Virus record (IMG/VR): IMGVR_UViG_3300042878_002960
Coordinates: 1 to 61,868 of that record
From: a virus
Strand: one strand, 5' to 3'
Length of the DNA stretch: 61,868 nt
The notes below the pieces were generated by a model. The model saw nothing but the letters and a program-made list of their open reading frames with translations. It was not told the origin of the DNA and ran no database searches. The position numbers were made by a program, and so were the translations under genes. Below, piece after piece: positions 1-61,868 of the stretch (the first letter of the stretch is position 1; the number at the start of each line of letters is the position of its first letter).

Positions 1-1169
1 TTTGGGCTAAGATTAAAGAAGTATTGATGAAAGTTTGGGGTTTCATAAAAACACATGCTGTAAAAGTATTACCAGGGTTGAAGCCTAAACTTCAGAAAAT
101 GACAAAATTAGGGGAAAAAGTAGATGCTACTAAATTAGGCGAAGAAGTGAAGACAGTTGGTGCGGATGTCAAAGATATGGTGAAATATTTCAGAGGTGAA
201 ATAAGTGGATCGGTTGGTGGGTCATTTGAGGAAGTAGCAAGTTCTTCGGCTAATAAAATTTTATCGACAGGAGAAGAAGGAAATTCTGAAGAAGGTAAAG
301 AATCTACTCCTGAAAAAGAAGATAAAAAAGAAGTTGTCAATGATAGTTTTATTTGGGACTCTCTTAAAGGGTATATGTCAATGAATAGAAATTTTGATAC
401 AATTGAACTCATTAAACTTCACGAAACTAAAATTGAGAAGATATTTGAGGCTGACAATACAGAAGAACAAGTTGAAAAAGAAGGTAAAAAAACCGAATCG
501 AGAGGAATTAAAGGCTGGGTTAAAAATTTAGTATTATGGGTTTTATCACCTTTTGGAAAACTTATGGAAATTCTCGGAGAGGTTGTGGCAAAAGGAATGG
601 CCGCTTTACCAGCGTGGTTATCAGGTAAATTAGGGGTTTTATATGAAGGTGCGAAAAATCTTGTTTCATACGCTGCTAAATTTACAATGATTGGTACATT
701 AATTGGCTTTATAGCAGGAGTTGCTGCTGAATCATTTGCCTTAACGACACATTTACCAGGAGAATGGATTGAGAAATCTGGTGAAATGATTGGGCTAGGT
801 GGAGCAGTGGAAAAATCTAAAGAAGTTTTGGCAGAAGTTGGCATTCCCATAGCCAAGGAATCCAGAGTGAGTAAATTTGAAGATTTCAAAAAAGTTAACG
901 AATCAGAAGGTGGAGAAGGAAAGGGAATTAATTGGAAAGGATTAGCGATTGGAGCCGGTAGTCTCCTTTTAGCCTTCTTAGTATCTCTTTTCACACATGC
1001 TATACCTGGATTACACGCAGCATTTGAGACAATATCACTGATACTTTTAATTTTAGCAACTCTTGGATATATCTTTACAGAGACTTCTTGGGGTAAAAAT
1101 TTAGCAAGTAAAGCTCCTTTATTACCGAATGTATGTAAAGGATTCTATAGTTTTGTTCACGCACATTAA
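1..1169 (+). CDS. Membrane-associated protein, 5' end cut by window edge
   Basis: I do not recognise the family. The frame is open to the left edge, so the true start probably lies outside the window; the first in-window ATG is at 27. The first third is charged and rich in Lys and Glu. The middle is amphipathic with many Trp, Leu and Gly. The C-terminal half holds at least three likely membrane segments, near residues 220-240, 308-328 and 332-353 counted from position 24. The gene ends 15 nt before a second membrane protein on the same strand, so the two may act together at a membrane or in the virion. Function unknown. Confidence 0.7.
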   Translation, partial: WAKIKEVLMKVWGFIKTHAVKVLPGLKPKLQKMTKLGEKVDATKLGEEVKTVGADVKDMVKYFRGEISGSVGGSFEEVASSSANKILSTGEEGNSEEGKESTPEKEDKKEVVNDSFIWDSLKGYMSMNRNFDTIELIKLHETKIEKIFEADNTEEQVEKEGKKTESRGIKGWVKNLVLWVLSPFGKLMEILGEVVAKGMAALPAWLSGKLGVLYEGAKNLVSYAAKFTMIGTLIGFIAGVAAESFALTTHLPGEWIEKSGEMIGLGGAVEKSKEVLAEVGIPIAKESRVSKFEDFKKVNESEGGEGKGINWKGLAIGAGSLLLAFLVSLFTHAIPGLHAAFETISLILLILATLGYIFTETSWGKNLASKAPLLPNVCKGFYSFVHAH

Positions 1170-1184
1170 AATATTAAATTTAGA

Positions 1185-1700
1185 ATGAAATCAATAAAGA
1201 CCTTTAAACAATTTAATGAGAACACTACTCATCTACATTTTCATGATAAAGATTTATATCAATATAATGTTGAGGATTTACACTTAAACAAAGAAGAAGA
1301 TGTGAAAATTAAGCATGAGACTACTGACATAATAAATAAAATGAATAGTTTGGATAAATTAAAAGTCTCTGAAGAGTTAGAAAAATTAACTGAAAAGTTT
1401 GGATGTACTTTAGAAGATTTAACAAATCCAGTATTAGTAAAAGAGTGGTTAGATAGAGAAATAATAATGAGAAATAAAGATAAAGAACTTGAGGCAGTTC
1501 AAGAAGGTCTTGGTGACTATATTAAAGAGAAATTATTGAAATTCTTTTCATATATTTTTGGACTTGGAGGTCCAATTTTGTCAATATTTATGATTGTTAG
1601 TGGTGTTATAAATAATAATTTCTGGGGAGTTTTTACTGGCGCAATGGCCTTAACTATTTCTATACTAGCCAGTGCTTGGATTTCAAGTAAGACTAAATAA
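1185..1700 (+). CDS. Small membrane protein with capsid-targeting-like N-terminus
   Basis: 171 residues, family not recognised. It starts MKSIKTFKQFNE, one of the clearest copies of an N-terminal signature shared by many proteins in this window and similar in style to T4 internal proteins (MKTYQEFIAE). The middle is charged and probably helical. The C-terminus has two adjacent hydrophobic segments (about residues 118-140 and 147-167), so it is probably an integral membrane protein. I infer that it could be packaged in the head and act at the host membrane after ejection; no enzyme motif is visible. Confidence 0.7.
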   Translation: MKSIKTFKQFNENTTHLHFHDKDLYQYNVEDLHLNKEEDVKIKHETTDIINKMNSLDKLKVSEELEKLTEKFGCTLEDLTNPVLVKEWLDREIIMRNKDKELEAVQEGLGDYIKEKLLKFFSYIFGLGGPILSIFMIVSGVINNNFWGVFTGAMALTISILASAWISSKTK

Positions 1701-1702
1701 AT

Positions 1703-2053
1703 TTAATTACAATTCCTTTTTACCCACTTTACTAAAATATCACCGTGGCAAGATTTACCTTTACCACCTTCATCTTTACACCAACATCCAAGAACTTTAT
1801 CTTTTAATTCATGAAGTGAATTCATTAGTTCTTCATTATTTATGAGATAATTCTCATAAGCATCTACGATTGTTTTTCTTGGTGTTCCTTCTAGAAATGA
1901 TTCACGAAGTTCTTTAGGGTAAGCCCATTTATTGTACTTACCATTTGGAAGTCGACCAATATAAATATCAAAGTGTTCTTTCTTAAAATGAACTACTCTG
2001 ACTTTATGGTCATATTTAGGCTTACCCTTAAAGCTATCAAAAAAATCATCCAT
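1703..2053 (-). CDS. DUF4326 family protein
   Basis: 116 residues. The pattern VVHFKKEHFDIYIGR near the N-terminus, a middle helix with Leu and Glu, and the C-terminal KVLGCWC followed by CHGD match the DUF4326 family, small proteins common in phages and bacteria. The conserved Cys, Trp and His residues suggest a binding or catalytic site, but the family reaction is not established. It overlaps the upstream glycosyltransferase-like gene by 8 nt, so the two are probably co-transcribed. Confidence 0.75.
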   Translation of the reverse strand: MDDFFDSFKGKPKYDHKVRVVHFKKEHFDIYIGRLPNGKYNKWAYPKELRESFLEGTPRKTIVDAYENYLINNEELMNSLHELKDKVLGCWCKDEGGKGKSCHGDILVKWVKRNCN

Positions 2054-2885
2054 TTTGGAAATACTTTTCTAAAAAATGTAATAGTGGAATTTTAGCATCA
2101 TTGTAGATTAAACCATGTAGAAAGCAAACATTATTTATACTTTCTCTAGATGGCACTTTTACCCAGTCACAGAAAAAGTCCGCATAATCCTTTGGATTTC
2201 TCAAAGTATGAATAAAATCAAAAACATTGTTATAGTTGAAGTGAGGAACATCCATATGTAATTCTTGTAAACAATTATTATAGTCATATTTCCATAATAA
2301 AGCATTTAAGATACTTTCTTCATGAACTGGAGCAAATTTATTTTTATTATCAACAATAAATTTATCATTACATAAAACAACCCATTGATTAATTATATCT
2401 AAACATCCATAATTAAAAAGAACAACACAAGTTTGTTTGTAAAACAATGTTCTTTTATCAATAGACGAATCTATATAATTTAAGAGATTTATCTCATGAT
2501 TTTTATCAATCTCCTGATTGAAGTGATTTATAAAATCATAAGCATGTCTTGTAACTAAAGGATAATTTGTGATATAGTTAATATTATTAAATATAGAATC
2601 ACAATTCCTAGTTGGTGTAATATCAGCATCTAAAAAACAAAAGTTAGCTTCTTTATCATATTCTAAAGCTTTTTGACACAACTCAGCCTTTAGAAACTTA
2701 ATCTCTGGTATACCTTTACCATTTAAATCATAATAAATAGGAATAACATTTTCATAATTATTATCATACTCAAAACCAAGAGTAAAAAATATTAATTTTA
2801 TATTTGAAAATTTATCTAACAGACTTAATAAAATATCTGTATTTTTCATATAGTTTTTATCAGAATAAGTAATCCAATAATTCAT
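2046..2885 (-). CDS. Glycosyltransferase-like protein (GT-A fold)
   Basis: 279 residues. The sequence FCFLDADITPTRN around residue 90 has the DxD-type motif that binds the metal and nucleotide sugar in GT-A glycosyltransferases, and the preceding alternation of beta strands and helices fits. A later TRHAYDF and a C-terminal segment with HGLIYND could form the acceptor side. Acceptor and sugar cannot be told. It precedes the DUF4326 gene with an 8-nt overlap. A member of a GT8- or GT2-like group is most likely. Confidence 0.55.
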   Translation of the reverse strand: MNYWITYSDKNYMKNTDILLSLLDKFSNIKLIFFTLGFEYDNNYENVIPIYYDLNGKGIPEIKFLKAELCQKALEYDKEANFCFLDADITPTRNCDSIFNNINYITNYPLVTRHAYDFINHFNQEIDKNHEINLLNYIDSSIDKRTLFYKQTCVVLFNYGCLDIINQWVVLCNDKFIVDNKNKFAPVHEESILNALLWKYDYNNCLQELHMDVPHFNYNNVFDFIHTLRNPKDYADFFCDWVKVPSRESINNVCFLHGLIYNDAKIPLLHFLEKYFQNG

Positions 2886-2934
2886 ATTATTTTTAATTTT
2901 TAATTTATACTTTAATGACCTATTAAAGTTTATA

Positions 2935-3399
2935 TTACAGGCTGAATCTTATACATTGGTCTAAGATATATTTAGAGTGTTCTAATTGTAAGTGAGTAGC
3001 TAAACCAACAGTGATGTGAAAACCAAAGTAAGGGTTAGGATCTAATCCAATAACACTTCTAATGTTTCTAGCATCATCACTATCAGCACCAATCCACCAG
3101 TGACCTTTGTGATTAGCACGAATTAAAGCAGGATCGTATTTTACAGTGATTTCTTTACCGTGAAATAACTGACGAGCTTGAGCATATAATTCATCAGACT
3201 CAAATCTATCGTTTATGATAGTTAAGTGAGTTCCTCTTAAAGGTTTGTTTAGTTTTAAGTTGAATCTTTTTTCTAAGAACCAAGAGTAGTAAGCATAAAG
3301 TTCACAGTCAAATCTAACCATAGCAGTTCTCTTCCAAGAAGACTGTGCTAAGTGCTTCTTGGTGACGTTAACTGGGTCGAATTCTAATATGCCTTTCAT
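2935..3399 (-). CDS. 2H phosphoesterase-like protein (possible anti-CBASS Acb1 type)
   Basis: About 154 residues from the ATG at 3399; an ATG at 3408 and one at 3423 are also in frame. Two H-x-T motifs, GTHLTII and GFHITVG, are spaced about 50 residues apart, as in 2H phosphoesterases, which hydrolyse 2',3'-cyclic or cyclic oligonucleotide phosphodiester bonds. T4 protein Acb1 (gp57B) is a 2H enzyme of similar length that destroys CBASS signals; RNA-end processing is the alternative. A host-type promoter lies just upstream, consistent with early expression. The fold call rests only on the two motifs and the length. Confidence 0.55.
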   Translation of the reverse strand: MKGILEFDPVNVTKKHLAQSSWKRTAMVRFDCELYAYYSWFLEKRFNLKLNKPLRGTHLTIINDRFESDELYAQARQLFHGKEITVKYDPALIRANHKGHWWIGADSDDARNIRSVIGLDPNPYFGFHITVGLATHLQLEHSKYILDQCIRFSL

Positions 3400-3412
3400 T
3401 TCTAACATGGAA

Positions 3413-3444
3413 CAAAGATACAAATAAAAATTTATATATACAAT
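3413..3444 (-). promoter_or_regulatory. Host-type promoter (near consensus)
   Basis: On the minus strand ATTG, 20 nt, then TATCTTTG, close to the Bacteroidota consensus TTTG-N19-TAnnTTTG. The start codon of the 2H phosphoesterase-like gene at 3399 follows within about 14 nt of the -7 box. Confidence 0.5.
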
Positions 3445-3458
3445 AAATAATTAGGTAT

Positions 3459-3887
3459 ATGATACTAATAACACTTATATTAACAAATTTGATTTGGGTT
3501 GGTTACGCACTAACAGAAGGAGTAAGAGAAGGTTTCTACTGGCACTATGAAAATAACAGTAGAAGAGTATGTGATTTTGATATAAATCCTATCTTTAACC
3601 TACAAAGAGTTTTAGTTATGTTAATAACTGGTGGTTTCATGGTACACACACTTGGTTGGTTTTCACTACTTTGTTTGGCTTGTATATTCTTAATGTTTAA
3701 TTTCTTTCACAATGGAACTTATTACTATACAAGAAATAAATTAGATGGAAGATCTTATCCAAAAAGATGGAAAGATGAGTCTAAAACATTTCCAAGATTC
3801 ACACCACTAACTACATACAGTAAAAGAACATTAGGTATGGTAATTGGAGTTTTAGCTCAAATATTTATATACCTATTTTTATTATAA
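3459..3887 (+). CDS. Integral membrane protein
   Basis: 142 residues, unknown family. Hydrophobic segments near residues 1-18, 50-66, 66-84 and 124-142 suggest four membrane spans. Between spans 3 and 4 is a basic, aromatic loop (RNKLDGRSYPKRW). It is followed after 15 nt by a small soluble protein on the same strand. No motif gives a function; superinfection exclusion or membrane modification are possible for early phage membrane proteins but are not shown here. Confidence 0.65.
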   Translation: MILITLILTNLIWVGYALTEGVREGFYWHYENNSRRVCDFDINPIFNLQRVLVMLITGGFMVHTLGWFSLLCLACIFLMFNFFHNGTYYYTRNKLDGRSYPKRWKDESKTFPRFTPLTTYSKRTLGMVIGVLAQIFIYLFLL

Positions 3888-3902
3888 AAATTAAATAAAA
3901 TT

Positions 3903-4088
3903 ATGAAAGATTCAGAATTAATCAAGAATTCCAGTTTATCTCAAGAAGAAATAAACATGTTAAGAGAAAAGTTTTTACACGAATACTCTAAAAACAAAGG
4001 TTGGAATCCAAATGAATTATCAACTAATCAAATGTTAGAGATAGTTTCTCAAAAACAATATAAAGCACCTGGTTTAATATTAGGATAA
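3903..4088 (+). CDS. Small hypothetical protein
   Basis: 61 residues, hydrophilic and predicted helical, with a central KGWNPNELSTNQMLEI and a C-terminus ending in APGLILG. It follows the membrane protein gene by 15 nt and is closed by a strong bidirectional terminator. The coding call rests on the clean ATG, spacing and typical composition; function unknown. Confidence 0.6.
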   Translation: MKDSELIKNSSLSQEEINMLREKFLHEYSKNKGWNPNELSTNQMLEIVSQKQYKAPGLILG

Positions 4089-4089
4089 C

Positions 4090-4120
4090 AAAAAAGAGAA
4101 CTTTAAGTTCTCTTTTTTTA
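4090..4120. terminator. Bidirectional rho-independent terminator
   Basis: The stem AGAGAACTT/AAGTTCTCT with flanking A and T tracts lies between two convergent genes (ends 4088 and 4122), so it can stop transcription from both sides. Confidence 0.85.
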
Positions 4121-4121
4121 T

Positions 4122-5216
4122 TTAGAATACTAAATGACTAATATCATTTCTCAATTTCTCTTTAATCTTATTCAAAGGAACTGAACACAATTCAGATATC
4201 ACATCCATAAGATCTGTACGAGAGCCAACAAAGTCATAACAATTTGTTTCATTTTGAGCATAACACTTATGACCATTCCAGGTAATACCATACATATCAC
4301 CATAACCATTATTTGTTAAATAATTTCTGATTAATTCAGTTTCTTTTTTTATCAAATCAGTAGCAATATACATTTTCTTTGTTTTACCATTTACTGAAAA
4401 GTAAGAATAGTATTCTTCTGAATAAACTTCATCATCTGTTGAAAATTCTAAATCATCATCATCATCATCTTCATTTGAAATATCATATGGATTTCTTTCA
4501 ACAGGAAGTGATTCCCAATCAATTAAACAAACAGCTTTACAAAGTCTTTGTAGAAACTCAATATCTTGATACTCACCGGTTGTATGTTCATACATATAAC
4601 CAACTGAAATATTAGTACACTCTGGTACGATATCCATAAATTGGGCAGAGTCTGTTAAAACACCCGTATCATCTGGTTCAAGTTTTAATCTTTGACCGGT
4701 TCCATTTAATCTAAAAGATAATTCATCAGCAAATTCATCAGAACAACAACGACCATACCATTGATGTGTAATAACAGATCCGGTACTTCTTCTATCAAAA
4801 GAAACAACTTTAGAAATAGTATAACTGAATTCACTATTTACCCAATTTTGAGCTAATTTACTAGAACCAACACAACCAACTTCCTCGCCAATAAAGAAAT
4901 AATAAAGACCTGGAACTTTATTCTCAATCATATTAAGAATAACAACCATTCCTGCTTTATCATCGGCTCCTAAAATAGAAGAACCGTCAGTCTTAATTAT
5001 ATTTTGTGTTTGAACATGATTTACTTTTACTTGTTTAGAACAAGCAGTATCTAAATGACAAGTAAACATTGTTGTAGGATCCTCACCAATTAGGTAGTAA
5101 AAATTACCATAGGCATCTTTTTTAGTACCTTCCGGAAGATATGATTTTAAAAATCCCTCTGTGCCGTGTGGATAAGTGTATTTCGTAAGTTGTAAAAACT
5201 TTCTGCGTATTCTCAT
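4122..5216 (-). CDS. M20/M28-type zinc aminopeptidase
   Basis: 364 residues from the ATG at 5216; the frame is open further upstream, but the promoter lies between. Metal-site motifs are in the family order: TCHLDT (His ligand), GADDKAG (bridging Asp), GEE (catalytic Glu plus ligand), FDRR, and EHTGEYQD (His ligand). This is the di-zinc peptidase plan of peptidase T and related M20/M28/M42 enzymes, which remove residues from short peptides. The second half carries an acidic tract and a C-terminal domain of unknown role. A paralogue with the same motifs lies at 21662-23017. A perfect host-type promoter precedes it, suggesting early expression. It may degrade peptides released by host or phage proteolysis. 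Confidence 0.8.
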   Translation of the reverse strand: MRIRRKFLQLTKYTYPHGTEGFLKSYLPEGTKKDAYGNFYYLIGEDPTTMFTCHLDTACSKQVKVNHVQTQNIIKTDGSSILGADDKAGMVVILNMIENKVPGLYYFFIGEEVGCVGSSKLAQNWVNSEFSYTISKVVSFDRRSTGSVITHQWYGRCCSDEFADELSFRLNGTGQRLKLEPDDTGVLTDSAQFMDIVPECTNISVGYMYEHTTGEYQDIEFLQRLCKAVCLIDWESLPVERNPYDISNEDDDDDDLEFSTDDEVYSEEYYSYFSVNGKTKKMYIATDLIKKETELIRNYLTNNGYGDMYGITWNGHKCYAQNETNCYDFVGSRTDLMDVISELCSVPLNKIKEKLRNDISHLVF

Positions 5217-5240
5217 GAATGTATAATTATATTTATTATA

Positions 5241-5271
5241 CAAATATAAACAACTTATTAACAATTACAAA
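5241..5271 (-). promoter_or_regulatory. Host-type promoter TTTG-N19-TATATTTG
   Basis: On the minus strand, TTTG (5268-5271), 19 nt, then TATATTTG (5241-5248). This is an exact match to the Bacteroidota housekeeping promoter and lies 24 nt before the peptidase start at 5216. Confidence 0.7.
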
Positions 5272-5272
5272 A

Positions 5273-5803
5273 TTATTCATCATTTTTATTGAAAATATCG
5301 TCAATTTTTTTATTACGAATGTAAGATTTTGATAAATTTTCTAAGTTTGAAGTCCATCCAGATATTTTATCAGTTATTGAGTATTCACTGTGATATAATT
5401 CTCTAGATTCAATTTTAACATGATAATCATTAACATCCTCAGATGATTTATAATGATACTCTTTGGCTAATATTATATAATCAATATTTAATTTATCAAT
5501 AACTTGTTTATATTCTATTATTGAAGAAACACTCAAATGCCAAAAATCGAATACTAATAAATCAACTCTAAATAGATTACCTTTATTATTTAATACTTCT
5601 GTAAAATCTTCAATATTATTGAAGTTTATTTTAGGTTCCATTAAATATTTAAGTGTAGTAGCAGTAGAGTTTGAACTTCTTGGTTTACAAAATAAGACCG
5701 GATTTCTACCCTCCATATCTAAGAAGTCAACTATTTTCTTAACAGCATAAGAAACGTCTGAAGGATTTCCGGTAATATAATTACACCTTTTTATTTCTAT
5801 CAT
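5273..5803 (-). CDS. Hypothetical protein with possible NTPase-like core
   Basis: 176 residues, family not recognised. YITGNPSDVSYAVKKIVDFL followed by NPVLFCK and later RVDLLVFDFWHL resembles the strand-loop-helix and Walker-B layout of RecA-like proteins, but no intact P-loop GxxxxGK[ST] is present, so ATP binding is doubtful. The C-terminal third is polar. It overlaps the upstream protease gene by 23 nt and is likely translated from the same mRNA. Confidence 0.55.
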   Translation of the reverse strand: MIEIKRCNYITGNPSDVSYAVKKIVDFLDMEGRNPVLFCKPRSSNSTATTLKYLMEPKINFNNIEDFTEVLNNKGNLFRVDLLVFDFWHLSVSSIIEYKQVIDKLNIDYIILAKEYHYKSSEDVNDYHVKIESRELYHSEYSITDKISGWTSNLENLSKSYIRNKKIDDIFNKNDE

Positions 5804-6182
5804 TTATATTCTTTTTTGTTACATCAACTAAATAGTTGAATTTGTAAAGGAATCTTCTACCTATTAAAACAGGATATCTCATTTTTTTTCTATCTGTTAA
5901 AGATACATAAAATTTATATATTGAATCACCAATTGTTAATTTAGTAAATATAGAAAATCTTTTCTGAACTTTACCAAATGAATTTTTAACTATAATAGTT
6001 TTGAATTTATTATAAGAAAACTCTTCATTACCAACTGTAAAATATAACTTACCATCTTCAAGTTTTATACTATCAACATGTAAAGCAACTCCATAAGCAC
6101 CAGTATCTACTTTTGCCTTTATCTTTTCTATTTTAAGTTCCGGAAAAGAAATATTTTCAATTCTTCCTACTTTTTTCTCCAT
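5781..6182 (-). CDS. RimB-like retropepsin-fold protease
   Basis: 133 residues. KIKAKVDTGAYGVALHVD near residue 20 and RYPVLIGRRFL with YLVDV near the C-terminus match the family annotated as ATP-dependent zinc protease (PF05618, RimB), a single-domain retropepsin-like fold with the DTGA active-site loop. In bacteria it is often linked to RimK, which adds glutamates to ribosomal protein S6. No RimK-type ATP-grasp gene is seen in the window. It is the first gene of a minus-strand pair and is divergent from the giant glycosyltransferase. Its substrate here is unknown. Confidence 0.75.
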   Translation of the reverse strand: MEKKVGRIENISFPELKIEKIKAKVDTGAYGVALHVDSIKLEDGKLYFTVGNEEFSYNKFKTIIVKNSFGKVQKRFSIFTKLTIGDSIYKFYVSLTDRKKMRYPVLIGRRFLYKFNYLVDVTKKNINDRNKKV

Positions 6183-6221
6183 TTTTCTGTTAAAAACAAT
6201 ATTTTTTTATATATAACAAAT

Positions 6222-9200
6222 ATGATTCTTATTAATAAAGTAACACCATTTGCTAACGAAGCCTATCAAAAAGATTTAATCGAATGTTTAATCAACAATT
6301 CAGATATTAGTTTTATATCAAATATAGTTATTTTTTATAATAATACAAATATTGTATTACCAAAAAACAATAAAGTTAAGTTAGTTATTAAAAATGGCTA
6401 TACAGATAGAGAAATAATTGAATATTGTAAAAGAATTTATAATGATGATGTATTTATATTCTCAAATCCATTTATTAAATTCAATAATAGTCTAATAAAT
6501 TTGGAAACACCTGTAGACAAAACTATTAAAATAGATGACGGTTGTTATATTTTTAATAAAAATACTGAGTTAGAAATGGGCGATAACATAGATAGTATAT
6601 TAAGAATAAACACATCAAATAATAAAATTTTAATAGAAAGAAAAAATCTATTAATAAAGAATGAAGATAATATAATACCCGAAAAAAGACAACCAAATAT
6701 ATCAAGAAGTTTGTTAGAAAAAAATGTGAGACGAAAGGAGTCTTACTTAAACAAAAGACGAAAAGAGTTATCAAATGAAACAAATATTAAATTAGACATT
6801 ATTATAGTATCAGTTAACTACAATGATTTTCTGTCAATAACTCTTAAAAGTACGACAAAAGTTTCAAACGTAACTGTCGTAACATCAAAAAATGATATAA
6901 TCTGTCAAGAATTATGTAAAAAATTTGGAGCAAATTGTATTATAACGGAAAGAATGTATGAAGACGGAGCTATCTTCAATAAAGGTAAAGCAATAAATGA
7001 AGGTATAAAATCTTTAAAAAATCCAGAATGGATTTTACTATTAGATGCTGATATTTATTTACAAGATGATTTCTTAGAAGTATTAGAAAAAACAAATTTA
7101 ATTCATCAAAATTTAATAGTTTGTAAAAGACTAATACTTGATAGTTATGAACTATTTTTAGATTTTCTAAATAATAAAGATGTAGGAAGATTAGAAAGAG
7201 CCAAAGGATTTGGATACTTTCAAATGTTTAATATTAAAAAATTTCAAAAAAAATCAAATATTTTTCCAGAAAACTCAAATGATGCTGCCTGGAGTGATAT
7301 TATATTCAGAGACACATTTAATAAAAACGAGACCGAATTAAATACGACCGTTCTACATCTTGGTCAAACATGTCAAAACTGGGAAGGTAGAAAAACTAAA
7401 AGATTTATAGAAAATGAATTATTTTTGAATGAAACCGAACAATCATTTGATATAAATAAATACTTTGATAAAATCTATTGTATTAATTTACAAAATAAAA
7501 AAGATAGATGGGAAAGAGTTGAAAAATTATTTAATGAAAACTTAATAGAAGTTGAAAGATTTGAAGCAATAAATGGTCTGACAATTAGTGATGAAGAATT
7601 TAATAATATACTAAATAAATATAATCCGAATAGACTAACCGGTGAAAGTGCTAGTTTAAATGGCTTAATTGAAAATAAAAACTCACTAGCTTGTCTACTA
7701 TCACACATAGAATTGATTAAAACAGCAAAAATAAATAATTATAAAAGAATATTAATTTTTGAAGATGATATAACATTTAGTAAAGACTTTACAGAAAGTA
7801 TCAAAAAAATATCAAAAATAGATTGGAGTATTGTTTATTTAGGGGCTAGTCAATTCAACTGGAGCGGAATTGAAGAAAAAGATTGTTTCTACTTGTGTAA
7901 GAACACGCTAGGGACCTTTGCTTATGCGATTGAATCATCAATATATGACGATGTGATAAATCTATTAGAAACAAAAAGAAAATCTGTAGATAACTTATTA
8001 TCCGAGATACAATCAAATAATTACGGTAAGTGCTATACATTCTATCCAAATATAGTGATATCTGATGTTGAAAGCTCTGATATAAGAGAATCAAAAAATA
8101 TCATTACATATTCAAATTTAGTAAGATGGAATCTTTCAAATTTTAATATTATAAAAAAGAAAAAAATTCTATTATTACCAGATGTAAAAGATTGGGCATT
8201 TGATAATATAGCAAAATCAGTAGTTAAATATAATCCATATCCAGATAAAATAGAATACACTATAAAGTACGCTAGAGATATACATCAAAAAAGAGATAAC
8301 GTTATATCAGATGAATGGGATTTAATATTTGTAATGTGGGAAGCTGAAAGATGTATACCAGATGGTGATAATGTGATCAGAGGATGTTACTCAGCTTTTT
8401 GGCTAGAAAATTCATATTTTAGTGAAGAAAAAATCTCTGAGTTTTTCAAGGCAAGTAGAGGTGGTGTTTTTGTTAATGACTATTTAAAGAATTCTATATG
8501 TAAATTTTTACCTCAGGATTATCCACAAACTATAATACACGATTCTGCTGATGAAGAAAAATTCTATCATATAGATAATGTAAAAGAAAATGAATTTACG
8601 GCAATCTTTGTAGGTAACACTAACAGAAAGGTAAAAAACTATGAGGATATAGTTGAAATTTGTAACAAGTCTGATATAAAATTAATAACCTGTACAAACG
8701 TTAATAACGACGATCTTGTTAATTATTATAATAAGGCTGATATATGTATAAACTTTAGTACATCAGAAGGTGGTCCACAAACTTTTTTAGAAGCAGGTCT
8801 TTGTGAGGTTCCAATGTTAATTAGAAATGATAATGAATTATCTAAGTTAATACCTTGTTTTACAGGTGAGAGTAAAGAAGACTTTATTAAAATAATTAAT
8901 AATCTTAAAAAAAATAGAACAGAATGTAAAGAAGTTGGTAAAAAAGCAAGAGAGGTTGTCTTAGAAAACTTTACTTATAAAAAAACCGCTAATAAGTTTG
9001 CTAACTTCTTCTTAAATGTTTTATCAAAAGAAAAGTCAAATTTATTTACAAATAGTTCTAAAGATTTATCGGATTATTTAACAGTATTTATAATAAGATG
9101 TGGTCAAAATCCAAATTATGAAGATTGTTTAAAATCTTTATTAAACCAAACTGTGAAATTTAATTTAATCGAAATAAAAGACATAGCACCAATGTCTAAA

Positions 9201-9857
9201 GCATTTCAAAAAATGATAGATGATTGTAAAACAGATTACTACATACAAGTTGATGAAGATATGATTTTATATGAAGATACAATTGAAAAAATATATGACA
9301 GGTTAATAAAAACTGAAGAAAATATAAGTACAGTTACTCATATGTTAAATGATGTTCATTTAGATTTTGATATCTACGGTATAAAAGGCTACAAACACAC
9401 CATCTTAAAAAAATACCCATACAATTTAGAAATAATATCTTGTGAAGTTGAACAAATGTCAAGGTTACAAAATGACGGATTTGAAACACTAATGTGCCCT
9501 GAGGTTGTTGGTCAACATAGTCCAAAATGGACAGAACAATTAATATATGAAAGATATTTTGATTTAATGGAAAAATGGAAAGTGTTCAAATATAATTGGT
9601 TAGATGAACTACCAGCTAAATTAATGGAAATATTTAAATCAGATCCAAGTGATATTAATCTATTTGCGCTCATGGGTGCTATGACTAGCATATCAAATGA
9701 ATCACCTTTAAGAAATAGAGAAAAAAACTTTTTAATTAAAGATAATAATTTCGAAAGAATAGAAAATTTGGTTTCAAAAAAAGAATTCAAATTTATTACA
9801 AATAACAATAAACCAATCAGTCCTGAAATACTGATTAAAAACTATGTAAAAAAATGA
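6222..9857 (+). CDS. Giant multi-domain glycosyltransferase
   Basis: 1211 residues. After an N-terminal region of about 185 residues, four transferase-like modules follow. A GT2-like domain (about 190-395) has LLLDADIYL. A GT25-like domain (about 420-630) has YCINLQNKKDRW and ILIFEDDI. A GT4/GT1-like domain (about 645-945) has FSTSEGGPQTFLEAGL, the nucleotide-sugar site of GT-B enzymes. A final GT2-like domain (about 960-1120) has YYIQVDEDMIL. It probably builds a short glycan on a virion protein, modified DNA or host surface sugar. It heads a plus-strand operon whose next gene overlaps by 4 nt. A TATATATA box lies 6 nt before the ATG. Confidence 0.8.
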   Translation: MILINKVTPFANEAYQKDLIECLINNSDISFISNIVIFYNNTNIVLPKNNKVKLVIKNGYTDREIIEYCKRIYNDDVFIFSNPFIKFNNSLINLETPVDKTIKIDDGCYIFNKNTELEMGDNIDSILRINTSNNKILIERKNLLIKNEDNIIPEKRQPNISRSLLEKNVRRKESYLNKRRKELSNETNIKLDIIIVSVNYNDFLSITLKSTTKVSNVTVVTSKNDIICQELCKKFGANCIITERMYEDGAIFNKGKAINEGIKSLKNPEWILLLDADIYLQDDFLEVLEKTNLIHQNLIVCKRLILDSYELFLDFLNNKDVGRLERAKGFGYFQMFNIKKFQKKSNIFPENSNDAAWSDIIFRDTFNKNETELNTTVLHLGQTCQNWEGRKTKRFIENELFLNETEQSFDINKYFDKIYCINLQNKKDRWERVEKLFNENLIEVERFEAINGLTISDEEFNNILNKYNPNRLTGESASLNGLIENKNSLACLLSHIELIKTAKINNYKRILIFEDDITFSKDFTESIKKISKIDWSIVYLGASQFNWSGIEEKDCFYLCKNTLGTFAYAIESSIYDDVINLLETKRKSVDNLLSEIQSNNYGKCYTFYPNIVISDVESSDIRESKNIITYSNLVRWNLSNFNIIKKKKILLLPDVKDWAFDNIAKSVVKYNPYPDKIEYTIKYARDIHQKRDNVISDEWDLIFVMWEAERCIPDGDNVIRGCYSAFWLENSYFSEEKISEFFKASRGGVFVNDYLKNSICKFLPQDYPQTIIHDSADEEKFYHIDNVKENEFTAIFVGNTNRKVKNYEDIVEICNKSDIKLITCTNVNNDDLVNYYNKADICINFSTSEGGPQTFLEAGLCEVPMLIRNDNELSKLIPCFTGESKEDFIKIINNLKKNRTECKEVGKKAREVVLENFTYKKTANKFANFFLNVLSKEKSNLFTNSSKDLSDYLTVFIIRCGQNPNYEDCLKSLLNQTVKFNLIEIKDIAPMSKAFQKMIDDCKTDYYIQVDEDMILYEDTIEKIYDRLIKTEENISTVTHMLNDVHLDFDIYGIKGYKHTILKKYPYNLEIISCEVEQMSRLQNDGFETLMCPEVVGQHSPKWTEQLIYERYFDLMEKWKVFKYNWLDELPAKLMEIFKSDPSDINLFALMGAMTSISNESPLRNREKNFLIKDNNFERIENLVSKKEFKFITNNNKPISPEILIKNYVKK

Positions 9858-10957
9858 AAACACTTTTTATAAATCCATCAAAGATAAAAAAATCAAATAT
9901 TGATGGTGGTGGCCCATTCTATAATATAGAAGATATAAATTCTATTATAGAAACATGTACAGAAAATGGAGATTGGGATCTTAATGTGATAGATTTTAGT
10001 GAACTAATGATATATAGAAGTTTATTTGATTTTTTAAAAAATGGAACTCCTTGGATAGAAACCAAATTATATACTCATTTATTGGAAAATTTAAATAATG
10101 GAAACCCTATGTGGAGTTGTAATTCAATTGAATTGATATTAAAAAGAGGAGAATATCTAAAAGACCTTTATAAATATATGAAGGAAACAGGTGAGATACC
10201 AAAAGGATATTATGAAGAAGATGATATTTGCGTATCAATTGATAGAGAAGGTGGTTTTTTATTTGCTAAAAACGGAACTCATAGATTGTGTATATCAAAA
10301 ATATTAAACTTTAAAACTATACCAGTTAAAGTATTTAGAGTACATGAAAATTGGTCTAAGTATAAATTAGAAATAAAAGAAATGTGTGATAAATTATGGA
10401 ATGGAAGAACATATCAAAATTTACCACATCCAGACTTCACAGACATACAAACTATGTGGCCAGATGTGAGATTTGATATTATAAAAAATAATACAAAACT
10501 CACAATAGGCAGTACTTTAGTAGATATAGGTAGTCTTTTTGGAAATATATGTTATCAAGCTGAGTTAGAAGGATTTAATTGTACAGCAATTGAGACCGAC
10601 AGTAAATATCTAAATGTTATGAAAAAACTACACAAATCATATGAAATGAATTATAAAATAATCGAAGATTCATTTTTTGATGTTGAATTTAATTTTGATA
10701 TAATCGTAGCATTTAATATTTTCCATCACTTTCTAAAAACAGAAAATTTATATAACAATCTTAGAAGTTATTTAAATTCAATTAAATTCAAAGAATTATT
10801 TATACAAGTACACTCAACCGATGAACCACAAATGGAGTCAGCATTTTTAAATTTAACACCAGAAGAGTTTATAGATTTTGTCAAAACTGAGACAAATAAA
10901 GATGAAATTGAATATCTATACGAGTTAAATGGAAGAAAAATATATAAAATATACTAA
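9854..10957 (+). CDS. ParB-like domain plus SAM-dependent methyltransferase
   Basis: 367 residues. Residues about 130-165 (FAKNGTHRLCISKIL, then IPVKVFRVH) resemble the ParB/sulfiredoxin-like fold, where a G-x-H-R motif is typical. The C-terminal half is a class I methyltransferase: LVDIGSLFGN for the SAM loop, AIETDSKYL as the second acidic position, and IIVAFNIFHHF as motif IV. It begins inside the last codons of the giant glycosyltransferase (ATGA overlap), so the methyl group is likely added to the same glycan or acceptor. The substrate cannot be read from the sequence. Confidence 0.7.
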   Translation: MKTLFINPSKIKKSNIDGGGPFYNIEDINSIIETCTENGDWDLNVIDFSELMIYRSLFDFLKNGTPWIETKLYTHLLENLNNGNPMWSCNSIELILKRGEYLKDLYKYMKETGEIPKGYYEEDDICVSIDREGGFLFAKNGTHRLCISKILNFKTIPVKVFRVHENWSKYKLEIKEMCDKLWNGRTYQNLPHPDFTDIQTMWPDVRFDIIKNNTKLTIGSTLVDIGSLFGNICYQAELEGFNCTAIETDSKYLNVMKKLHKSYEMNYKIIEDSFFDVEFNFDIIVAFNIFHHFLKTENLYNNLRSYLNSIKFKELFIQVHSTDEPQMESAFLNLTPEEFIDFVKTETNKDEIEYLYELNGRKIYKIY

Positions 10958-10961
10958 ACAC

Positions 10962-11972
10962 ATGAAACTAATTGTACTAAGTGAAAGCGACAACTATAGT
11001 GTCTCAAGTCTTATTAGAAATCTAATAAAGATGTTTTATGACGAGTCTATAATAAAAATATTTGAAGAAAGAGGAATTGAAATAATAACATCAAAATATA
11101 TTAAAGAAGTTTTAAATAAGACAGAAATTGAGTTTTTAGAAGAGATTGAAAATAAAAAAGACTTTATAATATTTGGAATACATCCATATGGATGGGAAAT
11201 CGCAATAAAAAATGGAAAGGGAATAAAAAAAGTCATGTGGCAAGATGACCTTCACTACTTTGCTCATTTTGTTGAAAGAGATGGCGAGATTGTACAGAGA
11301 TTTTCAAAAAAATACGAACCATTTTACATTAAAGATGTAGACTATCTAATAACACCATCTTCAATATATTTTAAAAATTTAAAAATAAATGAATTTGATG
11401 AAAAAATAGTAGACTTTTTTTATTTCTTAAATGAAGAAAACTACGAGTACATAGATGAGTCAAAATTTGAAAAAAGAATAAATGGTGTTGTCTTGTCGGG
11501 TGATATAGTAAAAGGTTATGACTCTAGAGTCGAATTTGATAATTTAAGAAAGGATGTATTATTTAAGGATTTAATTTACAAAATTGATCACCCAGGATAT
11601 AAAAATAATGATCATATGACTGAGTTAAATTACTATAAAGAATTATCTAAATATAAAGCAGCATTTGTAGGTCATTATGTATATCCGATAAATTTTTTAT
11701 TGGCTAAACATATAGAAGTACTTATGTGTGGATGTATTGGATTTTTTGAACCAAATCCGCTACTGAAAGAACAATTAGGTCTGATAGAATATATTCATTA
11801 TATACCTTGTTTTGATGAAAATGGTCTTATAAAAGATAATTCTTTTTATAAAAAATGGATAGAAAGCGATGAAGGTCATATGATAGCCAATCAAGGAAAA
11901 GAATATGTGAGAGATAAATTTGGTAAAGAATATGTTAAAAAACTAGCGGATTTTTTTGTAAGTATATCTTAA
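10962..11972 (+). CDS. Glycosyltransferase-like protein (GT-B type)
   Basis: 336 residues from the ATG at 10962, 5 nt after the methyltransferase stop; an in-frame ATG at 10929 would overlap that gene. The N-terminal MKLIVLSES strand, an alternating alpha/beta pattern, and the C-terminal arrangement with LMCGCIGFFEPNPLLKE and a terminal helix KEYVRDKFGKEYVKKLADFF are typical of GT-B glycosyltransferases. It is the third gene of the sugar-modification operon and is convergent with the next gene. Confidence 0.55.
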   Translation: MKLIVLSESDNYSVSSLIRNLIKMFYDESIIKIFEERGIEIITSKYIKEVLNKTEIEFLEEIENKKDFIIFGIHPYGWEIAIKNGKGIKKVMWQDDLHYFAHFVERDGEIVQRFSKKYEPFYIKDVDYLITPSSIYFKNLKINEFDEKIVDFFYFLNEENYEYIDESKFEKRINGVVLSGDIVKGYDSRVEFDNLRKDVLFKDLIYKIDHPGYKNNDHMTELNYYKELSKYKAAFVGHYVYPINFLLAKHIEVLMCGCIGFFEPNPLLKEQLGLIEYIHYIPCFDENGLIKDNSFYKKWIESDEGHMIANQGKEYVRDKFGKEYVKKLADFFVSIS

Positions 11973-12635
11973 TTAAAAAGTCGGTAATAATTTATATGGA
12001 GGCGGTATTACACTACCATAGTTTCTAATATTTGTTAAATGTAAATGATATGTTTTTAATGTCTTTGAGGGGTTTATAACAAAGTATCCACTTTCATCAA
12101 GAAGATATGATATTTTATTATCACAACCAGATCTACCAAGAGTAAAATCAGCACCATCAATGTTAGGAATACCACCAAGAAAAATCCAGGTATCTTGAGA
12201 ATCAGATCTATCAAAATGAACATAAGTGTTGTCTTCTTGTATATCCCAACGAGATAAAGCTAGACAAGTTTTACTATCTATATAATCATTTATTGTTTTT
12301 GATACTTCGCTATATAATGTTTCTTGTGGAATTATAATGTCCAAGTTTGATATGATATTTATGTTATTATCATCATTAAATAGATTTCTTATTATTGAAA
12401 AGTAATCATTATAGGTCGGTCTCACTTCAGTTAATATAGGAATAATTTTATTTTTATTATCTACTAAATTTGTATTTAATGAGTAATAATCATTTTCGTT
12501 TGAAATAACAACTATATTATGAATATAATCATTATTTAAATTTTTCACAAAGCAAGTTAATAGTTCTAAATTTCTATCTTCTACTTCATCTTTATAGTAG
12601 TTTAAAATTAAATTATTTTTACGATTTGTTTTCAT
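11973..12635 (-). CDS. Glycosyltransferase-like / glycan-associated protein
   Basis: 220 residues. The pattern SNLDIIIP around residue 95, LSRWDI, DSQDTWIFLGG and GRSGCDNKISYLLDESGY is typical of a family found next to glycosyltransferases and in exostosin-like proteins. The first part looks like a GT-A Rossmann half with a D-x-D-like Asp pair. It is convergent with the upstream operon (ends 11972/11973 abut) and divergent from a GT2 gene. The activity is inferred from the fold and neighbours only. Confidence 0.5.
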   Translation of the reverse strand: MKTNRKNNLILNYYKDEVEDRNLELLTCFVKNLNNDYIHNIVVISNENDYYSLNTNLVDNKNKIIPILTEVRPTYNDYFSIIRNLFNDDNNINIISNLDIIIPQETLYSEVSKTINDYIDSKTCLALSRWDIQEDNTYVHFDRSDSQDTWIFLGGIPNIDGADFTLGRSGCDNKISYLLDESGYFVINPSKTLKTYHLHLTNIRNYGSVIPPPYKLLPTF

Positions 12636-12726
12636 AACATTTTATATTACTTATATATAAAGTATCAATACTTATACACTAAACAAATAGATTCTATTTG
12701 ATATAAATAAAAAATAATATTCTTTA

Positions 12727-13491
12727 ATGAATTCAAATTATACATTTACATTTATCATAGCCTATAGACATAGTTTAGAAAGGTTACAAAATTTAAGAAG
12801 AGTACTTGACTGGATTAATGGCTTTGCTAGAGTTGAAGTAATTGTTGTAGAACAAGACACACACTCTAAAATATCTCATCTAGGTCTCAAATCAAAACAT
12901 ATCTTCACAAAGTCAAATCTACCTTTTAATAAGTCACTGGCATTTAATGTAGGTTTAAAACATTCAACATCAAACATAATTGTATTTGGTGATTCAGATT
13001 TAATAATGGAACCAAACTCTTTTATAAGAGGTTTAGAGTCAATGAATGAATTTGAAATGTGTAATCCATATCATACAGTAATTGATTTAACTCAACAAGA
13101 AAGTAATTTATCACTAGAACAACTTCTTCAAATTAACAGACCAGGTAGAGGCGAAACCGATATACAAAAAGTGCCTTTATGTGGTGGAATTTGTATTTTT
13201 AGAAGAGACGCAATTCAAAGAATAGCTGGTTGGAATGAAGATTTTATAGGATGGGGTGGTGAAGATGACTTTCAATCAATAAAGGTTAAACAATTCTTAA
13301 CTTGGACTGAGCTACAATCTAAATGTTTTCATTTATATCATGAAAGAGGAATGCCAGATATGAAGTGGTATCAAAGAAATTTAGATTTACTAACTAAAAC
13401 CTCTCAAATGGATAAATCTCAGTTACAAAAGGTTATTCTTAACCAATTGCCAAAAATTGGAATGAAGAATAAATATGATAATTTCATCTAA
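12727..13491 (+). CDS. GT2 glycosyltransferase with galactosyltransferase-like C-terminal motif
   Basis: 254 residues. The N-terminal FTFIIAYRHSLERLQNL and IIVFGDSDLIM (DxD) define a GT2-family GT-A domain. GWNEDFIGWGGEDDF near residue 165 is the diagnostic C-terminal motif of the galactosyl/N-acetylgalactosaminyl-transferase group (PF02709), where the Glu-Asp pair acts in acceptor binding and catalysis. It overlaps the next gene by 17 nt. This is the best-defined transferase of the island. Confidence 0.8.
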   Translation: MNSNYTFTFIIAYRHSLERLQNLRRVLDWINGFARVEVIVVEQDTHSKISHLGLKSKHIFTKSNLPFNKSLAFNVGLKHSTSNIIVFGDSDLIMEPNSFIRGLESMNEFEMCNPYHTVIDLTQQESNLSLEQLLQINRPGRGETDIQKVPLCGGICIFRRDAIQRIAGWNEDFIGWGGEDDFQSIKVKQFLTWTELQSKCFHLYHERGMPDMKWYQRNLDLLTKTSQMDKSQLQKVILNQLPKIGMKNKYDNFI

Positions 13492-14254
13492 AGATTTAGA
13501 GAAAATCTGTAACTATGTAGAATCTACAAAGCCTTCTTTGCCACAAGGTGTAATGACTTTTATGGATTGGGATGAATCATCCAATGAGGAATATCAAAGA
13601 GAATTAAAAAGAAAGAATCGTGAACTTGCGATTGATGCTATTATAGATGATAAAGTTGAAGAGTTCAAAAATAGAGAACCGTTTTCAAATCCATTAGATA
13701 ACGAAAGTTATATGATGACTATAACTCCTAAACTTAACTCTATTAATGTTCAAGGTAAAACCTATTTAGACTTATTTGATATTTACAATGATGTTATGAT
13801 GACATTAGAATCATTAACATCAAAGTCAATGAATATTCCTCAAAATTTGAATGTTTCTATTCAAAAAGATCCTAATCTAACAGATTATGAAAATGAGTCA
13901 TCAACATCAAGAAAAGTTATAACAAGATTAATGATGACCAGTAATCTAATATCATCAACCGGAAGAACAGGACCAGCCAATACTATTATAGTTGGTTTAG
14001 ATGCTTATAAATATCTTCTGATGTCTAATGGAATGATGATGTCTGATATAAAAGATGGTGTTGTGGATGGAAATATAAATGGTATGAATGTTATACCTTC
14101 TCCTTATATCAAATCAAATAAGATTATTATGATGAGAAATGCTCAGAAAACTGAGAATGGATTAAATGTAATTAACTGTCCAAATGACATGAGATATTTC
14201 TTAAAAGAAACTCCTAATTATTCTAAGATTATAAATTGGTTTGAAATTATTTAG
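13475..14254 (+). CDS. Capsid-like protein fragment (gp23/gp24-related?)
   Basis: 259 residues. Residues about 145-215 (TSNLISSTGRTGPANTIIVG, then an Ile/Gly-rich stretch and IPSPYIKSNKIIMM) run parallel to the main capsid protein at 23527-25230 (ASNYIATEGRVGPAQYLIT, then IYVDPYMRYNDNRIVLG). This suggests a shared HK97-type capsid core. It lacks the long N-terminal arm of gp23 and is half its length, so it may be a minor capsid or vertex protein, or a domesticated remnant. The N-terminal third is helical and charged. It overlaps the GT2 gene upstream and ends 8 nt inside the convergent gene. Confidence 0.5.
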   Translation: MIISSKDLEKICNYVESTKPSLPQGVMTFMDWDESSNEEYQRELKRKNRELAIDAIIDDKVEEFKNREPFSNPLDNESYMMTITPKLNSINVQGKTYLDLFDIYNDVMMTLESLTSKSMNIPQNLNVSIQKDPNLTDYENESSTSRKVITRLMMTSNLISSTGRTGPANTIIVGLDAYKYLLMSNGMMMSDIKDGVVDGNINGMNVIPSPYIKSNKIIMMRNAQKTENGLNVINCPNDMRYFLKETPNYSKIINWFEII

Positions 14255-14786
14255 AAGGAACTCTAACTTTATCATACTTTATAAGTAGTTTATAAAGTTT
14301 TTCATATTCATCATTAGGATTCTCAACAAGCTTTTCAAACCACTTATTATTATTGAAATATTCAACTAGCATACCAACTCTGAAATCTTCTTTTTTAGTT
14401 GGTCTCCAATATCTTTTAGATTCAACAAATGAGAATGATGTACCATTATGTAAATAAGACATATTATCAGAATCTGTATTATACATTACAATACCCATAG
14501 GTATCTCAGATCCATCTTTAAATATCTTTTTAGCATTAGTTTCTTCAGTGTATTTAATAATAGCACATTCTTCATGGAAATGATTTAAAAGAAAAAGAAC
14601 ATCTTTTCTTAAAGTATCATTATCTACTTTACCATAAGCCATTACAGAGTCTTCATATTGACCCTTGTAGTAACCTTTAATGGGTAATACTTGATATTCT
14701 TTGGCATATAAAATAGATATCATATCATCTAAACGTGTAGATGATAGTAGAATAAATGAGGCATCCTTGTGTTCCAATCCTGTCAT
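14247..14786 (-). CDS. Conserved hypothetical phage protein
   Basis: 179 residues, function unknown. The N-terminal SFILLSSTRLDDMISILYAK and the following GYYKG with YEDSVMAYG look like a compact alpha/beta domain, and the C-terminus is charged. The start at 14786 is well set: an AATATATA box ends 4 nt before the ATG, predicting a leaderless message. It overlaps the convergent capsid-like gene by 8 nt. Confidence 0.65.
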   Translation of the reverse strand: MTGLEHKDASFILLSSTRLDDMISILYAKEYQVLPIKGYYKGQYEDSVMAYGKVDNDTLRKDVLFLLNHFHEECAIIKYTEETNAKKIFKDGSEIPMGIVMYNTDSDNMSYLHNGTSFSFVESKRYWRPTKKEDFRVGMLVEYFNNNKWFEKLVENPNDEYEKLYKLLIKYDKVRVPSK

Positions 14787-14790
14787 AAAG

Positions 14791-14798
14791 TATATATT
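14791..14798 (-). promoter_or_regulatory. Late-type promoter box, leaderless start
   Basis: AATATATA on the minus strand, 4 nt before the ATG at 14786. The same box and spacing recur at six other starts in the window. Confidence 0.6.
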
Positions 14799-14811
14799 AA
14801 AAATAATATAC

Positions 14812-14961
14812 TTAATCTGTAACGGTGTAGATATTAAGTAAGTCTTTTTTAGATAATTTTTTTAATCTTGAAAAGTACTCAATGGCTTCTTCTAAAGATG
14901 ATGCTACAAATTTGGCAAAAGATTCTTCAGAAATTTTAGATTTTAAATGATATTGTTTCAT
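14812..14961 (-). CDS. Small hypothetical protein (49 residues)
   Basis: A short frame with a clear ATG at 14961, starting MKQYHLKSKISEESFAKFV and continuing as a charged helix ending in NIYTVTD. A TATATATA box lies 5 nt upstream of the ATG, as at other leaderless starts, which supports it as a real gene. Function unknown. It sits between the polymerase-like gene and the hypothetical gene at 14247-14786 on the same strand. Confidence 0.6.
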   Translation of the reverse strand: MKQYHLKSKISEESFAKFVASSLEEAIEYFSRLKKLSKKDLLNIYTVTD

Positions 14962-14966
14962 AAAGT

Positions 14967-14974
14967 TATATATA
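14967..14974 (-). promoter_or_regulatory. Late-type promoter box
   Basis: TATATATA on the minus strand, 5 nt before the ATG at 14961 of the 49-residue gene. Confidence 0.5.
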
Positions 14975-14986
14975 AGTTTTTATTTC

Positions 14987-16222
14987 TTAAATAAGTCCGA
15001 ATTCTTCATAAAGTTTGGTTTGAAAAATTGCCCAAACCGAATCTTTATAAGACTTTGGTATAATTATACTGTCATGTACAGTAACTAAATTTATTTCTGG
15101 ATAAAGTGTCATTATTTGTCTAATAATTTTATTAAAAATAAGATTACTTTCAGACTTTTGTAATTCATAAGCCAATACTTTATAATCTCCGTGTTCTTTT
15201 TTATACAATTTAATAAAATAATGTATAGTTGGAAAAAGACTACTAAATATCTTATCGGCTTTACTATTAACACCATTTCTACCAAATAGTACTTTATATG
15301 TTAATTCTTTAACCATACCTCTATCTTTTGTTTTAAGGTGATCCATTATATAGTTATAGTAAGTACCATTAATAGTAAGATTTTTGAATAGTTCAAATTC
15401 TTCTTGATTAACCCATTTAGTACCGGAATCTTGAATCAATTTAGTTAGGAAAAGAGGTTGTGAGTTTTTAATATCTATTTCATGAGTTTCTTCACCATTA
15501 ATTAATAGACAATTCTTTCTAATAAAAGACTTTAATATAGTAAAGTTAGTATGCATGCGACCATAACTATCAAAATGATAAAATATGTGTTTATCATTAA
15601 TACACTCAACTGAATATTTATTTCTATTATAAATATCAATATCATCACTTTTTAAGGAGTCTAAATAAAATATTGACCTATCAAATTCAATTTGAATCTT
15701 AAATAAATCATCGACTAACTTAATCTTTATATCATTATCAATGAGTGAGTTTTCTAATTTATCTTCTACTATCTGAGCTACCTTTGCTTTATACTTTTTA
15801 AGTAAAGTCCTATCACTATTATTAAATCGAATGATAGTTCCTCTGAGAATATATTCATTAATGGCATAAACTCTAGCACTTTTACCCTTTTGATGTTTTG
15901 CTAAAAGAATAATAATTTTATTCTCTGTAAGAAAATCCATATAGTAGTTATATAAATAACCATACTTCTCCTTTAAAATAGGAGACATTAAATGAAATTT
16001 ATTTTCTTTTTTGAAATAATACTTTAGAATTAAATTATGAATAATATCAATCAAATAAGCTGACTTCAACTTTTGACCTTTATAAATAAAATTCTTTTGT
16101 TTTGAAATTGTTTCTAACGAAACCGGTAGAAACTGTAAGCTACATTTCTTACCCTCTAAATTCTTCTTAATTGAAGAATAGGACTCTATATCACTGAGCT
16201 TAATTACACTTGAAACTGTCAT
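14987..16222 (-). CDS. Family-A-polymerase-like palm protein
   Basis: 411 residues from the ATG at 16222; the frame also opens with a TTG at 16243. The order of motifs fits the palm of family A DNA polymerases. HEIDIKNSQPLFLTKL is a motif A-like strand. DRGMVKELTYKVLFGRNG resembles motif B, with the R-x3-K spacing and the following FG. LVTVHDSIIIP is motif C (VHD). The preceding GRMHTNFTILKSFIRKN may contact template. There is no 3'-5' exonuclease and no standard fingers, so it is much smaller than DNA polymerase I. It could be a primase-polymerase, repair polymerase or template-independent enzyme. The start follows the small capsid-like gene by about 30 nt. Confidence 0.55.
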   Translation of the reverse strand: MTVSSVIKLSDIESYSSIKKNLEGKKCSLQFLPVSLETISKQKNFIYKGQKLKSAYLIDIIHNLILKYYFKKENKFHLMSPILKEKYGYLYNYYMDFLTENKIIILLAKHQKGKSARVYAINEYILRGTIIRFNNSDRTLLKKYKAKVAQIVEDKLENSLIDNDIKIKLVDDLFKIQIEFDRSIFYLDSLKSDDIDIYNRNKYSVECINDKHIFYHFDSYGRMHTNFTILKSFIRKNCLLINGEETHEIDIKNSQPLFLTKLIQDSGTKWVNQEEFELFKNLTINGTYYNYIMDHLKTKDRGMVKELTYKVLFGRNGVNSKADKIFSSLFPTIHYFIKLYKKEHGDYKVLAYELQKSESNLIFNKIIRQIMTLYPEINLVTVHDSIIIPKSYKDSVWAIFQTKLYEEFGLI

Positions 16223-16253
16223 ATAAATTATATGAAATTCCAAGTTTATGTTC

Positions 16254-16466
16254 TTAATTTTGGAAGATTTTATTGATTGATTTTTTTCTACTAGAAGCTC
16301 GTTGTTTACGAAGCTCTTCTTTCAAAAGATGAGAAAGTTCCTTTTCAATATCAATATTATGATATGAATCTAAATCAGTTGCCAATTCACGAGTCCAAGT
16401 AGATCTAAGCGCTCTTGTTTTAGTTTCAACTTGAACACTTCTCATATTAATATCAATTGAGTTCAT
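16254..16466 (-). CDS. Small protein with a capsid-spine-like segment
   Basis: 70 residues. Residues about 9-48 (VETKTRALRSTWTRELATDL, then a YHNIDIEKEL helix) closely follow the conserved spine-helix region of T4-like gp23 proteins, where a TRxLxAxWTxE-type pattern precedes an HGIDxExEL helix. The remainder, basic and Ser-rich, does not continue the capsid fold. It may be a separated capsid segment, a chaperone-like piece that mimics the capsid, or a gene fragment. The start overlaps the stop of the upstream gene by 1 nt. Confidence 0.5.
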   Translation of the reverse strand: MNSIDINMRSVQVETKTRALRSTWTRELATDLDSYHNIDIEKELSHLLKEELRKQRASSRKKSINKIFQN

Positions 16467-17806
16467 TACTTAGTAGGAGTTTTAGACGGTCCTTCTTCTG
16501 GTACGGGTAAACCTTTACCACCTTTACCTTTTTTCTTCTTTTCTTCAGGTGTTCCTTTTTCAAACTCAGAGTAAACATCAGGATAAACATCACCTTCACC
16601 ATCTTGATCATATTGAATCTCAAAGAAATCACCAAAGTCAAGCAAACCAGCTCTTGTTAATTCAACCTCGTGTACTTTATTTAGATACTTTTCAATATAA
16701 ACATTAATATCATTGACAAATGTGTTAAATAATATAACTGTATTATCAGTAAATACACCAATTGCTTTCTTTCTTTTCTTGTTAAATGAACCAAGAATAA
16801 CTTTGAAGATATATTCTAACTTATCAGATTCTTTAATATAATCTTTGGTCAATTTATTAGGAATTAATTCTGTATTGATTTTGAACTTTTCTTTATCAAA
16901 GAATTCAGGAACTACAAAATCAAAGTCTAATAAATCTTGTTTAACTTCAGAAACATAAACATTGAATAGTTTAGACATTAGATAAATATAAACTTCATCT
17001 CTTCTTTCACCTTTTAATTTAATTTCATCTAAGTTAAATGATTGACAGAAGTTTAAGAAGTTAACTAATATAAGTGTATAAATTTCAACAAATTCTGTTG
17101 AGTTACTATCACTTATTCTTCTGTATAAAGGATTTAATATTTCAAATGAAATATCACCACTTTTAGTTCTTACAATAAGTTTCTCAAGATTTGATTGATA
17201 ATCTTCATCTTTCATTAAGAACGAGTTAGTAGAACTTGGATTTAATATTCTGTAGAAGAAAAATGAAAATGACTTTTCTCCAAATACATACTCTAAATCT
17301 TCTTCACTTGTATTAATAAAGTATTTAATAGCTTCAATCATTCTCTCAGTTAGTTTACCTTGAAAAACAATCGGTAACATATCAACATCAAATAATCTAG
17401 CATACTCATCTAACTCTTCAACACTAAAGTCATACTTACCACCTTTATTAATAGCAGTTAAAACTAAATGATTTTTAGGAACTCTATCATATCCAATATT
17501 AGCAGGTTGTTCATCTGGAAAGTACTCAAAACAAAACCACCATTTTTTATTCAACAATGATTTAACTCTTACATCCAATGATTCTAAATATTTAATACCT
17601 GGATTATAATAGTTTTGAATAGCCAAATCAACAAGATTAAGTTTTTCACTACTCATTGACTTTGGTTTAATAGTAAATTCTTTACCATCCCAATTAACCC
17701 ATATTTTTGATCCTTGAATATCTTCAAATACAACAATTTCATTGTCAAAGATAGAACTTAGAAGTTCTTGATCATTATTTCCGTTTAACGTTACTAATTT
17801 ACTCAT
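16466..17806 (-). CDS. Nucleotidyltransferase/RNA-ligase-like protein with altered active site
   Basis: 446 residues from the ATG at 17806; the open frame runs to 17899, but the promoter lies inside that stretch. IVVFEDIQGSKIWVNWDGK (about residues 22-40) resembles motif I of RNA ligases, E-K-x-x-G, with the catalytic Lys replaced by Asp. WWFCFEYFPDEQPANI resembles motif IIIa, and a PKNHLVLT strand follows. The middle is helical. The C-terminus is low complexity, rich in Lys, Gly, Pro and Glu. If the reading is right it is a pseudo-ligase, perhaps a binding or structural protein. It is co-directional with the two genes downstream. The assignment is tentative. Confidence 0.4.
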   Translation of the reverse strand: MSKLVTLNGNNDQELLSSIFDNEIVVFEDIQGSKIWVNWDGKEFTIKPKSMSSEKLNLVDLAIQNYYNPGIKYLESLDVRVKSLLNKKWWFCFEYFPDEQPANIGYDRVPKNHLVLTAINKGGKYDFSVEELDEYARLFDVDMLPIVFQGKLTERMIEAIKYFINTSEEDLEYVFGEKSFSFFFYRILNPSSTNSFLMKDEDYQSNLEKLIVRTKSGDISFEILNPLYRRISDSNSTEFVEIYTLILVNFLNFCQSFNLDEIKLKGERRDEVYIYLMSKLFNVYVSEVKQDLLDFDFVVPEFFDKEKFKINTELIPNKLTKDYIKESDKLEYIFKVILGSFNKKRKKAIGVFTDNTVILFNTFVNDINVYIEKYLNKVHEVELTRAGLLDFGDFFEIQYDQDGEGDVYPDVYSEFEKGTPEEKKKKGKGGKGLPVPEEGPSKTPTK

Positions 17807-17929
17807 ATCTTTATTATACACTCTTTTTGATTTTTGTTTTTTATCATAAGTATATATAAAAAACCGGCTCTCTAAAATGAAAGAAATGAGATTTGACAAT
17901 TAATATATACAAAAAAGTAATTCTATAAA

Positions 17930-18226
17930 ATGACTTATAAAGATAACACACCTACATTCAATGTAAATAGAAAAGTAGTTAACTTCAAAGACTTCTCAGC
18001 TAATCCTAATGCTGAAAAAGAAGAATTGAAGAAGATGGATAGACAAAACAAGCCTAATACTGATAACCAACAAAAGAATATGGCTAACTCAAGATATAAA
18101 TTCAATAATACAACTCGTAAGATGGATGATTTAAGTCCTGCTGAAATCGAAGATAAGATTGAGGCTATTGAAGAGTTTGAAGAATCAAATGAGTGTATTA
18201 AAACATTTGAAAGCTTTAGAAAATAA
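17930..18226 (+). CDS. Small hydrophilic protein with C-terminal IKTFESF motif
   Basis: 98 residues, polar, rich in Asn, Lys and Glu. Its last residues are CIKTFESFRK, the same KTFES pattern found at the N-terminus of several other proteins here, so the putative targeting peptide may also work at a C-terminus. No enzyme motif. It is followed directly by a bidirectional terminator. Confidence 0.6.
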   Translation: MTYKDNTPTFNVNRKVVNFKDFSANPNAEKEELKKMDRQNKPNTDNQQKNMANSRYKFNNTTRKMDDLSPAEIEDKIEAIEEFEESNECIKTFESFRK

Positions 18227-18230
18227 TTAA

Positions 18231-18262
18231 AAAAACCTCAGATTTCTCTGAGGTTTTTTCTT
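18231..18262. terminator. Bidirectional terminator
   Basis: Stem AACCTCAGA/TCTGAGGTT with loop TTTC and A/T tracts on both sides, between convergent genes ending at 18226 and 18264. Confidence 0.85.
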
Positions 18263-18263
18263 T

Positions 18264-18812
18264 TTAAAAGTTCTTAGTAACATCAAATGACTTACCGTTA
18301 GTACTACCACCGTAGTTATCTACTTCTTCATCATCATAGTAAACACCGGCTACAATATCTCCAAAGTAGTATTCTTCAATACCAATCTCTTCATCAATAG
18401 TGATTTTAAGTTTAGTAATATCAAACTCTTCAGTTTCAATATCACCTTCAAAGAATCCACCTTTTTCAAATGAAGCACACATTAATAAGTCTTTAGACTC
18501 ATCAATCTCAGTGTATTCATAATCTACTAACTGAAATTCTTCAGTATCAAATTCACTTAAATTATCAGAATCAATTTTATATACTTCTTCACCATTCTCA
18601 TCTTCAATAAGGATAGTAAATGTACCAGCGGCACCCCAACGATGATATTGATCATCAATTTCATACCAACTACCCCAATCTTCTAAATCATTAGTCACAA
18701 TTTCCCATAACTCTTTATCAGGGTTATTAATAATTGCTTTTTGTTCTTCATCAACAGAACCAATTGTTACTTCTGCGCCATATCCATAGATGGAAACTTT
18801 GTACTTTTTCAT
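18264..18812 (-). CDS. Acidic hypothetical protein
   Basis: 182 residues, very rich in Asp and Glu with many Tyr and Gly, and few basic residues. The start MKKYKVSIYGYGAEVTIG looks like a beta-rich domain. Such acidity could suit a DNA mimic or a calcium-binding protein, but there is no motif to decide. Its ATG overlaps the stop of the 74-residue gene upstream, so they form an operon with the following DUF1653 and methylase genes. Confidence 0.6.
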   Translation of the reverse strand: MKKYKVSIYGYGAEVTIGSVDEEQKAIINNPDKELWEIVTNDLEDWGSWYEIDDQYHRWGAAGTFTILIEDENGEEVYKIDSDNLSEFDTEEFQLVDYEYTEIDESKDLLMCASFEKGGFFEGDIETEEFDITKLKITIDEEIGIEEYYFGDIVAGVYYDDEEVDNYGGSTNGKSFDVTKNF

Positions 18813-19033
18813 TTTAGTATTTTATTTAGTTTATATTCTCTTTTATCTTCTAATTCAAGTGGCTCAGCTATCAACTCACCATCTAATATTTTAATTTGCC
18901 ATTTATTACCAGTCTTCTCATCTAATAGAACCAACTTACTAATAACTGTACAACCATCTGAATCAACATTAATTGCTGTTGAATTTGAAGCGTTATTTAT
19001 ATTAAATACACTAGGATTACAAGCTATTGCCAT
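18809..19033 (-). CDS. Small hypothetical protein
   Basis: 74 residues, starting MAIACNPSVFNINNASNSTA, with a central KWQIKILDGELI strand pair. Family unknown. It is coupled at both ends: its start overlaps the stop of the DUF1653 gene by 1 nt and its stop overlaps the next start by 4 nt. That tight packing is the main support. Confidence 0.55.
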   Translation of the reverse strand: MAIACNPSVFNINNASNSTAINVDSDGCTVISKLVLLDEKTGNKWQIKILDGELIAEPLELEDKREYKLNKILK

Positions 19034-19233
19034 TATATTAATTCAAATCTTTTTTGACCATGTTCAGAAGTTGAGTTCCAAATATCTAATGGTCTAACAT
19101 AAATAGAACCAAAGTTGATAGACTTGTAAACTACTAACTTTTCTCCTGTTTCCGTATGAGTGGCTAAAGTAATTACTTCATAAGTACCACCTTTATAATG
19201 CTTATATCTCTGTCTCGGTAGCGGATAGTTCAT
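19033..19233 (-). CDS. DUF1653 family protein
   Basis: 66 residues. RYKHYKGGTYEVITLATHTE, then GEKLVVYKS and YVRPLDIW match the DUF1653 family, small beta-barrel-like proteins of unknown function common in bacteria and phages. The gene overlaps the end of the Dam-type methylase by 32 nt on the same strand and touches the next gene, so it belongs to that operon. Confidence 0.85.
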   Translation of the reverse strand: MNYPLPRQRYKHYKGGTYEVITLATHTETGEKLVVYKSINFGSIYVRPLDIWNSTSEHGQKRFELI

Positions 19234-20185
19234 CTTGAATGTTTAATTTTTTACCAGTAACTGGATCGTAATTTAAAATTAATAACTCTACGCCTTTAGC
19301 TTGTTCACCTTTACCCTCAGAGTTATTACCACCTTGAGCTGAACTTCTAAATACTTCTTTCTCAGTCCAGATATATTGGTCTCTTGGTAACAATTCTTCT
19401 AATAAAGGAAAATAGTAATAAGATAATGACCAACGAGATTTTGATTTCTTAATTAAATCTAACAATCTTCTATGTGAAGCCGGACCAAACATACCTTCTT
19501 TGTCAGCACCATACCAAGATAATCTCTTAGCATCATCATCGCCATTCTCATCAGGTCTGTGATAAGGAGGATCCAAATACAAATAAGTATCTTCAGCATC
19601 ATATTGATTGATTAACTCTTCAAAATCAATGTTATAGAAGTCTGTAATAGTAGCCAATTTAGATGTGTACTTGTTCTTTTTCAATTTATCAATAAGAACT
19701 TCTAACTTCAAACGGTCTTTATCTTTCTTATAACCATTGAAACCGGCACCACGAGGATAAACCGAGTTATGTGCTGATGTGATTAAGAAAGCATAGATAG
19801 ACGCTTTTTTGAAATCACCAATCTCAAAATTCATATTATCTAAGAAATCGTTCTTAATATATCTTTTGTAAATCTCTTTATAGAAATCCCACTTCTTCAA
19901 TGGATCAGTTTCATCGGTATGAAGTAAAGTTCTTTTCAAAGCTTCTAAATACTTAACGAATTCTTCTGGTTGAGCACAACACTTGTATAGATTCGTCTGG
20001 TGACGATTTTTATCATTATAAACAACTACATCAAACTTTAGGTTTGGGTCGTCCATATACGTTCCCATAGAGCCAGAGAATGGTTCTATGTAGGTTTTTA
20101 TGCTACCATCTTTAGGAATTTTTGAGTTAATAAACTCAATGAAAACATTTGAGGACTTACCTCCGAAATATGAAATTACACTCAT
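19202..20185 (-). CDS. dam: DNA adenine methyltransferase (Dam / D12 class)
   Basis: 327 residues. It transfers a methyl group from SAM to N6 of adenine in DNA. The N-terminal SYFGGKSSN and IEPFSGSMGTY form the SAM loop (motif I), YNDKN is the next acidic position, and YLYLDPPYHR is the catalytic DPPY motif. The order SAM loop, target recognition, DPPY is that of the alpha (Dam) group. It lies 2 nt downstream of the NADAR gene. The likely role is protection of phage DNA from host restriction; T4 also carries a dam gene. Confidence 0.85.
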   Translation of the reverse strand: MSVISYFGGKSSNVFIEFINSKIPKDGSIKTYIEPFSGSMGTYMDDPNLKFDVVVYNDKNRHQTNLYKCCAQPEEFVKYLEALKRTLLHTDETDPLKKWDFYKEIYKRYIKNDFLDNMNFEIGDFKKASIYAFLITSAHNSVYPRGAGFNGYKKDKDRLKLEVLIDKLKKNKYTSKLATITDFYNIDFEELINQYDAEDTYLYLDPPYHRPDENGDDDAKRLSWYGADKEGMFGPASHRRLLDLIKKSKSRWSLSYYYFPLLEELLPRDQYIWTEKEVFRSSAQGGNNSEGKGEQAKGVELLILNYDPVTGKKLNIQDELSATETEI

Positions 20186-20187
20186 TA

Positions 20188-20691
20188 TTAATTTAATTTA
20201 TTTTTGTCTTTTATTATATCTTCGATTGAAGGTTTTTGATTTTGTAAAGAAATTTCTTCACGAACAGTCATTAAAATTTTACCAAGATTATTATCACCTT
20301 TACCATTACAAACTCCCCAGAAATAATCTTTCCACCAGTTACCTTCAATTAACTCTTGGCCACCAGTAGATAATAACATTTCAGATAAAGTTTCATCTTT
20401 GAACTTTTGGCGAACAGCCCAGTTCATTACTTCTAATTTCTTTTCATCCCAACCAGTTCTTAATTTTATTTTAGAACCAATCTTCTTAACTTCAGCAGGA
20501 TTAGAAATTCTAGCAATCATTTCACGAAAGTCACCTGGTGTGTAATATTTACCATTAATTAATTGTTGGTCATTAACTTTCATAGCAACATAAAAGTTCT
20601 CAACAGATGGGTAAGTAATACCCTGATGTTCTATTGTACAAGGGTAGAAGTTGGATAAGAATCTATAACGACCTTCAAATTTATCAATCAT
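20188..20691 (-). CDS. NADAR (YbiA-like, DUF1768) protein
   Basis: 167 residues. FLSNFYPCTIEHQGITYPSV near the start, YFWG near the end, the STGGQELIEG loop and a final helix with NNLGKILM are diagnostic for NADAR proteins, which act on N-glycosidic bonds of ADP-ribose-like or riboflavin-pathway molecules. Some NADAR proteins reverse ADP-ribosylation of DNA by DarT toxins, so a phage copy could be a counter-defence, next to a DNA methylase. That role is inference; the family call is secure. Confidence 0.85.
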   Translation of the reverse strand: MIDKFEGRYRFLSNFYPCTIEHQGITYPSVENFYVAMKVNDQQLINGKYYTPGDFREMIARISNPAEVKKIGSKIKLRTGWDEKKLEVMNWAVRQKFKDETLSEMLLSTGGQELIEGNWWKDYFWGVCNGKGDNNLGKILMTVREEISLQNQKPSIEDIIKDKNKLN

Positions 20692-20738
20692 ACTTATTAT
20701 ATTAACGAAAGGAATAAAGTTTACCTATTTAAAATAAC

Positions 20739-20760
20739 AAAAGACCATTACTGGTCTTTG
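20739..20760 (-). terminator. Terminator of the tmRNA gene
   Basis: Stem AAGACCA/TGGTCTT followed by T residues on the minus strand, starting 4 nt after the tmRNA 3' end. Confidence 0.75.
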
Positions 20761-20763
20761 TTC

Positions 20764-21146
20764 TTGTGGAGATGACGTTGTACTGCCCAACGTGTCTTTT
20801 TCAGTTGTTAATAATTATTCATTCACAGGCTTAGTAAATTTTTCTAAACTTACAAACTATTTACTTTTTTTGAGAAACTCTAACAAGTAACAAAAAACCG
20901 TTTCACCATTTTATTCTTGTGTGATACAAGTTGGAGAATTTTTTGATAGTAACTGTTGTTAGACAGTTGCTAGATCTTCTACCAAGATCATGTTGTTTTG
21001 TAGCGCAAATACTAAATCTTCATTGCTTGCTACTTCATTAACGTTGCCGTTTACAAATTTGTTACTTAATTTATTAATCGGATACTTAACCAACCGATAC
21101 CTGACATAATCACCACCATTCCGCAAATCAATTCTAAAACATCCCC
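20764..21146 (-). ncRNA. ssrA: Transfer-messenger RNA (tmRNA)
   Basis: This fills the only gene-free stretch over 300 bases. On the minus strand the RNA starts GGGGAUG at 21146 and ends CAUCUCC-A-CAA; GGGGAUG (21140-21146) pairs with CAUCUCC (20768-20774) with one G-U, a seven-base-pair acceptor stem. The next bases follow the E. coli tmRNA layout: a D-loop-like region, then GGUG...AUGUCAGGUAUCGG with a pseudoknot stem AUCGG/CCGAU. The 3' half has ACUAAGCCUGU, as in E. coli (ACUAAGCAUGU), and a T-arm CGUUG/CAACG (20776-20792). A tag frame runs from about GGC at 21048 to UAA at 20959, up to 29 codons. Odd points: the T-loop is GGCAGUA rather than UUCRANY, the 3' end is CAA not CCA, and the tag ends in Asp-Leu-Ala-Thr-Val, not Ala-Leu-Ala-Ala. 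It would rescue stalled ribosomes with SmpB. Confidence 0.85.
20959..21048 (-). other. Probable tmRNA tag reading frame
   Basis: The only frame without early stops in the mRNA-like part. Read from GGC AAC GTT it gives 29 residues ending in LVEDLATV. An alternative resume codon is GCA at 21030, after GAAGUA, giving a tag that starts ASNEDLVFAL, similar to the bacterial ANDENYAL. The resume codon cannot be fixed from sequence alone. Confidence 0.55.
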
Positions 21147-21163
21147 AAGTGTGTTATATTCTA

Positions 21164-21195
21164 CAAATATATATATAATATTCTAAAATAGCAAA
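21164..21195 (-). promoter_or_regulatory. Host-type promoter of the tmRNA
   Basis: On the minus strand TTTG (21192-21195), 20 nt, then TATATTTG (21164-21171). It fits the Bacteroidota housekeeping consensus and lies 17 nt before the mature 5' end at 21146. Confidence 0.65.
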
Positions 21196-21215
21196 AAGTT
21201 TAGAAATTTTAAAAA

Positions 21216-21662
21216 TTACCAAGGATAATCATCGTTCTTATCATCAGTAACTACACCATCTTTATCATCATCGTCTTCTAACATAAATTCAAATGTAATC
21301 ATAGGCGTACCTGTTTTAGTTTCCCATATTTCATAAGAAGAAGAATATTGAGCTAAAACGTCTTTTTTAATTTTTCTAACAATTTCAAATACTTTAACAA
21401 TATCACTAAGTGATTCTCTTCTAGCAAATTGAGCTGTAATAGATAAATCCAATCCACTATTTTCAACATTAACATCTACATTACTATTATTAAACATGGA
21501 TCTTAAAAGATAACAAAGATGTGACATATCATCATCTGAATCATCATCATCACCTTTATATTCATCTTCTCTTGAATAATCGTAATCATCTTCATAATCA
21601 TATCCATCGATATCATCAAAACCCTCACGTTCAAATAATTGATTAAATTTTTTAAGTTTCAT
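21216..21662 (-). CDS. Acidic protein with capsid-targeting-like N-terminus
   Basis: 148 residues. It begins MKLKKFNQLFEREG, similar to the shared N-terminal signature of this phage, then has a long Asp/Tyr/Glu-rich tract (about residues 17-50) and an alpha/beta domain of about 70 residues, and ends again with many Asp. Its start overlaps the stop of the upstream peptidase gene by 1 nt. Function unknown; packaging in the head is an inference from the N-terminus. Confidence 0.65.
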   Translation of the reverse strand: MKLKKFNQLFEREGFDDIDGYDYEDDYDYSREDEYKGDDDDSDDDMSHLCYLLRSMFNNSNVDVNVENSGLDLSITAQFARRESLSDIVKVFEIVRKIKKDVLAQYSSSYEIWETKTGTPMITFEFMLEDDDDKDGVVTDDKNDDYPW

Positions 21663-23017
21663 TATAGTAAATCTATTTTTATGTATTCTGCGTCAAAATA
21701 AACCTTTTGACTTACTTTGTGTTTGTTTAATAAGAATTGTAATGTTGTTAAAGCCTCATATGTTTCATCAATATAACCTTCTTCTAAATCACATTGAATA
21801 AATGTAGTAGCTCTATCAGATGCTATTTTAACATCAATACCAAATGGTGTTGCTTTTATATCACTAATTAACTTACCATATTTTCTAATAGTTTCTTCAT
21901 CAATTCCTATCTTTCTAGTAGTTGGTAATGAATCCCAATTTACTTTTACACTAGCTTTAGCAAGTCTTTCTAAATAGTTGATATTTTGTCTTTCTTTACC
22001 AGTATGTTCACTATAATAACCAACTGAAATGTTAGTACATTCAGGAATTTGGTCAATAAATGAAGCAGAATCTGTGTATATACCACCTGGATCTAATGAT
22101 AAATTAAGACCGTGTGAATTATATTGTTTAGCCAAAGCAGTTCCAAATTGATCAGAACAACAAGTTCTGCCTAATTGAGAAGTGATAACTGAACAAACAT
22201 CTCTTCTATCAAAAGAAACACATCTCTTAATATTTTTAAGATATTCAACTTGTTCATACACTGAAGATAATAAACCTGAACCAATACCACCTCTTTCTTC
22301 ACCCATAAAGAAGTAATAAAGACCTGGTACATTATGAGCCATCATATAAAGCATAACAGCAACACCTGATTTATCATCAGCACCTAATATAGTAGAACCA
22401 TCTGTATAGATAATTTCATCACCTTTATCATCTTTCTTAGAAAGAAGTTTAGTAATGCCTTGTTTTCTATCAGCAGTATCTAAGTGAGACGTAAACATTG
22501 TTGTTGAATTCTCGCCAATAATCTTATAATAGTTACCTACAATATCTTTATCCAATTTAGGCATAAAAGCCATTACTTCTTCTTCGTGTCCGTGAGGATA
22601 TGTCTTAGTAACTAATGAAATAAATGTACTTCTAACGTCTTTAGGATTATAAGTAAAAGGTTCTGGTGTAATTCTATTAACAGCAATACTTTCAACCGAA
22701 CCACCACCTGATAATATATCATATTGTTCAATAAAATCTTGAATATCAGCAGTTTGAAAATAATTTTTAAAGTAAAATTTAATAAAATTTTCTATTTTCA
22801 TAGGGTGTACTTTACCTCTAGATGTAACATCTAAACAAGATTTTGTCTTAGATATATTAACATCAGTAATTCCTAAACCATTATGATATTTAGAATTAGG
22901 TTCATTTAGCCAAAGCATTTCAAATGCGATATAACTATTCTCATCTTCTAAAACTTTTAATAAATCATGAAGTTCTTCGGAAAATTTAACTCTTACAGGT
23001 TCATTAGTATCTGCCAT
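21662..23017 (-). CDS. M20/M28-type zinc aminopeptidase, long paralogue
   Basis: 451 residues. It repeats the motif series of the 4122-5216 enzyme: TSHLDT, GADDKSG, GEERGG, SFDRRD, IYTDSASF and SEHTGKERQ, the metal ligands and catalytic Glu of M20/M28 peptidases. It has an extra N-terminal domain of about 130 residues. The two copies share long stretches such as VPGLYYFF and PECTNISVGY, so they come from a duplication. Such enzymes trim short peptides. In this phage it may clear peptides from head maturation or from tagged proteins (inference). Confidence 0.8.
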   Translation of the reverse strand: MADTNEPVRVKFSEELHDLLKVLEDENSYIAFEMLWLNEPNSKYHNGLGITDVNISKTKSCLDVTSRGKVHPMKIENFIKFYFKNYFQTADIQDFIEQYDILSGGGSVESIAVNRITPEPFTYNPKDVRSTFISLVTKTYPHGHEEEVMAFMPKLDKDIVGNYYKIIGENSTTMFTSHLDTADRKQGITKLLSKKDDKGDEIIYTDGSTILGADDKSGVAVMLYMMAHNVPGLYYFFMGEERGGIGSGLLSSVYEQVEYLKNIKRCVSFDRRDVCSVITSQLGRTCCSDQFGTALAKQYNSHGLNLSLDPGGIYTDSASFIDQIPECTNISVGYYSEHTGKERQNINYLERLAKASVKVNWDSLPTTRKIGIDEETIRKYGKLISDIKATPFGIDVKIASDRATTFIQCDLEEGYIDETYEALTTLQFLLNKHKVSQKVYFDAEYIKIDLL

Positions 23018-23052
23018 TTTTTAATTTATTTTATTATGTTATATATTAAATA

Positions 23053-23442
23053 TTAAACTACAATTTGATATGAATTTGTATAATCTACTTTAACTTGACC
23101 ATCATTCATACCTGATTCTTTCTTAACGAATCTTCTTTGACAATAAACAACAGTTACACTAGATTCTTTAGATCCTTTACTATTCTTTTTAGCCAATTGT
23201 GCCGCGGATTTAATAACAGTTTCTGTAGGTAAATTTTCTCTTACACGAATAACAACGTGACTACCTGGAACACCTTTAACATGGAACCAAATATCTTCTT
23301 TATCAGCAACATTAAATGTCAAATGATCATTAGATTTAGCATCTTTACCAACATAAACAACAAATCCTTCTATTTCTAATTTTTGAATATTAGGAAATTT
23401 GTCTTTTTTAGATTCGTTAAATAAATTAAAATTCTTTATCAT
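23053..23442 (-). CDS. Stand-alone NFACT-R domain (RqcH/NEMF type)
   Basis: 129 residues from the ATG at 23442; the open frame extends further but crosses a terminator and promoter. The sequence VVYVGKDAKSNDHLTFNVAD, then IWFHVKGVPGSHVVIR, a helix with SAAQLAKKNSKG, and VVYCQRRFVKK-x-G match the NFACT-R (DUF814) domain. In RqcH and NEMF this domain binds RNA on the stalled 50S or 60S subunit. The large N-terminal, coiled-coil and NFACT-C parts are absent. The N-terminus MIKNFNLFNES fits the capsid-targeting-like signature. An AATATATA box lies 4 nt before the ATG. Confidence 0.8.
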   Translation of the reverse strand: MIKNFNLFNESKKDKFPNIQKLEIEGFVVYVGKDAKSNDHLTFNVADKEDIWFHVKGVPGSHVVIRVRENLPTETVIKSAAQLAKKNSKGSKESSVTVVYCQRRFVKKESGMNDGQVKVDYTNSYQIVV

Positions 23443-23446
23443 AGTG

Positions 23447-23454
23447 TATATATT
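23447..23454 (-). promoter_or_regulatory. Late-type promoter box, leaderless start
   Basis: AATATATA on the minus strand, 4 nt before the NFACT-R ATG at 23442. It decides this start over the longer open frame. Confidence 0.6.
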
Positions 23455-23475
23455 AATTACAAATTCTTTAAAAAG

Positions 23476-23502
23476 AAAAAAGACCCATAAAGGGTCTTTT
23501 TT
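23476..23502. terminator. Terminator after major capsid gene
   Basis: Stem AAAAGACCC/GGGTCTTTT just downstream of the gp23 stop (23527, minus strand), with T tracts in both directions. Confidence 0.85.
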
Positions 23503-23526
23503 CAATAATATCAATAAGACTATTGA

Positions 23527-25230
23527 TTAGTTTAATAACTGAGCAGCGTCAGTAACTGTAATAGTCATATATTGTTTTTGTGGGAACCAACCAACTTCAG
23601 TTACAGCGTATCTTGAACGTAACAACATTCTTGGAGCGAATGTAGCTTCAGAGATAACTGAGATAGACTGAGCCATTAAGTAAGGTACGAAAATGATACC
23701 TGGTTGGTCAGGGTTGTTCTTACGACCTAATACGATTCTGTTATCGTTATATCTCATATATGGATCTACATAGATAGAGATGTCTCCGATTGAACCTACA
23801 GGGTATAATTGACCTTGTCCGTTTAATTTAGATTTAACTGGGTTAATTGTGTAACCAGCGATATCTTGTAAAGCAGCAGCAAGACCTCCGTTTGTGATAA
23901 GGTATTGAGCAGGACCTACACGACCTTCAGTAGCAATGTAGTTAGAAGCGTGAGCAATCTTAGTGATTAACTTACGTTGAACAGCGTGAGTAGTTTCACC
24001 ACCAACATAAGTAGTAGCAGCATAAGCAGTGTTCAAGTCGAAGATAGTACCACCAGAGTTAGCAGAACCAGCTGGCGCAGCAGGAGCGTTAACAGCATTA
24101 AGAGCACCCATTTCGAAGATTTTAGCAACGATTTGTTTAGAAATTGTTTGAGACAATTCGTTAACAAGGATAGACTCCATTTTTTGAACGATATCCATAC
24201 CTGTGTTAGCTTTGATATCTTCGATTTCAGTTCTTCTAAGAGCTGAAGATACTTCGATAGTACCAACTGCTACAGTTTTAGAAGAGATTTTTGGTCCGAT
24301 AACACCAGCATAACTGTTATCATCAGAAGCACGATCCATTGGATAGTTACCTAAAGCACCACCTGAAGCAGCAGTCCAGTTTGATGTAAATCCTGGGATA
24401 TGATCTTCTAAAGCAGAGATTAATTGAACTTCTTTTGTTCCTGAGTTAGGAACGATACCAGCTAAACCTAAAATTTGAGAAAGCATACTACCTGAAGCAG
24501 CAAATGTGTTGTCAGCAGCAACAAATGTATGAGGAACAGAAATGTTACCTGATGTATTTGCTTGTCTGAATACTCTAAACATTGGGTAACCATCGATACG
24601 AGAGAAACCTAAGAATTCAACTATATTTGTTTTAGATGCTGGTAAAGTGTTACTTACAAATGCTGATGAAGCAGTGATACCGTAGAATAATCTACCACCT
24701 TGTAATCCACCAGTTGTTTCTTGTAAAGCAGTTAAAGGACCAGCACCAGCAACGTCAAGTCTGATTTGAGCAGTGATGTCAGTAATGTTACTAGCATATA
24801 ATTTGAAAACTTGTGGCTTTTCATAACCATCTGTTAAGTTATTAACATCATCGTATTGGAAATCGATGTATAATAAATCGATTTTTGGACCTGGAGTTGG
24901 TTTAACAGCTACTAAGTCTAAACCGATTGTTTGAGCAGCAATTTTCATAGCTACTGGAAGTAAGTTTTGACCTACGTCTCCAGAACCAGCAACACCACCA
25001 CCGTTTGCGTAAGTAGCTAATGTATTACCTGCTAATGAACCAACAACTGGATTCAATACAGCTCCCATACCTGCTACGTTTGATGCGTTTACATACGCAT
25101 TTTCATTGATTGAGTGATACTCAGCCATTTCTGACATCCATTCTACTCTATCTTCAGTTACACCCATGTTTTCCAAAACTGGAGCCCATTTCTTAACTGC
25201 TTTTGATTTGTCTATTCTAATGTGTGACAT
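23527..25230 (-). CDS. 23: Major capsid protein, gp23-like
   Basis: 567 residues, near the 521 of T4 gp23. It forms the hexamers of the head shell. The N-terminus has WAPVLENMGVTEDRVEWMSE with the following Ala/Gly-rich arm. The spine region is SSALRRTEIEDIKANTGMDI, and the A-domain has EGRVGPAQYLI and YVDPYMRYNDNRIVLG. FAPRMLLRSRYAVTEVGWFP near the C-terminus is a hallmark of T4-like gp23. Ala- and Gly-rich codons make it less AT-rich than its neighbours, as expected for a highly expressed gene. Processing by the prohead protease is expected. It lies downstream of the protease-scaffold gene, as in T4. Confidence 0.95.
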   Translation of the reverse strand: MSHIRIDKSKAVKKWAPVLENMGVTEDRVEWMSEMAEYHSINENAYVNASNVAGMGAVLNPVVGSLAGNTLATYANGGGVAGSGDVGQNLLPVAMKIAAQTIGLDLVAVKPTPGPKIDLLYIDFQYDDVNNLTDGYEKPQVFKLYASNITDITAQIRLDVAGAGPLTALQETTGGLQGGRLFYGITASSAFVSNTLPASKTNIVEFLGFSRIDGYPMFRVFRQANTSGNISVPHTFVAADNTFAASGSMLSQILGLAGIVPNSGTKEVQLISALEDHIPGFTSNWTAASGGALGNYPMDRASDDNSYAGVIGPKISSKTVAVGTIEVSSALRRTEIEDIKANTGMDIVQKMESILVNELSQTISKQIVAKIFEMGALNAVNAPAAPAGSANSGGTIFDLNTAYAATTYVGGETTHAVQRKLITKIAHASNYIATEGRVGPAQYLITNGGLAAALQDIAGYTINPVKSKLNGQGQLYPVGSIGDISIYVDPYMRYNDNRIVLGRKNNPDQPGIIFVPYLMAQSISVISEATFAPRMLLRSRYAVTEVGWFPQKQYMTITVTDAAQLLN

Positions 25231-25311
25231 AATTTTTTTAATTTTTTTTTGTGTTTATCTATATATTACCCTTCAAAATTTCAATAATTTCAAGTGTGGA
25301 TTTTTTATAGA

Positions 25312-27435
25312 TTAAATGTTTTTGAATCTTTCCATAATCGCAGTAACGTCATTATCAGAAAGTTTATCTTCTTGTATTAAACTTTCATGAGCTACTAACT
25401 TTTTAGTTACAGACTCGTTTGTTTTAAGCTTTCTAGTTAACCAGAAATGCTCAACTTGTGATTCAGTCATTAAAACTTCAGCTGGGTAAAGTCTAGCTTG
25501 TGATAAGATAGATTTTTTAGCAGATTCATTCATTTGACTCCAGATAGCCTTAGTGTTTTCAGGCATTAATCTGATTACTCTTTCTTCAAGAGATTCATTC
25601 TTTGATGATAGCGCTTCTGCGATTAGGCTTAACACATCTTTAGATGTGAAGTAATTTCTTTCGTTTATGTGAAATTTAACAGCCTCTTGGTCTTCATCAG
25701 ACAAAGCGTAGTAACTATCTACTTGTGACTTGTTTAAGAATTTTAAGAAATTCAAGTCAGTTGATTCAGAAACTTTACGTTTTTTAGCTTCTTCTATTAA
25801 TTTGTTGATTGACTCAGATAATTCAGAATCACTGTTACCAGTTACTTTGTAATCATGAGCTTCTTCATCATTATTTTCTTCTTCAGTAGCAGATGGACCA
25901 CAGTCTTCATCTTCTTCTTCTTTATTATATGCTTCTTCTTCATGAGCTGAAGCAATACCATTGTATGCTTCTTCTTCATTTTCTTCTTCTTCATTCTCAT
26001 CTTCTTGAGTATTTTCAAAACCTGCCGCTTGTAATGATGGGAAAGCTTCTTCTTCTTCACTCATTGATTCATTTAATTTTCTTGAATTTAATTTTTCAAC
26101 GATTAAACCTTGGTAGTTAATTGATTTATCAAGATTTTCAGCAATGTATTCAGAGTAAGCAATATTATCATCTAAATGTTCAGCAATGTATTCAGAGTAA
26201 GCGATGTTACCTTCAACGTGTTCAGCTAAGTATTCAGAATAAGCAATTGAATTATCAACGTGCTCAGCAATATATTCTGCGTAAGAAATATTTTTGTCTA
26301 AGTTTTCAGCGATATATTCTGAATAAGCAATATTCTTATCAAGATTTTCAGCTAAGTACTCAGAGTACTCAATATTTTTGTCTAAGTTTTCAGCTAAGTA
26401 TTCAGAATAAGAAATGTTCTTATCAAGATTTTCAGCGATATATTCTGAATAAGAAATATTCTTATCAAGATTTTCAGCTAAGTATTCAGAATACTCAATA
26501 TTTTTGTCTAAGTTTTCAGCTAAGTATTCAGAGTAGTTAACAGCTTTTTCTAAATTTTCAGCTAAATAGTCATTATGTTTAATAAGTTTGTCAGTAGTTT
26601 CCTTTAACGACTTGTTTTCATTAACCATAATTTGAACTTTTTCAGCCAAATAATCTAAATATTTAACAACTTGAGAATTAGTAGAATTTAACTCTTCATA
26701 GTACTCTAAAAGTTGCTCCATTTTCTTTGGAGATAAATTACCTTTAGTAAGAGCACCTTTAACTTCTTTCTTTGTAGAAGCTAGTTCTTTAACTAAATAC
26801 TGAGAATATTCAGTTAATTGTTGCTTTGTAACAAATTCATTTTTGTTCATATCAAATAGTTGATTTATTTTGGACTCATCGGACATTTCATATATCCTAA
26901 AGTTAGAGTTTTCATTATATCCTAATGATTCGTTGATATTCTTAACCGACATTTTAGCAGAAGCAAAACCTGGATCAGCAACGATATCATATGTAAATAA
27001 TTTTTTCAATGAAACAGTACCATCTGATTCAGTGATACCAGCGGCTCTTGAAGAAACGAAAACAGGACATCCGTCATCAACTAATGCCTTTGCTTCTTTA
27101 CCCCAATAAGTGTTTAGTAATCTAATTTCACCATTAACTAAATTTGATTCTTTTACATAATTAGCTTTTGTGATAATGTGTGATGCTCTAGAAAGAGATG
27201 TGTCAAAAACATCTGGGTGATCAAACTCACCGTAAACAACGCCTAAACTGCTCATTCTTTCATTTAATTCATCTAAAGCTGGAAGAAATTTATCAGCAGT
27301 GTAAATTCTCTCATTACGGTTTTTAACACCGAACTCTGTGAACGTACCACCTAAAATATAATCCTTCTTAGTAGAACCATTATTCTCTCTAATAAGAGAG
27401 TTTTGTGAATTTTCTATAATTAATACTGGTTTCAT
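25312..27435 (-). CDS. 21: Prohead protease fused to scaffold (gp21-gp22-like)
   Basis: 707 residues. Residues 1-165 are a T4 gp21-type serine protease: GGTFTEFGVKNRNERIY, GEFDHPDVFD with the catalytic His, and PVFVSSRAAG with the catalytic Ser. The rest replaces T4 gp22, the head scaffold. It is a charged helical region with eleven tandem 14-residue repeats of type YSEYLAENLDKNI (about residues 286-439), an acidic stretch, and a helical C-terminus. Each repeat holds YLAE or YIAE, close to the (L/I)-x-E site cut by T4 gp21. The repeat length of two heptads suits a coiled coil. In T4, gp21 and gp22 are separate genes. It sits directly upstream of gp23. Confidence 0.9.
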   Translation of the reverse strand: MKPVLIIENSQNSLIRENNGSTKKDYILGGTFTEFGVKNRNERIYTADKFLPALDELNERMSSLGVVYGEFDHPDVFDTSLSRASHIITKANYVKESNLVNGEIRLLNTYWGKEAKALVDDGCPVFVSSRAAGITESDGTVSLKKLFTYDIVADPGFASAKMSVKNINESLGYNENSNFRIYEMSDESKINQLFDMNKNEFVTKQQLTEYSQYLVKELASTKKEVKGALTKGNLSPKKMEQLLEYYEELNSTNSQVVKYLDYLAEKVQIMVNENKSLKETTDKLIKHNDYLAENLEKAVNYSEYLAENLDKNIEYSEYLAENLDKNISYSEYIAENLDKNISYSEYLAENLDKNIEYSEYLAENLDKNIAYSEYIAENLDKNISYAEYIAEHVDNSIAYSEYLAEHVEGNIAYSEYIAEHLDDNIAYSEYIAENLDKSINYQGLIVEKLNSRKLNESMSEEEEAFPSLQAAGFENTQEDENEEEENEEEAYNGIASAHEEEAYNKEEEDEDCGPSATEEENNDEEAHDYKVTGNSDSELSESINKLIEEAKKRKVSESTDLNFLKFLNKSQVDSYYALSDEDQEAVKFHINERNYFTSKDVLSLIAEALSSKNESLEERVIRLMPENTKAIWSQMNESAKKSILSQARLYPAEVLMTESQVEHFWLTRKLKTNESVTKKLVAHESLIQEDKLSDNDVTAIMERFKNI
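26119..26580. repeat. Eleven tandem 42-bp coding repeats
   Basis: Eleven 42-bp units inside the protease-scaffold gene, encoding 14-residue repeats with Tyr-(Leu/Ile)-Ala-Glu cores. Units differ at synonymous and a few amino-acid positions, so they are old enough to have diverged. A degenerate twelfth unit follows. Confidence 0.9.
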
Positions 27436-27606
27436 TTAAGTTTATTATTTTTTAAAATATAGAGTATATATAATCAGTAAGAAACCGTCTTTTTTTCAAC
27501 GTGGATTTTTTATAGTAGTGATAGGTTTCAGGCTGGGTTTAACATGTATAAAACCATGGAGGAGAGAAGTGATTTTTAATAAATAAAAGAAATTGAGCGG
27601 TTTTTT

Positions 27607-28002
27607 ATGATCCTTACAAGAGAGATAGAGATAAAAATTAATGAGTCGAATTATCAGTACTATGATGATTTAGGATATGATGTAGCAATTGGAGAGATTA
27701 TTAAAATACCAATTGAATTAATGTCAAAAGGATCACATTATAAAATAAAATGTAAGTGTGACGGTTGTGGAATCGAAAAAGAAGTAATATTCAAAAACTA
27801 TGTTAAATATGATAACAACTTTGGAGAATATTATTGTAGAAAATGTTCTGAATCAAAAAGAAAAGAAACATTAAGAAAAAACTTTGGAGTTGACTATCCA
27901 ATACAGAATAAAAAGGTACTTAGTAAGATGAAAAATACACTTATAGAGAAGTATGGTGTAGATAATATATCAAAAAGAGATAAACAAAATGAGGTTTCTT
28001 AA
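27607..28002 (+). CDS. Truncated homing-endonuclease-associated protein (DUF723-like)
   Basis: 131 residues. Two Cys pairs (CKCDGCG and YCRKCSE) suggest a zinc site, followed by the repeated pattern NFGVDYPIQNKKVLSKMKNT and EKYGVDNIS typical of large phage homing-endonuclease-like proteins (DUF723 type). Those proteins have several such repeats and a C-terminal nuclease; here the frame stops after two. It is probably a degraded free-standing intron-type mobile gene. It sits 13 nt before RNase R and after a 171-nt gap in which I see only the promoter of the divergent gene 27435 and a small GC-richer patch. Confidence 0.55.
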   Translation: MILTREIEIKINESNYQYYDDLGYDVAIGEIIKIPIELMSKGSHYKIKCKCDGCGIEKEVIFKNYVKYDNNFGEYYCRKCSESKRKETLRKNFGVDYPIQNKKVLSKMKNTLIEKYGVDNISKRDKQNEVS

Positions 28003-28015
28003 ATAGAATACCTAT

Positions 28016-29896
28016 ATGATAGAATTAAAAGAAGGGGATGTTTACGAAGGACAGATTGAATTCTCAACAAGTGGTAACGCATCCTTATTAGTAGAAGATA
28101 AAGAAATCTTCATTTACAAGAAAAACACGACTAACTCATTACATTTAGATAAAGTAAAAGTTCAGATATTCAAAGCTGAAAAAAAGTTAGAAGGAAAAGT
28201 TATTGAAGTTATTTCAAGATTTAAAACAGAGTTTGTTGGAAAAGTACAAATTGGGAAGAAAACTACATTTGTTGTTCCAGATAGCAATAAAATTCCAGTA
28301 GACTTTTATATTAAAGGCGGATTAAAAGCCGAACACGACCAAAAAGTTGTAGTCGAATTAATAAAGTGGGAGGATACTAAATCACCACAAGGAAAAATAA
28401 CAAGAGTTTTAGGAAATTCCGGAGATAACAACGCGGAAATGAACTCAATTATGATTGAATATGGACTACCTGTTGAATTTCCACAAGATGTCATCAATGA
28501 ATCTTTCTTAGTACCTGAAGTTATTACAGAAAAAGAAATTAAATCTCGTAAAGATATGAGAGGTGTTACTACTTTAACAATTGACCCAGTTGATGCTAAA
28601 GATTTTGACGATGCCCTTTCAGTTAACATAATAAGTGATAATAAAATTGAAGTAGGAGTTCACATTGCCGACGTAGGACACTATGTTAAACCAGGAACTA
28701 AATTAGACGATGAGGCTTTCAAAAGAGCTACATCAGTATATTTAGTTGATAGATGTGTTCCAATGTTACCAGAACGTTTAAGTAATGGTATATGTTCATT
28801 GAAACCACACGAAGATAGATTGGCATTCTCAGTTATCTTTACTTTAGATAATGAAGGTAACATATTAAACACTTGGCAAGGCAAAACAGTTATTCACTCT
28901 GATAGAAGATATGCTTATGAAGAAGCTCAAGAAATCATTGAAGGAAATGACGGTGATTATTCAACTGAGATTAGATTACTTGATACTTTAGCTAGAAAAA
29001 TTAGAAAGAAAAGAATTAAAGAAGGTTCTATTGAAATGGGTGGTATTGAAGTAAGATTCAAATTAGCCGAAGATAATAAGAAACCAATTGGTGTTTATTT
29101 CAAAGAACAAAAAGAAGCTAACAAGTTAATTGAAGAATTTATGTTATTGGCTAACAAGTCAGTTGCTAAGACTTTATCAGAGGCTAGTTGGGCAAATGTA
29201 TATAGAGTTCACGATACTCCAAATATGGAAAAGTTAAATGCTTTAGTTGGTGTTTGTAAAACTTTTGGATATGATATAGAGATATATGATGATTCAACTG
29301 AAATTAAAAAAACTCTAAATAATTTACTAAAAGAAATTAAAGATACTCCTGAAGAAAATATGATTGAAACTTTAGTAACTAGATGTATGTCTAAAGCAAC
29401 TTACACAATTAAGAACATTGGTCACTATGGTTTAGGATTTACTCACTATTCTCACTTTACTTCACCGATTCGTAGATATCCAGATTTAATCACACACAGA
29501 ATATTACTTGATTTCTTAGATAAGAAAACTCAAGGTAATCCTGGTAAGATTGAAGAACAAGCTAAATGGTGTTCTGCTAGAGAGTTAGTTGCTGCTAAGG
29601 CTCAAAGAGATTCTATTAAATACAAACAAGCTGAATATCTTTTAGATAAGATTGGAAAAGTATTTGATGGTATCGTTTCAGGCGTAACTGACTGGGGTAT
29701 GTATGTTGAATTGATTGAAAGTAAATGCGAAGGAATGGTTAGATATCAATCTCTTGAAGGTAAATGGTCAGCTGATACAACTAATTACACTATAACAAGT
29801 GAAAGTGGTGATAAAATAAGACTAGGCGATCCTCTTAAAGTTGTGGTTAAATCAGTAGACTTAGAAAGAAAACAGATAGATTTTACAATATTGTAA
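28016..29896 (+). CDS. rnr: RNase R / RNase II family 3'-5' exoribonuclease
   Basis: 626 residues. N-terminal cold-shock-like beta barrels (about 1-150) lead into the RNB catalytic domain, with TIDPVDAKDFDDALSV (about 188-203) carrying the metal-binding Asp residues and HYSHFTSPIRRYPDLITH (about 477-494), the family signature. An S1 RNA-binding domain closes the protein (about 550-620, GIVSGVTDWGMYVEL). It degrades RNA from the 3' end. E. coli RNase R (813 residues) has an extra N-terminal helix-turn-helix and a basic tail that are missing here. Bacterial RNase R works with tmRNA to destroy non-stop mRNAs, and a tmRNA is also in this window. The next gene starts right at its stop codon. Confidence 0.92.
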   Translation: MIELKEGDVYEGQIEFSTSGNASLLVEDKEIFIYKKNTTNSLHLDKVKVQIFKAEKKLEGKVIEVISRFKTEFVGKVQIGKKTTFVVPDSNKIPVDFYIKGGLKAEHDQKVVVELIKWEDTKSPQGKITRVLGNSGDNNAEMNSIMIEYGLPVEFPQDVINESFLVPEVITEKEIKSRKDMRGVTTLTIDPVDAKDFDDALSVNIISDNKIEVGVHIADVGHYVKPGTKLDDEAFKRATSVYLVDRCVPMLPERLSNGICSLKPHEDRLAFSVIFTLDNEGNILNTWQGKTVIHSDRRYAYEEAQEIIEGNDGDYSTEIRLLDTLARKIRKKRIKEGSIEMGGIEVRFKLAEDNKKPIGVYFKEQKEANKLIEEFMLLANKSVAKTLSEASWANVYRVHDTPNMEKLNALVGVCKTFGYDIEIYDDSTEIKKTLNNLLKEIKDTPEENMIETLVTRCMSKATYTIKNIGHYGLGFTHYSHFTSPIRRYPDLITHRILLDFLDKKTQGNPGKIEEQAKWCSARELVAAKAQRDSIKYKQAEYLLDKIGKVFDGIVSGVTDWGMYVELIESKCEGMVRYQSLEGKWSADTTNYTITSESGDKIRLGDPLKVVVKSVDLERKQIDFTIL

Positions 29897-30346
29897 ATGG
29901 AAGGGTGGAGTGTAACAAAGTCTTTTAATATTGAATTAGATAATAATACTTTAGAACAATACGAGAAATTATTATCTAATTTTAATAATTGGTCCCAATA
30001 TAAAAGAGAGATTAAATTAAACTCTGTTTTAGAAGATAAAAAGATTGAGTTTACTTTAGATATATCTGGTCACGCTCACGGTGTTATGTATGTAAATGTT
30101 ATAGTTGATGATGCTTATGACTACGATGTTCTTAAAAAAGCATCATCAGCAATAAAGTTTATGAAATTCATACTTAAAGGTAACAATGTTTTAGAATTAG
30201 AAGTAACAATTAAAACAATGACCACTGAATGGGGGAAAATTATTAGAGACTTAATTGAATCAGAAGTTGAACTAGAACTCAAACAAAACATAGTAGATAA
30301 TCAAGTTAAATCCTTCTACTTTATTTATCCGAAAATGACAGCATAA
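29897..30346 (+). CDS. Hypothetical protein coupled to RNase R
   Basis: 149 residues, family unknown. Predominantly alternating beta strands with a helix (VLKKASSAIKFMKFIL), possibly a compact alpha/beta domain. The ATG follows the RNase R stop without a gap, so the two are translated from one mRNA and may share a job in RNA turnover. It ends just before a strong bidirectional terminator. Confidence 0.6.
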   Translation: MEGWSVTKSFNIELDNNTLEQYEKLLSNFNNWSQYKREIKLNSVLEDKKIEFTLDISGHAHGVMYVNVIVDDAYDYDVLKKASSAIKFMKFILKGNNVLELEVTIKTMTTEWGKIIRDLIESEVELELKQNIVDNQVKSFYFIYPKMTA

Positions 30347-30347
30347 A

Positions 30348-30378
30348 AAAACCTCTCAAATTTGAGAGGTTTTCTTTT
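30348..30378. terminator. Bidirectional terminator (perfect palindrome)
   Basis: A 26-nt perfect palindrome with arms AAAACCTCTCAAA and TTTGAGAGGTTTT, plus T tract, between the convergent genes ending at 30346 and 30391. Confidence 0.85.
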
Positions 30379-30390
30379 TTTATATAAGTT

Positions 30391-32103
30391 TTAGAATTCA
30401 AATTCACCACCACCTTCAGCAGGAGGAGTTTCAGGAGCGGCTTGTGCCTCAGGAGCGGCTTGTGCCTCAGGAGCGGCTTCACCACCCTCAGCTGGAGCCT
30501 CACCACCTTCAGCAGGAGCACCTTCAGCAGGAGCACCTTCAGCACCAGCGGCAGCCGCACCACCACCAGCAACACCGAGAGCATCTTTAGCCCAGTATTT
30601 TTGATTTTCGGCTTTTTCTTCTGGAGTCAATTTAAATACATTATCAATTAAATACTCAACGTGGAAGTAAGGTTTTTCACCATTCATAATTCCAACTAAA
30701 GTACCAAATATTTCTGCTTTCTTAGCCAAGTTATTTAATTTCTTCCATTCTTCAAATACTTGATTCGAGTTAAAATTAATATCAATTTGATTCATAAGAA
30801 TCTCATCTTCTTTCAACTCAGGAAACTCAATTAACATTTGTAGTTTTAAAGGCTTAACAATAAGTTCTTTGAAGTTAGCTCTTAATCTATTAATAAAGTT
30901 GTAGAATTTAATCTCATCTCTCGTCATATCAGCCGAGTCATTGATTAAGTTACCACCACCATTTTCTTTATCAAAACGTTGGAAAGGAATCTTAGAAGCT
31001 CTTTTTAGGGCATTGTAGAACCAAGTCAACATATCCGACTCATTTAAGTTATGTCCTTCAGGTGAAACTAATTCCATAGCTGGTGTACCAGCATCTCCTT
31101 CAGGGAACCAAATTTGTTTATTATAAGGTAAGTGTTTAGCCCCATTGATAGTTAATGTACCTAATGAATCATCCCATTCAACTTCTTCTGAATAATCATT
31201 GATTAATTGACCAATTTGTTCTTCAGCTCTTTGTCTTGATAAACCTTTAATAGGAATAGTAAACTTTTGATAAACTGTAGCATTAATAATGTTAAACATT
31301 ACTCTTGTTTGCTCAAGAATCTTTAATTGGTTATAAGGTTTAATTAAACCTTCTACATAAGATGTTTCTGAATAATCATTTTGAGATGAATAAGAAATAT
31401 AAACTAACTGAGAGTCTAAGAAGATTCTTCTCAATTGAGGATCTTCAGGAAACTGAATCCATAAATGACCAATGGATGGTTCAAATGCTGGAACTAAAGT
31501 ATCTGGTCTTAATCTGTTAAAACCAATAATATTCTTTTTCTTATCATCATAGATAATTTCTAATGCTAAATAACCATCAATTAAAAAGTCTTTCATCATA
31601 TTCCAGGCAGTAATACTATCTGAGAATCCAAACTTATTATAAATCTTTTCAAAATATTCTTGATACTTATCTTTAATCTCTTGTGAATAATCATTTGATA
31701 AAGGCTTAGGAGAACAGAAATCTCTTTCATCATTATAAACAATACTTTCATCAGCTAATGAACTAATAAAGTCTCTAATTTCATCTTTAATTGAATATTC
31801 TCTTAAAATTCTTCTTTTATCACCATAAGCTTTATCTAAGTAAGGAATTGATTTTCTATTTAAGACAGAAGCTACGGCTCTTTGAGAGAAGAAGTCATAC
31901 ATTGAGTTACCTCTAGCCGCATATGGATCTTCGTTAATACCAATACCCACTTGATTTCTAACAATCATATCATCATAGTTCATACCATATGATGATAAAC
32001 CTCTTAAAATTCTATTAAAAAGTCCTTTATTCTCAACAGCACTGTTGGTGTAGGCGAAATTTGTTTGACCTGAACCTGCGGTAAATTGATTATATGATGC
32101 CAT
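30391..32103 (-). CDS. 20: Portal protein, gp20-like
   Basis: 570 residues (T4 gp20 is 524). Twelve copies form the ring through which DNA enters the head. Typical T4-portal patterns are present: FISSLADESIVYNDE, FLIDGYLALEIIYD, LVYISYSSQND, MFNIINATVYQKFTIPIKG, and a stretch with WFPEGDAGTPAMELVSPEGH. The C-terminal 55 residues are a low-complexity tail rich in Ala, Glu, Gly and Pro with short repeats, not present in T4. An AATATATAAA box lies about 20 nt upstream of the start. Confidence 0.92.
   Translation of the reverse strand: MASYNQFTAGSGQTNFAYTNSAVENKGLFNRILRGLSSYGMNYDDMIVRNQVGIGINEDPYAARGNSMYDFFSQRAVASVLNRKSIPYLDKAYGDKRRILREYSIKDEIRDFISSLADESIVYNDERDFCSPKPLSNDYSQEIKDKYQEYFEKIYNKFGFSDSITAWNMMKDFLIDGYLALEIIYDDKKKNIIGFNRLRPDTLVPAFEPSIGHLWIQFPEDPQLRRIFLDSQLVYISYSSQNDYSETSYVEGLIKPYNQLKILEQTRVMFNIINATVYQKFTIPIKGLSRQRAEEQIGQLINDYSEEVEWDDSLGTLTINGAKHLPYNKQIWFPEGDAGTPAMELVSPEGHNLNESDMLTWFYNALKRASKIPFQRFDKENGGGNLINDSADMTRDEIKFYNFINRLRANFKELIVKPLKLQMLIEFPELKEDEILMNQIDINFNSNQVFEEWKKLNNLAKKAEIFGTLVGIMNGEKPYFHVEYLIDNVFKLTPEEKAENQKYWAKDALGVAGGGAAAAGAEGAPAEGAPAEGGEAPAEGGEAAPEAQAAPEAQAAPETPPAEGGGEFEF
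30400..30560. repeat. Low-complexity Ala/Glu/Pro repeat tail of the portal gene
   Basis: Imperfect short repeats coding for APAEGGE, PEAQA and similar units at the portal C-terminus. Coding, not an array; likely flexible and variable between relatives. Confidence 0.7.
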
Positions 32104-32157
32104 TTATTAATAAGTATTTCGTTTATATATTAAAAATCTAAAGTCCCTCCAAAAAGA

Positions 32158-32188
32158 GTAAAACCTACTGGTGTCAGTAGGTTTTTTA
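32158..32188. terminator. Terminator
   Basis: Stem AAAACCTACTG/CAGTAGGTTTT with loop GTGT and T tracts, just after the minus-strand gene ending at 32193 and before the portal gene. Confidence 0.85.
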
Positions 32189-32192
32189 TAGA

Positions 32193-32669
32193 TTATAAAT
32201 AATAAGTTCTTTGTATTAATTTAAGATCTCCAGAATTTAAGTTATACTCTTTTAAGTATCCAACAAAATCTGGTTGAAAAAGACAAAGTTGTTCAATAAG
32301 TTGATTAAACTTAATTGTAGATTTTCTATTCATAAATTTATTACCTTCTTGCCAACTAATTTCACCTTCAGGTGTAGCCTTGGACATCACACTATGTGTA
32401 TAACCACCATTAGATTCGAACATAACTTGAAGAGTCCAAGCTGTTCCTGATTTAAATATTCTAGCGGTATGAAATTTTGCCATTGGAAATTCTTTAACAT
32501 TACCAACTAAAATATCAAACTCCATATTTTTGATAAGCATCATAGCCATATTTTTAGCATGTGATTTAACTTCTTCTGCTTTCTTAACTTGACCATATCC
32601 AGCCATTTTATCAGCAGCACTCATATATGTAGAATAATCAAGTTCTTCAAATTTTCTTAAATGTCTCAT
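32193..32669 (-). CDS. Hypothetical protein with capsid-targeting-like N-terminus
   Basis: 158 residues, family unknown. It starts MRHLRKFEELDYS, one of the set with the M-(K/R)-x-x-(K/R)-x-F signature. The following region is helical with MAGYGQVKKAEEVKSHAKNM, then a beta-rich part and a helical C-terminus. No enzyme motif is visible. It sits upstream of the portal gene on the same strand and is separated from it by a terminator. Confidence 0.65.
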   Translation of the reverse strand: MRHLRKFEELDYSTYMSAADKMAGYGQVKKAEEVKSHAKNMAMMLIKNMEFDILVGNVKEFPMAKFHTARIFKSGTAWTLQVMFESNGGYTHSVMSKATPEGEISWQEGNKFMNRKSTIKFNQLIEQLCLFQPDFVGYLKEYNLNSGDLKLIQRTYYL

Positions 32670-32701
32670 TTAAAATTGTAATTTTTATAGAGTATATATT
32701 A

Positions 32702-33397
32702 TTATCTATTACCATATTTTCGCAAATTGGTCTGAATTCTTTTAATATGGTCTTTCAACAAAACATACTTTTCATTAATCTCACCTCTAGTGTCATAGAA
32801 GTCATCTATTGTTGAATTCATAATCTCTTGATTTCTTTTATCTTTATCCTTTAACTTAGCTTGCCATATACTAAATAATTTACCTGGATCGTATTTATTT
32901 TTAGGATGACCAGCAATTAAAAATCTTGGAACAGAATTCATTTCTATTCTATGTACCATTTTAATTTGTAAAGCATTATATTCGACTAAAGCATATTCAA
33001 ATCCATATTTAATTAACTCAGCATACATACCCTCATAACTAACCGCTAATGGCTGATCTTTTTCAAAATCTTCTTCCTTCATAAAATTATCAAATAAAAA
33101 AGCTCTGACTTCTAATGGTATAAAGTTAAAATTCACACCAAATATAATTATTTGATTGCTTATCTTTTTATAGTTAGTAACAAAAATTGGAGACCACTTC
33201 ATCCAATTGGAATCATCTAAATAATGAAAATGATAAAAATTACCAGGTAATATATCACTAACACTAATAGACTTTACACTTTTATCAGATTTTTGATACT
33301 TTTCATAAAAATAAAGTGAATTGTTTTTGAAGTTATCAGCTAACCCATCACCATCAACTAACATTCTCAATCCTATTCTATCTACTAATTCTCCCAT
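32702..33397 (-). CDS. Probable DNA end protector / head protein, gp2-like
   Basis: 231 residues from the ATG at 33397; the frame opens at 33460, but that would overlap the divergent gp4 gene and its promoter. FYHFHYLDDSNWMKWSPIFV, then IIFGVNFNFIPLEVRAFLFDNF resembles a family in T4-like phages with FHY and GxNxxYIP patterns, often annotated as gp2. Position next to gp4 agrees, since genes 2 and 4 are neighbours in T4. T4 gp2 protects DNA ends from RecBCD. The assignment is tentative; another structural protein is possible. Confidence 0.45.
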   Translation of the reverse strand: MGELVDRIGLRMLVDGDGLADNFKNNSLYFYEKYQKSDKSVKSISVSDILPGNFYHFHYLDDSNWMKWSPIFVTNYKKISNQIIIFGVNFNFIPLEVRAFLFDNFMKEEDFEKDQPLAVSYEGMYAELIKYGFEYALVEYNALQIKMVHRIEMNSVPRFLIAGHPKNKYDPGKLFSIWQAKLKDKDKRNQEIMNSTIDDFYDTRGEINEKYVLLKDHIKRIQTNLRKYGNR

Positions 33398-33441
33398 GGA
33401 AATCTGTTTTCTTTTATATATAAAATAAACTAATCCAAGGT

Positions 33442-33969
33442 ATGTTAAATTCAAAACCAAATAATGCTAACTACAATCAAGGTAACTATATACCAAAGTA
33501 TAAAGACAAAGTAATTAAATTGAATACACAAGGGGGCGTATATTATAGAAGTTCTTGGGAGAAGAAGATAATGACTTGGTTAGATAATAACAAAACTATC
33601 ACTAAATGGGGTGCTGAGTGTATGAGAATACCTTATCAAATGACTCACTTTGATAATGGTGATACTAAAGTAAAAGAACATTGTTATTATCCTGACTTCT
33701 ATTATGAGATGAGAAACTCTGAAGGAGTACTTAAACAAGTCGTTGTAGAGGTTAAACCATTCAAAGAGTATAAGATGGTTCAAGACTTAAATGAAGGCAA
33801 CCTAGTCGTTCCTGAGAATGGAATGAAGAAGTTGAAAAATTTTGAGTATGATCTTAAAATGGCTTACAAGAATAAGAACAAATGGGAGACTATGATTAAC
33901 TGGTGTAATATGAAAGGTTATGAATTTATCATCATAACTGAACAACATCTAAAGAAATTTAACCTTTAA
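33442..33969 (+). CDS. 4: Head completion nuclease-like protein, gp4-like
   Basis: 175 residues. VYYRSSWEKKIMTWLDNN near residue 35, KWGAECMRIPY, HCYYPDFYYEM and VVVEVKPFKEY form the PD-(D/E)xK endonuclease-like fold of T4 gp4 (gp50/65), which finishes the head after packaging. The Asp in YPDF and the E-x-K in VEVKP are the expected metal site. It is divergent from the gp2-like gene, as a pair. Confidence 0.88.
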   Translation: MLNSKPNNANYNQGNYIPKYKDKVIKLNTQGGVYYRSSWEKKIMTWLDNNKTITKWGAECMRIPYQMTHFDNGDTKVKEHCYYPDFYYEMRNSEGVLKQVVVEVKPFKEYKMVQDLNEGNLVVPENGMKKLKNFEYDLKMAYKNKNKWETMINWCNMKGYEFIIITEQHLKKFNL

Positions 33970-34306
33970 TCTTATAAATAAGTATAATTAATATAAAAAT
34001 TATAGAAATACTTGGTAAAATATTATCCCATATAATATAAAGTTTTCTACTTATATGGTAGAATGGAAATCTAAGTAAATGTAAAAGTGTTAAAAATATA
34101 AACAAACTTGATTGAGATGACCAAATACCAATAATCATCCAAACCCAAAACATTAGTCTGAAGACATAATGTAAGATATCAAATCTACTAAAAGACTTAA
34201 CATCTAAAGACTTAATACTAATATCTAATCTAGTTTTATTAAAGACATAATAAACCTCGTTAAAAGCAAATAAAATAGATATTAGGTAAAATAAAATAAT
34301 CATCAT
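33959..34306 (-). CDS. Small integral membrane protein
   Basis: 115 residues. Hydrophobic segments at about 2-20, 45-62, 66-84 and 95-113 suggest four membrane spans, with basic residues between. Family unknown. It is convergent with gp4 (11-nt overlap of the 3' ends) and its ATG overlaps the end of the upstream 101-residue gene by 4 nt. Confidence 0.6.
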   Translation of the reverse strand: MMIILFYLISILFAFNEVYYVFNKTRLDISIKSLDVKSFSRFDILHYVFRLMFWVWMIIGIWSSQSSLFIFLTLLHLLRFPFYHISRKLYIIWDNILPSISIIFILIILIYKIKG

Positions 34307-34608
34307 ATAGTATCGGTGTTAAATATTATTTCTTCAAATTTTAATAAATTTTGAAAAGCTGATTCATTAATTTTAACAGACTTATCTTCAATAATCATAT
34401 TAAATATTTTATCTTCTACAAAAACTTCTACCCATTCTCCAACAATTCTATCATATTCATTAGGAATAATTGAATTATCTCGACTTCCATAGATAGAAGA
34501 TACATAGATATCTCTTTCTTTAACATTTAAATGTAATGAACACCCATCACTAAGAAATCCCTCTTTGGTATTAGATTCTTCCCAAAGTTGTAATATTACT
34601 TTATTCAT
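34303..34608 (-). CDS. Hypothetical protein
   Basis: 101 residues, acidic and probably beta-rich, with SDGCSLHLNVKERDIYVSS and EWVEVFVEDKIFNMII. No family recognised. It is the first gene of a pair with the membrane protein at 33959 (ATGA overlap) and is divergent from glutamine synthetase. Confidence 0.55.
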   Translation of the reverse strand: MNKVILQLWEESNTKEGFLSDGCSLHLNVKERDIYVSSIYGSRDNSIIPNEYDRIVGEWVEVFVEDKIFNMIIEDKSVKINESAFQNLLKFEEIIFNTDTI

Positions 34609-34690
34609 TTTTAAATTTTTGTATTTATTTTAGTGATCTAATTAAACAAAGTTTAGTAAAAAACATAAAATAAAAAAAAACAAATCATTT

Positions 34691-35785
34691 ATGAGTAATA
34701 TCAAACTAGAGTACATTTGGCTTGATGGTTCAAACCCTCAACAACTTAGAAGTAAAACTAAAATCGCTTCAGAAATTAATTCAATGAATCCTTCCGCCTA
34801 TTCAATATGGTCATTTGACGGAAGTTCAACGTTACAAGCACAATCAGGTAAAGGTAAAAACACAGACTGTTTATTAAAACCCGTATTTGTAACATACGAT
34901 CCATTTAGAAAAGGATTAAACAAATTAGTTTTCTGTGAAGTTCTTAACCCAGACGGAACACAACACGAAACAAACAACAGAAGAACATTAGCTGAAAAAG
35001 TTAATGAATTGGGTATCAATTCAGGTGATAAATTAGAACTTCCTTGGTTTGGCTGGGAACAAGAATACACTCTTACACACAAACCAATGATTCCATTTGG
35101 CATTGGTGAAGGTATTCCATTAGGATTTACTTTGGATCCAAATTCAACACCAAGACCTCAAGGTGACTACTACTGTGGTATCGGATCTGATAATGTAGTT
35201 GGTAGAGACATTGTTGAAGAACATATGAATATGTGTATGGAAATTGGTTTAGATATTTCCGGTATTAATGCTGAAGTTCTTTTAGGACAATGGGAATATC
35301 AAATTGGACCAGTTACTGCTTTAGAAGGTTCTGACCAATTATGGGTTTCTCGTTATTTGTTACAAAGAGTTGCTGAAAAATATAATGTTAAAGTTTCTTT
35401 ACATCCTAAACCACTAAAAGGCGACTGGAACGGAACAGGTTGTCATGTTAACTTCTCTACTAAAGAAATGAGAGAAGAAGGCGGATTAGACATCATTAAA
35501 GAAACTATGTCTAAATTAGAAAAGTATCAAAGAGAACACATTGCGGTTTACGGATTACATAACGACCAAAGATTAACTGGTGCTCACGAAACATCAAGTA
35601 TCAATGATTTCAGTTACGGCTTCTCTACAAGAGACACATCTATCAGAATTCCAGCACAAGCAATTGTTGAAGGAAAAGGCTACTTTGAAGATAGAAGACC
35701 AGCTTCTAACTGTGATCCTTACCAAGTATCACTTAGAATGTTACAAACAGTTTATTCTGAATTTGAGGTTTCAACAGAAGCATAA
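34691..35785 (+). CDS. glnII: Glutamine synthetase, type II (eukaryotic-like GSII)
   Basis: 364 residues. It makes glutamine from glutamate, ammonia and ATP. The start LEYIWLDGSNPQQLRSKTKI matches the GSII N-terminus, WFGWEQEYTL carries the first metal-binding Glu pair, WEYQIGPVTALEGSDQLWV follows the GSII pattern, GDWNGTGCHVNFSTKEM is the glutamate/ATP site, and DRRPASNCDPYQV is the C-terminal signature. The length is that of GSII (about 340-370), not of bacterial GSI (about 470). All key blocks look intact, so the enzyme is probably active. Flanked by phage genes and closed by its own terminator. It may feed nucleotide and amino acid synthesis during infection. Confidence 0.93.
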   Translation: MSNIKLEYIWLDGSNPQQLRSKTKIASEINSMNPSAYSIWSFDGSSTLQAQSGKGKNTDCLLKPVFVTYDPFRKGLNKLVFCEVLNPDGTQHETNNRRTLAEKVNELGINSGDKLELPWFGWEQEYTLTHKPMIPFGIGEGIPLGFTLDPNSTPRPQGDYYCGIGSDNVVGRDIVEEHMNMCMEIGLDISGINAEVLLGQWEYQIGPVTALEGSDQLWVSRYLLQRVAEKYNVKVSLHPKPLKGDWNGTGCHVNFSTKEMREEGGLDIIKETMSKLEKYQREHIAVYGLHNDQRLTGAHETSSINDFSYGFSTRDTSIRIPAQAIVEGKGYFEDRRPASNCDPYQVSLRMLQTVYSEFEVSTEA

Positions 35786-35803
35786 CATAAATGATTATAA
35801 AGT

Positions 35804-35832
35804 AAAAATCCACTCAATTGAGTGGATTTTTT
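35804..35832. terminator. Terminator after glutamine synthetase
   Basis: Stem AAAAATCCACTC/GAGTGGATTTTT around AATT, with T tract, 19 nt after the stop. Confidence 0.85.
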
Positions 35833-35884
35833 ATTTTAAAGATGTTTTGAATTTTTTCCTTTCGTCTTTTCTGTCTTGAAGGAA

Positions 35885-35935
35885 ATATAGTTATAGGTAT
35901 GCTACTAGTACTAAATGCTGGTGTCATAACTATAT
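35885..35935. repeat. Inverted repeat downstream of the gp55-like gene
   Basis: ATATAGTTAT (35885-35894) and ATAACTATAT (35926-35935) are perfect inverted copies separated by 31 nt that contain AGTACT. There is no T tract, so it is not a simple terminator. It lies 15 nt after the stop of the late sigma gene. Confidence 0.45.
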
Positions 35936-35949
35936 CAAATGTTTTTAGA

Positions 35950-36315
35950 TTAAAGTGAGTGGAGTCCTTGTCCATCGTTTGAACCTTCAATTGAAATTAA
36001 TTTGATTAAGTGTTCGTTATCGCCTTTTTTCTTGTAAAGTTCATTATAACCTTTGGCAATTCCTCTTTTGAAGACCTCTGTAAAGTATGCGAAGGCATTA
36101 ACAGATTTATCTTCATTAAAATTATACCAGTTTTGGAACATATCTAATAGTCCTGATTGGTAACAGTCTAATTTATCATCATTAGACCAATATCTCATTT
36201 TTTTGATTGTTTTTTTGGCAAGTAGTTCTAACATTTTCTCTGCGTTTCTAGTTAGTTTGCCTTGTGCTTTTGATACTATTACTTCAATGTATAAGTCTTT
36301 GTTGTTTAGGTACAT
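35950..36315 (-). CDS. 55: Late-transcription sigma factor, gp55-like
   Basis: 121 residues. It begins MYLNNKDLYIEVIVSKAQGK, close to the T4 gp55 start with YVNNKELLQAII, and continues with LLDMFQNWYNFNEDKSVNAFAYFTEVFKRGI, parallel to gp55 GLHNFDETKY...HAYITQACFNAF. T4 gp55 (185 residues) directs RNA polymerase to TATAAATA late promoters; AATATATA-type boxes in front of virion genes here are its likely targets. The C-terminal third of gp55, which contacts the clamp, is shorter or replaced. Confidence 0.78.
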   Translation of the reverse strand: MYLNNKDLYIEVIVSKAQGKLTRNAEKMLELLAKKTIKKMRYWSNDDKLDCYQSGLLDMFQNWYNFNEDKSVNAFAYFTEVFKRGIAKGYNELYKKKGDNEHLIKLISIEGSNDGQGLHSL

Positions 36316-36358
36316 TCATTGATACTTATTTTTTAAGGCTCTAACTTTAGAGACCTTT

Positions 36359-36382
36359 CATGTTATACGTTTATGTAACATG
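36359..36382. promoter_or_regulatory. Palindromic element upstream of the gp55-like gene
   Basis: CATGTTA (36359-36365) and TAACATG (36376-36382) are inverted copies with a 10-nt spacer, 44 nt before the sigma gene start. It could be an operator or an mRNA hairpin in the leader. Confidence 0.4.
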
Positions 36383-36400
36383 TAAGTTTATTTTAAAATA

Positions 36401-36430
36401 AAAAATCCTCAAATTTCTTTGAGGATTTTT
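36401..36430. terminator. Terminator
   Basis: Stem AAAATCCTCAAA/TTTGAGGATTTT with loop TTTC, 14 nt after the stop of the gene ending at 36445 (minus strand). Confidence 0.85.
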
Positions 36431-36444
36431 ATTAATATTTAATA

Positions 36445-37728
36445 TTAAAGTTTAATTCTTTCGTTATATTGAAGTTCTTTAGTAGCTTGTAATTCAGTAT
36501 CTAAGTTGTCTTTTCTTTTCTCTAAGTTTTTAAGAGCTGTAGTTAAAACTTCTGATTCACCAATCATTTGGATAGAACCTTTAACTTTAGAGATATTGAA
36601 ATTAACATCTTCTAATTTCAAAGTGATTTCTCTTTCTTTATCTTCAAGTTTTCTTTTAACGATTAATTCTTTATCTAATTTATTTTCAAAGAAATAAGTT
36701 AAATCATAGTTTAATTCGTTTCTTACTTCGTTTACTAATTCTAAAGCAGATTCGTATTTGAAGAATGAGTTACCATATCTTTCATCACATCTGTAAACAA
36801 AAGTATTGTTTTTGTAATTGAAAGCAAATAATTCTAAATAAGGGTTGATTAAGTTGTTAACTTTTTTAACAACATCTAACTCTACAAATTTATCTAAGTT
36901 TTTAGAAACTTCAACTAAAATAGGATAGAAATTTTTGTTTACGATTGGAATAATTGGAGAAGAGAATAAAGATTCTAATGTAGTTTCTTCATTTAATTCA
37001 TCATCGTTGATATAAAGACCAGATTTTTTACCAACAGCTAAACCAATTGTTAAGTATTCAGAAATTCTAAAGTTAACTCTATCTTCAGAAACTTGAGCAT
37101 ACTTCATTGCTGTTTCTAACATTCTTAAAGATTTTAAAGATTCTTCATCTTTAACGTGATTTTCTAATAATGTTTTTTCAATTGTATTTTCAGATAATAA
37201 GAACCATGAATCTTTAACTAAAGCAACGTGACCATCTTCTACTTGCTCAACAATAGTGAATGTAGACTCACCTTTACCACCACTTAAAAGATTTGATCTT
37301 TTTTCAGGTGATTTTGTTAAATTATGAACAAATAACTTAACTTCTGGAACCCAGTCATAAACAGCCAATTCATTAAGAATTTTTGACATTCTATCTTGGT
37401 CAGTTTCTAAATTAATAGTTTGAAGAACAACATTCAAAGGTTGTCTGTAAAGTTCTCCTTGATTCTTAGAGTTAAGAACATTATATAAATTTTTTAATTC
37501 ATATAATAATTCATAATTTTTCATATCATCATTAAGATTCTCTAAAAGAGATTTAACGCTCTTATCATAAGTGTATGGTTTAAGTCTATCGTTAAGAGAA
37601 ACTATGATTTGCTTTTCAGATAACTGATTACAAGCATTCATATGTCCCTCAACTATCACAGAAACTTCCTCCTGGTCAAGAGTAAGGTCCTTTTTGAAGT
37701 TAAATAACTCAAGTTTAAGATTCTTCAT
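36445..37728 (-). CDS. Hypothetical, probably structural, coiled-coil protein
   Basis: 427 residues, family not recognised. Mostly helical; the last 80 residues are strongly coiled coil (LEDKEREITLKLEDVNFNIS and LEKRKDNLDTELQAT). A TAATATATAG box with the upstream GACTTTTT element and an A-rich leader precede the ATG, as for the capsid and sheath genes, which points to late and strong expression. A virion or assembly protein is likely by context. Confidence 0.65.
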   Translation of the reverse strand: MKNLKLELFNFKKDLTLDQEEVSVIVEGHMNACNQLSEKQIIVSLNDRLKPYTYDKSVKSLLENLNDDMKNYELLYELKNLYNVLNSKNQGELYRQPLNVVLQTINLETDQDRMSKILNELAVYDWVPEVKLFVHNLTKSPEKRSNLLSGGKGESTFTIVEQVEDGHVALVKDSWFLLSENTIEKTLLENHVKDEESLKSLRMLETAMKYAQVSEDRVNFRISEYLTIGLAVGKKSGLYINDDELNEETTLESLFSSPIIPIVNKNFYPILVEVSKNLDKFVELDVVKKVNNLINPYLELFAFNYKNNTFVYRCDERYGNSFFKYESALELVNEVRNELNYDLTYFFENKLDKELIVKRKLEDKEREITLKLEDVNFNISKVKGSIQMIGESEVLTTALKNLEKRKDNLDTELQATKELQYNERIKL

Positions 37729-37808
37729 ATTTTAAAATATTTTTTTTTATATACTCTATATATTATAGATAAAAAGTCATTTTTTACCATTTTTAAATTT
37801 ATTTATTA

Positions 37809-38864
37809 TTAAGGGTTTGATGCGTCTGCGGGTCCTTGAGAACCATTCGGATTTATTATATTTCCTGATGCTTTTTCTCTTGCTTTTAATATATTATTAA
37901 ACCATCTTGTTCTCTTAGGAGAAACAATCAAGTAATCAGAGTTAGTAAATGATCCATATCCATCACTAGGAGAAGATGCTGATGATTGTGTATTATAGAA
38001 ACTAGTAGTTGCGCCATAAGGAGGAACATCTCTAACGCCTAATCCACCACCAGAGCTAGTGTCGGTTCTAGATCCACCAGGACCAGGACCACCAGGTCTG
38101 TTATTAGCACCACCAGGTCCACCTGGCATACCAGGTTGTTGAAAATAATCAGAAACCCCGCCATTAAGAGCAAATCCGTTCAAATCACTCATACCTGAAC
38201 CATATGATTGTGGATAACCAGTACTATTAATTCTATCACTTCTAAATGCGGGATAGTAAGTTTCGACTGTAAAAGAAACTTTCATCTTGATATTATTATC
38301 AGATGTTAAATTCTTTTCTCTAGACATTTCAATTTGATTTGAATCAGGCATTAAAATAACAGCATCAATATTCATAAAGTTATACTCAAAGTACATAAAC
38401 TTATATAACCAAAGAGTATCCATAATAGCCTGAGAACATTTGAATGTGTCTATCTCAGAACTTAATAATATTTCTAAATCATAATTTACTGTAATAGGAA
38501 CCGCTCTAACTTTAGCGATTACTTTTCTAATTTCTACTTCATTCTCAACAACCATTCTTAACCAAACATTAGGGTTGGCAAATTCATCAGATTTAATGTT
38601 GAAACCAGTCATAGTTAAATGACCTCTTGGTATCATATCCGTATTTAATTCAACAAATCTGTTTTCAGAAACTATATCATCAGAAAATGAATCTAAAAGA
38701 AATCTTTCATCCCCTGTCAAAGAGTAATAAAAAGGAACTTGAACATAAACATCACCACTAGTGAATCTGTTAATCCACTTGACTTGTCCTTCTAACGTAT
38801 CTAAAACACAAACTGTTAAATCTCTAAAAAATACGTCTTCAAAATTAAATCTTTCTCCTATCAT
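37809..38864 (-). CDS. 15: Tail completion / sheath terminator, gp15-like
   Basis: 351 residues. Residues about 95-215 hold VWLRMVVENEVEIRKVIAKV, VPITVNYDLEILLSSEID and a segment ending in VSFTVETYYPAFR, which resembles the core of T4 gp15 (and the related gp3), proteins that cap the tail. The C-terminal 120 residues are Gly, Pro and Ser-rich (PGMPGGPGGANN) and likely disordered; T4 gp15 (272 residues) lacks them. A TTAATATATA box lies 5 nt before the ATG. The assignment is moderate. Confidence 0.55.
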   Translation of the reverse strand: MIGERFNFEDVFFRDLTVCVLDTLEGQVKWINRFTSGDVYVQVPFYYSLTGDERFLLDSFSDDIVSENRFVELNTDMIPRGHLTMTGFNIKSDEFANPNVWLRMVVENEVEIRKVIAKVRAVPITVNYDLEILLSSEIDTFKCSQAIMDTLWLYKFMYFEYNFMNIDAVILMPDSNQIEMSREKNLTSDNNIKMKVSFTVETYYPAFRSDRINSTGYPQSYGSGMSDLNGFALNGGVSDYFQQPGMPGGPGGANNRPGGPGPGGSRTDTSSGGGLGVRDVPPYGATTSFYNTQSSASSPSDGYGSFTNSDYLIVSPKRTRWFNNILKAREKASGNIINPNGSQGPADASNP

Positions 38865-38869
38865 ATCGG

Positions 38870-38877
38870 TATATATT
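38870..38877 (-). promoter_or_regulatory. Late-type promoter box, near-leaderless start
   Basis: AATATATA on the minus strand, 5 nt before the ATG at 38864 of the gp15-like gene. Confidence 0.55.
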
Positions 38878-38931
38878 AAATATAAACTTTCTCTTCATGA
38901 GATTATATACCTATTAACTAATTGAATAAAT

Positions 38932-39894
38932 ATGTCTGTTAAATCATTACTCTTATGGGAAAAGTGGCGTCCAAAAACTATGGATGATGTTATTCTTTTA
39001 CCTAGAATTAAAAAACATTTTGAAAATGGTGTTAACCAAAACTTTATATTTTACGGTCACTTTGGTACCGGAAAAACCAGTTTGGCTAGAATCCTTATTG
39101 GTAAATACACAAAGGATAAGCCGTATCTTGAATTAAACTCGTCTTTATATACATCTATTGATGTGTTAAGAAGTGAGATTGAAGATTTCTGTAAATTTAC
39201 TCCAATGATGGAGACAGATTCTGATATTAAATACATCTTTTTAGATGAATTTGAAAGAGTATCGGCTCAATTTCAAGATGCCTTCAAAGCATTTATTGAA
39301 AAATATAATAAGAATGTTAGATTCATTATTACAACCAATCACTTAAATAAAATTTCTGATGGTATTAAGTCTAGAATTCCTCAAATTAATTTTGATTGTC
39401 AAAGTCTTGAAGAAGAAAAGTATCTTAAACAAGAAGTTTATAAAAGAATCAATAATGTAATTCTACCAAAAGAAGGTAAAGAAATTCCTAAAGAAGATTT
39501 GGCTTCTATTATTACTAAAAAGTTTCCAGACTTTAGGTCTATAATGGTTGAAGTTCAAAACTATTTAGAAACTGGTAGTTTAGGTGAAAATTCATCCAAT
39601 GTATCTAATAAAGTAAAATTAGATTTATACTCTTGTATTTATGATAAATCATTAGACTATGAGAAAATCTATCACTTCTTAATGACTAACTTTGGTGCTG
39701 AAAAGATTGATGTAATGATTAGACTTTTAGGAAAACCATTTATTGATTGGTCTATATCAGAAAGTAAAAATATAGATAAACTATTTGAATGTAATTTTAT
39801 CATATCAGATTATTCATCTAAATTAGAAACCAATACAGATCCTATAGTTCTAGGTCTAACCATTGTTGGTAAATTCAGAGATATACTATTATAA
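38932..39894 (+). CDS. 44: Sliding clamp loader large subunit, gp44-like
   Basis: 320 residues, as in T4 gp44 (319). AAA+ ATPase that opens and loads the gp45 clamp. WEKWRPKTMDDVIL is the usual clamp-loader start, FYGHFGTGKTSLARIL is Walker A, YIFLDEFERVS is Walker B, IITTNHLNKI is sensor 1, and SRIPQINFDC follows as in T4 gp44. The final 100 residues form the helical collar. Gene 62 (the small subunit) is not seen beside it. Confidence 0.93.
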   Translation: MSVKSLLLWEKWRPKTMDDVILLPRIKKHFENGVNQNFIFYGHFGTGKTSLARILIGKYTKDKPYLELNSSLYTSIDVLRSEIEDFCKFTPMMETDSDIKYIFLDEFERVSAQFQDAFKAFIEKYNKNVRFIITTNHLNKISDGIKSRIPQINFDCQSLEEEKYLKQEVYKRINNVILPKEGKEIPKEDLASIITKKFPDFRSIMVEVQNYLETGSLGENSSNVSNKVKLDLYSCIYDKSLDYEKIYHFLMTNFGAEKIDVMIRLLGKPFIDWSISESKNIDKLFECNFIISDYSSKLETNTDPIVLGLTIVGKFRDILL

Positions 39895-39914
39895 CAAAAG
39901 AGCCATAATATATT

Positions 39915-39922
39915 AATATATA
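39915..39922 (+). promoter_or_regulatory. Late-type promoter box, leaderless start
   Basis: AATATATA, 4 nt before the gp25 ATG at 39927. Confidence 0.6.
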
Positions 39923-39926
39923 TGTT

Positions 39927-40301
39927 ATGGCTTTTGATTTTTCAGACTTCTATATTATTTACCCCGGTCATCCAAGATTCAATGATATTCAAATCATTGA
40001 GGATGATGTTATTAGAGTTATTATACAAAAATGGGAATTAATGATATTTACAAATAAAGGTGAATTATTTTGTGATCCTGAGTTTGGTGGCGACTTACCA
40101 AAATATTTACACGAAACAAGGCTATCAGCCGAAACAATAGAAAGTGAATTAAGAGCTCAAGTAAGAGAATATATTACCGAACTAGAATCTATAAATTATA
40201 CACTACAAGTTAATTTTTATGAGGATCCTGAAAGATACCAAGAGTACATGGAAATAAATTTTCAAATAGCAGACTATGAGGTTTATGCTGTTGTAACTTA
40301 A
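39927..40301 (+). CDS. 25: Baseplate wedge protein, gp25-like
   Basis: 124 residues (T4 gp25 is 132). It joins baseplate wedges to the first sheath ring. MIFTNKGELFCDPEFGGDLPKYL carries the gp25/W-family motif (T-x-x-G-E-x-x-x-x-P-x-F-G), followed by a helix with SELRAQVREYI and beta strands that finish the fold. A late box lies 4 nt upstream. Confidence 0.9.
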   Translation: MAFDFSDFYIIYPGHPRFNDIQIIEDDVIRVIIQKWELMIFTNKGELFCDPEFGGDLPKYLHETRLSAETIESELRAQVREYITELESINYTLQVNFYEDPERYQEYMEINFQIADYEVYAVVT

Positions 40302-40308
40302 ATATATA
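40301..40308 (+). promoter_or_regulatory. Late-type promoter box, leaderless start
   Basis: AATATATA, 4 nt before the ATG at 40313; it overlaps the stop of gp25. Confidence 0.55.
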
Positions 40309-40312
40309 AAGT

Positions 40313-40711
40313 ATGAGATACATTAAAACATTTGAGTCTTATATTGATAATGAACTAATATCTAACATGGAGTTTTATAAAGTTACTTCAGATGAAAAAA
40401 CTTTATTTAAACCATCATTTGGTGCTAAAAAAGGTGAAACCGATTTTTATCAATTAAGATTAGATGGTAAACCTATAGTTGAAATAGAAGTTAATCCAAA
40501 TTCAAATTACGGTAAACCTGAAATAATGTCAGCATTTTCAGATATGAAAGGTAAAGGATTAGGTGAATATCTTGCTAAGAAAGTACTTGATATATATCTT
40601 ATTGATGAGGTATTTGTAAGATGTACAAAGGATAGTAAAAAGTTCTGGCAAAGATGTGGTGCCACAGTTGTTGATTCAAAAGATCCGTACTTACTACATT
40701 TTATTAAATAG
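40313..40711 (+). CDS. GNAT-like acetyltransferase with capsid-targeting-like N-terminus
   Basis: 132 residues. It starts MRYIKTFESYID, one of the best copies of the shared N-terminal signature. The rest resembles a GNAT domain: a strand pair around RLDGKPIVEIEV, DMKGKGLGEYLAKKVLD as the acetyl-CoA loop and helix (GxGxG-like), and FVRCTKDSKKFWQRCGATVV as the closing strand-helix-strand. It may modify a host protein after ejection, like the T4 packaged enzyme Alt in concept. Its own leaderless promoter lies upstream. Confidence 0.65.
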   Translation: MRYIKTFESYIDNELISNMEFYKVTSDEKTLFKPSFGAKKGETDFYQLRLDGKPIVEIEVNPNSNYGKPEIMSAFSDMKGKGLGEYLAKKVLDIYLIDEVFVRCTKDSKKFWQRCGATVVDSKDPYLLHFIK

Positions 40712-41315
40712 GGCAACTATTAGCAGTATAAATATACTTATAATCTCTTTTAATTTTAACTCCTAAACTCTCAGCAGTAGTAACAACATCTTCTAAACAC
40801 TCAGAATCAGCACCACCGACAATTGTAACTTCTTTACCATTAAGTGACTTTAATAATTCATATAGTTTTATAGGACAGTGAAACCAAACGTGATTATTGT
40901 TTATGTAAGTAATAATAGTTCCTTCTTTAGTATTGAATATATCACCTTTCTTTAATAAACTCTTATCTTCTTTATCAGAAATTTCATCATAAACTTCTTT
41001 ATCTAATACTTTCTTATAGAAATCAGCATCTACTTTGTAGTTATACCTTTTCTCAATAAGGTCTTTTTGATTAGTAAAATGATAAAGATCTTTATGAATA
41101 GGAATTACAGGTGTTTCATCATATAAATAATCTTTATCTACATTCTTACCATCTGTATGATTATCCCAAATTTGATAAACATTTTGAAAGTTATTACAAT
41201 ACTTCTTTAATTCATTAAGATACATTTCTGAAAAGAACTTTCTAAATGATTTTTGAACATCAACTATAATTAATGTTCCGCCACTATGACTCTCAAATGT
41301 TTTAATGAATTTCAT
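40704..41315 (-). CDS. Isochorismatase/nicotinamidase-like hydrolase with targeting-like N-terminus
   Basis: 203 residues from the ATG at 41315, set by an AATATATA box 4 nt upstream. After MKFIKTFESHSGG comes LIIVDVQKSF, the first strand and Asp of the cysteine-hydrolase (isochorismatase) fold, IEKRYNYK for the Lys, and VTIVGGADSECLEDVVTTA with the nucleophile Cys. Such enzymes cleave amide or vinyl-ether bonds, for example nicotinamide. The central region is longer than usual. The substrate is unknown; a link to NAD metabolism with NADAR is possible. Confidence 0.6.
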   Translation of the reverse strand: MKFIKTFESHSGGTLIIVDVQKSFRKFFSEMYLNELKKYCNNFQNVYQIWDNHTDGKNVDKDYLYDETPVIPIHKDLYHFTNQKDLIEKRYNYKVDADFYKKVLDKEVYDEISDKEDKSLLKKGDIFNTKEGTIITYINNNHVWFHCPIKLYELLKSLNGKEVTIVGGADSECLEDVVTTAESLGVKIKRDYKYIYTANSCPI

Positions 41316-41319
41316 AAAG

Positions 41320-41327
41320 TATATATT
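41320..41327 (-). promoter_or_regulatory. Late-type promoter box, leaderless start
   Basis: AATATATA on the minus strand, 4 nt before the ATG at 41315, inside the terminator-proximal region. Confidence 0.6.
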
Positions 41328-41333
41328 AAATAA

Positions 41334-41362
41334 AAAACCCATCAAAATATTTGATGGGTTTT
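41334..41362. terminator. Terminator
   Basis: Stem AAAACCCATCAAA/TTTGATGGGTTTT with loop AT, downstream of the minus-strand gene ending at 41385. Confidence 0.85.
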
Positions 41363-41384
41363 AATTCTTTGAATATTTTATAGA

Positions 41385-42026
41385 TTAAAGAGGTAATTCT
41401 TCTTCACCTTCTTCTTTTTCTTCTTCACCTTCTTCTTTTTCTTCTTCTTCACCTTGTGCTGGTTGAGCTTGTCCTTGTGCTGGTTGAGCTTGTCCTTGTG
41501 CTGGTTGAGCTTCTTCTCCTTGTGCTGGAGCTTCTTGAGCCTGACCTTGAGCAGGTTGAGCTTGTGCTTGAGGTTCTTCAAATTCACCTTGTGCTGGAGC
41601 TTCTTGAGCTTGTGCTTGAGGAGCTTCTTGAGTTTGAGCTGGTTGAGCTTGTGCCTGAGGAGCTTCTTGAGTTTGAGCTTGAGGTTGAGCCTCTACTTGA
41701 ACTTGAGGTTGAGCCTGAGGTTGTGTTTGAGTTTGTGATTGACCACCACCCATTAAAGCACCACCAGGAATTTTCTCAACATCTAAGTTATCCATATTAA
41801 TAAACTTTACAATTTCTTCAGCAATATCAACATCACCAAAGAACGTGCGTAGGTTTTTACCTGTAGTGTCTTTTACTTTTTTCACATAAGCATTGATTAA
41901 AGATTGAGGAATATCAATCATTGTCTTTACTTTGTAAATATCGTTTACTTGAAGAACCGATTCTTTAATGATTTCTTCTCTGTTCTTTTTAATACGATAG
42001 TTTTCATATGTTCTGATATGCTTCAT
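41385..42026 (-). CDS. Head-associated protein with Gln/Ala/Glu-rich repeats
   Basis: 213 residues. It starts MKHIRTYENYRIKKNREE, part of the shared N-terminal signature. Residues about 30-90 form a small helical domain (MIDIPQSLINAYVKKVKDTT). The rest is low-complexity, made of PAQGQAQ, EAPAQGE and QAQPQ units and an acidic tail of Glu and Lys. Family not recognised. The repeats may be expanded by slippage. It is separated from the spanin-like pair by a TTAATATATA promoter region. Confidence 0.65.
   Translation of the reverse strand: MKHIRTYENYRIKKNREEIIKESVLQVNDIYKVKTMIDIPQSLINAYVKKVKDTTGKNLRTFFGDVDIAEEIVKFINMDNLDVEKIPGGALMGGGQSQTQTQPQAQPQVQVEAQPQAQTQEAPQAQAQPAQTQEAPQAQAQEAPAQGEFEEPQAQAQPAQGQAQEAPAQGEEAQPAQGQAQPAQGQAQPAQGEEEEKEEGEEEKEEGEEELPL
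41400..41740. repeat. Low-complexity coding repeats (Gln/Ala/Pro/Glu)
   Basis: Imperfect 18- to 24-bp repeats with the core TTGTGCTGGTTGAGC on the plus strand, coding for PAQGQAQ-like units in the minus-strand gene. Confidence 0.8.
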
Positions 42027-42085
42027 TTGTATTTGAATATTTTTTATAGATTATATATTAAACTAAAAAACTCATTTTTTATCAA

Positions 42086-42601
42086 TTAGTGTACTAGTAA
42101 TAAACCGAGTACTAAACCAATAATAGCGACACCTCCACCGATACCACCAAAGACCATTTTAGTTTTCATTTTTCTTATTTGTAGATTCTTTTCATCAATA
42201 ACTTGTTGTCTATTATCAACTTGTTCTTCTAAAATAAGAATCTTTTTAAGATAAGCAGCAACTTCACCTTGTAATGATTTAATTTGTTGGTCTTTATTAT
42301 TCAAAGACTCTTTTAATTTAGCAATTTCCAATTTTTGAGAAGCAATTACTTGTTCTTTATCATTGATAACTCTAACACAAACTGAATCATATTGACCAAT
42401 TTGAGTACTTTGTTTTTCTAAAAGAGCCAATAAGTCAGTACCATTATCAAGTGACTGAGCTTGTTCAATAGTCATTACAATAACTTGTTGACCATTTGAA
42501 TCTGTTTCAAATTTAGGGTAATCTATTTTAGCCTGTGAGTATTGTGAGTAAGCACTTAAACTCAACACTAAACCAACTATAAGTGATAAAAACTTTTTCA
42601 T
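42086..42601 (-). CDS. Exported coiled-coil protein with C-terminal membrane anchor
   Basis: 171 residues. Signal peptide at 1-20 (MKKFLSLIVGLVLSLSAYSQ, typical Bacteroidota type ending in SQ), a long coiled coil (about 75-145), then a C-terminal hydrophobic segment (about 150-170) rich in Gly. It follows, after 1 nt, a membrane-anchored coiled-coil protein. Such pairs resemble Rz/Rz1 spanins that fuse the two envelope membranes during lysis. The lipobox Cys of a typical outer-membrane spanin is lacking. Spanin is the best guess. Confidence 0.5.
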   Translation of the reverse strand: MKKFLSLIVGLVLSLSAYSQYSQAKIDYPKFETDSNGQQVIVMTIEQAQSLDNGTDLLALLEKQSTQIGQYDSVCVRVINDKEQVIASQKLEIAKLKESLNNKDQQIKSLQGEVAAYLKKILILEEQVDNRQQVIDEKNLQIRKMKTKMVFGGIGGGVAIIGLVLGLLLVH

Positions 42602-42602
42602 A

Positions 42603-43019
42603 TTAATGTTTTGTTTTATTTTTTAATGATTCTAAAAGAGCATCTCCTGTTCTATTAGGAGGATGATTCTTAATCTCTTCAATCTTATGTTGAGTTTCAG
42701 CTAAATCACTTCTCAACTTATTCAAGTTAGCTTTAGACTTGTTAGCCTCAGCTTCTGCCTTTCTAGTTAAAGCCTCTTGTTTAGTTATTTCAGCTTGTAA
42801 TTTAATGTCTAATTGTCTAAGACTATCAGATTTTGCTCTCCAAGTGGTGATTTCTAAATCAACAGCTTTCTTTTGAGCTTCTAATTCTTTGAATTGTTGC
42901 TCTAGTTGTTTAACTCTTTCTTTTGATGCTTTATCACCTGAGAAGAACCACTTAAAACCAAATAAAAGTGTCAGTCCAAGTAAGATTAATATCAAAATTG
43001 ATTTAATATCCAATTTCAT
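42603..43019 (-). CDS. Membrane-anchored coiled-coil protein (inner spanin-like)
   Basis: 138 residues. One N-terminal membrane span (about 7-24), then a long charged coiled coil (RVKQLEQQFKELEAQKKAVD to ETQHKIEEI) and a short C-terminal tail with Pro and Lys. This is the plan of the inner-membrane spanin Rz. It is translated just before the exported coiled-coil protein, a pairing usual for spanins. No holin or endolysin is seen nearby. Confidence 0.5.
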   Translation of the reverse strand: MKLDIKSILILILLGLTLLFGFKWFFSGDKASKERVKQLEQQFKELEAQKKAVDLEITTWRAKSDSLRQLDIKLQAEITKQEALTRKAEAEANKSKANLNKLRSDLAETQHKIEEIKNHPPNRTGDALLESLKNKTKH

Positions 43020-43066
43020 AAAAACTTATTATTTTTGGAATTATATATTATTTTACCAAACCGACC

Positions 43067-43097
43067 TTTTATTTTTGAGAAATTTTATATATATTTG
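43067..43097 (+). promoter_or_regulatory. Host-type promoter (near consensus)
   Basis: TTTT (43067-43070), 19 nt, TATATTTG (43090-43097), 17 nt before the HAD gene ATG at 43115. The upstream box differs at one base from TTTG. Confidence 0.45.
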
Positions 43098-43114
43098 TAA
43101 ATATTTAAAAAACT

Positions 43115-43633
43115 ATGACGTATAAAAGACTAATATCTTTCGATTTTGATGACACTTTATTCCATACACCAAAACCTGAAGAAGGCGAAAAAATCTGGAA
43201 GGAAAAAACAGGAACAGATTGGCCATATAGTGGTTGGTGGGGTCGTCCAGAAAGTATTGATCCTGAAATATTTAACATTCCATTGAATCAATGGGTTTAT
43301 AAAAAATATTTAGAAGCCGTATCTGATCCAGAAAACTATGTTATATTAGCAACTGGTCGTCTTAAAAAGAAAGAAGGTATGTCTAGTCATATTCAAACTA
43401 TTTTAAATCAACATAACCTATCATTTGATGAAATTCATTTAAACTGGGGCGGTGATACATACCACTTCAAAACTAAATTATTTGAAGAAAAAATTGAAGA
43501 ACTTGGCGTTCATGAATTTGTTATGTATGATGATAGACAAGAACACTTAGTTAAATTTGAAGAATGGGCGGAAGAACATCACGTTCAAGTTACAGTAGTT
43601 GATGTTGTAAACAAAAAAGAAACTATTTTCTAA
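43115..43633 (+). CDS. HAD-family phosphatase-like protein (SAK-HAD type)
   Basis: 172 residues. ISFDFDDTLFHTPKP is the HAD motif with nucleophile Asp, VILATGR is motif II with Thr, and EFVMYDDRQEHL is motif IV with the acidic pair. TDWPYSGWWGRPES and LNWGGDTYHFKT are typical of the HAD domain described in Swiss Army Knife RNA repair proteins, so a 3'-phosphate or RNA-end phosphatase role is plausible. It is followed by ClpS in the same direction. Confidence 0.75.
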   Translation: MTYKRLISFDFDDTLFHTPKPEEGEKIWKEKTGTDWPYSGWWGRPESIDPEIFNIPLNQWVYKKYLEAVSDPENYVILATGRLKKKEGMSSHIQTILNQHNLSFDEIHLNWGGDTYHFKTKLFEEKIEELGVHEFVMYDDRQEHLVKFEEWAEEHHVQVTVVDVVNKKETIF

Positions 43634-43636
43634 AAT

Positions 43637-43644
43637 AATATATA
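43637..43644 (+). promoter_or_regulatory. Late-type promoter box before clpS
   Basis: AATATATA located 11 nt before the clpS ATG at 43656, 3 nt after the stop of the HAD gene. Confidence 0.5.
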
Positions 43645-43655
43645 ATATTCAATTT

Positions 43656-43940
43656 ATGGCAACAATTACAAAAAAGAAAACATCTTCTAAAGTAGAAGAA
43701 ATTTTATCTAAACCATACAAACTGGTTTTACACAATGATGATCACAATACATTTGAGTGGGTTATTACTTGTCTTATGAAGATATGTAAGCATGAAACCG
43801 AACAAGCTACTCAATGCGCTCATATTGTTCACTACAATGGAAAGTGTGATGTTAAATACGGAGATATTGAAACAATAGCAACTATGAAAGATAAACTCAG
43901 AAGTGCTGGACTAAGTGCTACGATGGAGGCAAACAACTAA
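43656..43940 (+). CDS. clpS: ClpS, adaptor of the ClpAP/ClpCP protease
   Basis: 94 residues, near the 106 of E. coli ClpS. PYKLVLHNDDHNTFEWVITC is the ClpS core: NDD and the following Thr and Phe hold the N-degron alpha-amino group. ATQCAHIVHYNGKCDV has the conserved His, and EIATMKDKLRSAGL gives the last helix, with the usual A-x-x-K and LxxxGL. It delivers proteins with Leu, Phe, Tyr or Trp at the N-terminus to Clp protease and changes its choice of substrates, in E. coli including ssrA-tagged ones. Its stop overlaps the start of a 30-residue gene. Confidence 0.93.
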   Translation: MATITKKKTSSKVEEILSKPYKLVLHNDDHNTFEWVITCLMKICKHETEQATQCAHIVHYNGKCDVKYGDIETIATMKDKLRSAGLSATMEANN

Positions 43941-44032
43941 TGAAATACCTTAAAAATATTTGGAACTATCTAGCAGAAATACAAAAATATGTTGATGAAG
44001 TTCAGAATAGACAAATCTTTGGAAAATTCTAA
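43940..44032 (+). CDS. 30-residue protein overlapping clpS
   Basis: MKYLKNIWNYLAEIQKYVDE..., a short amphipathic helix with many aromatic residues. The ATG shares one base with the clpS stop (TAATG) and the frame ends right at a terminator, which argues for translation coupled to clpS. It could be a partner or modulator of ClpS, or a membrane-active peptide; function unknown. Confidence 0.5.
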   Translation: MKYLKNIWNYLAEIQKYVDEVQNRQIFGKF

Positions 44033-44058
44033 GACATACTTTTAGTATGTCTTTTTTT
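44031..44058. terminator. Terminator between clpS and terminase
   Basis: Stem AAGACATACT/AGTATGTCTT with loop TTT and T tract between convergent genes. Confidence 0.85.
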
Positions 44059-46204
44059 ATTTACCAAACCAGTTAGTTCCATTCCCACCAAAGCCATTAT
44101 TATTAGCTTTATACCTATTCATTTGTTGTCTTCTTATTTTCAAAACTTGACCATAATCAACACCCTCAACATAATCTATTCCTTTTAGTGTCTCTCTAAC
44201 ATAGTTCATATACTCTTTATCAACAAACTTACTAGACCACTCTTCAATCATTTCAGAAAAATCGTGTCTACTAAAAACAGTTGTAGCATTTACGATAGTC
44301 ATAACAGTATCATCATGACCAACGTCTGCCGCATATCTTGTGTTACCGGCTGATGTAGTATGTTTAACAAATGTTGTGATTTCTCTAATATTATCTTCAT
44401 TAGTAATAACGAATCCTTTAGTTTGCATGAGATCCTGATAATCTTTAACCATGAGATTTTTATTTTCTCCTACCTTTAACCCCACCTTTTCTTCAGTAGC
44501 ATCGGCTCTATGTTTATATCTAACAAATACAGAAGAGCCATAATTATTATTACCATCAAAAACGTGAGGCAGCTCAGCAAATAAAGTATTACCATAGTTA
44601 TTCAACTCGACAACTACTTTACAGTTATCAGGATTTAAGTATTCAAATACAATCATATAAAGTAATTCGGCTAACTGCTTAACAGAAATATAATTGTTTC
44701 TATAAATACCTATTTGCTCTAATCTAAAGAAATCAACTATTGATTTATATGATGGTTTTTGTAATTCTGTTAAATCTTTTGGTTTCTCAGAAACTCTAAA
44801 TATGTTTATAATAGAATAATCTTGTCCAAGTCCCTCTGATATATCGACAGATATTACAATCTTATAATCTTTCCTCATTAATGGTATAAAAACATTATCA
44901 TCCTCAACCCATTTTAAATCAGTATAACTAAATTTTAGTTTTTTATCAAACTCGAATATAGGCTCATGTACATAATGTTTTTTATTTTTCAATAACTCAT
45001 CAATAATTGCCTCATTCAATAATGATTTAGAAGCATTAATAAATCTTAAACCATACTCTTGGTTGAAGGCATCCTCACCACCAATATCTTTTATAGCTTC
45101 TTCTTTCCAAGTTGTAACCTCAGCAATAGCCATAATAGGAACTTCAAAACCATTCTTATCAATAAATGTTAATTTCTTAACATCTTCATCTGTACATTTA
45201 TCATCATTAAAGATATTAATCACATCTTTGAGTAAGTCCATATTATATTCCATAAAGACTTTTGTCTGACTACCCCACTTCTGATTAACTAAATCAAATA
45301 TCTCTTCTTTAGTTACACCATATTCATAAATTTTATGCGGATTTAGTCTAATGTAAGTAACAAAACGACCCGGCACCTGATACCAATAAACTCTCATTGG
45401 TTTATAGTTATTCTTCATTGGATCGCCCTCAGGTCTTTCAGCATCTGTTAATAACCTATGGAATAGGTTCATACCATTTGGAGTAGAAGTGATGATAATC
45501 TTTGAATTTTGAACAGCAGCAGTTGTCGGAAAAGCAGCAGTATAGTATGGTTCAATAATATTTGAAGGAATGTGAGCAAACTCATCTAAGTAAAGTACGT
45601 CAATAGTAAAACCGATTGCTGGAGTCTTTGTTCTAGCTGATGTTTTAATTCTACAACCATTCTCAAATGTTAACGACTTCTGATTCCAAGTTTTAATACC
45701 TGGTTTTAAGAAAAATGGTAGTAAAGAGTAAATAGATTTGATTTTATCAACAATCTCAACAGCCGTATCGCCTTTGTTAGCAACAATCATTATATTCTTA
45801 TCATTATCAAATAATATCTTGTGTAACATGAAAATAGAAGATGAGATTGTTTTACCAACCTGACGAGATGCCATTAAGATACTAAATCTATTATTAACAA
45901 AACTATCAAGCATCTCTTTTTGGTAATCTCTTAACTTAATAGAGCCAATAGAACCATCTTCTCGTTTTACTTTACAATATTTTTCCACAAAATAATGAAC
46001 ATCTAAGGCACATCTAACATACTCTTGTTGTTCATCAGCAGTCATCCTAAATGAAACACCGGCTCTTCTCAAGCCTACTTCACTCTTTAACCAAGGATTT
46101 TGATATCGTTTAACGACTATACCATCATTAATCTTATCAGTTGCCTCTTCTACTAGTTTGGTTGTAAAAACCATTTGTCTTTCTTGTTGTGGAGCAAATG
46201 CCAT
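44057..46204 (-). CDS. 17: Terminase large subunit, gp17-like
   Basis: 715 residues (T4 gp17 is 610). It is the motor that packages DNA and the nuclease that cuts concatemers. LMASRQVGKTISS (about residue 112) is Walker A, DVLYLDEFAHIP (about 205) is Walker B and catalytic Glu, IITSTPNG is the coupling motif. The nuclease domain shows VISVDISEGLGQDYS (about 450) with the metal Asp, VVVELNNYGN and a late Asp in ADVGHDDTVM. It shares a short divergent promoter region with the gp16-like gene. Confidence 0.95.
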   Translation of the reverse strand: MAFAPQQERQMVFTTKLVEEATDKINDGIVVKRYQNPWLKSEVGLRRAGVSFRMTADEQQEYVRCALDVHYFVEKYCKVKREDGSIGSIKLRDYQKEMLDSFVNNRFSILMASRQVGKTISSSIFMLHKILFDNDKNIMIVANKGDTAVEIVDKIKSIYSLLPFFLKPGIKTWNQKSLTFENGCRIKTSARTKTPAIGFTIDVLYLDEFAHIPSNIIEPYYTAAFPTTAAVQNSKIIITSTPNGMNLFHRLLTDAERPEGDPMKNNYKPMRVYWYQVPGRFVTYIRLNPHKIYEYGVTKEEIFDLVNQKWGSQTKVFMEYNMDLLKDVINIFNDDKCTDEDVKKLTFIDKNGFEVPIMAIAEVTTWKEEAIKDIGGEDAFNQEYGLRFINASKSLLNEAIIDELLKNKKHYVHEPIFEFDKKLKFSYTDLKWVEDDNVFIPLMRKDYKIVISVDISEGLGQDYSIINIFRVSEKPKDLTELQKPSYKSIVDFFRLEQIGIYRNNYISVKQLAELLYMIVFEYLNPDNCKVVVELNNYGNTLFAELPHVFDGNNNYGSSVFVRYKHRADATEEKVGLKVGENKNLMVKDYQDLMQTKGFVITNEDNIREITTFVKHTTSAGNTRYAADVGHDDTVMTIVNATTVFSRHDFSEMIEEWSSKFVDKEYMNYVRETLKGIDYVEGVDYGQVLKIRRQQMNRYKANNNGFGGNGTNWFGK

Positions 46205-46253
46205 ATTTTAGGAAAAGATATTTTTTAATATATATTGTAAAAAACCGCCTTCT

Positions 46254-46892
46254 ATGTCAAAAACAGAGAACGAAAGAAATAGAATCAAAGATGAATTCGA
46301 TGAAATCCAATCGGAAAGTGGCGAATTTGATATAAGTAAACACCTTGCTAGACCTGAGGATTTACCAGATTTAGGTGAAATAGAAATATATGATTATGAT
46401 TCAGACATGACAGTTGCTAGCCAACAGTCTATGGAAGTATTAGAATCACTTATTGATTTATATTTAAGTGATGTACCTCAATTAAAAGAACATCCTTATA
46501 TAAGAAATAAAATGAGAGAAGATGCTAAAGTTTATGCTGAAACAATCTTCTTATCAAAAATGACTAGAAAGAACTTCTTATCACAGTTAAGACAAGTTGA
46601 TAATGGAGATAATTCTGCTAGAATGCATGAAGTTGTCAATCAAACAATTGGTCAAATTAGAGAAAACTCTAAATTCTCATCCACACAAAGAACTGAACTT
46701 GAGAAATTTTATAAAGGACTAAGAAAAGATTTAGGTCTTAATGAAATTGAGAATCCAGAAGTTATTAAAGCTCAAAATATAGCGGCTGAAGAATCGGCTG
46801 GTGAGTCAATAGGTGGTGGAGAAATAATGGATAATAGAAAGCTTAATGATTTAATTAAGAATGCTATGATTAGTAAAGAGAAAGATAAATAA
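46254..46892 (+). CDS. 16: Terminase small subunit, gp16-like (probable)
   Basis: 212 residues. EDLPDLGEIEIYDYDSDM near residue 35 resembles the T4 gp16 start with DLPGIDGEEIKVYE. The middle is long-helical (MREDAKVYAETIFLSK, then VVNQTIGQIRENSKF), as expected for the oligomeric coiled-coil core, and the C-terminus is polar. It is divergent from the large subunit with 49 nt between, so the genes are near but not in the T4 order. Moderate confidence. Confidence 0.65.
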   Translation: MSKTENERNRIKDEFDEIQSESGEFDISKHLARPEDLPDLGEIEIYDYDSDMTVASQQSMEVLESLIDLYLSDVPQLKEHPYIRNKMREDAKVYAETIFLSKMTRKNFLSQLRQVDNGDNSARMHEVVNQTIGQIRENSKFSSTQRTELEKFYKGLRKDLGLNEIENPEVIKAQNIAAEESAGESIGGGEIMDNRKLNDLIKNAMISKEKDK

Positions 46893-47738
46893 TTATCTCC
46901 ATTTAAAACTTTCAAACACTGTTATTAAATTACTAAATTGAATATCTACTTTTGTAGTTACAAATCTATTTACTTTATTACCAGTTATTAAATTAACATA
47001 TAATGTGTATTTTTTAGATTTCAAATCTTCTTTAATAATTTCTTTTAATTTATTATCAGTGTTTGATAACAAAACAGTTAAAAGTTTATTAGATTCTTTT
47101 GCTAGTTTAATAACATTTTCTTCATCATCATAGAAGAATAATTCATCATATTGACCTAACTTTTCTTCAGTAAACTTATCACCTTCAGTTTTAAGACCAA
47201 CTATATGTTGTAATAATAATCTAACTTTCTTATGAGAAATATCATCAGATACTTTATTATAGAATGTTTCTGATATAAAATAGAACTTTTTAATAATTAG
47301 ACCATTTTCTTTTAATTTATCTTCTATTTTAGATATCATTAACTCATAGTTTCTCTTAGTATTCTTTGAGCATATTACATAAATATCATCATCTGTATTT
47401 TTCAAATGTAAAATATTTTCTAAATTAATATCATAATCTAAATTTTCAATTAATTCTTTATTCATAAACTCTTGTAAAGAAAAAGCTAAATTAGAAATAT
47501 CGGCTCTGTGATTTTTAGCTTTAATTTTTATCTTCTCAAATAAATCTGTTGGTAACCAATAAGTGTGTCCACTAAAATTTATAGAGTTTCCTTGGCTTTT
47601 ATAAATACCTTTTTTAATTAAATTAAAATCACTTTGTGATATTTTCATAATAGGTATATTTGGAATAGTCTTATCCACTAACCAAACTTTATTATCAGTT
47701 GTCAATATTGTATCTAAGTCAAAAAAGTGTGCTTTCAT
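46893..47738 (-). CDS. HAD-like protein with C-terminal FESF motif
   Basis: 281 residues. MKAHFFDLDTIL resembles HAD motif I, DDIYVICSKN motif II, and LFFYDDEENVIKLAKESN motif IV, so a HAD-type phosphohydrolase fold is likely, though motif I has D-L-D-T. The protein ends LITVFESFKWR, similar to the KTFES signature found at other termini here. It overlaps the upstream zinc-ribbon gene by 1 nt. Function unknown. Confidence 0.5.
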   Translation of the reverse strand: MKAHFFDLDTILTTDNKVWLVDKTIPNIPIMKISQSDFNLIKKGIYKSQGNSINFSGHTYWLPTDLFEKIKIKAKNHRADISNLAFSLQEFMNKELIENLDYDINLENILHLKNTDDDIYVICSKNTKRNYELMISKIEDKLKENGLIIKKFYFISETFYNKVSDDISHKKVRLLLQHIVGLKTEGDKFTEEKLGQYDELFFYDDEENVIKLAKESNKLLTVLLSNTDNKLKEIIKEDLKSKKYTLYVNLITGNKVNRFVTTKVDIQFSNLITVFESFKWR

Positions 47739-48019
47739 TATAATTTATAATTTGTTACTTTATATTTAAGTTGATGAGGCATGCCATCAAATCTACTACC
47801 TTCATATTCTTTATCTTTCCACTCAACACCACCACTTAGTTCACTATCAAAGCTTCTACACTTTGGACATTGACTTGGTGGAGTTTTTTGAACTTCACTT
47901 AAAACATCATTTATTTTAGATGTTCTGATATCACTTTTTACTTCTACCATATCTGACTCTGTATAATAGAAATGTCCTTTACACCAAGGATTTCTACAAA
48001 CTGTTTTCATTTGTTCCAT
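47738..48019 (-). CDS. Small zinc-ribbon protein
   Basis: 93 residues. CRNPWCKGHFYY and PPSQCPKCRSFDS give two C-x2/4-C pairs that can bind one zinc. Between them is a charged helix with VKSDIRTSKINDVLSEVQ. It could bind nucleic acid. The start is fixed by an AATATATA box 4 nt before the ATG at 48019. Confidence 0.65.
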   Translation of the reverse strand: MEQMKTVCRNPWCKGHFYYTESDMVEVKSDIRTSKINDVLSEVQKTPPSQCPKCRSFDSELSGGVEWKDKEYEGSRFDGMPHQLKYKVTNYKL

Positions 48020-48023
48020 AAAG

Positions 48024-48031
48024 TATATATT
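48024..48031 (-). promoter_or_regulatory. Late-type promoter box, leaderless start
   Basis: AATATATA on the minus strand, 4 nt before the ATG of the zinc-ribbon gene at 48019. Confidence 0.6.
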
Positions 48032-48088
48032 AAATAAAAAATCCCATCATTTCTGACAGGATTTCTTAAATATATATTTTTCTATTTT

Positions 48089-48559
48089 TTATACTCTTAC
48101 CATATTTTTACTTATTGCGAAATTATATAGTGTTGGTAGATTTAGGTATTTCATAAATGCGTTTCTTACGTCTAATAATGTTTTTGATTTTTTAACTAAA
48201 TTTACTATAAGAAAACCAAACTCTTCTTGAAACTCTAAGTAACAATCACACCAAGGTCTATTATAATGGTCTAATGTGTTCCATTCTTTATATCCACCAG
48301 ATAACCAGTATAGTGATTTTTCTGGGGTTATGTTTTCATATATCATTTTTTTATCAATTGTCGTGTTCCAAATAGGGTCGTTCCAGTCAATTTTTCTCAT
48401 TAGAATTGAAACTGCTTCAGCTACGTCTGATGTCATTTCTGGTCCGATTTCAAAGAAGTAATCATTTCCTTCTTTAGTAACCCTTAACTCTCTTTGATTC
48501 AAAATTTCCTTCTCTTGTTGTTTTTCAAGAGTAATTCTTTTTCTCTTCATAGTAATCAT
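48089..48559 (-). CDS. Hypothetical protein
   Basis: 156 residues, family unknown. Basic N-terminus, a central PIWNTTIDKKMIYENITPEK and Trp/Tyr-rich YWLSGGYKEWNTLDHY, then a helical end. ATG codons at 48559 and 48550 are both possible. It follows the WxNG-repeat protein with 9 nt between on the same strand. Confidence 0.5.
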   Translation of the reverse strand: MITMKRKRITLEKQQEKEILNQRELRVTKEGNDYFFEIGPEMTSDVAEAVSILMRKIDWNDPIWNTTIDKKMIYENITPEKSLYWLSGGYKEWNTLDHYNRPWCDCYLEFQEEFGFLIVNLVKKSKTLLDVRNAFMKYLNLPTLYNFAISKNMVRV

Positions 48560-48568
48560 GTTAATTTT

Positions 48569-48862
48569 TTATATCTGTGTAAGATTAATACCACTGCGCC
48601 ATTTACCACCGAAATTGCCGTTTTCCCATATACCATTTTCCCAGTTTCCATAGAAGCTACCATCTTTAAAAATACCATAGTACCAATCTCCTGTGTAGAA
48701 ACTGCCATTTTTCCATATAAGTGTGTTGTTTTTTATTTCTAACTGAGCGTTCTCAATCTCTGAGTCAATAAGCCAGTAGAATTTCTCTTTAACGAGAATA
48801 TCGTTGATTTCATTAGCACTTGTGTAAGTCTTACCACGATAATTTAGTTCTGAATATCTCAT
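48569..48862 (-). CDS. MORN-like repeat protein
   Basis: 97 residues. The second half has repeats of the form W-x-N-G or G-x-F-x-x-G (WKNGSFYTGDW, WENGIWENGNFGGKW), a beta-hairpin pattern like MORN repeats or adhesion-type repeats. Function unknown; a protein-binding or surface role is possible. Confidence 0.5.
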   Translation of the reverse strand: MRYSELNYRGKTYTSANEINDILVKEKFYWLIDSEIENAQLEIKNNTLIWKNGSFYTGDWYYGIFKDGSFYGNWENGIWENGNFGGKWRSGINLTQI

Positions 48863-48974
48863 AATAAAATATGAATTTGTATGTCTTATATATTCTAATT
48901 TTTTATTATCAAATCGACAATCGTGGATTTTATTAAAATTTCAAAGGTGGGTAAAAAAAAATATATTTTAAAAT

Positions 48975-49003
48975 AAAAAAACCGGACATATGCCCGGTTT
49001 TTT
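48975..49003. terminator. Terminator
   Basis: Stem ACCGG/CCGGT extended by A/T pairs with loop ACATATGC, then T tract; downstream of the minus-strand gene ending at 49030. Confidence 0.8.
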
Positions 49004-49029
49004 AAGAATATGGAAAAAAATGATTTTTT

Positions 49030-49497
49030 TTATTTACTAAGGCTATTCAAAAAGTCTAATTCTGCTTTAGTCAAAGACTTCATACCAGTAGCACTGATTT
49101 TTTCTAAGATAGTGTCTACATCTAAAACTACATCGAATTCAGCGATTAAATCTTCGATGAAAACATTAGAAACTTCTACAGTGTTATCAACTTTAGTATC
49201 AACAGCTTTAGTAGCTTTTGGCATTTTTGGAGTTTTGATAGGAGTGATTTTTAACAAAGCATCTTTTTCTCTCTTTGTGATTGGACAAAAAATAGAGTTT
49301 ACAGTTGTATCACCTACACTATTAACAAAAGCAATAACATAGTCACCACCAGCCTCAACCCATATTTTAGGTGATGTGCCTTTTACAGTAACTAAAGCAT
49401 TAAAGTCTAACTTGTAAACTTCAGAGATAGCTTTCAATTGTTGATCGTTGTGAGACTTTAAGCTGATACAGATTACTTTGTTGATGTCGAATTTCAT
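49030..49497 (-). CDS. Hypothetical protein with Bacteroidota DUF6576-like tail
   Basis: 155 residues. The last 30 residues (ILEKISATGMKSLTKAELDF) match a short helical motif found at the C-terminus of many Bacteroidota proteins (LDKIxxxGxxSLTxxE type, DUF6576). The N-terminal 75 residues look like a beta-rich domain with a Lys/Thr-rich linker after it. A perfect host-type promoter precedes it, so it is probably early. The tail suggests acquisition from the host lineage. Confidence 0.55.
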   Translation of the reverse strand: MKFDINKVICISLKSHNDQQLKAISEVYKLDFNALVTVKGTSPKIWVEAGGDYVIAFVNSVGDTTVNSIFCPITKREKDALLKITPIKTPKMPKATKAVDTKVDNTVEVSNVFIEDLIAEFDVVLDVDTILEKISATGMKSLTKAELDFLNSLSK

Positions 49498-49528
49498 ATT
49501 ATTTTCTTTTAGTGGTTATTTTGTTATA

Positions 49529-49559
49529 CAAATATAAGGATAATTAGTGAATTTACAAA
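49529..49559 (-). promoter_or_regulatory. Host-type promoter TTTG-N19-TATATTTG
   Basis: On the minus strand TTTG (49556-49559), 19 nt, TATATTTG (49529-49536); an exact Bacteroidota consensus, 31 nt upstream of the ATG at 49497. Confidence 0.7.
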
Positions 49560-49693
49560 TTTTATTTATTATTTTTTTGCTTCATCATTTGTTTTAATCA
49601 CTTATCTTAAACAAAGATAAGCATAATTATTCATTTTAACTAATTTTCAATAAAAGTTTTTTAATATATATGTTGAAAAAATTACATTAATTT

Positions 49694-52645
49694 ATGAAGT
49701 ATCTTAGTAATAGAGATGAGTTCCTTAAAAGAAGCATAAACAAAATAGATGAATATAAGTCTTTAGAAAATAAAGATTTAGAAATTATAAACGAGGGTGA
49801 TAGTGGACCATTTGCCAATGATATTCCTTGGAATGACTCATTACTTGGTAGACTAATAAACTCTACTATTAGAAAAGCTAAGATAGGTGCTAACTTAGTT
49901 AGAATAAAAGCTGTTAACAGAAGATTAAAAGATGCTTTTGATGACTTATTAGGAAAGTCAGCAGTATCAGGTTTATCAAAAGAAGAAAAGGCAGAATTTA
50001 ACAAAGTTCTTATATTCTCATTTTTAGAAAATCTTAAAAATTCTATAGAGAAAGAAGATAATGTAGGTGAAATAAAAAGACTTACAGATGAGGCTATTAA
50101 AAACATAGAAGATGTAGTTGAGAATACACCAGCTGAAGAATTATCAATGGATAAAGATAATCTTCTTAATTTAATAAATCAGTTAAAGGAGTTTAGAAAG
50201 TTTTTGGATCAATTCAAAGATGATGAAGGCGGTGCTGAAAGTGGTGCTGAAGAAGATACTGATGAGTTAGAAAGTGAAGATACAGAAGGTAAAGAAGGTG
50301 AAGGCGCTGAAGATACAGAAGGTTCTAAATCATCAGAAGCTATTTACCCTACTATGATCAAAACACTTAAATCACTATCTTATATATTAACACATTACAA
50401 AGAAGTTAAATTAATGGATGTTAAAAAAGATACAACTACATCTACAACCAAATTCACATATACCACTGTAGCTGGAGATACTGTTGAAAAAATACAAAAA
50501 AATACAAAAGCTAATCCAAAAAAATTAGCATTAACTGATATTAGAACTAAAAACACTCAAATTTTGGCAAAATATCCAAAAGATAATCAAACAATGCCTG
50601 CTGGGTTAGTTCTTGTAATGGAGAGTTATATTCTAGCCGAAGCCTTAGGTGATGGTGCTAGCCCAGATAGAGCAAATGTAAAAGGTGGAGAAGATCATTT
50701 AACTCAGGCTTTTACTAAATTAAAAAAGACTATTGAAGTATTAGAATCCCCAAAAGATAAAGGTATTGGTGTAGATGTTAAATTCTTAAATGATATAACA
50801 TCAAAATCACTGGATTCTAAAAACAAAGAAGTTATTAAATCTCTTTTTACAGAAATCAACAGATATTTAGTTGGTGATAAAAAAGAAACATTAAATGCTT
50901 CTACTACTCCTTTATATAAAGAAAGTATGGAAATAATCTCAGATAAAAACAAAAAAATTGTTGTAGCTGAGAAAATAGCAAGATTTGCTAAAACTGCTTT
51001 ACAATTTGACAAAGAAGGATTATACGGTGGTTTAGGAGAAACAGGTAAAGGTTTACAAACATTTGTAGAAGGTATCAAGTCAATAATGACTGTAAAACCA
51101 TCAGAACAAAAGGCAGAAGTACCAACAACTGAAACTAAATTCAAAGTTGGTGATGTTGTTAAATGGAAAAATAAAGAAGGTAAAGAAATATCTAAAAAGA
51201 TTGAAAAAGTAAAAGATGGTTCTTACTTCTTCACAACAAGTGATGGTAAAGAATATTCTAAAAAAGAATCTGAATTAACAAAAGAGTCTATTATTAACAG
51301 ATATAACAAATTTTTATCATATATAAAAGAAGCTGAAGAGACTCAAGGTGAAGTTTCGGATCCAGTTAATATGACAACATCTCAAAAGATTAAAGATTGG
51401 TGGGATAAAAAAGTTGATATTAAAGAGTTTGTACTAACTAGATCACAATCTGAAAAAATCAGAATTTCTATTGAAAAAGCTGAAAAGAGAGATGCTGTTA
51501 CAATAACTGGACTTGATCCAATTATTGAAATAATAAAAGTATTTAACCGCGCTTATAAGCTACACACAACTCAAGTTATTTCAACTGGAAGAAGTGGTGG
51601 TAAAGTTTCTAACAAAACATTTATGGAATACACATCATTTGGTGGTGGTTCTCCCGATAGCGCAGGTGCTAGTGGTGGACCATATAGAAATAACGTGATA
51701 TTTAATCAATGGGAAAATGCTGTACAGAATATAATTAAAGATACAAAATATCAAAAGATATTTAGAGAAGAAACTATTCTTAAAACATCCGAAGGAAATG
51801 ATATAAAGGAAGCTGGTAAAAATCTTTTAAGATTTATGAATGATATGCTTGATGGTGATACTTTATATAAAAGCAAAAGTGGTGATTCTACTCAAGGTAA
51901 ACAAGCTGAATTTATCGAAAAATACTTTGGACCTACAGACGCGGATAAAAAGAAACTTGAAAAAGGTGGACTTACAATGGGCGGAGAAAAAGAAGCTGAG
52001 GAAATAAACGGAGTAGCAGACAGTATGCCTAAAGAAAAAAATCTTGACTTCACTGATAAACTTTTAAAATTTGAAAGTAATGATGAATTAGAAGGAACCT
52101 TCTTTGCTGCTAAAACTATGTTAAATGGTGAGTCTAGACAAATATACTTCTATGTACAAGGAATAGAATCAGAATATGCTTATGTTAGTTACTGTGGATC
52201 AATGGGATTCTTTAAGAAATATATTATAGAGTCAGGAAATACAATTAAAATGGAAAAGAATAAACTAGAATATTCTATAAAAACTGACTTAGTAGAAGAT
52301 AATAACAAACAATTCATAATAAAAGGATTCAGAATGAAAGTAGTTTCTCTTATCAACAAAGAAGGTAAATTCCTTTTAAGTGGTAGTCACTCTATTAAGT
52401 TTATACAATCATTTGATGGTTCTAAAAACAATCCATCTACAAAATCTGTATTAGGTGGAAAAGAAGATGAGATAAACTTTCAGTCTTTCTTTACTTTACA
52501 AGAGAAGTTAAAAGATGACAAAGGACAAGAAGTATTCTCAAGATTTAAATTAAAAAATCCATCAAATTCAATAAGAGTCAACGGTGGATTTACAAATATT
52601 ATTAATGCTAATGACATTAAAAATACGTCAATAATTAAGAAATAA
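49694..52645 (+). CDS. Large virion-type protein with LysM-like domain
   Basis: 983 residues, family not recognised. The N-terminus MKYLSNRDEFLKRSINKIDE weakly fits the shared signature and is followed by SGPFANDIPWNDSLLGRL. A Glu/Asp/Gly-rich linker (about 175-215) precedes a LysM-like domain (about 255-310, TVAGDTVEKIQKN to PAGLVLVM). Then comes a helical region, a small beta domain (KFKVGDVVKWKNKEGKEI, about 478-520) and long mixed parts. It is followed with a 1-nt overlap by a coiled-coil protein and then the sheath gene, so it is probably a tail, baseplate or internal head protein. Confidence 0.65.
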   Translation: MKYLSNRDEFLKRSINKIDEYKSLENKDLEIINEGDSGPFANDIPWNDSLLGRLINSTIRKAKIGANLVRIKAVNRRLKDAFDDLLGKSAVSGLSKEEKAEFNKVLIFSFLENLKNSIEKEDNVGEIKRLTDEAIKNIEDVVENTPAEELSMDKDNLLNLINQLKEFRKFLDQFKDDEGGAESGAEEDTDELESEDTEGKEGEGAEDTEGSKSSEAIYPTMIKTLKSLSYILTHYKEVKLMDVKKDTTTSTTKFTYTTVAGDTVEKIQKNTKANPKKLALTDIRTKNTQILAKYPKDNQTMPAGLVLVMESYILAEALGDGASPDRANVKGGEDHLTQAFTKLKKTIEVLESPKDKGIGVDVKFLNDITSKSLDSKNKEVIKSLFTEINRYLVGDKKETLNASTTPLYKESMEIISDKNKKIVVAEKIARFAKTALQFDKEGLYGGLGETGKGLQTFVEGIKSIMTVKPSEQKAEVPTTETKFKVGDVVKWKNKEGKEISKKIEKVKDGSYFFTTSDGKEYSKKESELTKESIINRYNKFLSYIKEAEETQGEVSDPVNMTTSQKIKDWWDKKVDIKEFVLTRSQSEKIRISIEKAEKRDAVTITGLDPIIEIIKVFNRAYKLHTTQVISTGRSGGKVSNKTFMEYTSFGGGSPDSAGASGGPYRNNVIFNQWENAVQNIIKDTKYQKIFREETILKTSEGNDIKEAGKNLLRFMNDMLDGDTLYKSKSGDSTQGKQAEFIEKYFGPTDADKKKLEKGGLTMGGEKEAEEINGVADSMPKEKNLDFTDKLLKFESNDELEGTFFAAKTMLNGESRQIYFYVQGIESEYAYVSYCGSMGFFKKYIIESGNTIKMEKNKLEYSIKTDLVEDNNKQFIIKGFRMKVVSLINKEGKFLLSGSHSIKFIQSFDGSKNNPSTKSVLGGKEDEINFQSFFTLQEKLKDDKGQEVFSRFKLKNPSNSIRVNGGFTNIINANDIKNTSIIKK

Positions 52646-53205
52646 TGAGAAACCTAAAATCATATAGAATCTTTTTAGAAGAAGCTGAATTTGATGTTAA
52701 TATAACAGACCAACCAGATATTAAAATGGCTAAAGAAAAGTTGACAACTCTTAAAAATCAACTTACTGAATATAAAACAAAGAAGCCTCTAATAGACACC
52801 GCATATCTAACAATCAAAATAGATGCTGACTTACAAAAGAAAATAGAATCGATTGTTGGTAAAATAGATGCCTTACCAGGTCAGGATAGAAATCCTTTCT
52901 TAGTTGAGTATCTACACATTGCTAGTTTAACAAGAAAAGTTAATAATATTCAAAAAGATATTGCGAATGATAAGGTTAAAAAAGATGATTTTAGTGAAGA
53001 ATTAAAATTATCTAAGGATGACTCTACAAAGCAAGCCGTTACTGGCAAAATAACTGATATAACTAATAGAATATCAACAAATGCTGCTTCTATAGCATCG
53101 TTAACCAAAGAAATATCTGATGCCCAATCATCATTAAATAAAAAAATGCTCGATGTAGAGAAGAATATGATGGATAATATAAAGAAAATCTCAAAAGAGA
53201 AGTGA
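52645..53205 (+). CDS. Coiled-coil protein with capsid-targeting-like N-terminus
   Basis: 186 residues. It begins MRNLKSYRIFLEEAEF, in which IFLEE resembles the T4 internal-protein sequence up to the cleavage Glu. The remainder is Lys- and Asp-rich coiled coil (about 25-60 and 95-180). Its ATG overlaps the stop of the 983-residue gene (TAATG), so they are co-translated. It may be an internal head or tail-associated protein. Confidence 0.65.
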   Translation: MRNLKSYRIFLEEAEFDVNITDQPDIKMAKEKLTTLKNQLTEYKTKKPLIDTAYLTIKIDADLQKKIESIVGKIDALPGQDRNPFLVEYLHIASLTRKVNNIQKDIANDKVKKDDFSEELKLSKDDSTKQAVTGKITDITNRISTNAASIASLTKEISDAQSSLNKKMLDVEKNMMDNIKKISKEK

Positions 53206-53272
53206 AAATAGAAAAAATATCATTTTTTACATTTTATATATACTCTATAACATAAAAAAAAATATTAAAAAT

Positions 53273-56200
53273 ATGGCAATTCAAATTGGAAAATACAAAA
53301 GACCAGGAATCTTCATAGAAGAGTTTGACAATTCAATCATTACAACTCCAGTGGTTGAGGGTATTACTAATATGGTTATTGGTGTTTCAAAAAAGGGACC
53401 AGTAAATACACCTATTAGACTTACTACAGTCAATGACTTAGAGTCTATCTTTGGTCAACTTGATAGAGGATTAGAAAGAAAAGGTTCATTTTTCCACAGA
53501 ACTATTCAAAAAATGTTGGAATCAGCTCCAGTATTCGCTATCAATCTTTTAAGCACAGATGATACATTAGATACTATTGAGTATAAATCATTATCATCAT
53601 CATCTGGTTATATTAATGATATCGAAAGAAATGGAGCTTATAGAAGATTCTTCGATACAACAGGTTTCTGGAAAAGAGATACTGAGTCTTTCATTAATTT
53701 AACTAAACCAAATGCTGGTTATACTGAAAGAGCTTTTAGTATTACTAACCTTTCTGACAGATTCGTTACTGTATTTGTTGTGAAAAGTGCTAGAACTGGT
53801 TTTGATAGAACTTTAATCGAATGGTATGGTTCTCAAGAAAAACTTCCGCCATATGTTAACGCTAACGATTACGCATCTGACTATTTAGTAGATGTTATTG
53901 TTGTAGGTGGTGACTGGTCTGACTACCAAAACTTGGCTATTGATAATAGATGGAGTGCTTACTTCAATGCGTCTGGTCTTGTTAAGAGTCAAATTAGAAA
54001 CTTTGCTAATGATAGAAATGTTACTTTATTAGCTTATTACGAAGGATTGTCCTTAATTCCATATTTTAGAGATGCCAATGGTACTAATATTTTTATTGAA
54101 ACTACAATTAACAGAGATACAGATAAAACTGGAGTATTCTGTGCTTTCAACTCAGATTTAGTTGAAACAGATTACTACAACGGTCTTTTAGACTTAGTTG
54201 GACAAACAGTTGCTGGTGTGAATGAAACTGAAATAGAATTCTTATCTTATAAAGAAACTATCGCTGAATCAATTGAAATCACAGCAGTGCCTTTAGACTT
54301 ACCTGGTAACGTAACTGCCTTGTTAGGTGGTGTATTTACAGGAAATGGTTATATTAACCAAGATCCTCACGCATTTGGTTTAGTTCCAACTGAAACAGGT
54401 GTTATTGATAATGGTGATAACAGAACTGCTTGGTTTGGTGAAGGATTTGTTTATGATGTAACTAAAGATACTTTAACATCATCATCTGCTTCTATCGCAT
54501 TAACTTACACAGCTACTGCTGACGCTTTCGCTGTAATTGGTGATAAAATGGTTCCAGTAACTGGAAATACATTAACAATTAGTGCTAGTGATTATAGCGC
54601 TTCATACGGTACATTATCATTTGTATCAGCTTATGTTTTAGACTCAACAGGTTCATTATCTGTAGTATCTAACACAACTGGTGTTGCTTATGGTTCAACA
54701 CCTACAAAACCTACAGTATCAGCAAGTGATATCGTATTAGGTTATGTAGAATTTGATATGGCTAATGGTGATATCGCAGCACCAACAGTAACAGTTACTG
54801 ATGTAAATATTGACACAGTTGGTTTCATAGACTTTAGTTTTGGTACTAGTGCTTCTGATGATTATCACATCGCAACTCAAAGTACTCCAGATTCTGGTGT
54901 AATTAAAGTTACATTTGAAAATACAAATACTGTACCTTCTGTAGCAAATTACGCACAATACAGAAGATTCAAATTATTCAATAGATTAGTTGATTTAATT
55001 GACTCTGCTAATAAAAATAAAATGACTTTATGTTTAGGACCTAATCATGCGTTTGATAAAGTTAGTTTATCTACTATAACAATTACAAATATTGTTAGCT
55101 CATCAACATCTAATAAATCATTTATCTTAAATACTGGTTTAACTGATGCTCAATTAAGTGATATTCTTGATGGTTACTTTGTAATCTACACAGTAGATAA
55201 TGAATTTTTACTTGGCTCAGATAAAGTATCCACAACTTCAAATGTTTGGTCTATGACTGATGGTGTTGTTGCTAGATACTCTAAATTTTATTCTAATTTT
55301 TATGACGGTATTATTAACACAGGAGATTACTTCTATGCTAATAAAGTACCACAAGCTTTAGTAGCCGCACAAGAAACTATGAATGTTATTTTCATAGATG
55401 GTGAAATTGCCGCAGGTACTACTTCATCATATGCTGGTTACAACTATGTAATATTTGAAACTACTTCAAATACAAATCCATCATATGCTACATATGATCA
55501 ATTCATTGTTCCTGATTCAAGTATTAATACTGGATCATTTACAATTACTAATGCTTCTAACCCATCTACTTTAGCTACAAATCTTGGTTACACAAGTACA
55601 GTAGGAGCTTACTACTGGGCATATGAAGTAAGTGAAGAAGTTGCTTACGAAGAAGTATTAAATGTAAGTACTATTTATGATTTCTTAAAGAAACATTACT
55701 TAAAAATGTACTTAAATAATAACGGAACATTAGAAGTTGATTTCATGGATGAAGGATTTACATCTATTGAAGCAGTTGATACGGTATCTAATAATACATT
55801 CTATGTACAATCAGCTAAATCAAACTTCAAACAAACTGTTGAAATTGAAATTCCTACAGGATATGTTCAAGTTCCTAATAAGATTCTTATTACTGGTTCT
55901 AGATACACTGAGGTTAAAGTTGGTGACTTCTTAGCCGCTTATGTTGACCCAACAGTTGTATTACAAACTGGTGAAGTTGCTAGAAAACTTACAAGAATTT
56001 TAAGTAAAAAACAATATGCTGGTGATACTACATTAGTAGAGGTTACTTGTGATGCTAGAATTGAAAAAACTAACTATAGTGGTGATTATCAAACAACTAG
56101 ATACACACCTATTGATAACTACGCTACTACTTATAAAGCTATCTCTCTTAAAGGATTTAGAATTAGACAAGCTTCTTTACCTGATGGTACTGAAACTAGA

Positions 56201-57178
56201 CAAAATGCTATACTTAACTTAGTTGCTAAAGGAACTCCTTTATTCAAAGCAATTACTAATAAAGAAGCAATCGACTTCAGATATTTAATTGACTCATTTG
56301 GTCTTGGTTTAACTGAAAGATCTAAACAACAATTAGTTGATATCTGTGGAGAAAGATTAGATGCTCTTGGAATCTTGAATATGCCTTCTATGAAATCATT
56401 TAAGAACTCATCATCTCCTACTTTCGTAAATGCTGAAGGTGTTTTACAACTTGAGTACGTTGCTAAGGGTGGTGACCCAGAAAGCTCTCCTGCGTTCCTT
56501 TATTCATTCGGTGACGGAGCAGGTACTACAGCAGTAGGTTACTTTATGCCTTACTTAACTGTAAATGATAATGGTAGACCAATTGAAGTTCCACCAGCAG
56601 CATGGGTAGGAACAACTTATATGAGAAAACATACTTCAAATATAAGTGGAATGACTCCTTGGACAATCGCAGCAGGTGTTACTAATGGTAGAATTACTAA
56701 TATAGTTTCAACTGAAATGGATTTCACTAATACTGATATCGAGTGGATTAACCAAGCTCAAATGAACCCAATTGTGTTCAAGAGAAACAGAGGAAACGTA
56801 ATTGAAACTGAAAATACAGGTCAAACACTTTACGACTCAGCTCTTTCATACTTACACGTTAGAGAAGTTCTTATCGAACTTGAAAGAGAATTGTCAAGAA
56901 TGTTATTAGACTTCCAATGGAAATTTAATACACCTGATATTAGAGCAGAAATTAAACTTAGAGCAGACGTTATCTGTGAAACTTATGTAAGTAAGAATGG
57001 TTTATACAACTACTTTAATAAAATGGATGAAGAAAACAACACTAATGAAATCATTGATAACCAAATTGGTGTTCTTGATACATATGTTGAACCGATCAAG
57101 GGTATGGGTATTATTGTAAACAATATTACTATCTTGAGAACTGGTGCTATCTCTGCGGGTGGATTCATCAACGGATAA
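53273..57178 (+). CDS. 18: Tail sheath protein, gp18-like, greatly enlarged
   Basis: 1301 residues, about twice T4 gp18 (659). It polymerises around the tube and contracts on injection. The start YKRPGIFIEEFDNS, GVSKKGPVNTPIRLTTVNDL and SLTERSKQQLVDICGERLD-type regions, and the C-terminus (ETENTGQTLYDSALSYLHVR, then GMGIIVNNITILRTG) are sheath hallmarks. About residues 360-790 form an insertion rich in Ser, Thr, Ala and Val with beta-type patterns, likely extra domains on the outer surface. An ATTTTATATATAC promoter region and an A-rich leader precede it. A single intact frame. Confidence 0.92.
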   Translation: MAIQIGKYKRPGIFIEEFDNSIITTPVVEGITNMVIGVSKKGPVNTPIRLTTVNDLESIFGQLDRGLERKGSFFHRTIQKMLESAPVFAINLLSTDDTLDTIEYKSLSSSSGYINDIERNGAYRRFFDTTGFWKRDTESFINLTKPNAGYTERAFSITNLSDRFVTVFVVKSARTGFDRTLIEWYGSQEKLPPYVNANDYASDYLVDVIVVGGDWSDYQNLAIDNRWSAYFNASGLVKSQIRNFANDRNVTLLAYYEGLSLIPYFRDANGTNIFIETTINRDTDKTGVFCAFNSDLVETDYYNGLLDLVGQTVAGVNETEIEFLSYKETIAESIEITAVPLDLPGNVTALLGGVFTGNGYINQDPHAFGLVPTETGVIDNGDNRTAWFGEGFVYDVTKDTLTSSSASIALTYTATADAFAVIGDKMVPVTGNTLTISASDYSASYGTLSFVSAYVLDSTGSLSVVSNTTGVAYGSTPTKPTVSASDIVLGYVEFDMANGDIAAPTVTVTDVNIDTVGFIDFSFGTSASDDYHIATQSTPDSGVIKVTFENTNTVPSVANYAQYRRFKLFNRLVDLIDSANKNKMTLCLGPNHAFDKVSLSTITITNIVSSSTSNKSFILNTGLTDAQLSDILDGYFVIYTVDNEFLLGSDKVSTTSNVWSMTDGVVARYSKFYSNFYDGIINTGDYFYANKVPQALVAAQETMNVIFIDGEIAAGTTSSYAGYNYVIFETTSNTNPSYATYDQFIVPDSSINTGSFTITNASNPSTLATNLGYTSTVGAYYWAYEVSEEVAYEEVLNVSTIYDFLKKHYLKMYLNNNGTLEVDFMDEGFTSIEAVDTVSNNTFYVQSAKSNFKQTVEIEIPTGYVQVPNKILITGSRYTEVKVGDFLAAYVDPTVVLQTGEVARKLTRILSKKQYAGDTTLVEVTCDARIEKTNYSGDYQTTRYTPIDNYATTYKAISLKGFRIRQASLPDGTETRQNAILNLVAKGTPLFKAITNKEAIDFRYLIDSFGLGLTERSKQQLVDICGERLDALGILNMPSMKSFKNSSSPTFVNAEGVLQLEYVAKGGDPESSPAFLYSFGDGAGTTAVGYFMPYLTVNDNGRPIEVPPAAWVGTTYMRKHTSNISGMTPWTIAAGVTNGRITNIVSTEMDFTNTDIEWINQAQMNPIVFKRNRGNVIETENTGQTLYDSALSYLHVREVLIELERELSRMLLDFQWKFNTPDIRAEIKLRADVICETYVSKNGLYNYFNKMDEENNTNEIIDNQIGVLDTYVEPIKGMGIIVNNITILRTGAISAGGFING

Positions 57179-57200
57179 TAATTAATAAATTTTATAATAA

Positions 57201-57236
57201 AAAAGAGAAAAGTGAAAACTTTTCTCTTTTTTTTTG
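57201..57236. terminator. Terminator after tail sheath gene
   Basis: Stem AAAAGAGAAAAGT/ACTTTTCTCTTTT with a T9 tract, 22 nt after the stop. Confidence 0.88.
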
Positions 57237-57281
57237 TTATAACCATAAGGTAAATTCATAGGAGTAACTATTCTATGAATA

Positions 57282-57289
57282 TATAAATA
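57282..57289 (+). promoter_or_regulatory. T4-type late promoter TATAAATA
   Basis: Exact T4 late consensus, 17 nt before the ATG at 57307. An inverted repeat ATTCATAG/CTATGAAT (57254-57261, 57273-57280) lies directly upstream and could bind a regulator. Confidence 0.6.
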
Positions 57290-57306
57290 AAAAATAACAA
57301 CATTAT

Positions 57307-58245
57307 ATGTCTGAACAAAATAATATGAGTGAAGAAGAATACTTAAAGAAACATATTGGTAATTTAGAATCTTCTAAAAATCAAAACAACTCTGATATTC
57401 CATTTGTAGAGCAACCAAAAATTGACAATACAAGAACTACAGATCTTCAATATTTTAACTTTGATATTAAAGAACTTCCATGTGGTACTTTTTACCCAAC
57501 AGGTACCGTATTTATGGTAAGACCTGCTCAAGTAAAAGAAATTCAATCTTACTCAATGGTTGATGACCAAAACTTTTACGATATCGTTGAAAAAATGAAT
57601 GACATTCTTCAATCTTGTGTTAGAATTAAATATTCAGATGGTAAGATGGGTTCTTATCTTGATGTGAAAGACCAAGATAGATTATTTTTAATTTTCTTAA
57701 TTAGAGAATTAACATTTCAACAAGGTAATTCATTAACAGTAACTACAAAATGTGGTTGTGGAGAAGAATTACAATTAGAATTGAAAAGAGACCATTTTTC
57801 ATTCCACGAAATCGATGAAAAACTTGATAGATACTTTAGTAACTCTACAAGATCTTATCACTTTACAACAGTAAATGGTAAAGAGTTTGAATTAACTCCG
57901 CCAAATATTGGTCTTCAAAAAGCTTTTACTGACTATATCTTAAAAGAAAATAATGAAAAAAGAACTCCAAATCTTTCTTTCTTAAAAATTATTCCTTTTA
58001 TGTTAGCTGGTAGAACTTCTGTTACTTATGAAGGTATCAAATCTAAATTAAAAGAGTTTGAAGAAATTGATGATATTTCTTTCCAATTCTTAAATGCGGC
58101 TGTTGGTAAAATGACTTTTGGTATCAAAGAATTGAAGAAAAAATGTTCGTGTGGTGAGGAGGTCCACACAGACATGCAATTTCCCAACGGAGCGTCAGGT
58201 ATTTTCGTTATTCATGATGCCTTTGAAGCATATATTAAAGAATAA
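57307..58245 (+). CDS. 26: Baseplate hub protein, gp26-like (T4_baseplate family)
   Basis: 312 residues (T4 gp26 is 208). KELPCGTFYPTGTVFMVRPA matches the LPS-G-x-x-Y start of the T4_baseplate family, with the following helical region (ILQSCVRIKYSDGKM). Two C-x-C-G elements, TTKCGCGEELQL (about 148) and KKCSCGEEVHTD (about 279), could bind zinc together. A third part continues to FVIHDAFEAYIKE. In T4 gp26 is a hub assembly protein. A second frame overlaps its 3' end. Confidence 0.75.
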   Translation: MSEQNNMSEEEYLKKHIGNLESSKNQNNSDIPFVEQPKIDNTRTTDLQYFNFDIKELPCGTFYPTGTVFMVRPAQVKEIQSYSMVDDQNFYDIVEKMNDILQSCVRIKYSDGKMGSYLDVKDQDRLFLIFLIRELTFQQGNSLTVTTKCGCGEELQLELKRDHFSFHEIDEKLDRYFSNSTRSYHFTTVNGKEFELTPPNIGLQKAFTDYILKENNEKRTPNLSFLKIIPFMLAGRTSVTYEGIKSKLKEFEEIDDISFQFLNAAVGKMTFGIKELKKKCSCGEEVHTDMQFPNGASGIFVIHDAFEAYIKE

Positions 58246-58468
58246 GTTATTACTACAAAAGCACTTTCATACACAAGAATATGCTATGGATGAATGGCCC
58301 TTTTGGATGTTTGAAGAAAACATTAAGTTGGTTAATGAGATTGTTGAAGAGGAAGATAGCTCTAGAAAGAAACAAGAACAAGATCAGCAAAAAGGAATGC
58401 CAAACTTTGATGCTAATTCAATGATGAGAAATGCTTCTAATATGTCAAATAGCATACCGAAATATTAA
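58214..58468 (+). CDS. Small hub-associated protein overlapping gp26-like gene
   Basis: 84 residues from the ATG at 58214, overlapping the end of the gp26-like gene by 32 nt in another frame; ATG at 58286 is an alternative. YAMDEWPFWMFEENIKLVNE followed by a Glu/Lys/Gln-rich helix and a Met/Asn-rich tail recalls small proteins that follow gp26 in T4-like phages (EF/YWxxE type), and those similarities start before 58286. The layout, with a second frame at the 3' end of a tail assembly gene, is like lambda G-T. A terminator follows. Confidence 0.6.
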   Translation: MMPLKHILKNKLLLQKHFHTQEYAMDEWPFWMFEENIKLVNEIVEEEDSSRKKQEQDQQKGMPNFDANSMMRNASNMSNSIPKY

Positions 58469-58472
58469 AATT

Positions 58473-58497
58473 AAACCCACCAATTGGTGGGTTTTTT
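58473..58497. terminator. Terminator (plus-strand side)
   Basis: Perfect palindrome AAACCCACCAATTGGTGGGTTT plus T tract right after the plus-strand gene ending at 58468. Confidence 0.85.
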
Positions 58498-58515
58498 GTT
58501 TATTAGACATAAAAA

Positions 58516-58543
58516 AAAACCCATCTTAAAAGATGGGTTTTTA
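58516..58543. terminator. Terminator (minus-strand side)
   Basis: Stem AAAACCCATCTT/AAGATGGGTTTT with A and T tracts, 16 nt downstream of the tube gene (minus strand, stop at 58559). Two terminators back to back isolate the convergent units. Confidence 0.85.
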
Positions 58544-58558
58544 ATTTTATTATTTCTA

Positions 58559-59179
58559 TTAGTATCCAGATAAAATTGGAGGATTGATAGTAAAGTTATT
58601 ATCAATGTACTCATCAATAAAGTAATCATAGATAAAGTCAGCTTGAGATGACTCAATAATGTTGTTTGATGACCAGTCTAAAGCGTAACCAGCTAATTGT
58701 TTAATTTGTACGTTTTGGAAAGTAACACGTCTTAAAACAACACCTTTTTTATCGTGTTGGTTAACAATAACAGTTCCAATAATATCACTTTTATAGTGAA
58801 GTGAACCATTTTGTGAGTTAAATACTAAATCGTACCAAGCCTTCAAAGCATTCCAAGTCTCCATAGAACCTTGTTGGTTAACGTTAACATTGAACTTGAT
58901 GTTAAATTCACCAGCGGTTTTAGTTGGAGTTGTCAAGAACTGACGAGTTGAATACTTGAATCTTTGTTCTTTAACACCAACGTCAAATTGTGTTAAGTTC
59001 ATATCAATATTCAACGCATTTTGAAGAAGTAAAATTGGGTTTCTACCTTGAGCCTGTAAAATAACAGGTAATACAAAGGTAATCTCAAATAAATTAAGAT
59101 ATACTACTTCATCAGGTAGCGTACCAGGACCCCCTGGTGAACCTGTGTTCAAAAGTTGAGTAAAATGTGGTAATGGCAT
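58559..59179 (-). CDS. 19: Tail tube protein, gp19-like
   Basis: 206 residues (T4 gp19 is 163). It stacks in hexamers to form the inner tail tube. VVYLNLFEITFVLPVI, KYSTRQFLTTPTKTAGEFNI and WNALKAWYDLVFNSQNG match T4-like tube proteins, and YALDWSSNNIIESSQADFIY gives the conserved late strand pair (D-W/Y-x-x-x-N). It lies on the opposite strand from the sheath gene, unlike T4. An A-rich leader with a TATATAATTT box precedes it. Confidence 0.9.
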   Translation of the reverse strand: MPLPHFTQLLNTGSPGGPGTLPDEVVYLNLFEITFVLPVILQAQGRNPILLLQNALNIDMNLTQFDVGVKEQRFKYSTRQFLTTPTKTAGEFNIKFNVNVNQQGSMETWNALKAWYDLVFNSQNGSLHYKSDIIGTVIVNQHDKKGVVLRRVTFQNVQIKQLAGYALDWSSNNIIESSQADFIYDYFIDEYIDNNFTINPPILSGY

Positions 59180-59294
59180 ATTTTTTTTAATTATTTTTTA
59201 TAAATTATATATTTTTATTTGTTCTCTCTTTAGCTCTATTTTAAAATATTATGTTGTAAAAAATGCCATTTCCACTTTTTAATAAATACAATAT

Positions 59295-59642
59295 ATGAAC
59301 TGTAATTATAGATATTGTAATAAAGAGATTATTTGGGGTAGACCAGATAGAAAGTTTTGTAATAAAAACTGTAAATCTAAAGAAAAGGCTATATCAAAAG
59401 AATTAAAGGCTCTTAATAGAAGAAGTAAAAAAAGTAAAGATTTTGTTGAAAAGTCAAATATTAAACATGACAATAAATATAATTATGACTTAGTGCTTTA
59501 TGAAAACTGTAGAAGTAAAGTTAAAATAATATGTCCAGTTCACGAAGAGTTTGAACAAACACCAAATGCTCATTTATATGCTGGTAGTGGATGTGAGAAA
59601 TGTGCCAGAGAAGCCAGAAGAAAAGAAACAATATCACAATAA
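59295..59642 (+). CDS. Zinc-finger / DUF723-type mobile-gene fragment
   Basis: 115 residues. A Cys-rich start (CNYRYCNKEIIWG and KFCNKNCKSKEKA) is followed by DFVEKSNIKHDNKYNYDLVL and KIICPVHEEFEQTPNAHLYA, then CEKCARE: the repeat unit seen in phage homing-endonuclease-type proteins (HxxKYDYS...ICPxHGxFxQ). The nuclease part is absent, so it looks truncated, or acts as a DNA-binding remnant. It lies just before gp47. Confidence 0.6.
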   Translation: MNCNYRYCNKEIIWGRPDRKFCNKNCKSKEKAISKELKALNRRSKKSKDFVEKSNIKHDNKYNYDLVLYENCRSKVKIICPVHEEFEQTPNAHLYAGSGCEKCAREARRKETISQ

Positions 59643-59670
59643 TTTCATATAAAAAGAAAAGAAATTTTTA

Positions 59671-60795
59671 ATGAAAGTTTTTATTACAACAGATTGGCAT
59701 TTTGGAGTATATCTTAATAACTTAGATAAGTGGTTAGATATGATGGAAGATTATTTCTATAACTCTTTTATTCCTTACATCAGAGAAAATGCTAAACCAG
59801 GTGATATTTTAATACACTGTGGTGACTTATATGACAACAGAACATCTATTCCTATCATTGCTTCATATAAAGCAGAGAAGATACTCCTAGAGTTGTCTGA
59901 GATACTTCCACTACATATTATTGTAGGCAATCATGACTTATGGAATAAAGGTTCAAATGATATTAATTCGGTTAGATTATTTAACCACGTTAATAATGTA
60001 AATGTTTATACTAATACAACTACTATTGAAGTAGATGGTCAGAAATTAGTCCTAATGCCTTGGGCTGAAAAAAGATTAGATATGATTAAAGAAATCACTA
60101 ATAACCAAGGTGATTATTTATTTTGTCACTCTGACTTAAATGGTTGCCGCATGCATTTAAATTCAGTAGCACATAGAAATGCTGATAAAATTGATGTTGA
60201 TGAGTTTAAGAAATACAAACATGTTTTTAGTGGACATATTCACATTCGACAAACAAATGAAAATTTCTCGTTTATAGGCTCTCCATACCAAATGGACAGA
60301 AATGATATGGGAGACCAAAAAGGTATCACCATTCTCGACCTAAGTAGTGATAAAATTGATTTTGTACCTAACACATACTCTCCAATATTTAGAAAATTTA
60401 GAGTTGCTAATGAAGAAGATATTGACAAATTAGATGAATTAAGAGGAACTAAAGATTATATTGATTTAGCTATCTCAAATAACCTGTTAATTAATAACAG
60501 AAAGCTTCGTAGAAAGTTAGAAGTTATGTTGGAGAAAGGTAATTTTGCTTCTGTAGAATATATTGACGATATTACCAAAGAGTTAGTTGATGGTGAAGAT
60601 GTAAATGAATCATTAGAAGTTGAACTAGACGAGAATGGAATGGAAATATCTGTTCAATTAGAATATGAAGATTATATTAAAGAGTATATCTTGAAACAAA
60701 AGTATGATAATGATAAGTTCAAATCAGGAATTGTAAATGAATTTGATGAAGTCATTAAGATATACAATGAAAATTATAAAGTCAAAGCTGACTAA
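59671..60795 (+). CDS. 47: Recombination nuclease, gp47-like (SbcD/Mre11 family)
   Basis: 374 residues (T4 gp47 is 339). With gp46 it resects DNA ends for recombination-dependent replication. Phosphoesterase motifs are in order: TTDWHFG (about 8), LIHCGDLYDNR (about 49), IVGNHDLW (about 85), FCHSDLNG (about 152) and FSGHIHIRQ (about 187). The C-terminal part is helical and acidic. TDWHFG replaces the usual D-x-H of motif I with Asp and His in the same positions. Gene 46 is not in the window. Confidence 0.93.
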   Translation: MKVFITTDWHFGVYLNNLDKWLDMMEDYFYNSFIPYIRENAKPGDILIHCGDLYDNRTSIPIIASYKAEKILLELSEILPLHIIVGNHDLWNKGSNDINSVRLFNHVNNVNVYTNTTTIEVDGQKLVLMPWAEKRLDMIKEITNNQGDYLFCHSDLNGCRMHLNSVAHRNADKIDVDEFKKYKHVFSGHIHIRQTNENFSFIGSPYQMDRNDMGDQKGITILDLSSDKIDFVPNTYSPIFRKFRVANEEDIDKLDELRGTKDYIDLAISNNLLINNRKLRRKLEVMLEKGNFASVEYIDDITKELVDGEDVNESLEVELDENGMEISVQLEYEDYIKEYILKQKYDNDKFKSGIVNEFDEVIKIYNENYKVKAD

Positions 60796-60799
60796 AAAC

Positions 60800-60826
60800 A
60801 AAACCCATCTTTAAGATGGGTTTTTT
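60800..60826. terminator. Bidirectional terminator
   Basis: Stem AAACCCATCTT/AAGATGGGTTT and flanking A/T tracts between gp47 (ends 60795) and the convergent gene (ends 60811). Confidence 0.85.
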
Positions 60827-61080
60827 ATTAACTTTATTTTCAAATCTCCTGTACCTTTTATAACTCGATGATAAACACCCATTGGTATAAATGCCTTATC
60901 TATTACTTTAGGTAACTCATTATCTATTTGTATTTTCCAATCTGTATCACCAATAGACTCAATTATTCTATCTTCTCTATCACGGTGCCACATATATTCG
61001 CCAGAATCAGTATCTTGGCTAAATACTCTGATAAATTCATTATCACTTAATTTAGTTTCTTGGAAAGGAAGAAGTGTCAT
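60811..61080 (-). CDS. Cupin-like small protein
   Basis: 89 residues. YMWHRDREDRIIESIGDTDW, then LPKVIDKAFIPMGVYHRVIKG give the two His-containing motifs of a small cupin (HR..E near the start and P-x-G-x-Y-H-R later). Cupins bind metals or small ligands; the reaction is unknown. It overlaps the upstream gene by 4 nt (ATGA), so they are coupled. Confidence 0.65.
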   Translation of the reverse strand: MTLLPFQETKLSDNEFIRVFSQDTDSGEYMWHRDREDRIIESIGDTDWKIQIDNELPKVIDKAFIPMGVYHRVIKGTGDLKIKLIKNPS

Positions 61081-61613
61081 ACACCTAATTTTCTTTTTAA
61101 ATTTTCTAAATTTTGAGCAAATTTAATCTTAGTATCAGGTCTTTCATTCTCAACCGGTGTTAAATCTTTATTGATAAAATCTATATGTGTGCCAGTCGGT
61201 GAAACTTTTGGTATAGAACTATCATTTCTAATATCACCTATTTTACTATCAAGTGATTGAGAAATTTGTTTTAATAAACCTACTCCATAATAATTATTAA
61301 TATCACTAGAGGATGACTTATTTAACCATCTATCTGGTCCATATATTCCAAAAAACGGATACCATTTTCCGCTAGTTACGTCTTTTTTACCACCATGTCC
61401 AGATGATAAATAAAATGGAACGTGAATTCCATTAACATTAAAGACAACTATTTTTCTATCAGCATAATCAATAATCTTAGACTTTCCAAAAATTTTATTT
61501 TTAGGATCTAATAAACCGGTTTTAGGATCTTTCGCATATGTTTCATACGGAATCTCTAATCTAGTGGCATTTATAACAGATTCAAATATTTTATATGTTT
61601 TTAAATGTTTCAT
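61077..61613 (-). CDS. Hypothetical protein with capsid-targeting-like N-terminus
   Basis: 178 residues, family unknown. It starts MKHLKTYKIFESVINATRLE, a clear copy of the shared signature. The rest includes IDYADRKIVVFNVNGIHVPF and LSSGHGGKKDVTSGKWYPFF, which look like beta-rich enzyme or binding segments with a conserved His and Gly. The C-terminus is helical and basic. Coupled to the cupin-like gene. Confidence 0.65.
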   Translation of the reverse strand: MKHLKTYKIFESVINATRLEIPYETYAKDPKTGLLDPKNKIFGKSKIIDYADRKIVVFNVNGIHVPFYLSSGHGGKKDVTSGKWYPFFGIYGPDRWLNKSSSSDINNYYGVGLLKQISQSLDSKIGDIRNDSSIPKVSPTGTHIDFINKDLTPVENERPDTKIKFAQNLENLKRKLGV

Positions 61614-61626
61614 GTGCTATAATATT

Positions 61627-61868
61627 TTACCAGAATCCGGGATAAGTTTTACCACCCCAAAGGTGTCCATATTTATTAATTCTACAAGCCCAATATCCTG
61701 CTTTAGTTTTATCTTTCTTCATATCACAGTTATGTCTAGCCGCAAATGACTTTCTAGCTTTAGGATTACTAACTTTAGCTGTTAATCCACCATGAACATC
61801 ACCAAATGCTATCTTTTTAACCTTACCAGTTTTAGGATTCTTAACATAAACTTGATACTTCTTAGAAC
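61627..61868 (-). CDS. Conserved T4-like virion-associated protein, C-terminal fragment
   Basis: The gene is cut by the right edge; the last 80 codons are visible. KKYQVYVKNPKTGKVKKIAFGD, then KARKSFAARHNC, DKTKAGYWACR and a Trp-Gly-rich end. The pattern KxYxVxVKNPxTGKVKKxxFGD...RxSFxARHxC...WxxR is widespread in T4-like phages as a conserved protein of unknown role. The start lies outside the window. Confidence 0.65.
   Translation of the reverse strand, partial: SKKYQVYVKNPKTGKVKKIAFGDVHGGLTAKVSNPKARKSFAARHNCDMKKDKTKAGYWACRINKYGHLWGGKTYPGFW

Follow-up and report, generated by a model that had tools for sequence, protein, structure and literature searches.

The question raised by this locus is whether a stretch of phage DNA between two genes, to which standard models assign no tmRNA, encodes one all the same, and what the peptide tag that it would add to proteins might do. 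The window, by which we mean the whole 61,868-nt stretch of DNA that was analysed (IMG/VR virus record IMGVR_UViG_3300042878_002960), carries the candidate gene on its minus strand (Table 1), flanked by open reading frames at 20188-20691 and 21216-21662 and located downstream of a Gp23-like capsid gene and a gene described as 'peptidase' in PHROGs. An initial annotation, made from the letters alone, had proposed a phage-borne tmRNA here, with an unusual tag and T-loop. The reading frame directly downstream of the tmRNA (20188-20691) encodes a NADAR-domain protein (Pfam, 1.3e-24), and it is followed by a D12-class adenine methyltransferase gene (19202-20185).

Detection of the tmRNA through its homologues

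ARAGORN called no tmRNA gene in the window, and Rfam returned no tmRNA there at the gathering threshold or at E values up to 1, with one sub-threshold snoRNA match (E 0.12). The single-sequence fold energy of the window RNA was unremarkable (z -1.6), so that this fold told us little. The initial annotation had named the lack of a covariance-model match as grounds for rejecting a tmRNA, and, taken formally, that is the outcome in the window. We consider this to be the wrong test for this sequence because RF00023 and ARAGORN miss most members of its family. An nhmmer search with the window found homology along the full length of the RNA in a syntenic homologue, L019 (E 6.9e-28), which scores 57.4 bits against RF00023 (cut-off 47) and is also called as a tmRNA by ARAGORN. 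Since this homologue passes, the missing RF00023 match in the window represents a detection limit rather than a defining trait, and the absence of an ARAGORN or Rfam call is due to divergence.

RF00023 was run on 18 loci (4 + 14, under different E limits), with matches at five and no match at the other 13. Only L019 exceeded the cut-off, while L109, L074, L010, and L094 scored 38.2, 33.7, 30.8, and 27.9 bits (E 9.7e-12 to 2.2e-7). Across 116 loci, ARAGORN called four tmRNAs, two of which (L019 and L071) lie on one contig of this family and two (L042 and L084) belong to another group. The members of that further phage group, at L042:3842-4167 and L084:2024-2349, were called with the tag GKTKNVPVIEMITEMRAAA. 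Short RF00023 matches in huge genomes were ignored as probable tRNA genes, which share the same clan (CL00001).

The window stretch was also matched in two huge phage records, at 82.5% identity in LR745206 and 74.1% in LR756502, with 81% of the query covered in both cases. With these and 20 contig loci gathered through the protein neighbouring the window tmRNA, nhmmer found the RNA at 16 of 22 loci. The family set was enlarged by two DNA-pattern scans across viral contigs, the second of which used the tag itself as its pattern; L145 and L153, from a third scan, look like chance matches. A profile search of the 116 loci and the window gave 102 sequences scoring more than 100 bits; ten were partial, and the non-partial sequences were collapsed to the 59 rows of alignment A3 (MAFFT, no structure fitting). 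These rows hold 58 distinct full-length RNAs, as the window and L003 are identical and both counted. The ten partial loci and the weak matches L042 and L084 (22.4 bits, the other tmRNA group) had been left out beforehand. Some loci come from one contig, so the counts that follow are of rows and not of independent phages.

Conserved structure

Standard pairs fill 93.5% of 2504 pair cells in A3, compared to 28.4-49.8% when the partner strands are slid by 1-3 columns. Both-sided changes were observed in 30 of 43 pairs (17.2 on average in shuffled data), and not one of the five measures was reached in any of 500 shuffles. The acceptor helix is 98.1% paired, with both-sided changes in two pairs, and its third pair is G3.U70 in 57 of 59 rows; the two rows without it look alignment-shifted. 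The first stem of PK1 (helix 5) is paired in every row (100%), and the second (helix 6) is 76.3% paired, with both-sided changes in five of its seven pairs. The H5-like hairpin is only 63% paired in the MAFFT alignment because of indels, and we therefore re-read it without an alignment. A contiguous stem of at least 6 bp around the stop codon was found in this way in 36 of 59 rows, with shorter stems in the others, and the longest stem had a mean of 5.66, versus 4.11 with shuffled downstream sequence. The 7-bp acceptor stem, pseudoknot 1, and ACUAAGC-type segment of the initial annotation are all present and maintained across the family.

Table 1. Features of the tmRNA locus in the window (positions of the window; all on the minus strand)
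Feature	Position	Strand	Details
tmRNA gene	20764..21146	-	383 nt, encoded CAA included; from homology, alignment, and base-pair tests
-33-like element TTTTTG	21192..21197	-	20 nt from the -7-like element
-7-like element TATATTTG (TAnnTTTG)	21164..21171	-	25 nt before the tmRNA 5' end
Acceptor stem, 5' strand GGGGATG	21140..21146	-	7 bp with 20774-20768; third pair G.U
D-loop region TTTTAGAATTGA	21128..21139	-	A in the place of G18; numbering by tRNA analogy
Long helix H2, 5' strand	21106..21124	-	Helices 2 and 3: 13 of 14 pairs changed on both sides
Pseudoknot PK1, ATCGG/CCGAT and second stem	21058..21098	-	Helices 5 and 6
Tag frame with stop, ASNEDLVFALQNNMILVEDLATV	20959..21030	-	Start codon placed by the family register
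H5-like hairpin AACTGT/ACAGTT	20951..20968	-	Tag stop codon in the loop
Conserved 3' segment ACTAAGCCTGTGAATG	20820..20835	-	ACTAAGC from 20835; CCTG pairs with CAGG of 21103-21100
T-arm ACGTTG-GGCAGTA-CAACGT	20775..20793	-	6 bp and 7-nt loop; six of six pairs changed on both sides
Acceptor stem, 3' strand CATCTCC	20764..20774	-	Discriminator A 20767; encoded CAA 20766-20764
Terminator-like hairpin AAAGACCA-GTAA-TGGTCTTT	20731..20759	-	U-rich tail

The gene also has promoter-like and terminator-like flanks, in line with the initial annotation. A TAnnTTTG motif lies within 70 nt upstream of the tmRNA in 40 of 59 rows and is absent in 19, compared to 5.4% of shuffled upstream sequences, and in the window it forms with TTTTTG a promoter-like pair (21197-21164) that we take to be the Bacteroidetes-type promoter motif. 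Past the tmRNA, a terminator-like hairpin of at least 6 bp was counted, without a shuffled control, in 57 of 59 rows, including the one in the window (20759-20731).

A typical tmRNA T-arm has 5 bp and a 7-nt loop of the TTCRANY type, a typical rather than a defining feature. The window departs from this with ACGTTG/GGCAGTA/CAACGT. Reading the rows without an alignment, we parsed the T-arm as 6 + 7 in 45 of 58 rows, as the usual 5 + 7 in six, and otherwise in seven, with L051 unparsed; GGCAGTA is the loop in 30 of these 58 rows. Together, the 7-bp acceptor and 6-bp T-stem would stack 13 pairs instead of 12. The initial annotation was right that the T-loop GGCAGUA is unusual, but it overlooked that the T-stem has 6 bp rather than the usual 5, and likewise the SmpB and Clp partners in relatives that are described below.

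The base in the place of G18 (D18) and loop position 55 (T55) vary in concert. The 53 rows in which both could be read held A-G in 43, G-U in three, U-U in three, U-G in two, and A-C in two, counted as rows and not as independent events; we think that the two A-C rows are misread. A distant relative, L125 (the same gene as L155), keeps a normal T-loop, TTCGATT, and has a higher tmRNA score (83.6 bits), so the form with a 6-bp T-stem looks derived. We read the altered T-arm, with its extra base pair and G55 facing A18, as an elbow change that has been compensated and not as decay. Six phages gave no match to EF-Tu domain 3, which leaves no phage EF-Tu there to fit the longer arm. At the encoded 3' end, CAA occurs in 42 of 58 rows, CTA in nine, CCA in five, and CTG in two. 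The 3' CAA had been put forward as a distinguishing feature, yet an encoded CAA is ordinary: a figure legend in the tmRNA-database paper (PMC11915505) notes that this position is not always encoded as CCA.

The tag and its C-terminal end

A tag frame opens after AAGTA in all 59 rows and reaches a stop, at one homologous place, after 21, 22, or 23 codons, while the other two frames contain stops in 59 and 57 of the 59 rows. We infer the start position from this shared register and the conserved AGUA. ARAGORN places the start about 8-10 codons later in two relatives, giving ALQNNLLVVNELEVA versus GTSADLVAALQNNLLVVNELEVA in the family register for L019, and AKSKTTATQVEELEIA versus GSLSDILSVLAKSKTTATQVEELEIA for L125.

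The 44 rows found without the tag pattern yield 27 different tags, and D5, V7, and L10 occur in every one. Across their 23-codon tags, with ten rows of 21 or 22 codons excluded, pN/pS was 0.57, and by part it was 0.65 for codons 1-8, 0.42 for codons 9-16, and 0.61 for codons 17-23. Over codons 1-8, the shifted frames gave 1.10 and 0.59 (+2). As the +2 value is not above the in-frame 0.65, the test does not demonstrate selection on the protein over these first codons; this frame control weakens any case for protein conservation there, and the conservation of the first eight codons may be of RNA rather than protein.

As the initial annotation had noted for the window, the tags lack the LAA end. 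Among the 36 distinct tags in the family, the last residue is A in 19 and V in 17, and an AA end was found in none. That all 36 end in one of these two residues looks like a constrained C-terminal signal. In the wider phage group, an LAA end was seen in L147 (by eye) and L149, and a VA end in L146, L148, L150, and L152 (by eye) as well as in L151 and L154. Taken together with the ends of LR756504 and Lak phage C1 given below, this points to repeated loss of the AA end. Seven of these loci (L146, L147, L148, L150-L152, and L154) form a second phage tmRNA group, in which the tag of L147, read by eye as GKTHTHIANTNSIFAVTGTVVDSGVALAA, ends in ALAA. Of 16 Bacteroidota genomes reached through the phage SmpB, 13 were found to have a tmRNA; eight of the ten tags called by ARAGORN end in AA, and the other two look like misreadings. 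Among the literature matches listed (open PMC papers), we recognised none that deals with these tags or with the 6-bp T-stem.

SmpB and Clp partners in large relatives

SmpB was found in six of the eight largest records tested first, the misses being the two smallest (201 and 173 kb), and in both further huge genomes tested, LR756504 and LR756501. One of these eight, the 508-kb G002, carries a normal-loop tmRNA and is not a member of the family set. SmpB was found in one of 14 smaller records with relatives and in none of five further small records. In the family records that carry both genes, of which there are five, ~128-210 kb separate SmpB from the tmRNA, so small fragments would often miss it. 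The phage proteins are at most 53% identical to bacterial SmpB, among 80 listed of 573 bacterial loci.

ClpP was likewise present in six of the eight records tested first, the misses being those of 385 and 201 kb, and the ClpP of L131 passes its NCBIfam equivalog cut-off (406.5 versus 361). Six of the eight also encode a Clp-type AAA+ protein (about 710 residues), with the 201- and 173-kb records the misses, as for SmpB. It has two AAA modules and a UVR motif, with the first AAA match preceded by fewer than 85 residues and no Clp_N domain among the matches listed (25 of 28 Pfam families), and it carries a GVGF motif at what we take to be the place of ClpC's ClpP loop. Its scores fall below the NCBIfam cut-offs for ClpA and ClpB, so we call it Clp-type only. 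The zf-C4_ClpX zinc domain was found in none of nine records. SmpB, ClpP, and the Clp ATPase were thus seen in large relatives, and the window's own phage is known from 62 kb.

The presence of the Clp ATPase was considered as a correlate of the tag ending and did not track it cleanly. LR756504 has the ATPase together with a tag that, by eye, seems to end in VAA, so the protease set and the tag end are not strictly linked. LR756501 has the ATPase, and ClpP was not found there by tblastn.

Interpretation

From the homology to L019, the covariation, the G3:U70 pair, and the open frame that is kept, it is close to certain that the window RNA is a tmRNA, as first annotated. Across dozens of phage sequences, the predicted tRNA-Ala-like domain, PK1, the H5-like hairpin, and a frame ending there have been maintained, and because its parts are kept up the RNA likely works in trans-translation. 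The best explanation, to which we give a probability of roughly 0.75, is a working phage-encoded tmRNA whose tag is most likely a proteolysis signal re-addressed away from LAA. The host AlaRS would charge the phage tmRNA through G3:U70, with CCA added beforehand, and SmpB, either the phage's or the host's, would deliver it where translation has stalled on a broken mRNA. Up to 23 tag residues would then be appended and the ribosome freed at the stop codon. Since the tags always end in A or V, they most likely still act as a proteolysis signal, and this constant end, together with the Clp parts in large relatives, is why we favour a re-addressed degron. It would probably be directed to the phage Clp-type ATPase and ClpP, or to a host Clp that binds it with another affinity.

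A weaker signal read by host ClpXP would fit almost equally well. In that case, to which we allow a real but minority chance, host ClpXP or host Lon would read the tag as a weakened degron and the phage Clp proteins would serve elsewhere. The A or V kept at the end of all 36 distinct tags agrees with this, as do the AA ends of Bacteroidota tags (eight of ten ARAGORN calls), and the LAA retained in the relatives L147 and L149 suggests that the derived tags moved away from LAA by degrees. Degradation is slower with the engineered tags LVA, AAV, and ASV, which counts in the same direction. However, this reading does not need a phage-borne Clp ATPase and ClpP and hence leaves them unexplained.

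The initial annotation had instead suggested rescue of ribosomes without destruction, the products being left intact or marked for another fate. We consider this improbable. The lack of an AA end in all 36 distinct tags speaks for it, but the constant A or V suggests that the C-terminus is still read, and the large relatives carry Clp parts. Still less probable is a decoy or decaying tmRNA that would bind SmpB or ribosomes without tagging, like the short RNA of mycobacteriophage DS6A, which consists of the TLD only. Inhibition of tmRNA by a DS6A-like molecule has been demonstrated (PMC4131195), and the non-canonical T-loop and T-stem length would suit one, but the frame, stop codon, and PK1 are retained with compensatory changes, and large relatives encode SmpB. 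Chance resemblance in a structured untranslated region, to which the modest folding energy and the lack of an ARAGORN or Rfam tmRNA match in the window might point, is refuted by the RF00023 scores of the homologues and by the covariation.

Returning to the re-addressed degron, a more elaborate version is that huge Bacteroidetes phages run a private line of trans-translation and proteolysis, in which a tmRNA with a 13-bp acceptor/T arm is fitted to the phage's own SmpB, the long tag is read poorly by host ClpXP, and the phage's own Clp ATPase and ClpP read the A or V end and perhaps the conserved upstream part. We offer this tentatively and regard it as doubtful; if true, the phage would decide which stalled products get destroyed during infection. 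As the long tags never end in AA, phage redirection of the fate of tagged proteins becomes directly testable, and a naturally occurring tmRNA whose T-arm is longer and whose elbow covaries provides a test of what SmpB and EF-Tu tolerate. Our results also indicate that phage tmRNAs are under-counted, with most of this family missed by standard tools, even at published huge-genome loci.

Comparison with known tmRNAs

Huge phages are known to carry tmRNAs and SmpB. The parts of Al-Shayeb et al. 2020 (PMC7162821) that concern them report both, predict replication in Bacteroidetes for five genomes of more than 634 kb, and assign tmRNAs with ARAGORN 1.2.38; these passages contain no account of tags. 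LR745206 and LR756502, the DNA relatives of the window, are, we infer, genomes of that study, and ARAGORN 1.2.41 called no tmRNA at their loci. For viruses, the 2025 tmRNA database used RefSeq, as its description states (PMC11915505). Another huge phage, LR756501 (735 kb), has a tmRNA at L353:18159-18731 that scores 21.1 bits against RF00023, below the cut-off (E 5.9e-6), seems to carry a group I intron (RF00028, 96.1 bits) close to its 3' end, and was missed by ARAGORN. Such introns are already on record from the T-loop of tmRNA genes (PMC11915505).

Lak phage C1 (MK250029), a huge Prevotella phage, resembles the family in having SmpB and matches RF00023 at 49.4 bits, while its tag ends in MAA and its T-arm is TCCGG-TTCGACT-CCGGA (both by eye). 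Its tmRNA (L358) is above the Rfam cut-off, yet it was missed by ARAGORN. The tmRNA of Bacillus phage G is also phage-borne, and its tag, AKLNITNNELQVA, ends in LQVA and lacks LAA. The non-LAA phage tag had been thought new in the initial annotation; with phage G already in ARAGORN's own table, it is not unprecedented. Phage G differs in its phage and host, its 13-residue tag, its ordinary T-arm (GCGGG-TTCGACT-CCCGC), and in being found by ARAGORN.

The closest bacterial likeness is to the one-piece tmRNA of Bacteroidota (RF00023), with which the family shares the G3.U70 acceptor, the ACUAAGC-like segment, PK1 before the resume codon, a Gly or Ala resume codon, and a tag stop in or near H5. 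The Bacteroidota tags called have nine residues and end in LAA or MAA (GENNYALAA, GESTYAMAA, and others). The phage-family tags, unlike these, run to as many as 21-23 residues without a final AA, and the phage tmRNAs differ further in their 6 + 7 T-arm (45 of 58 rows) and in matches to RF00023 that are sub-threshold or absent at 17 of 18 loci.
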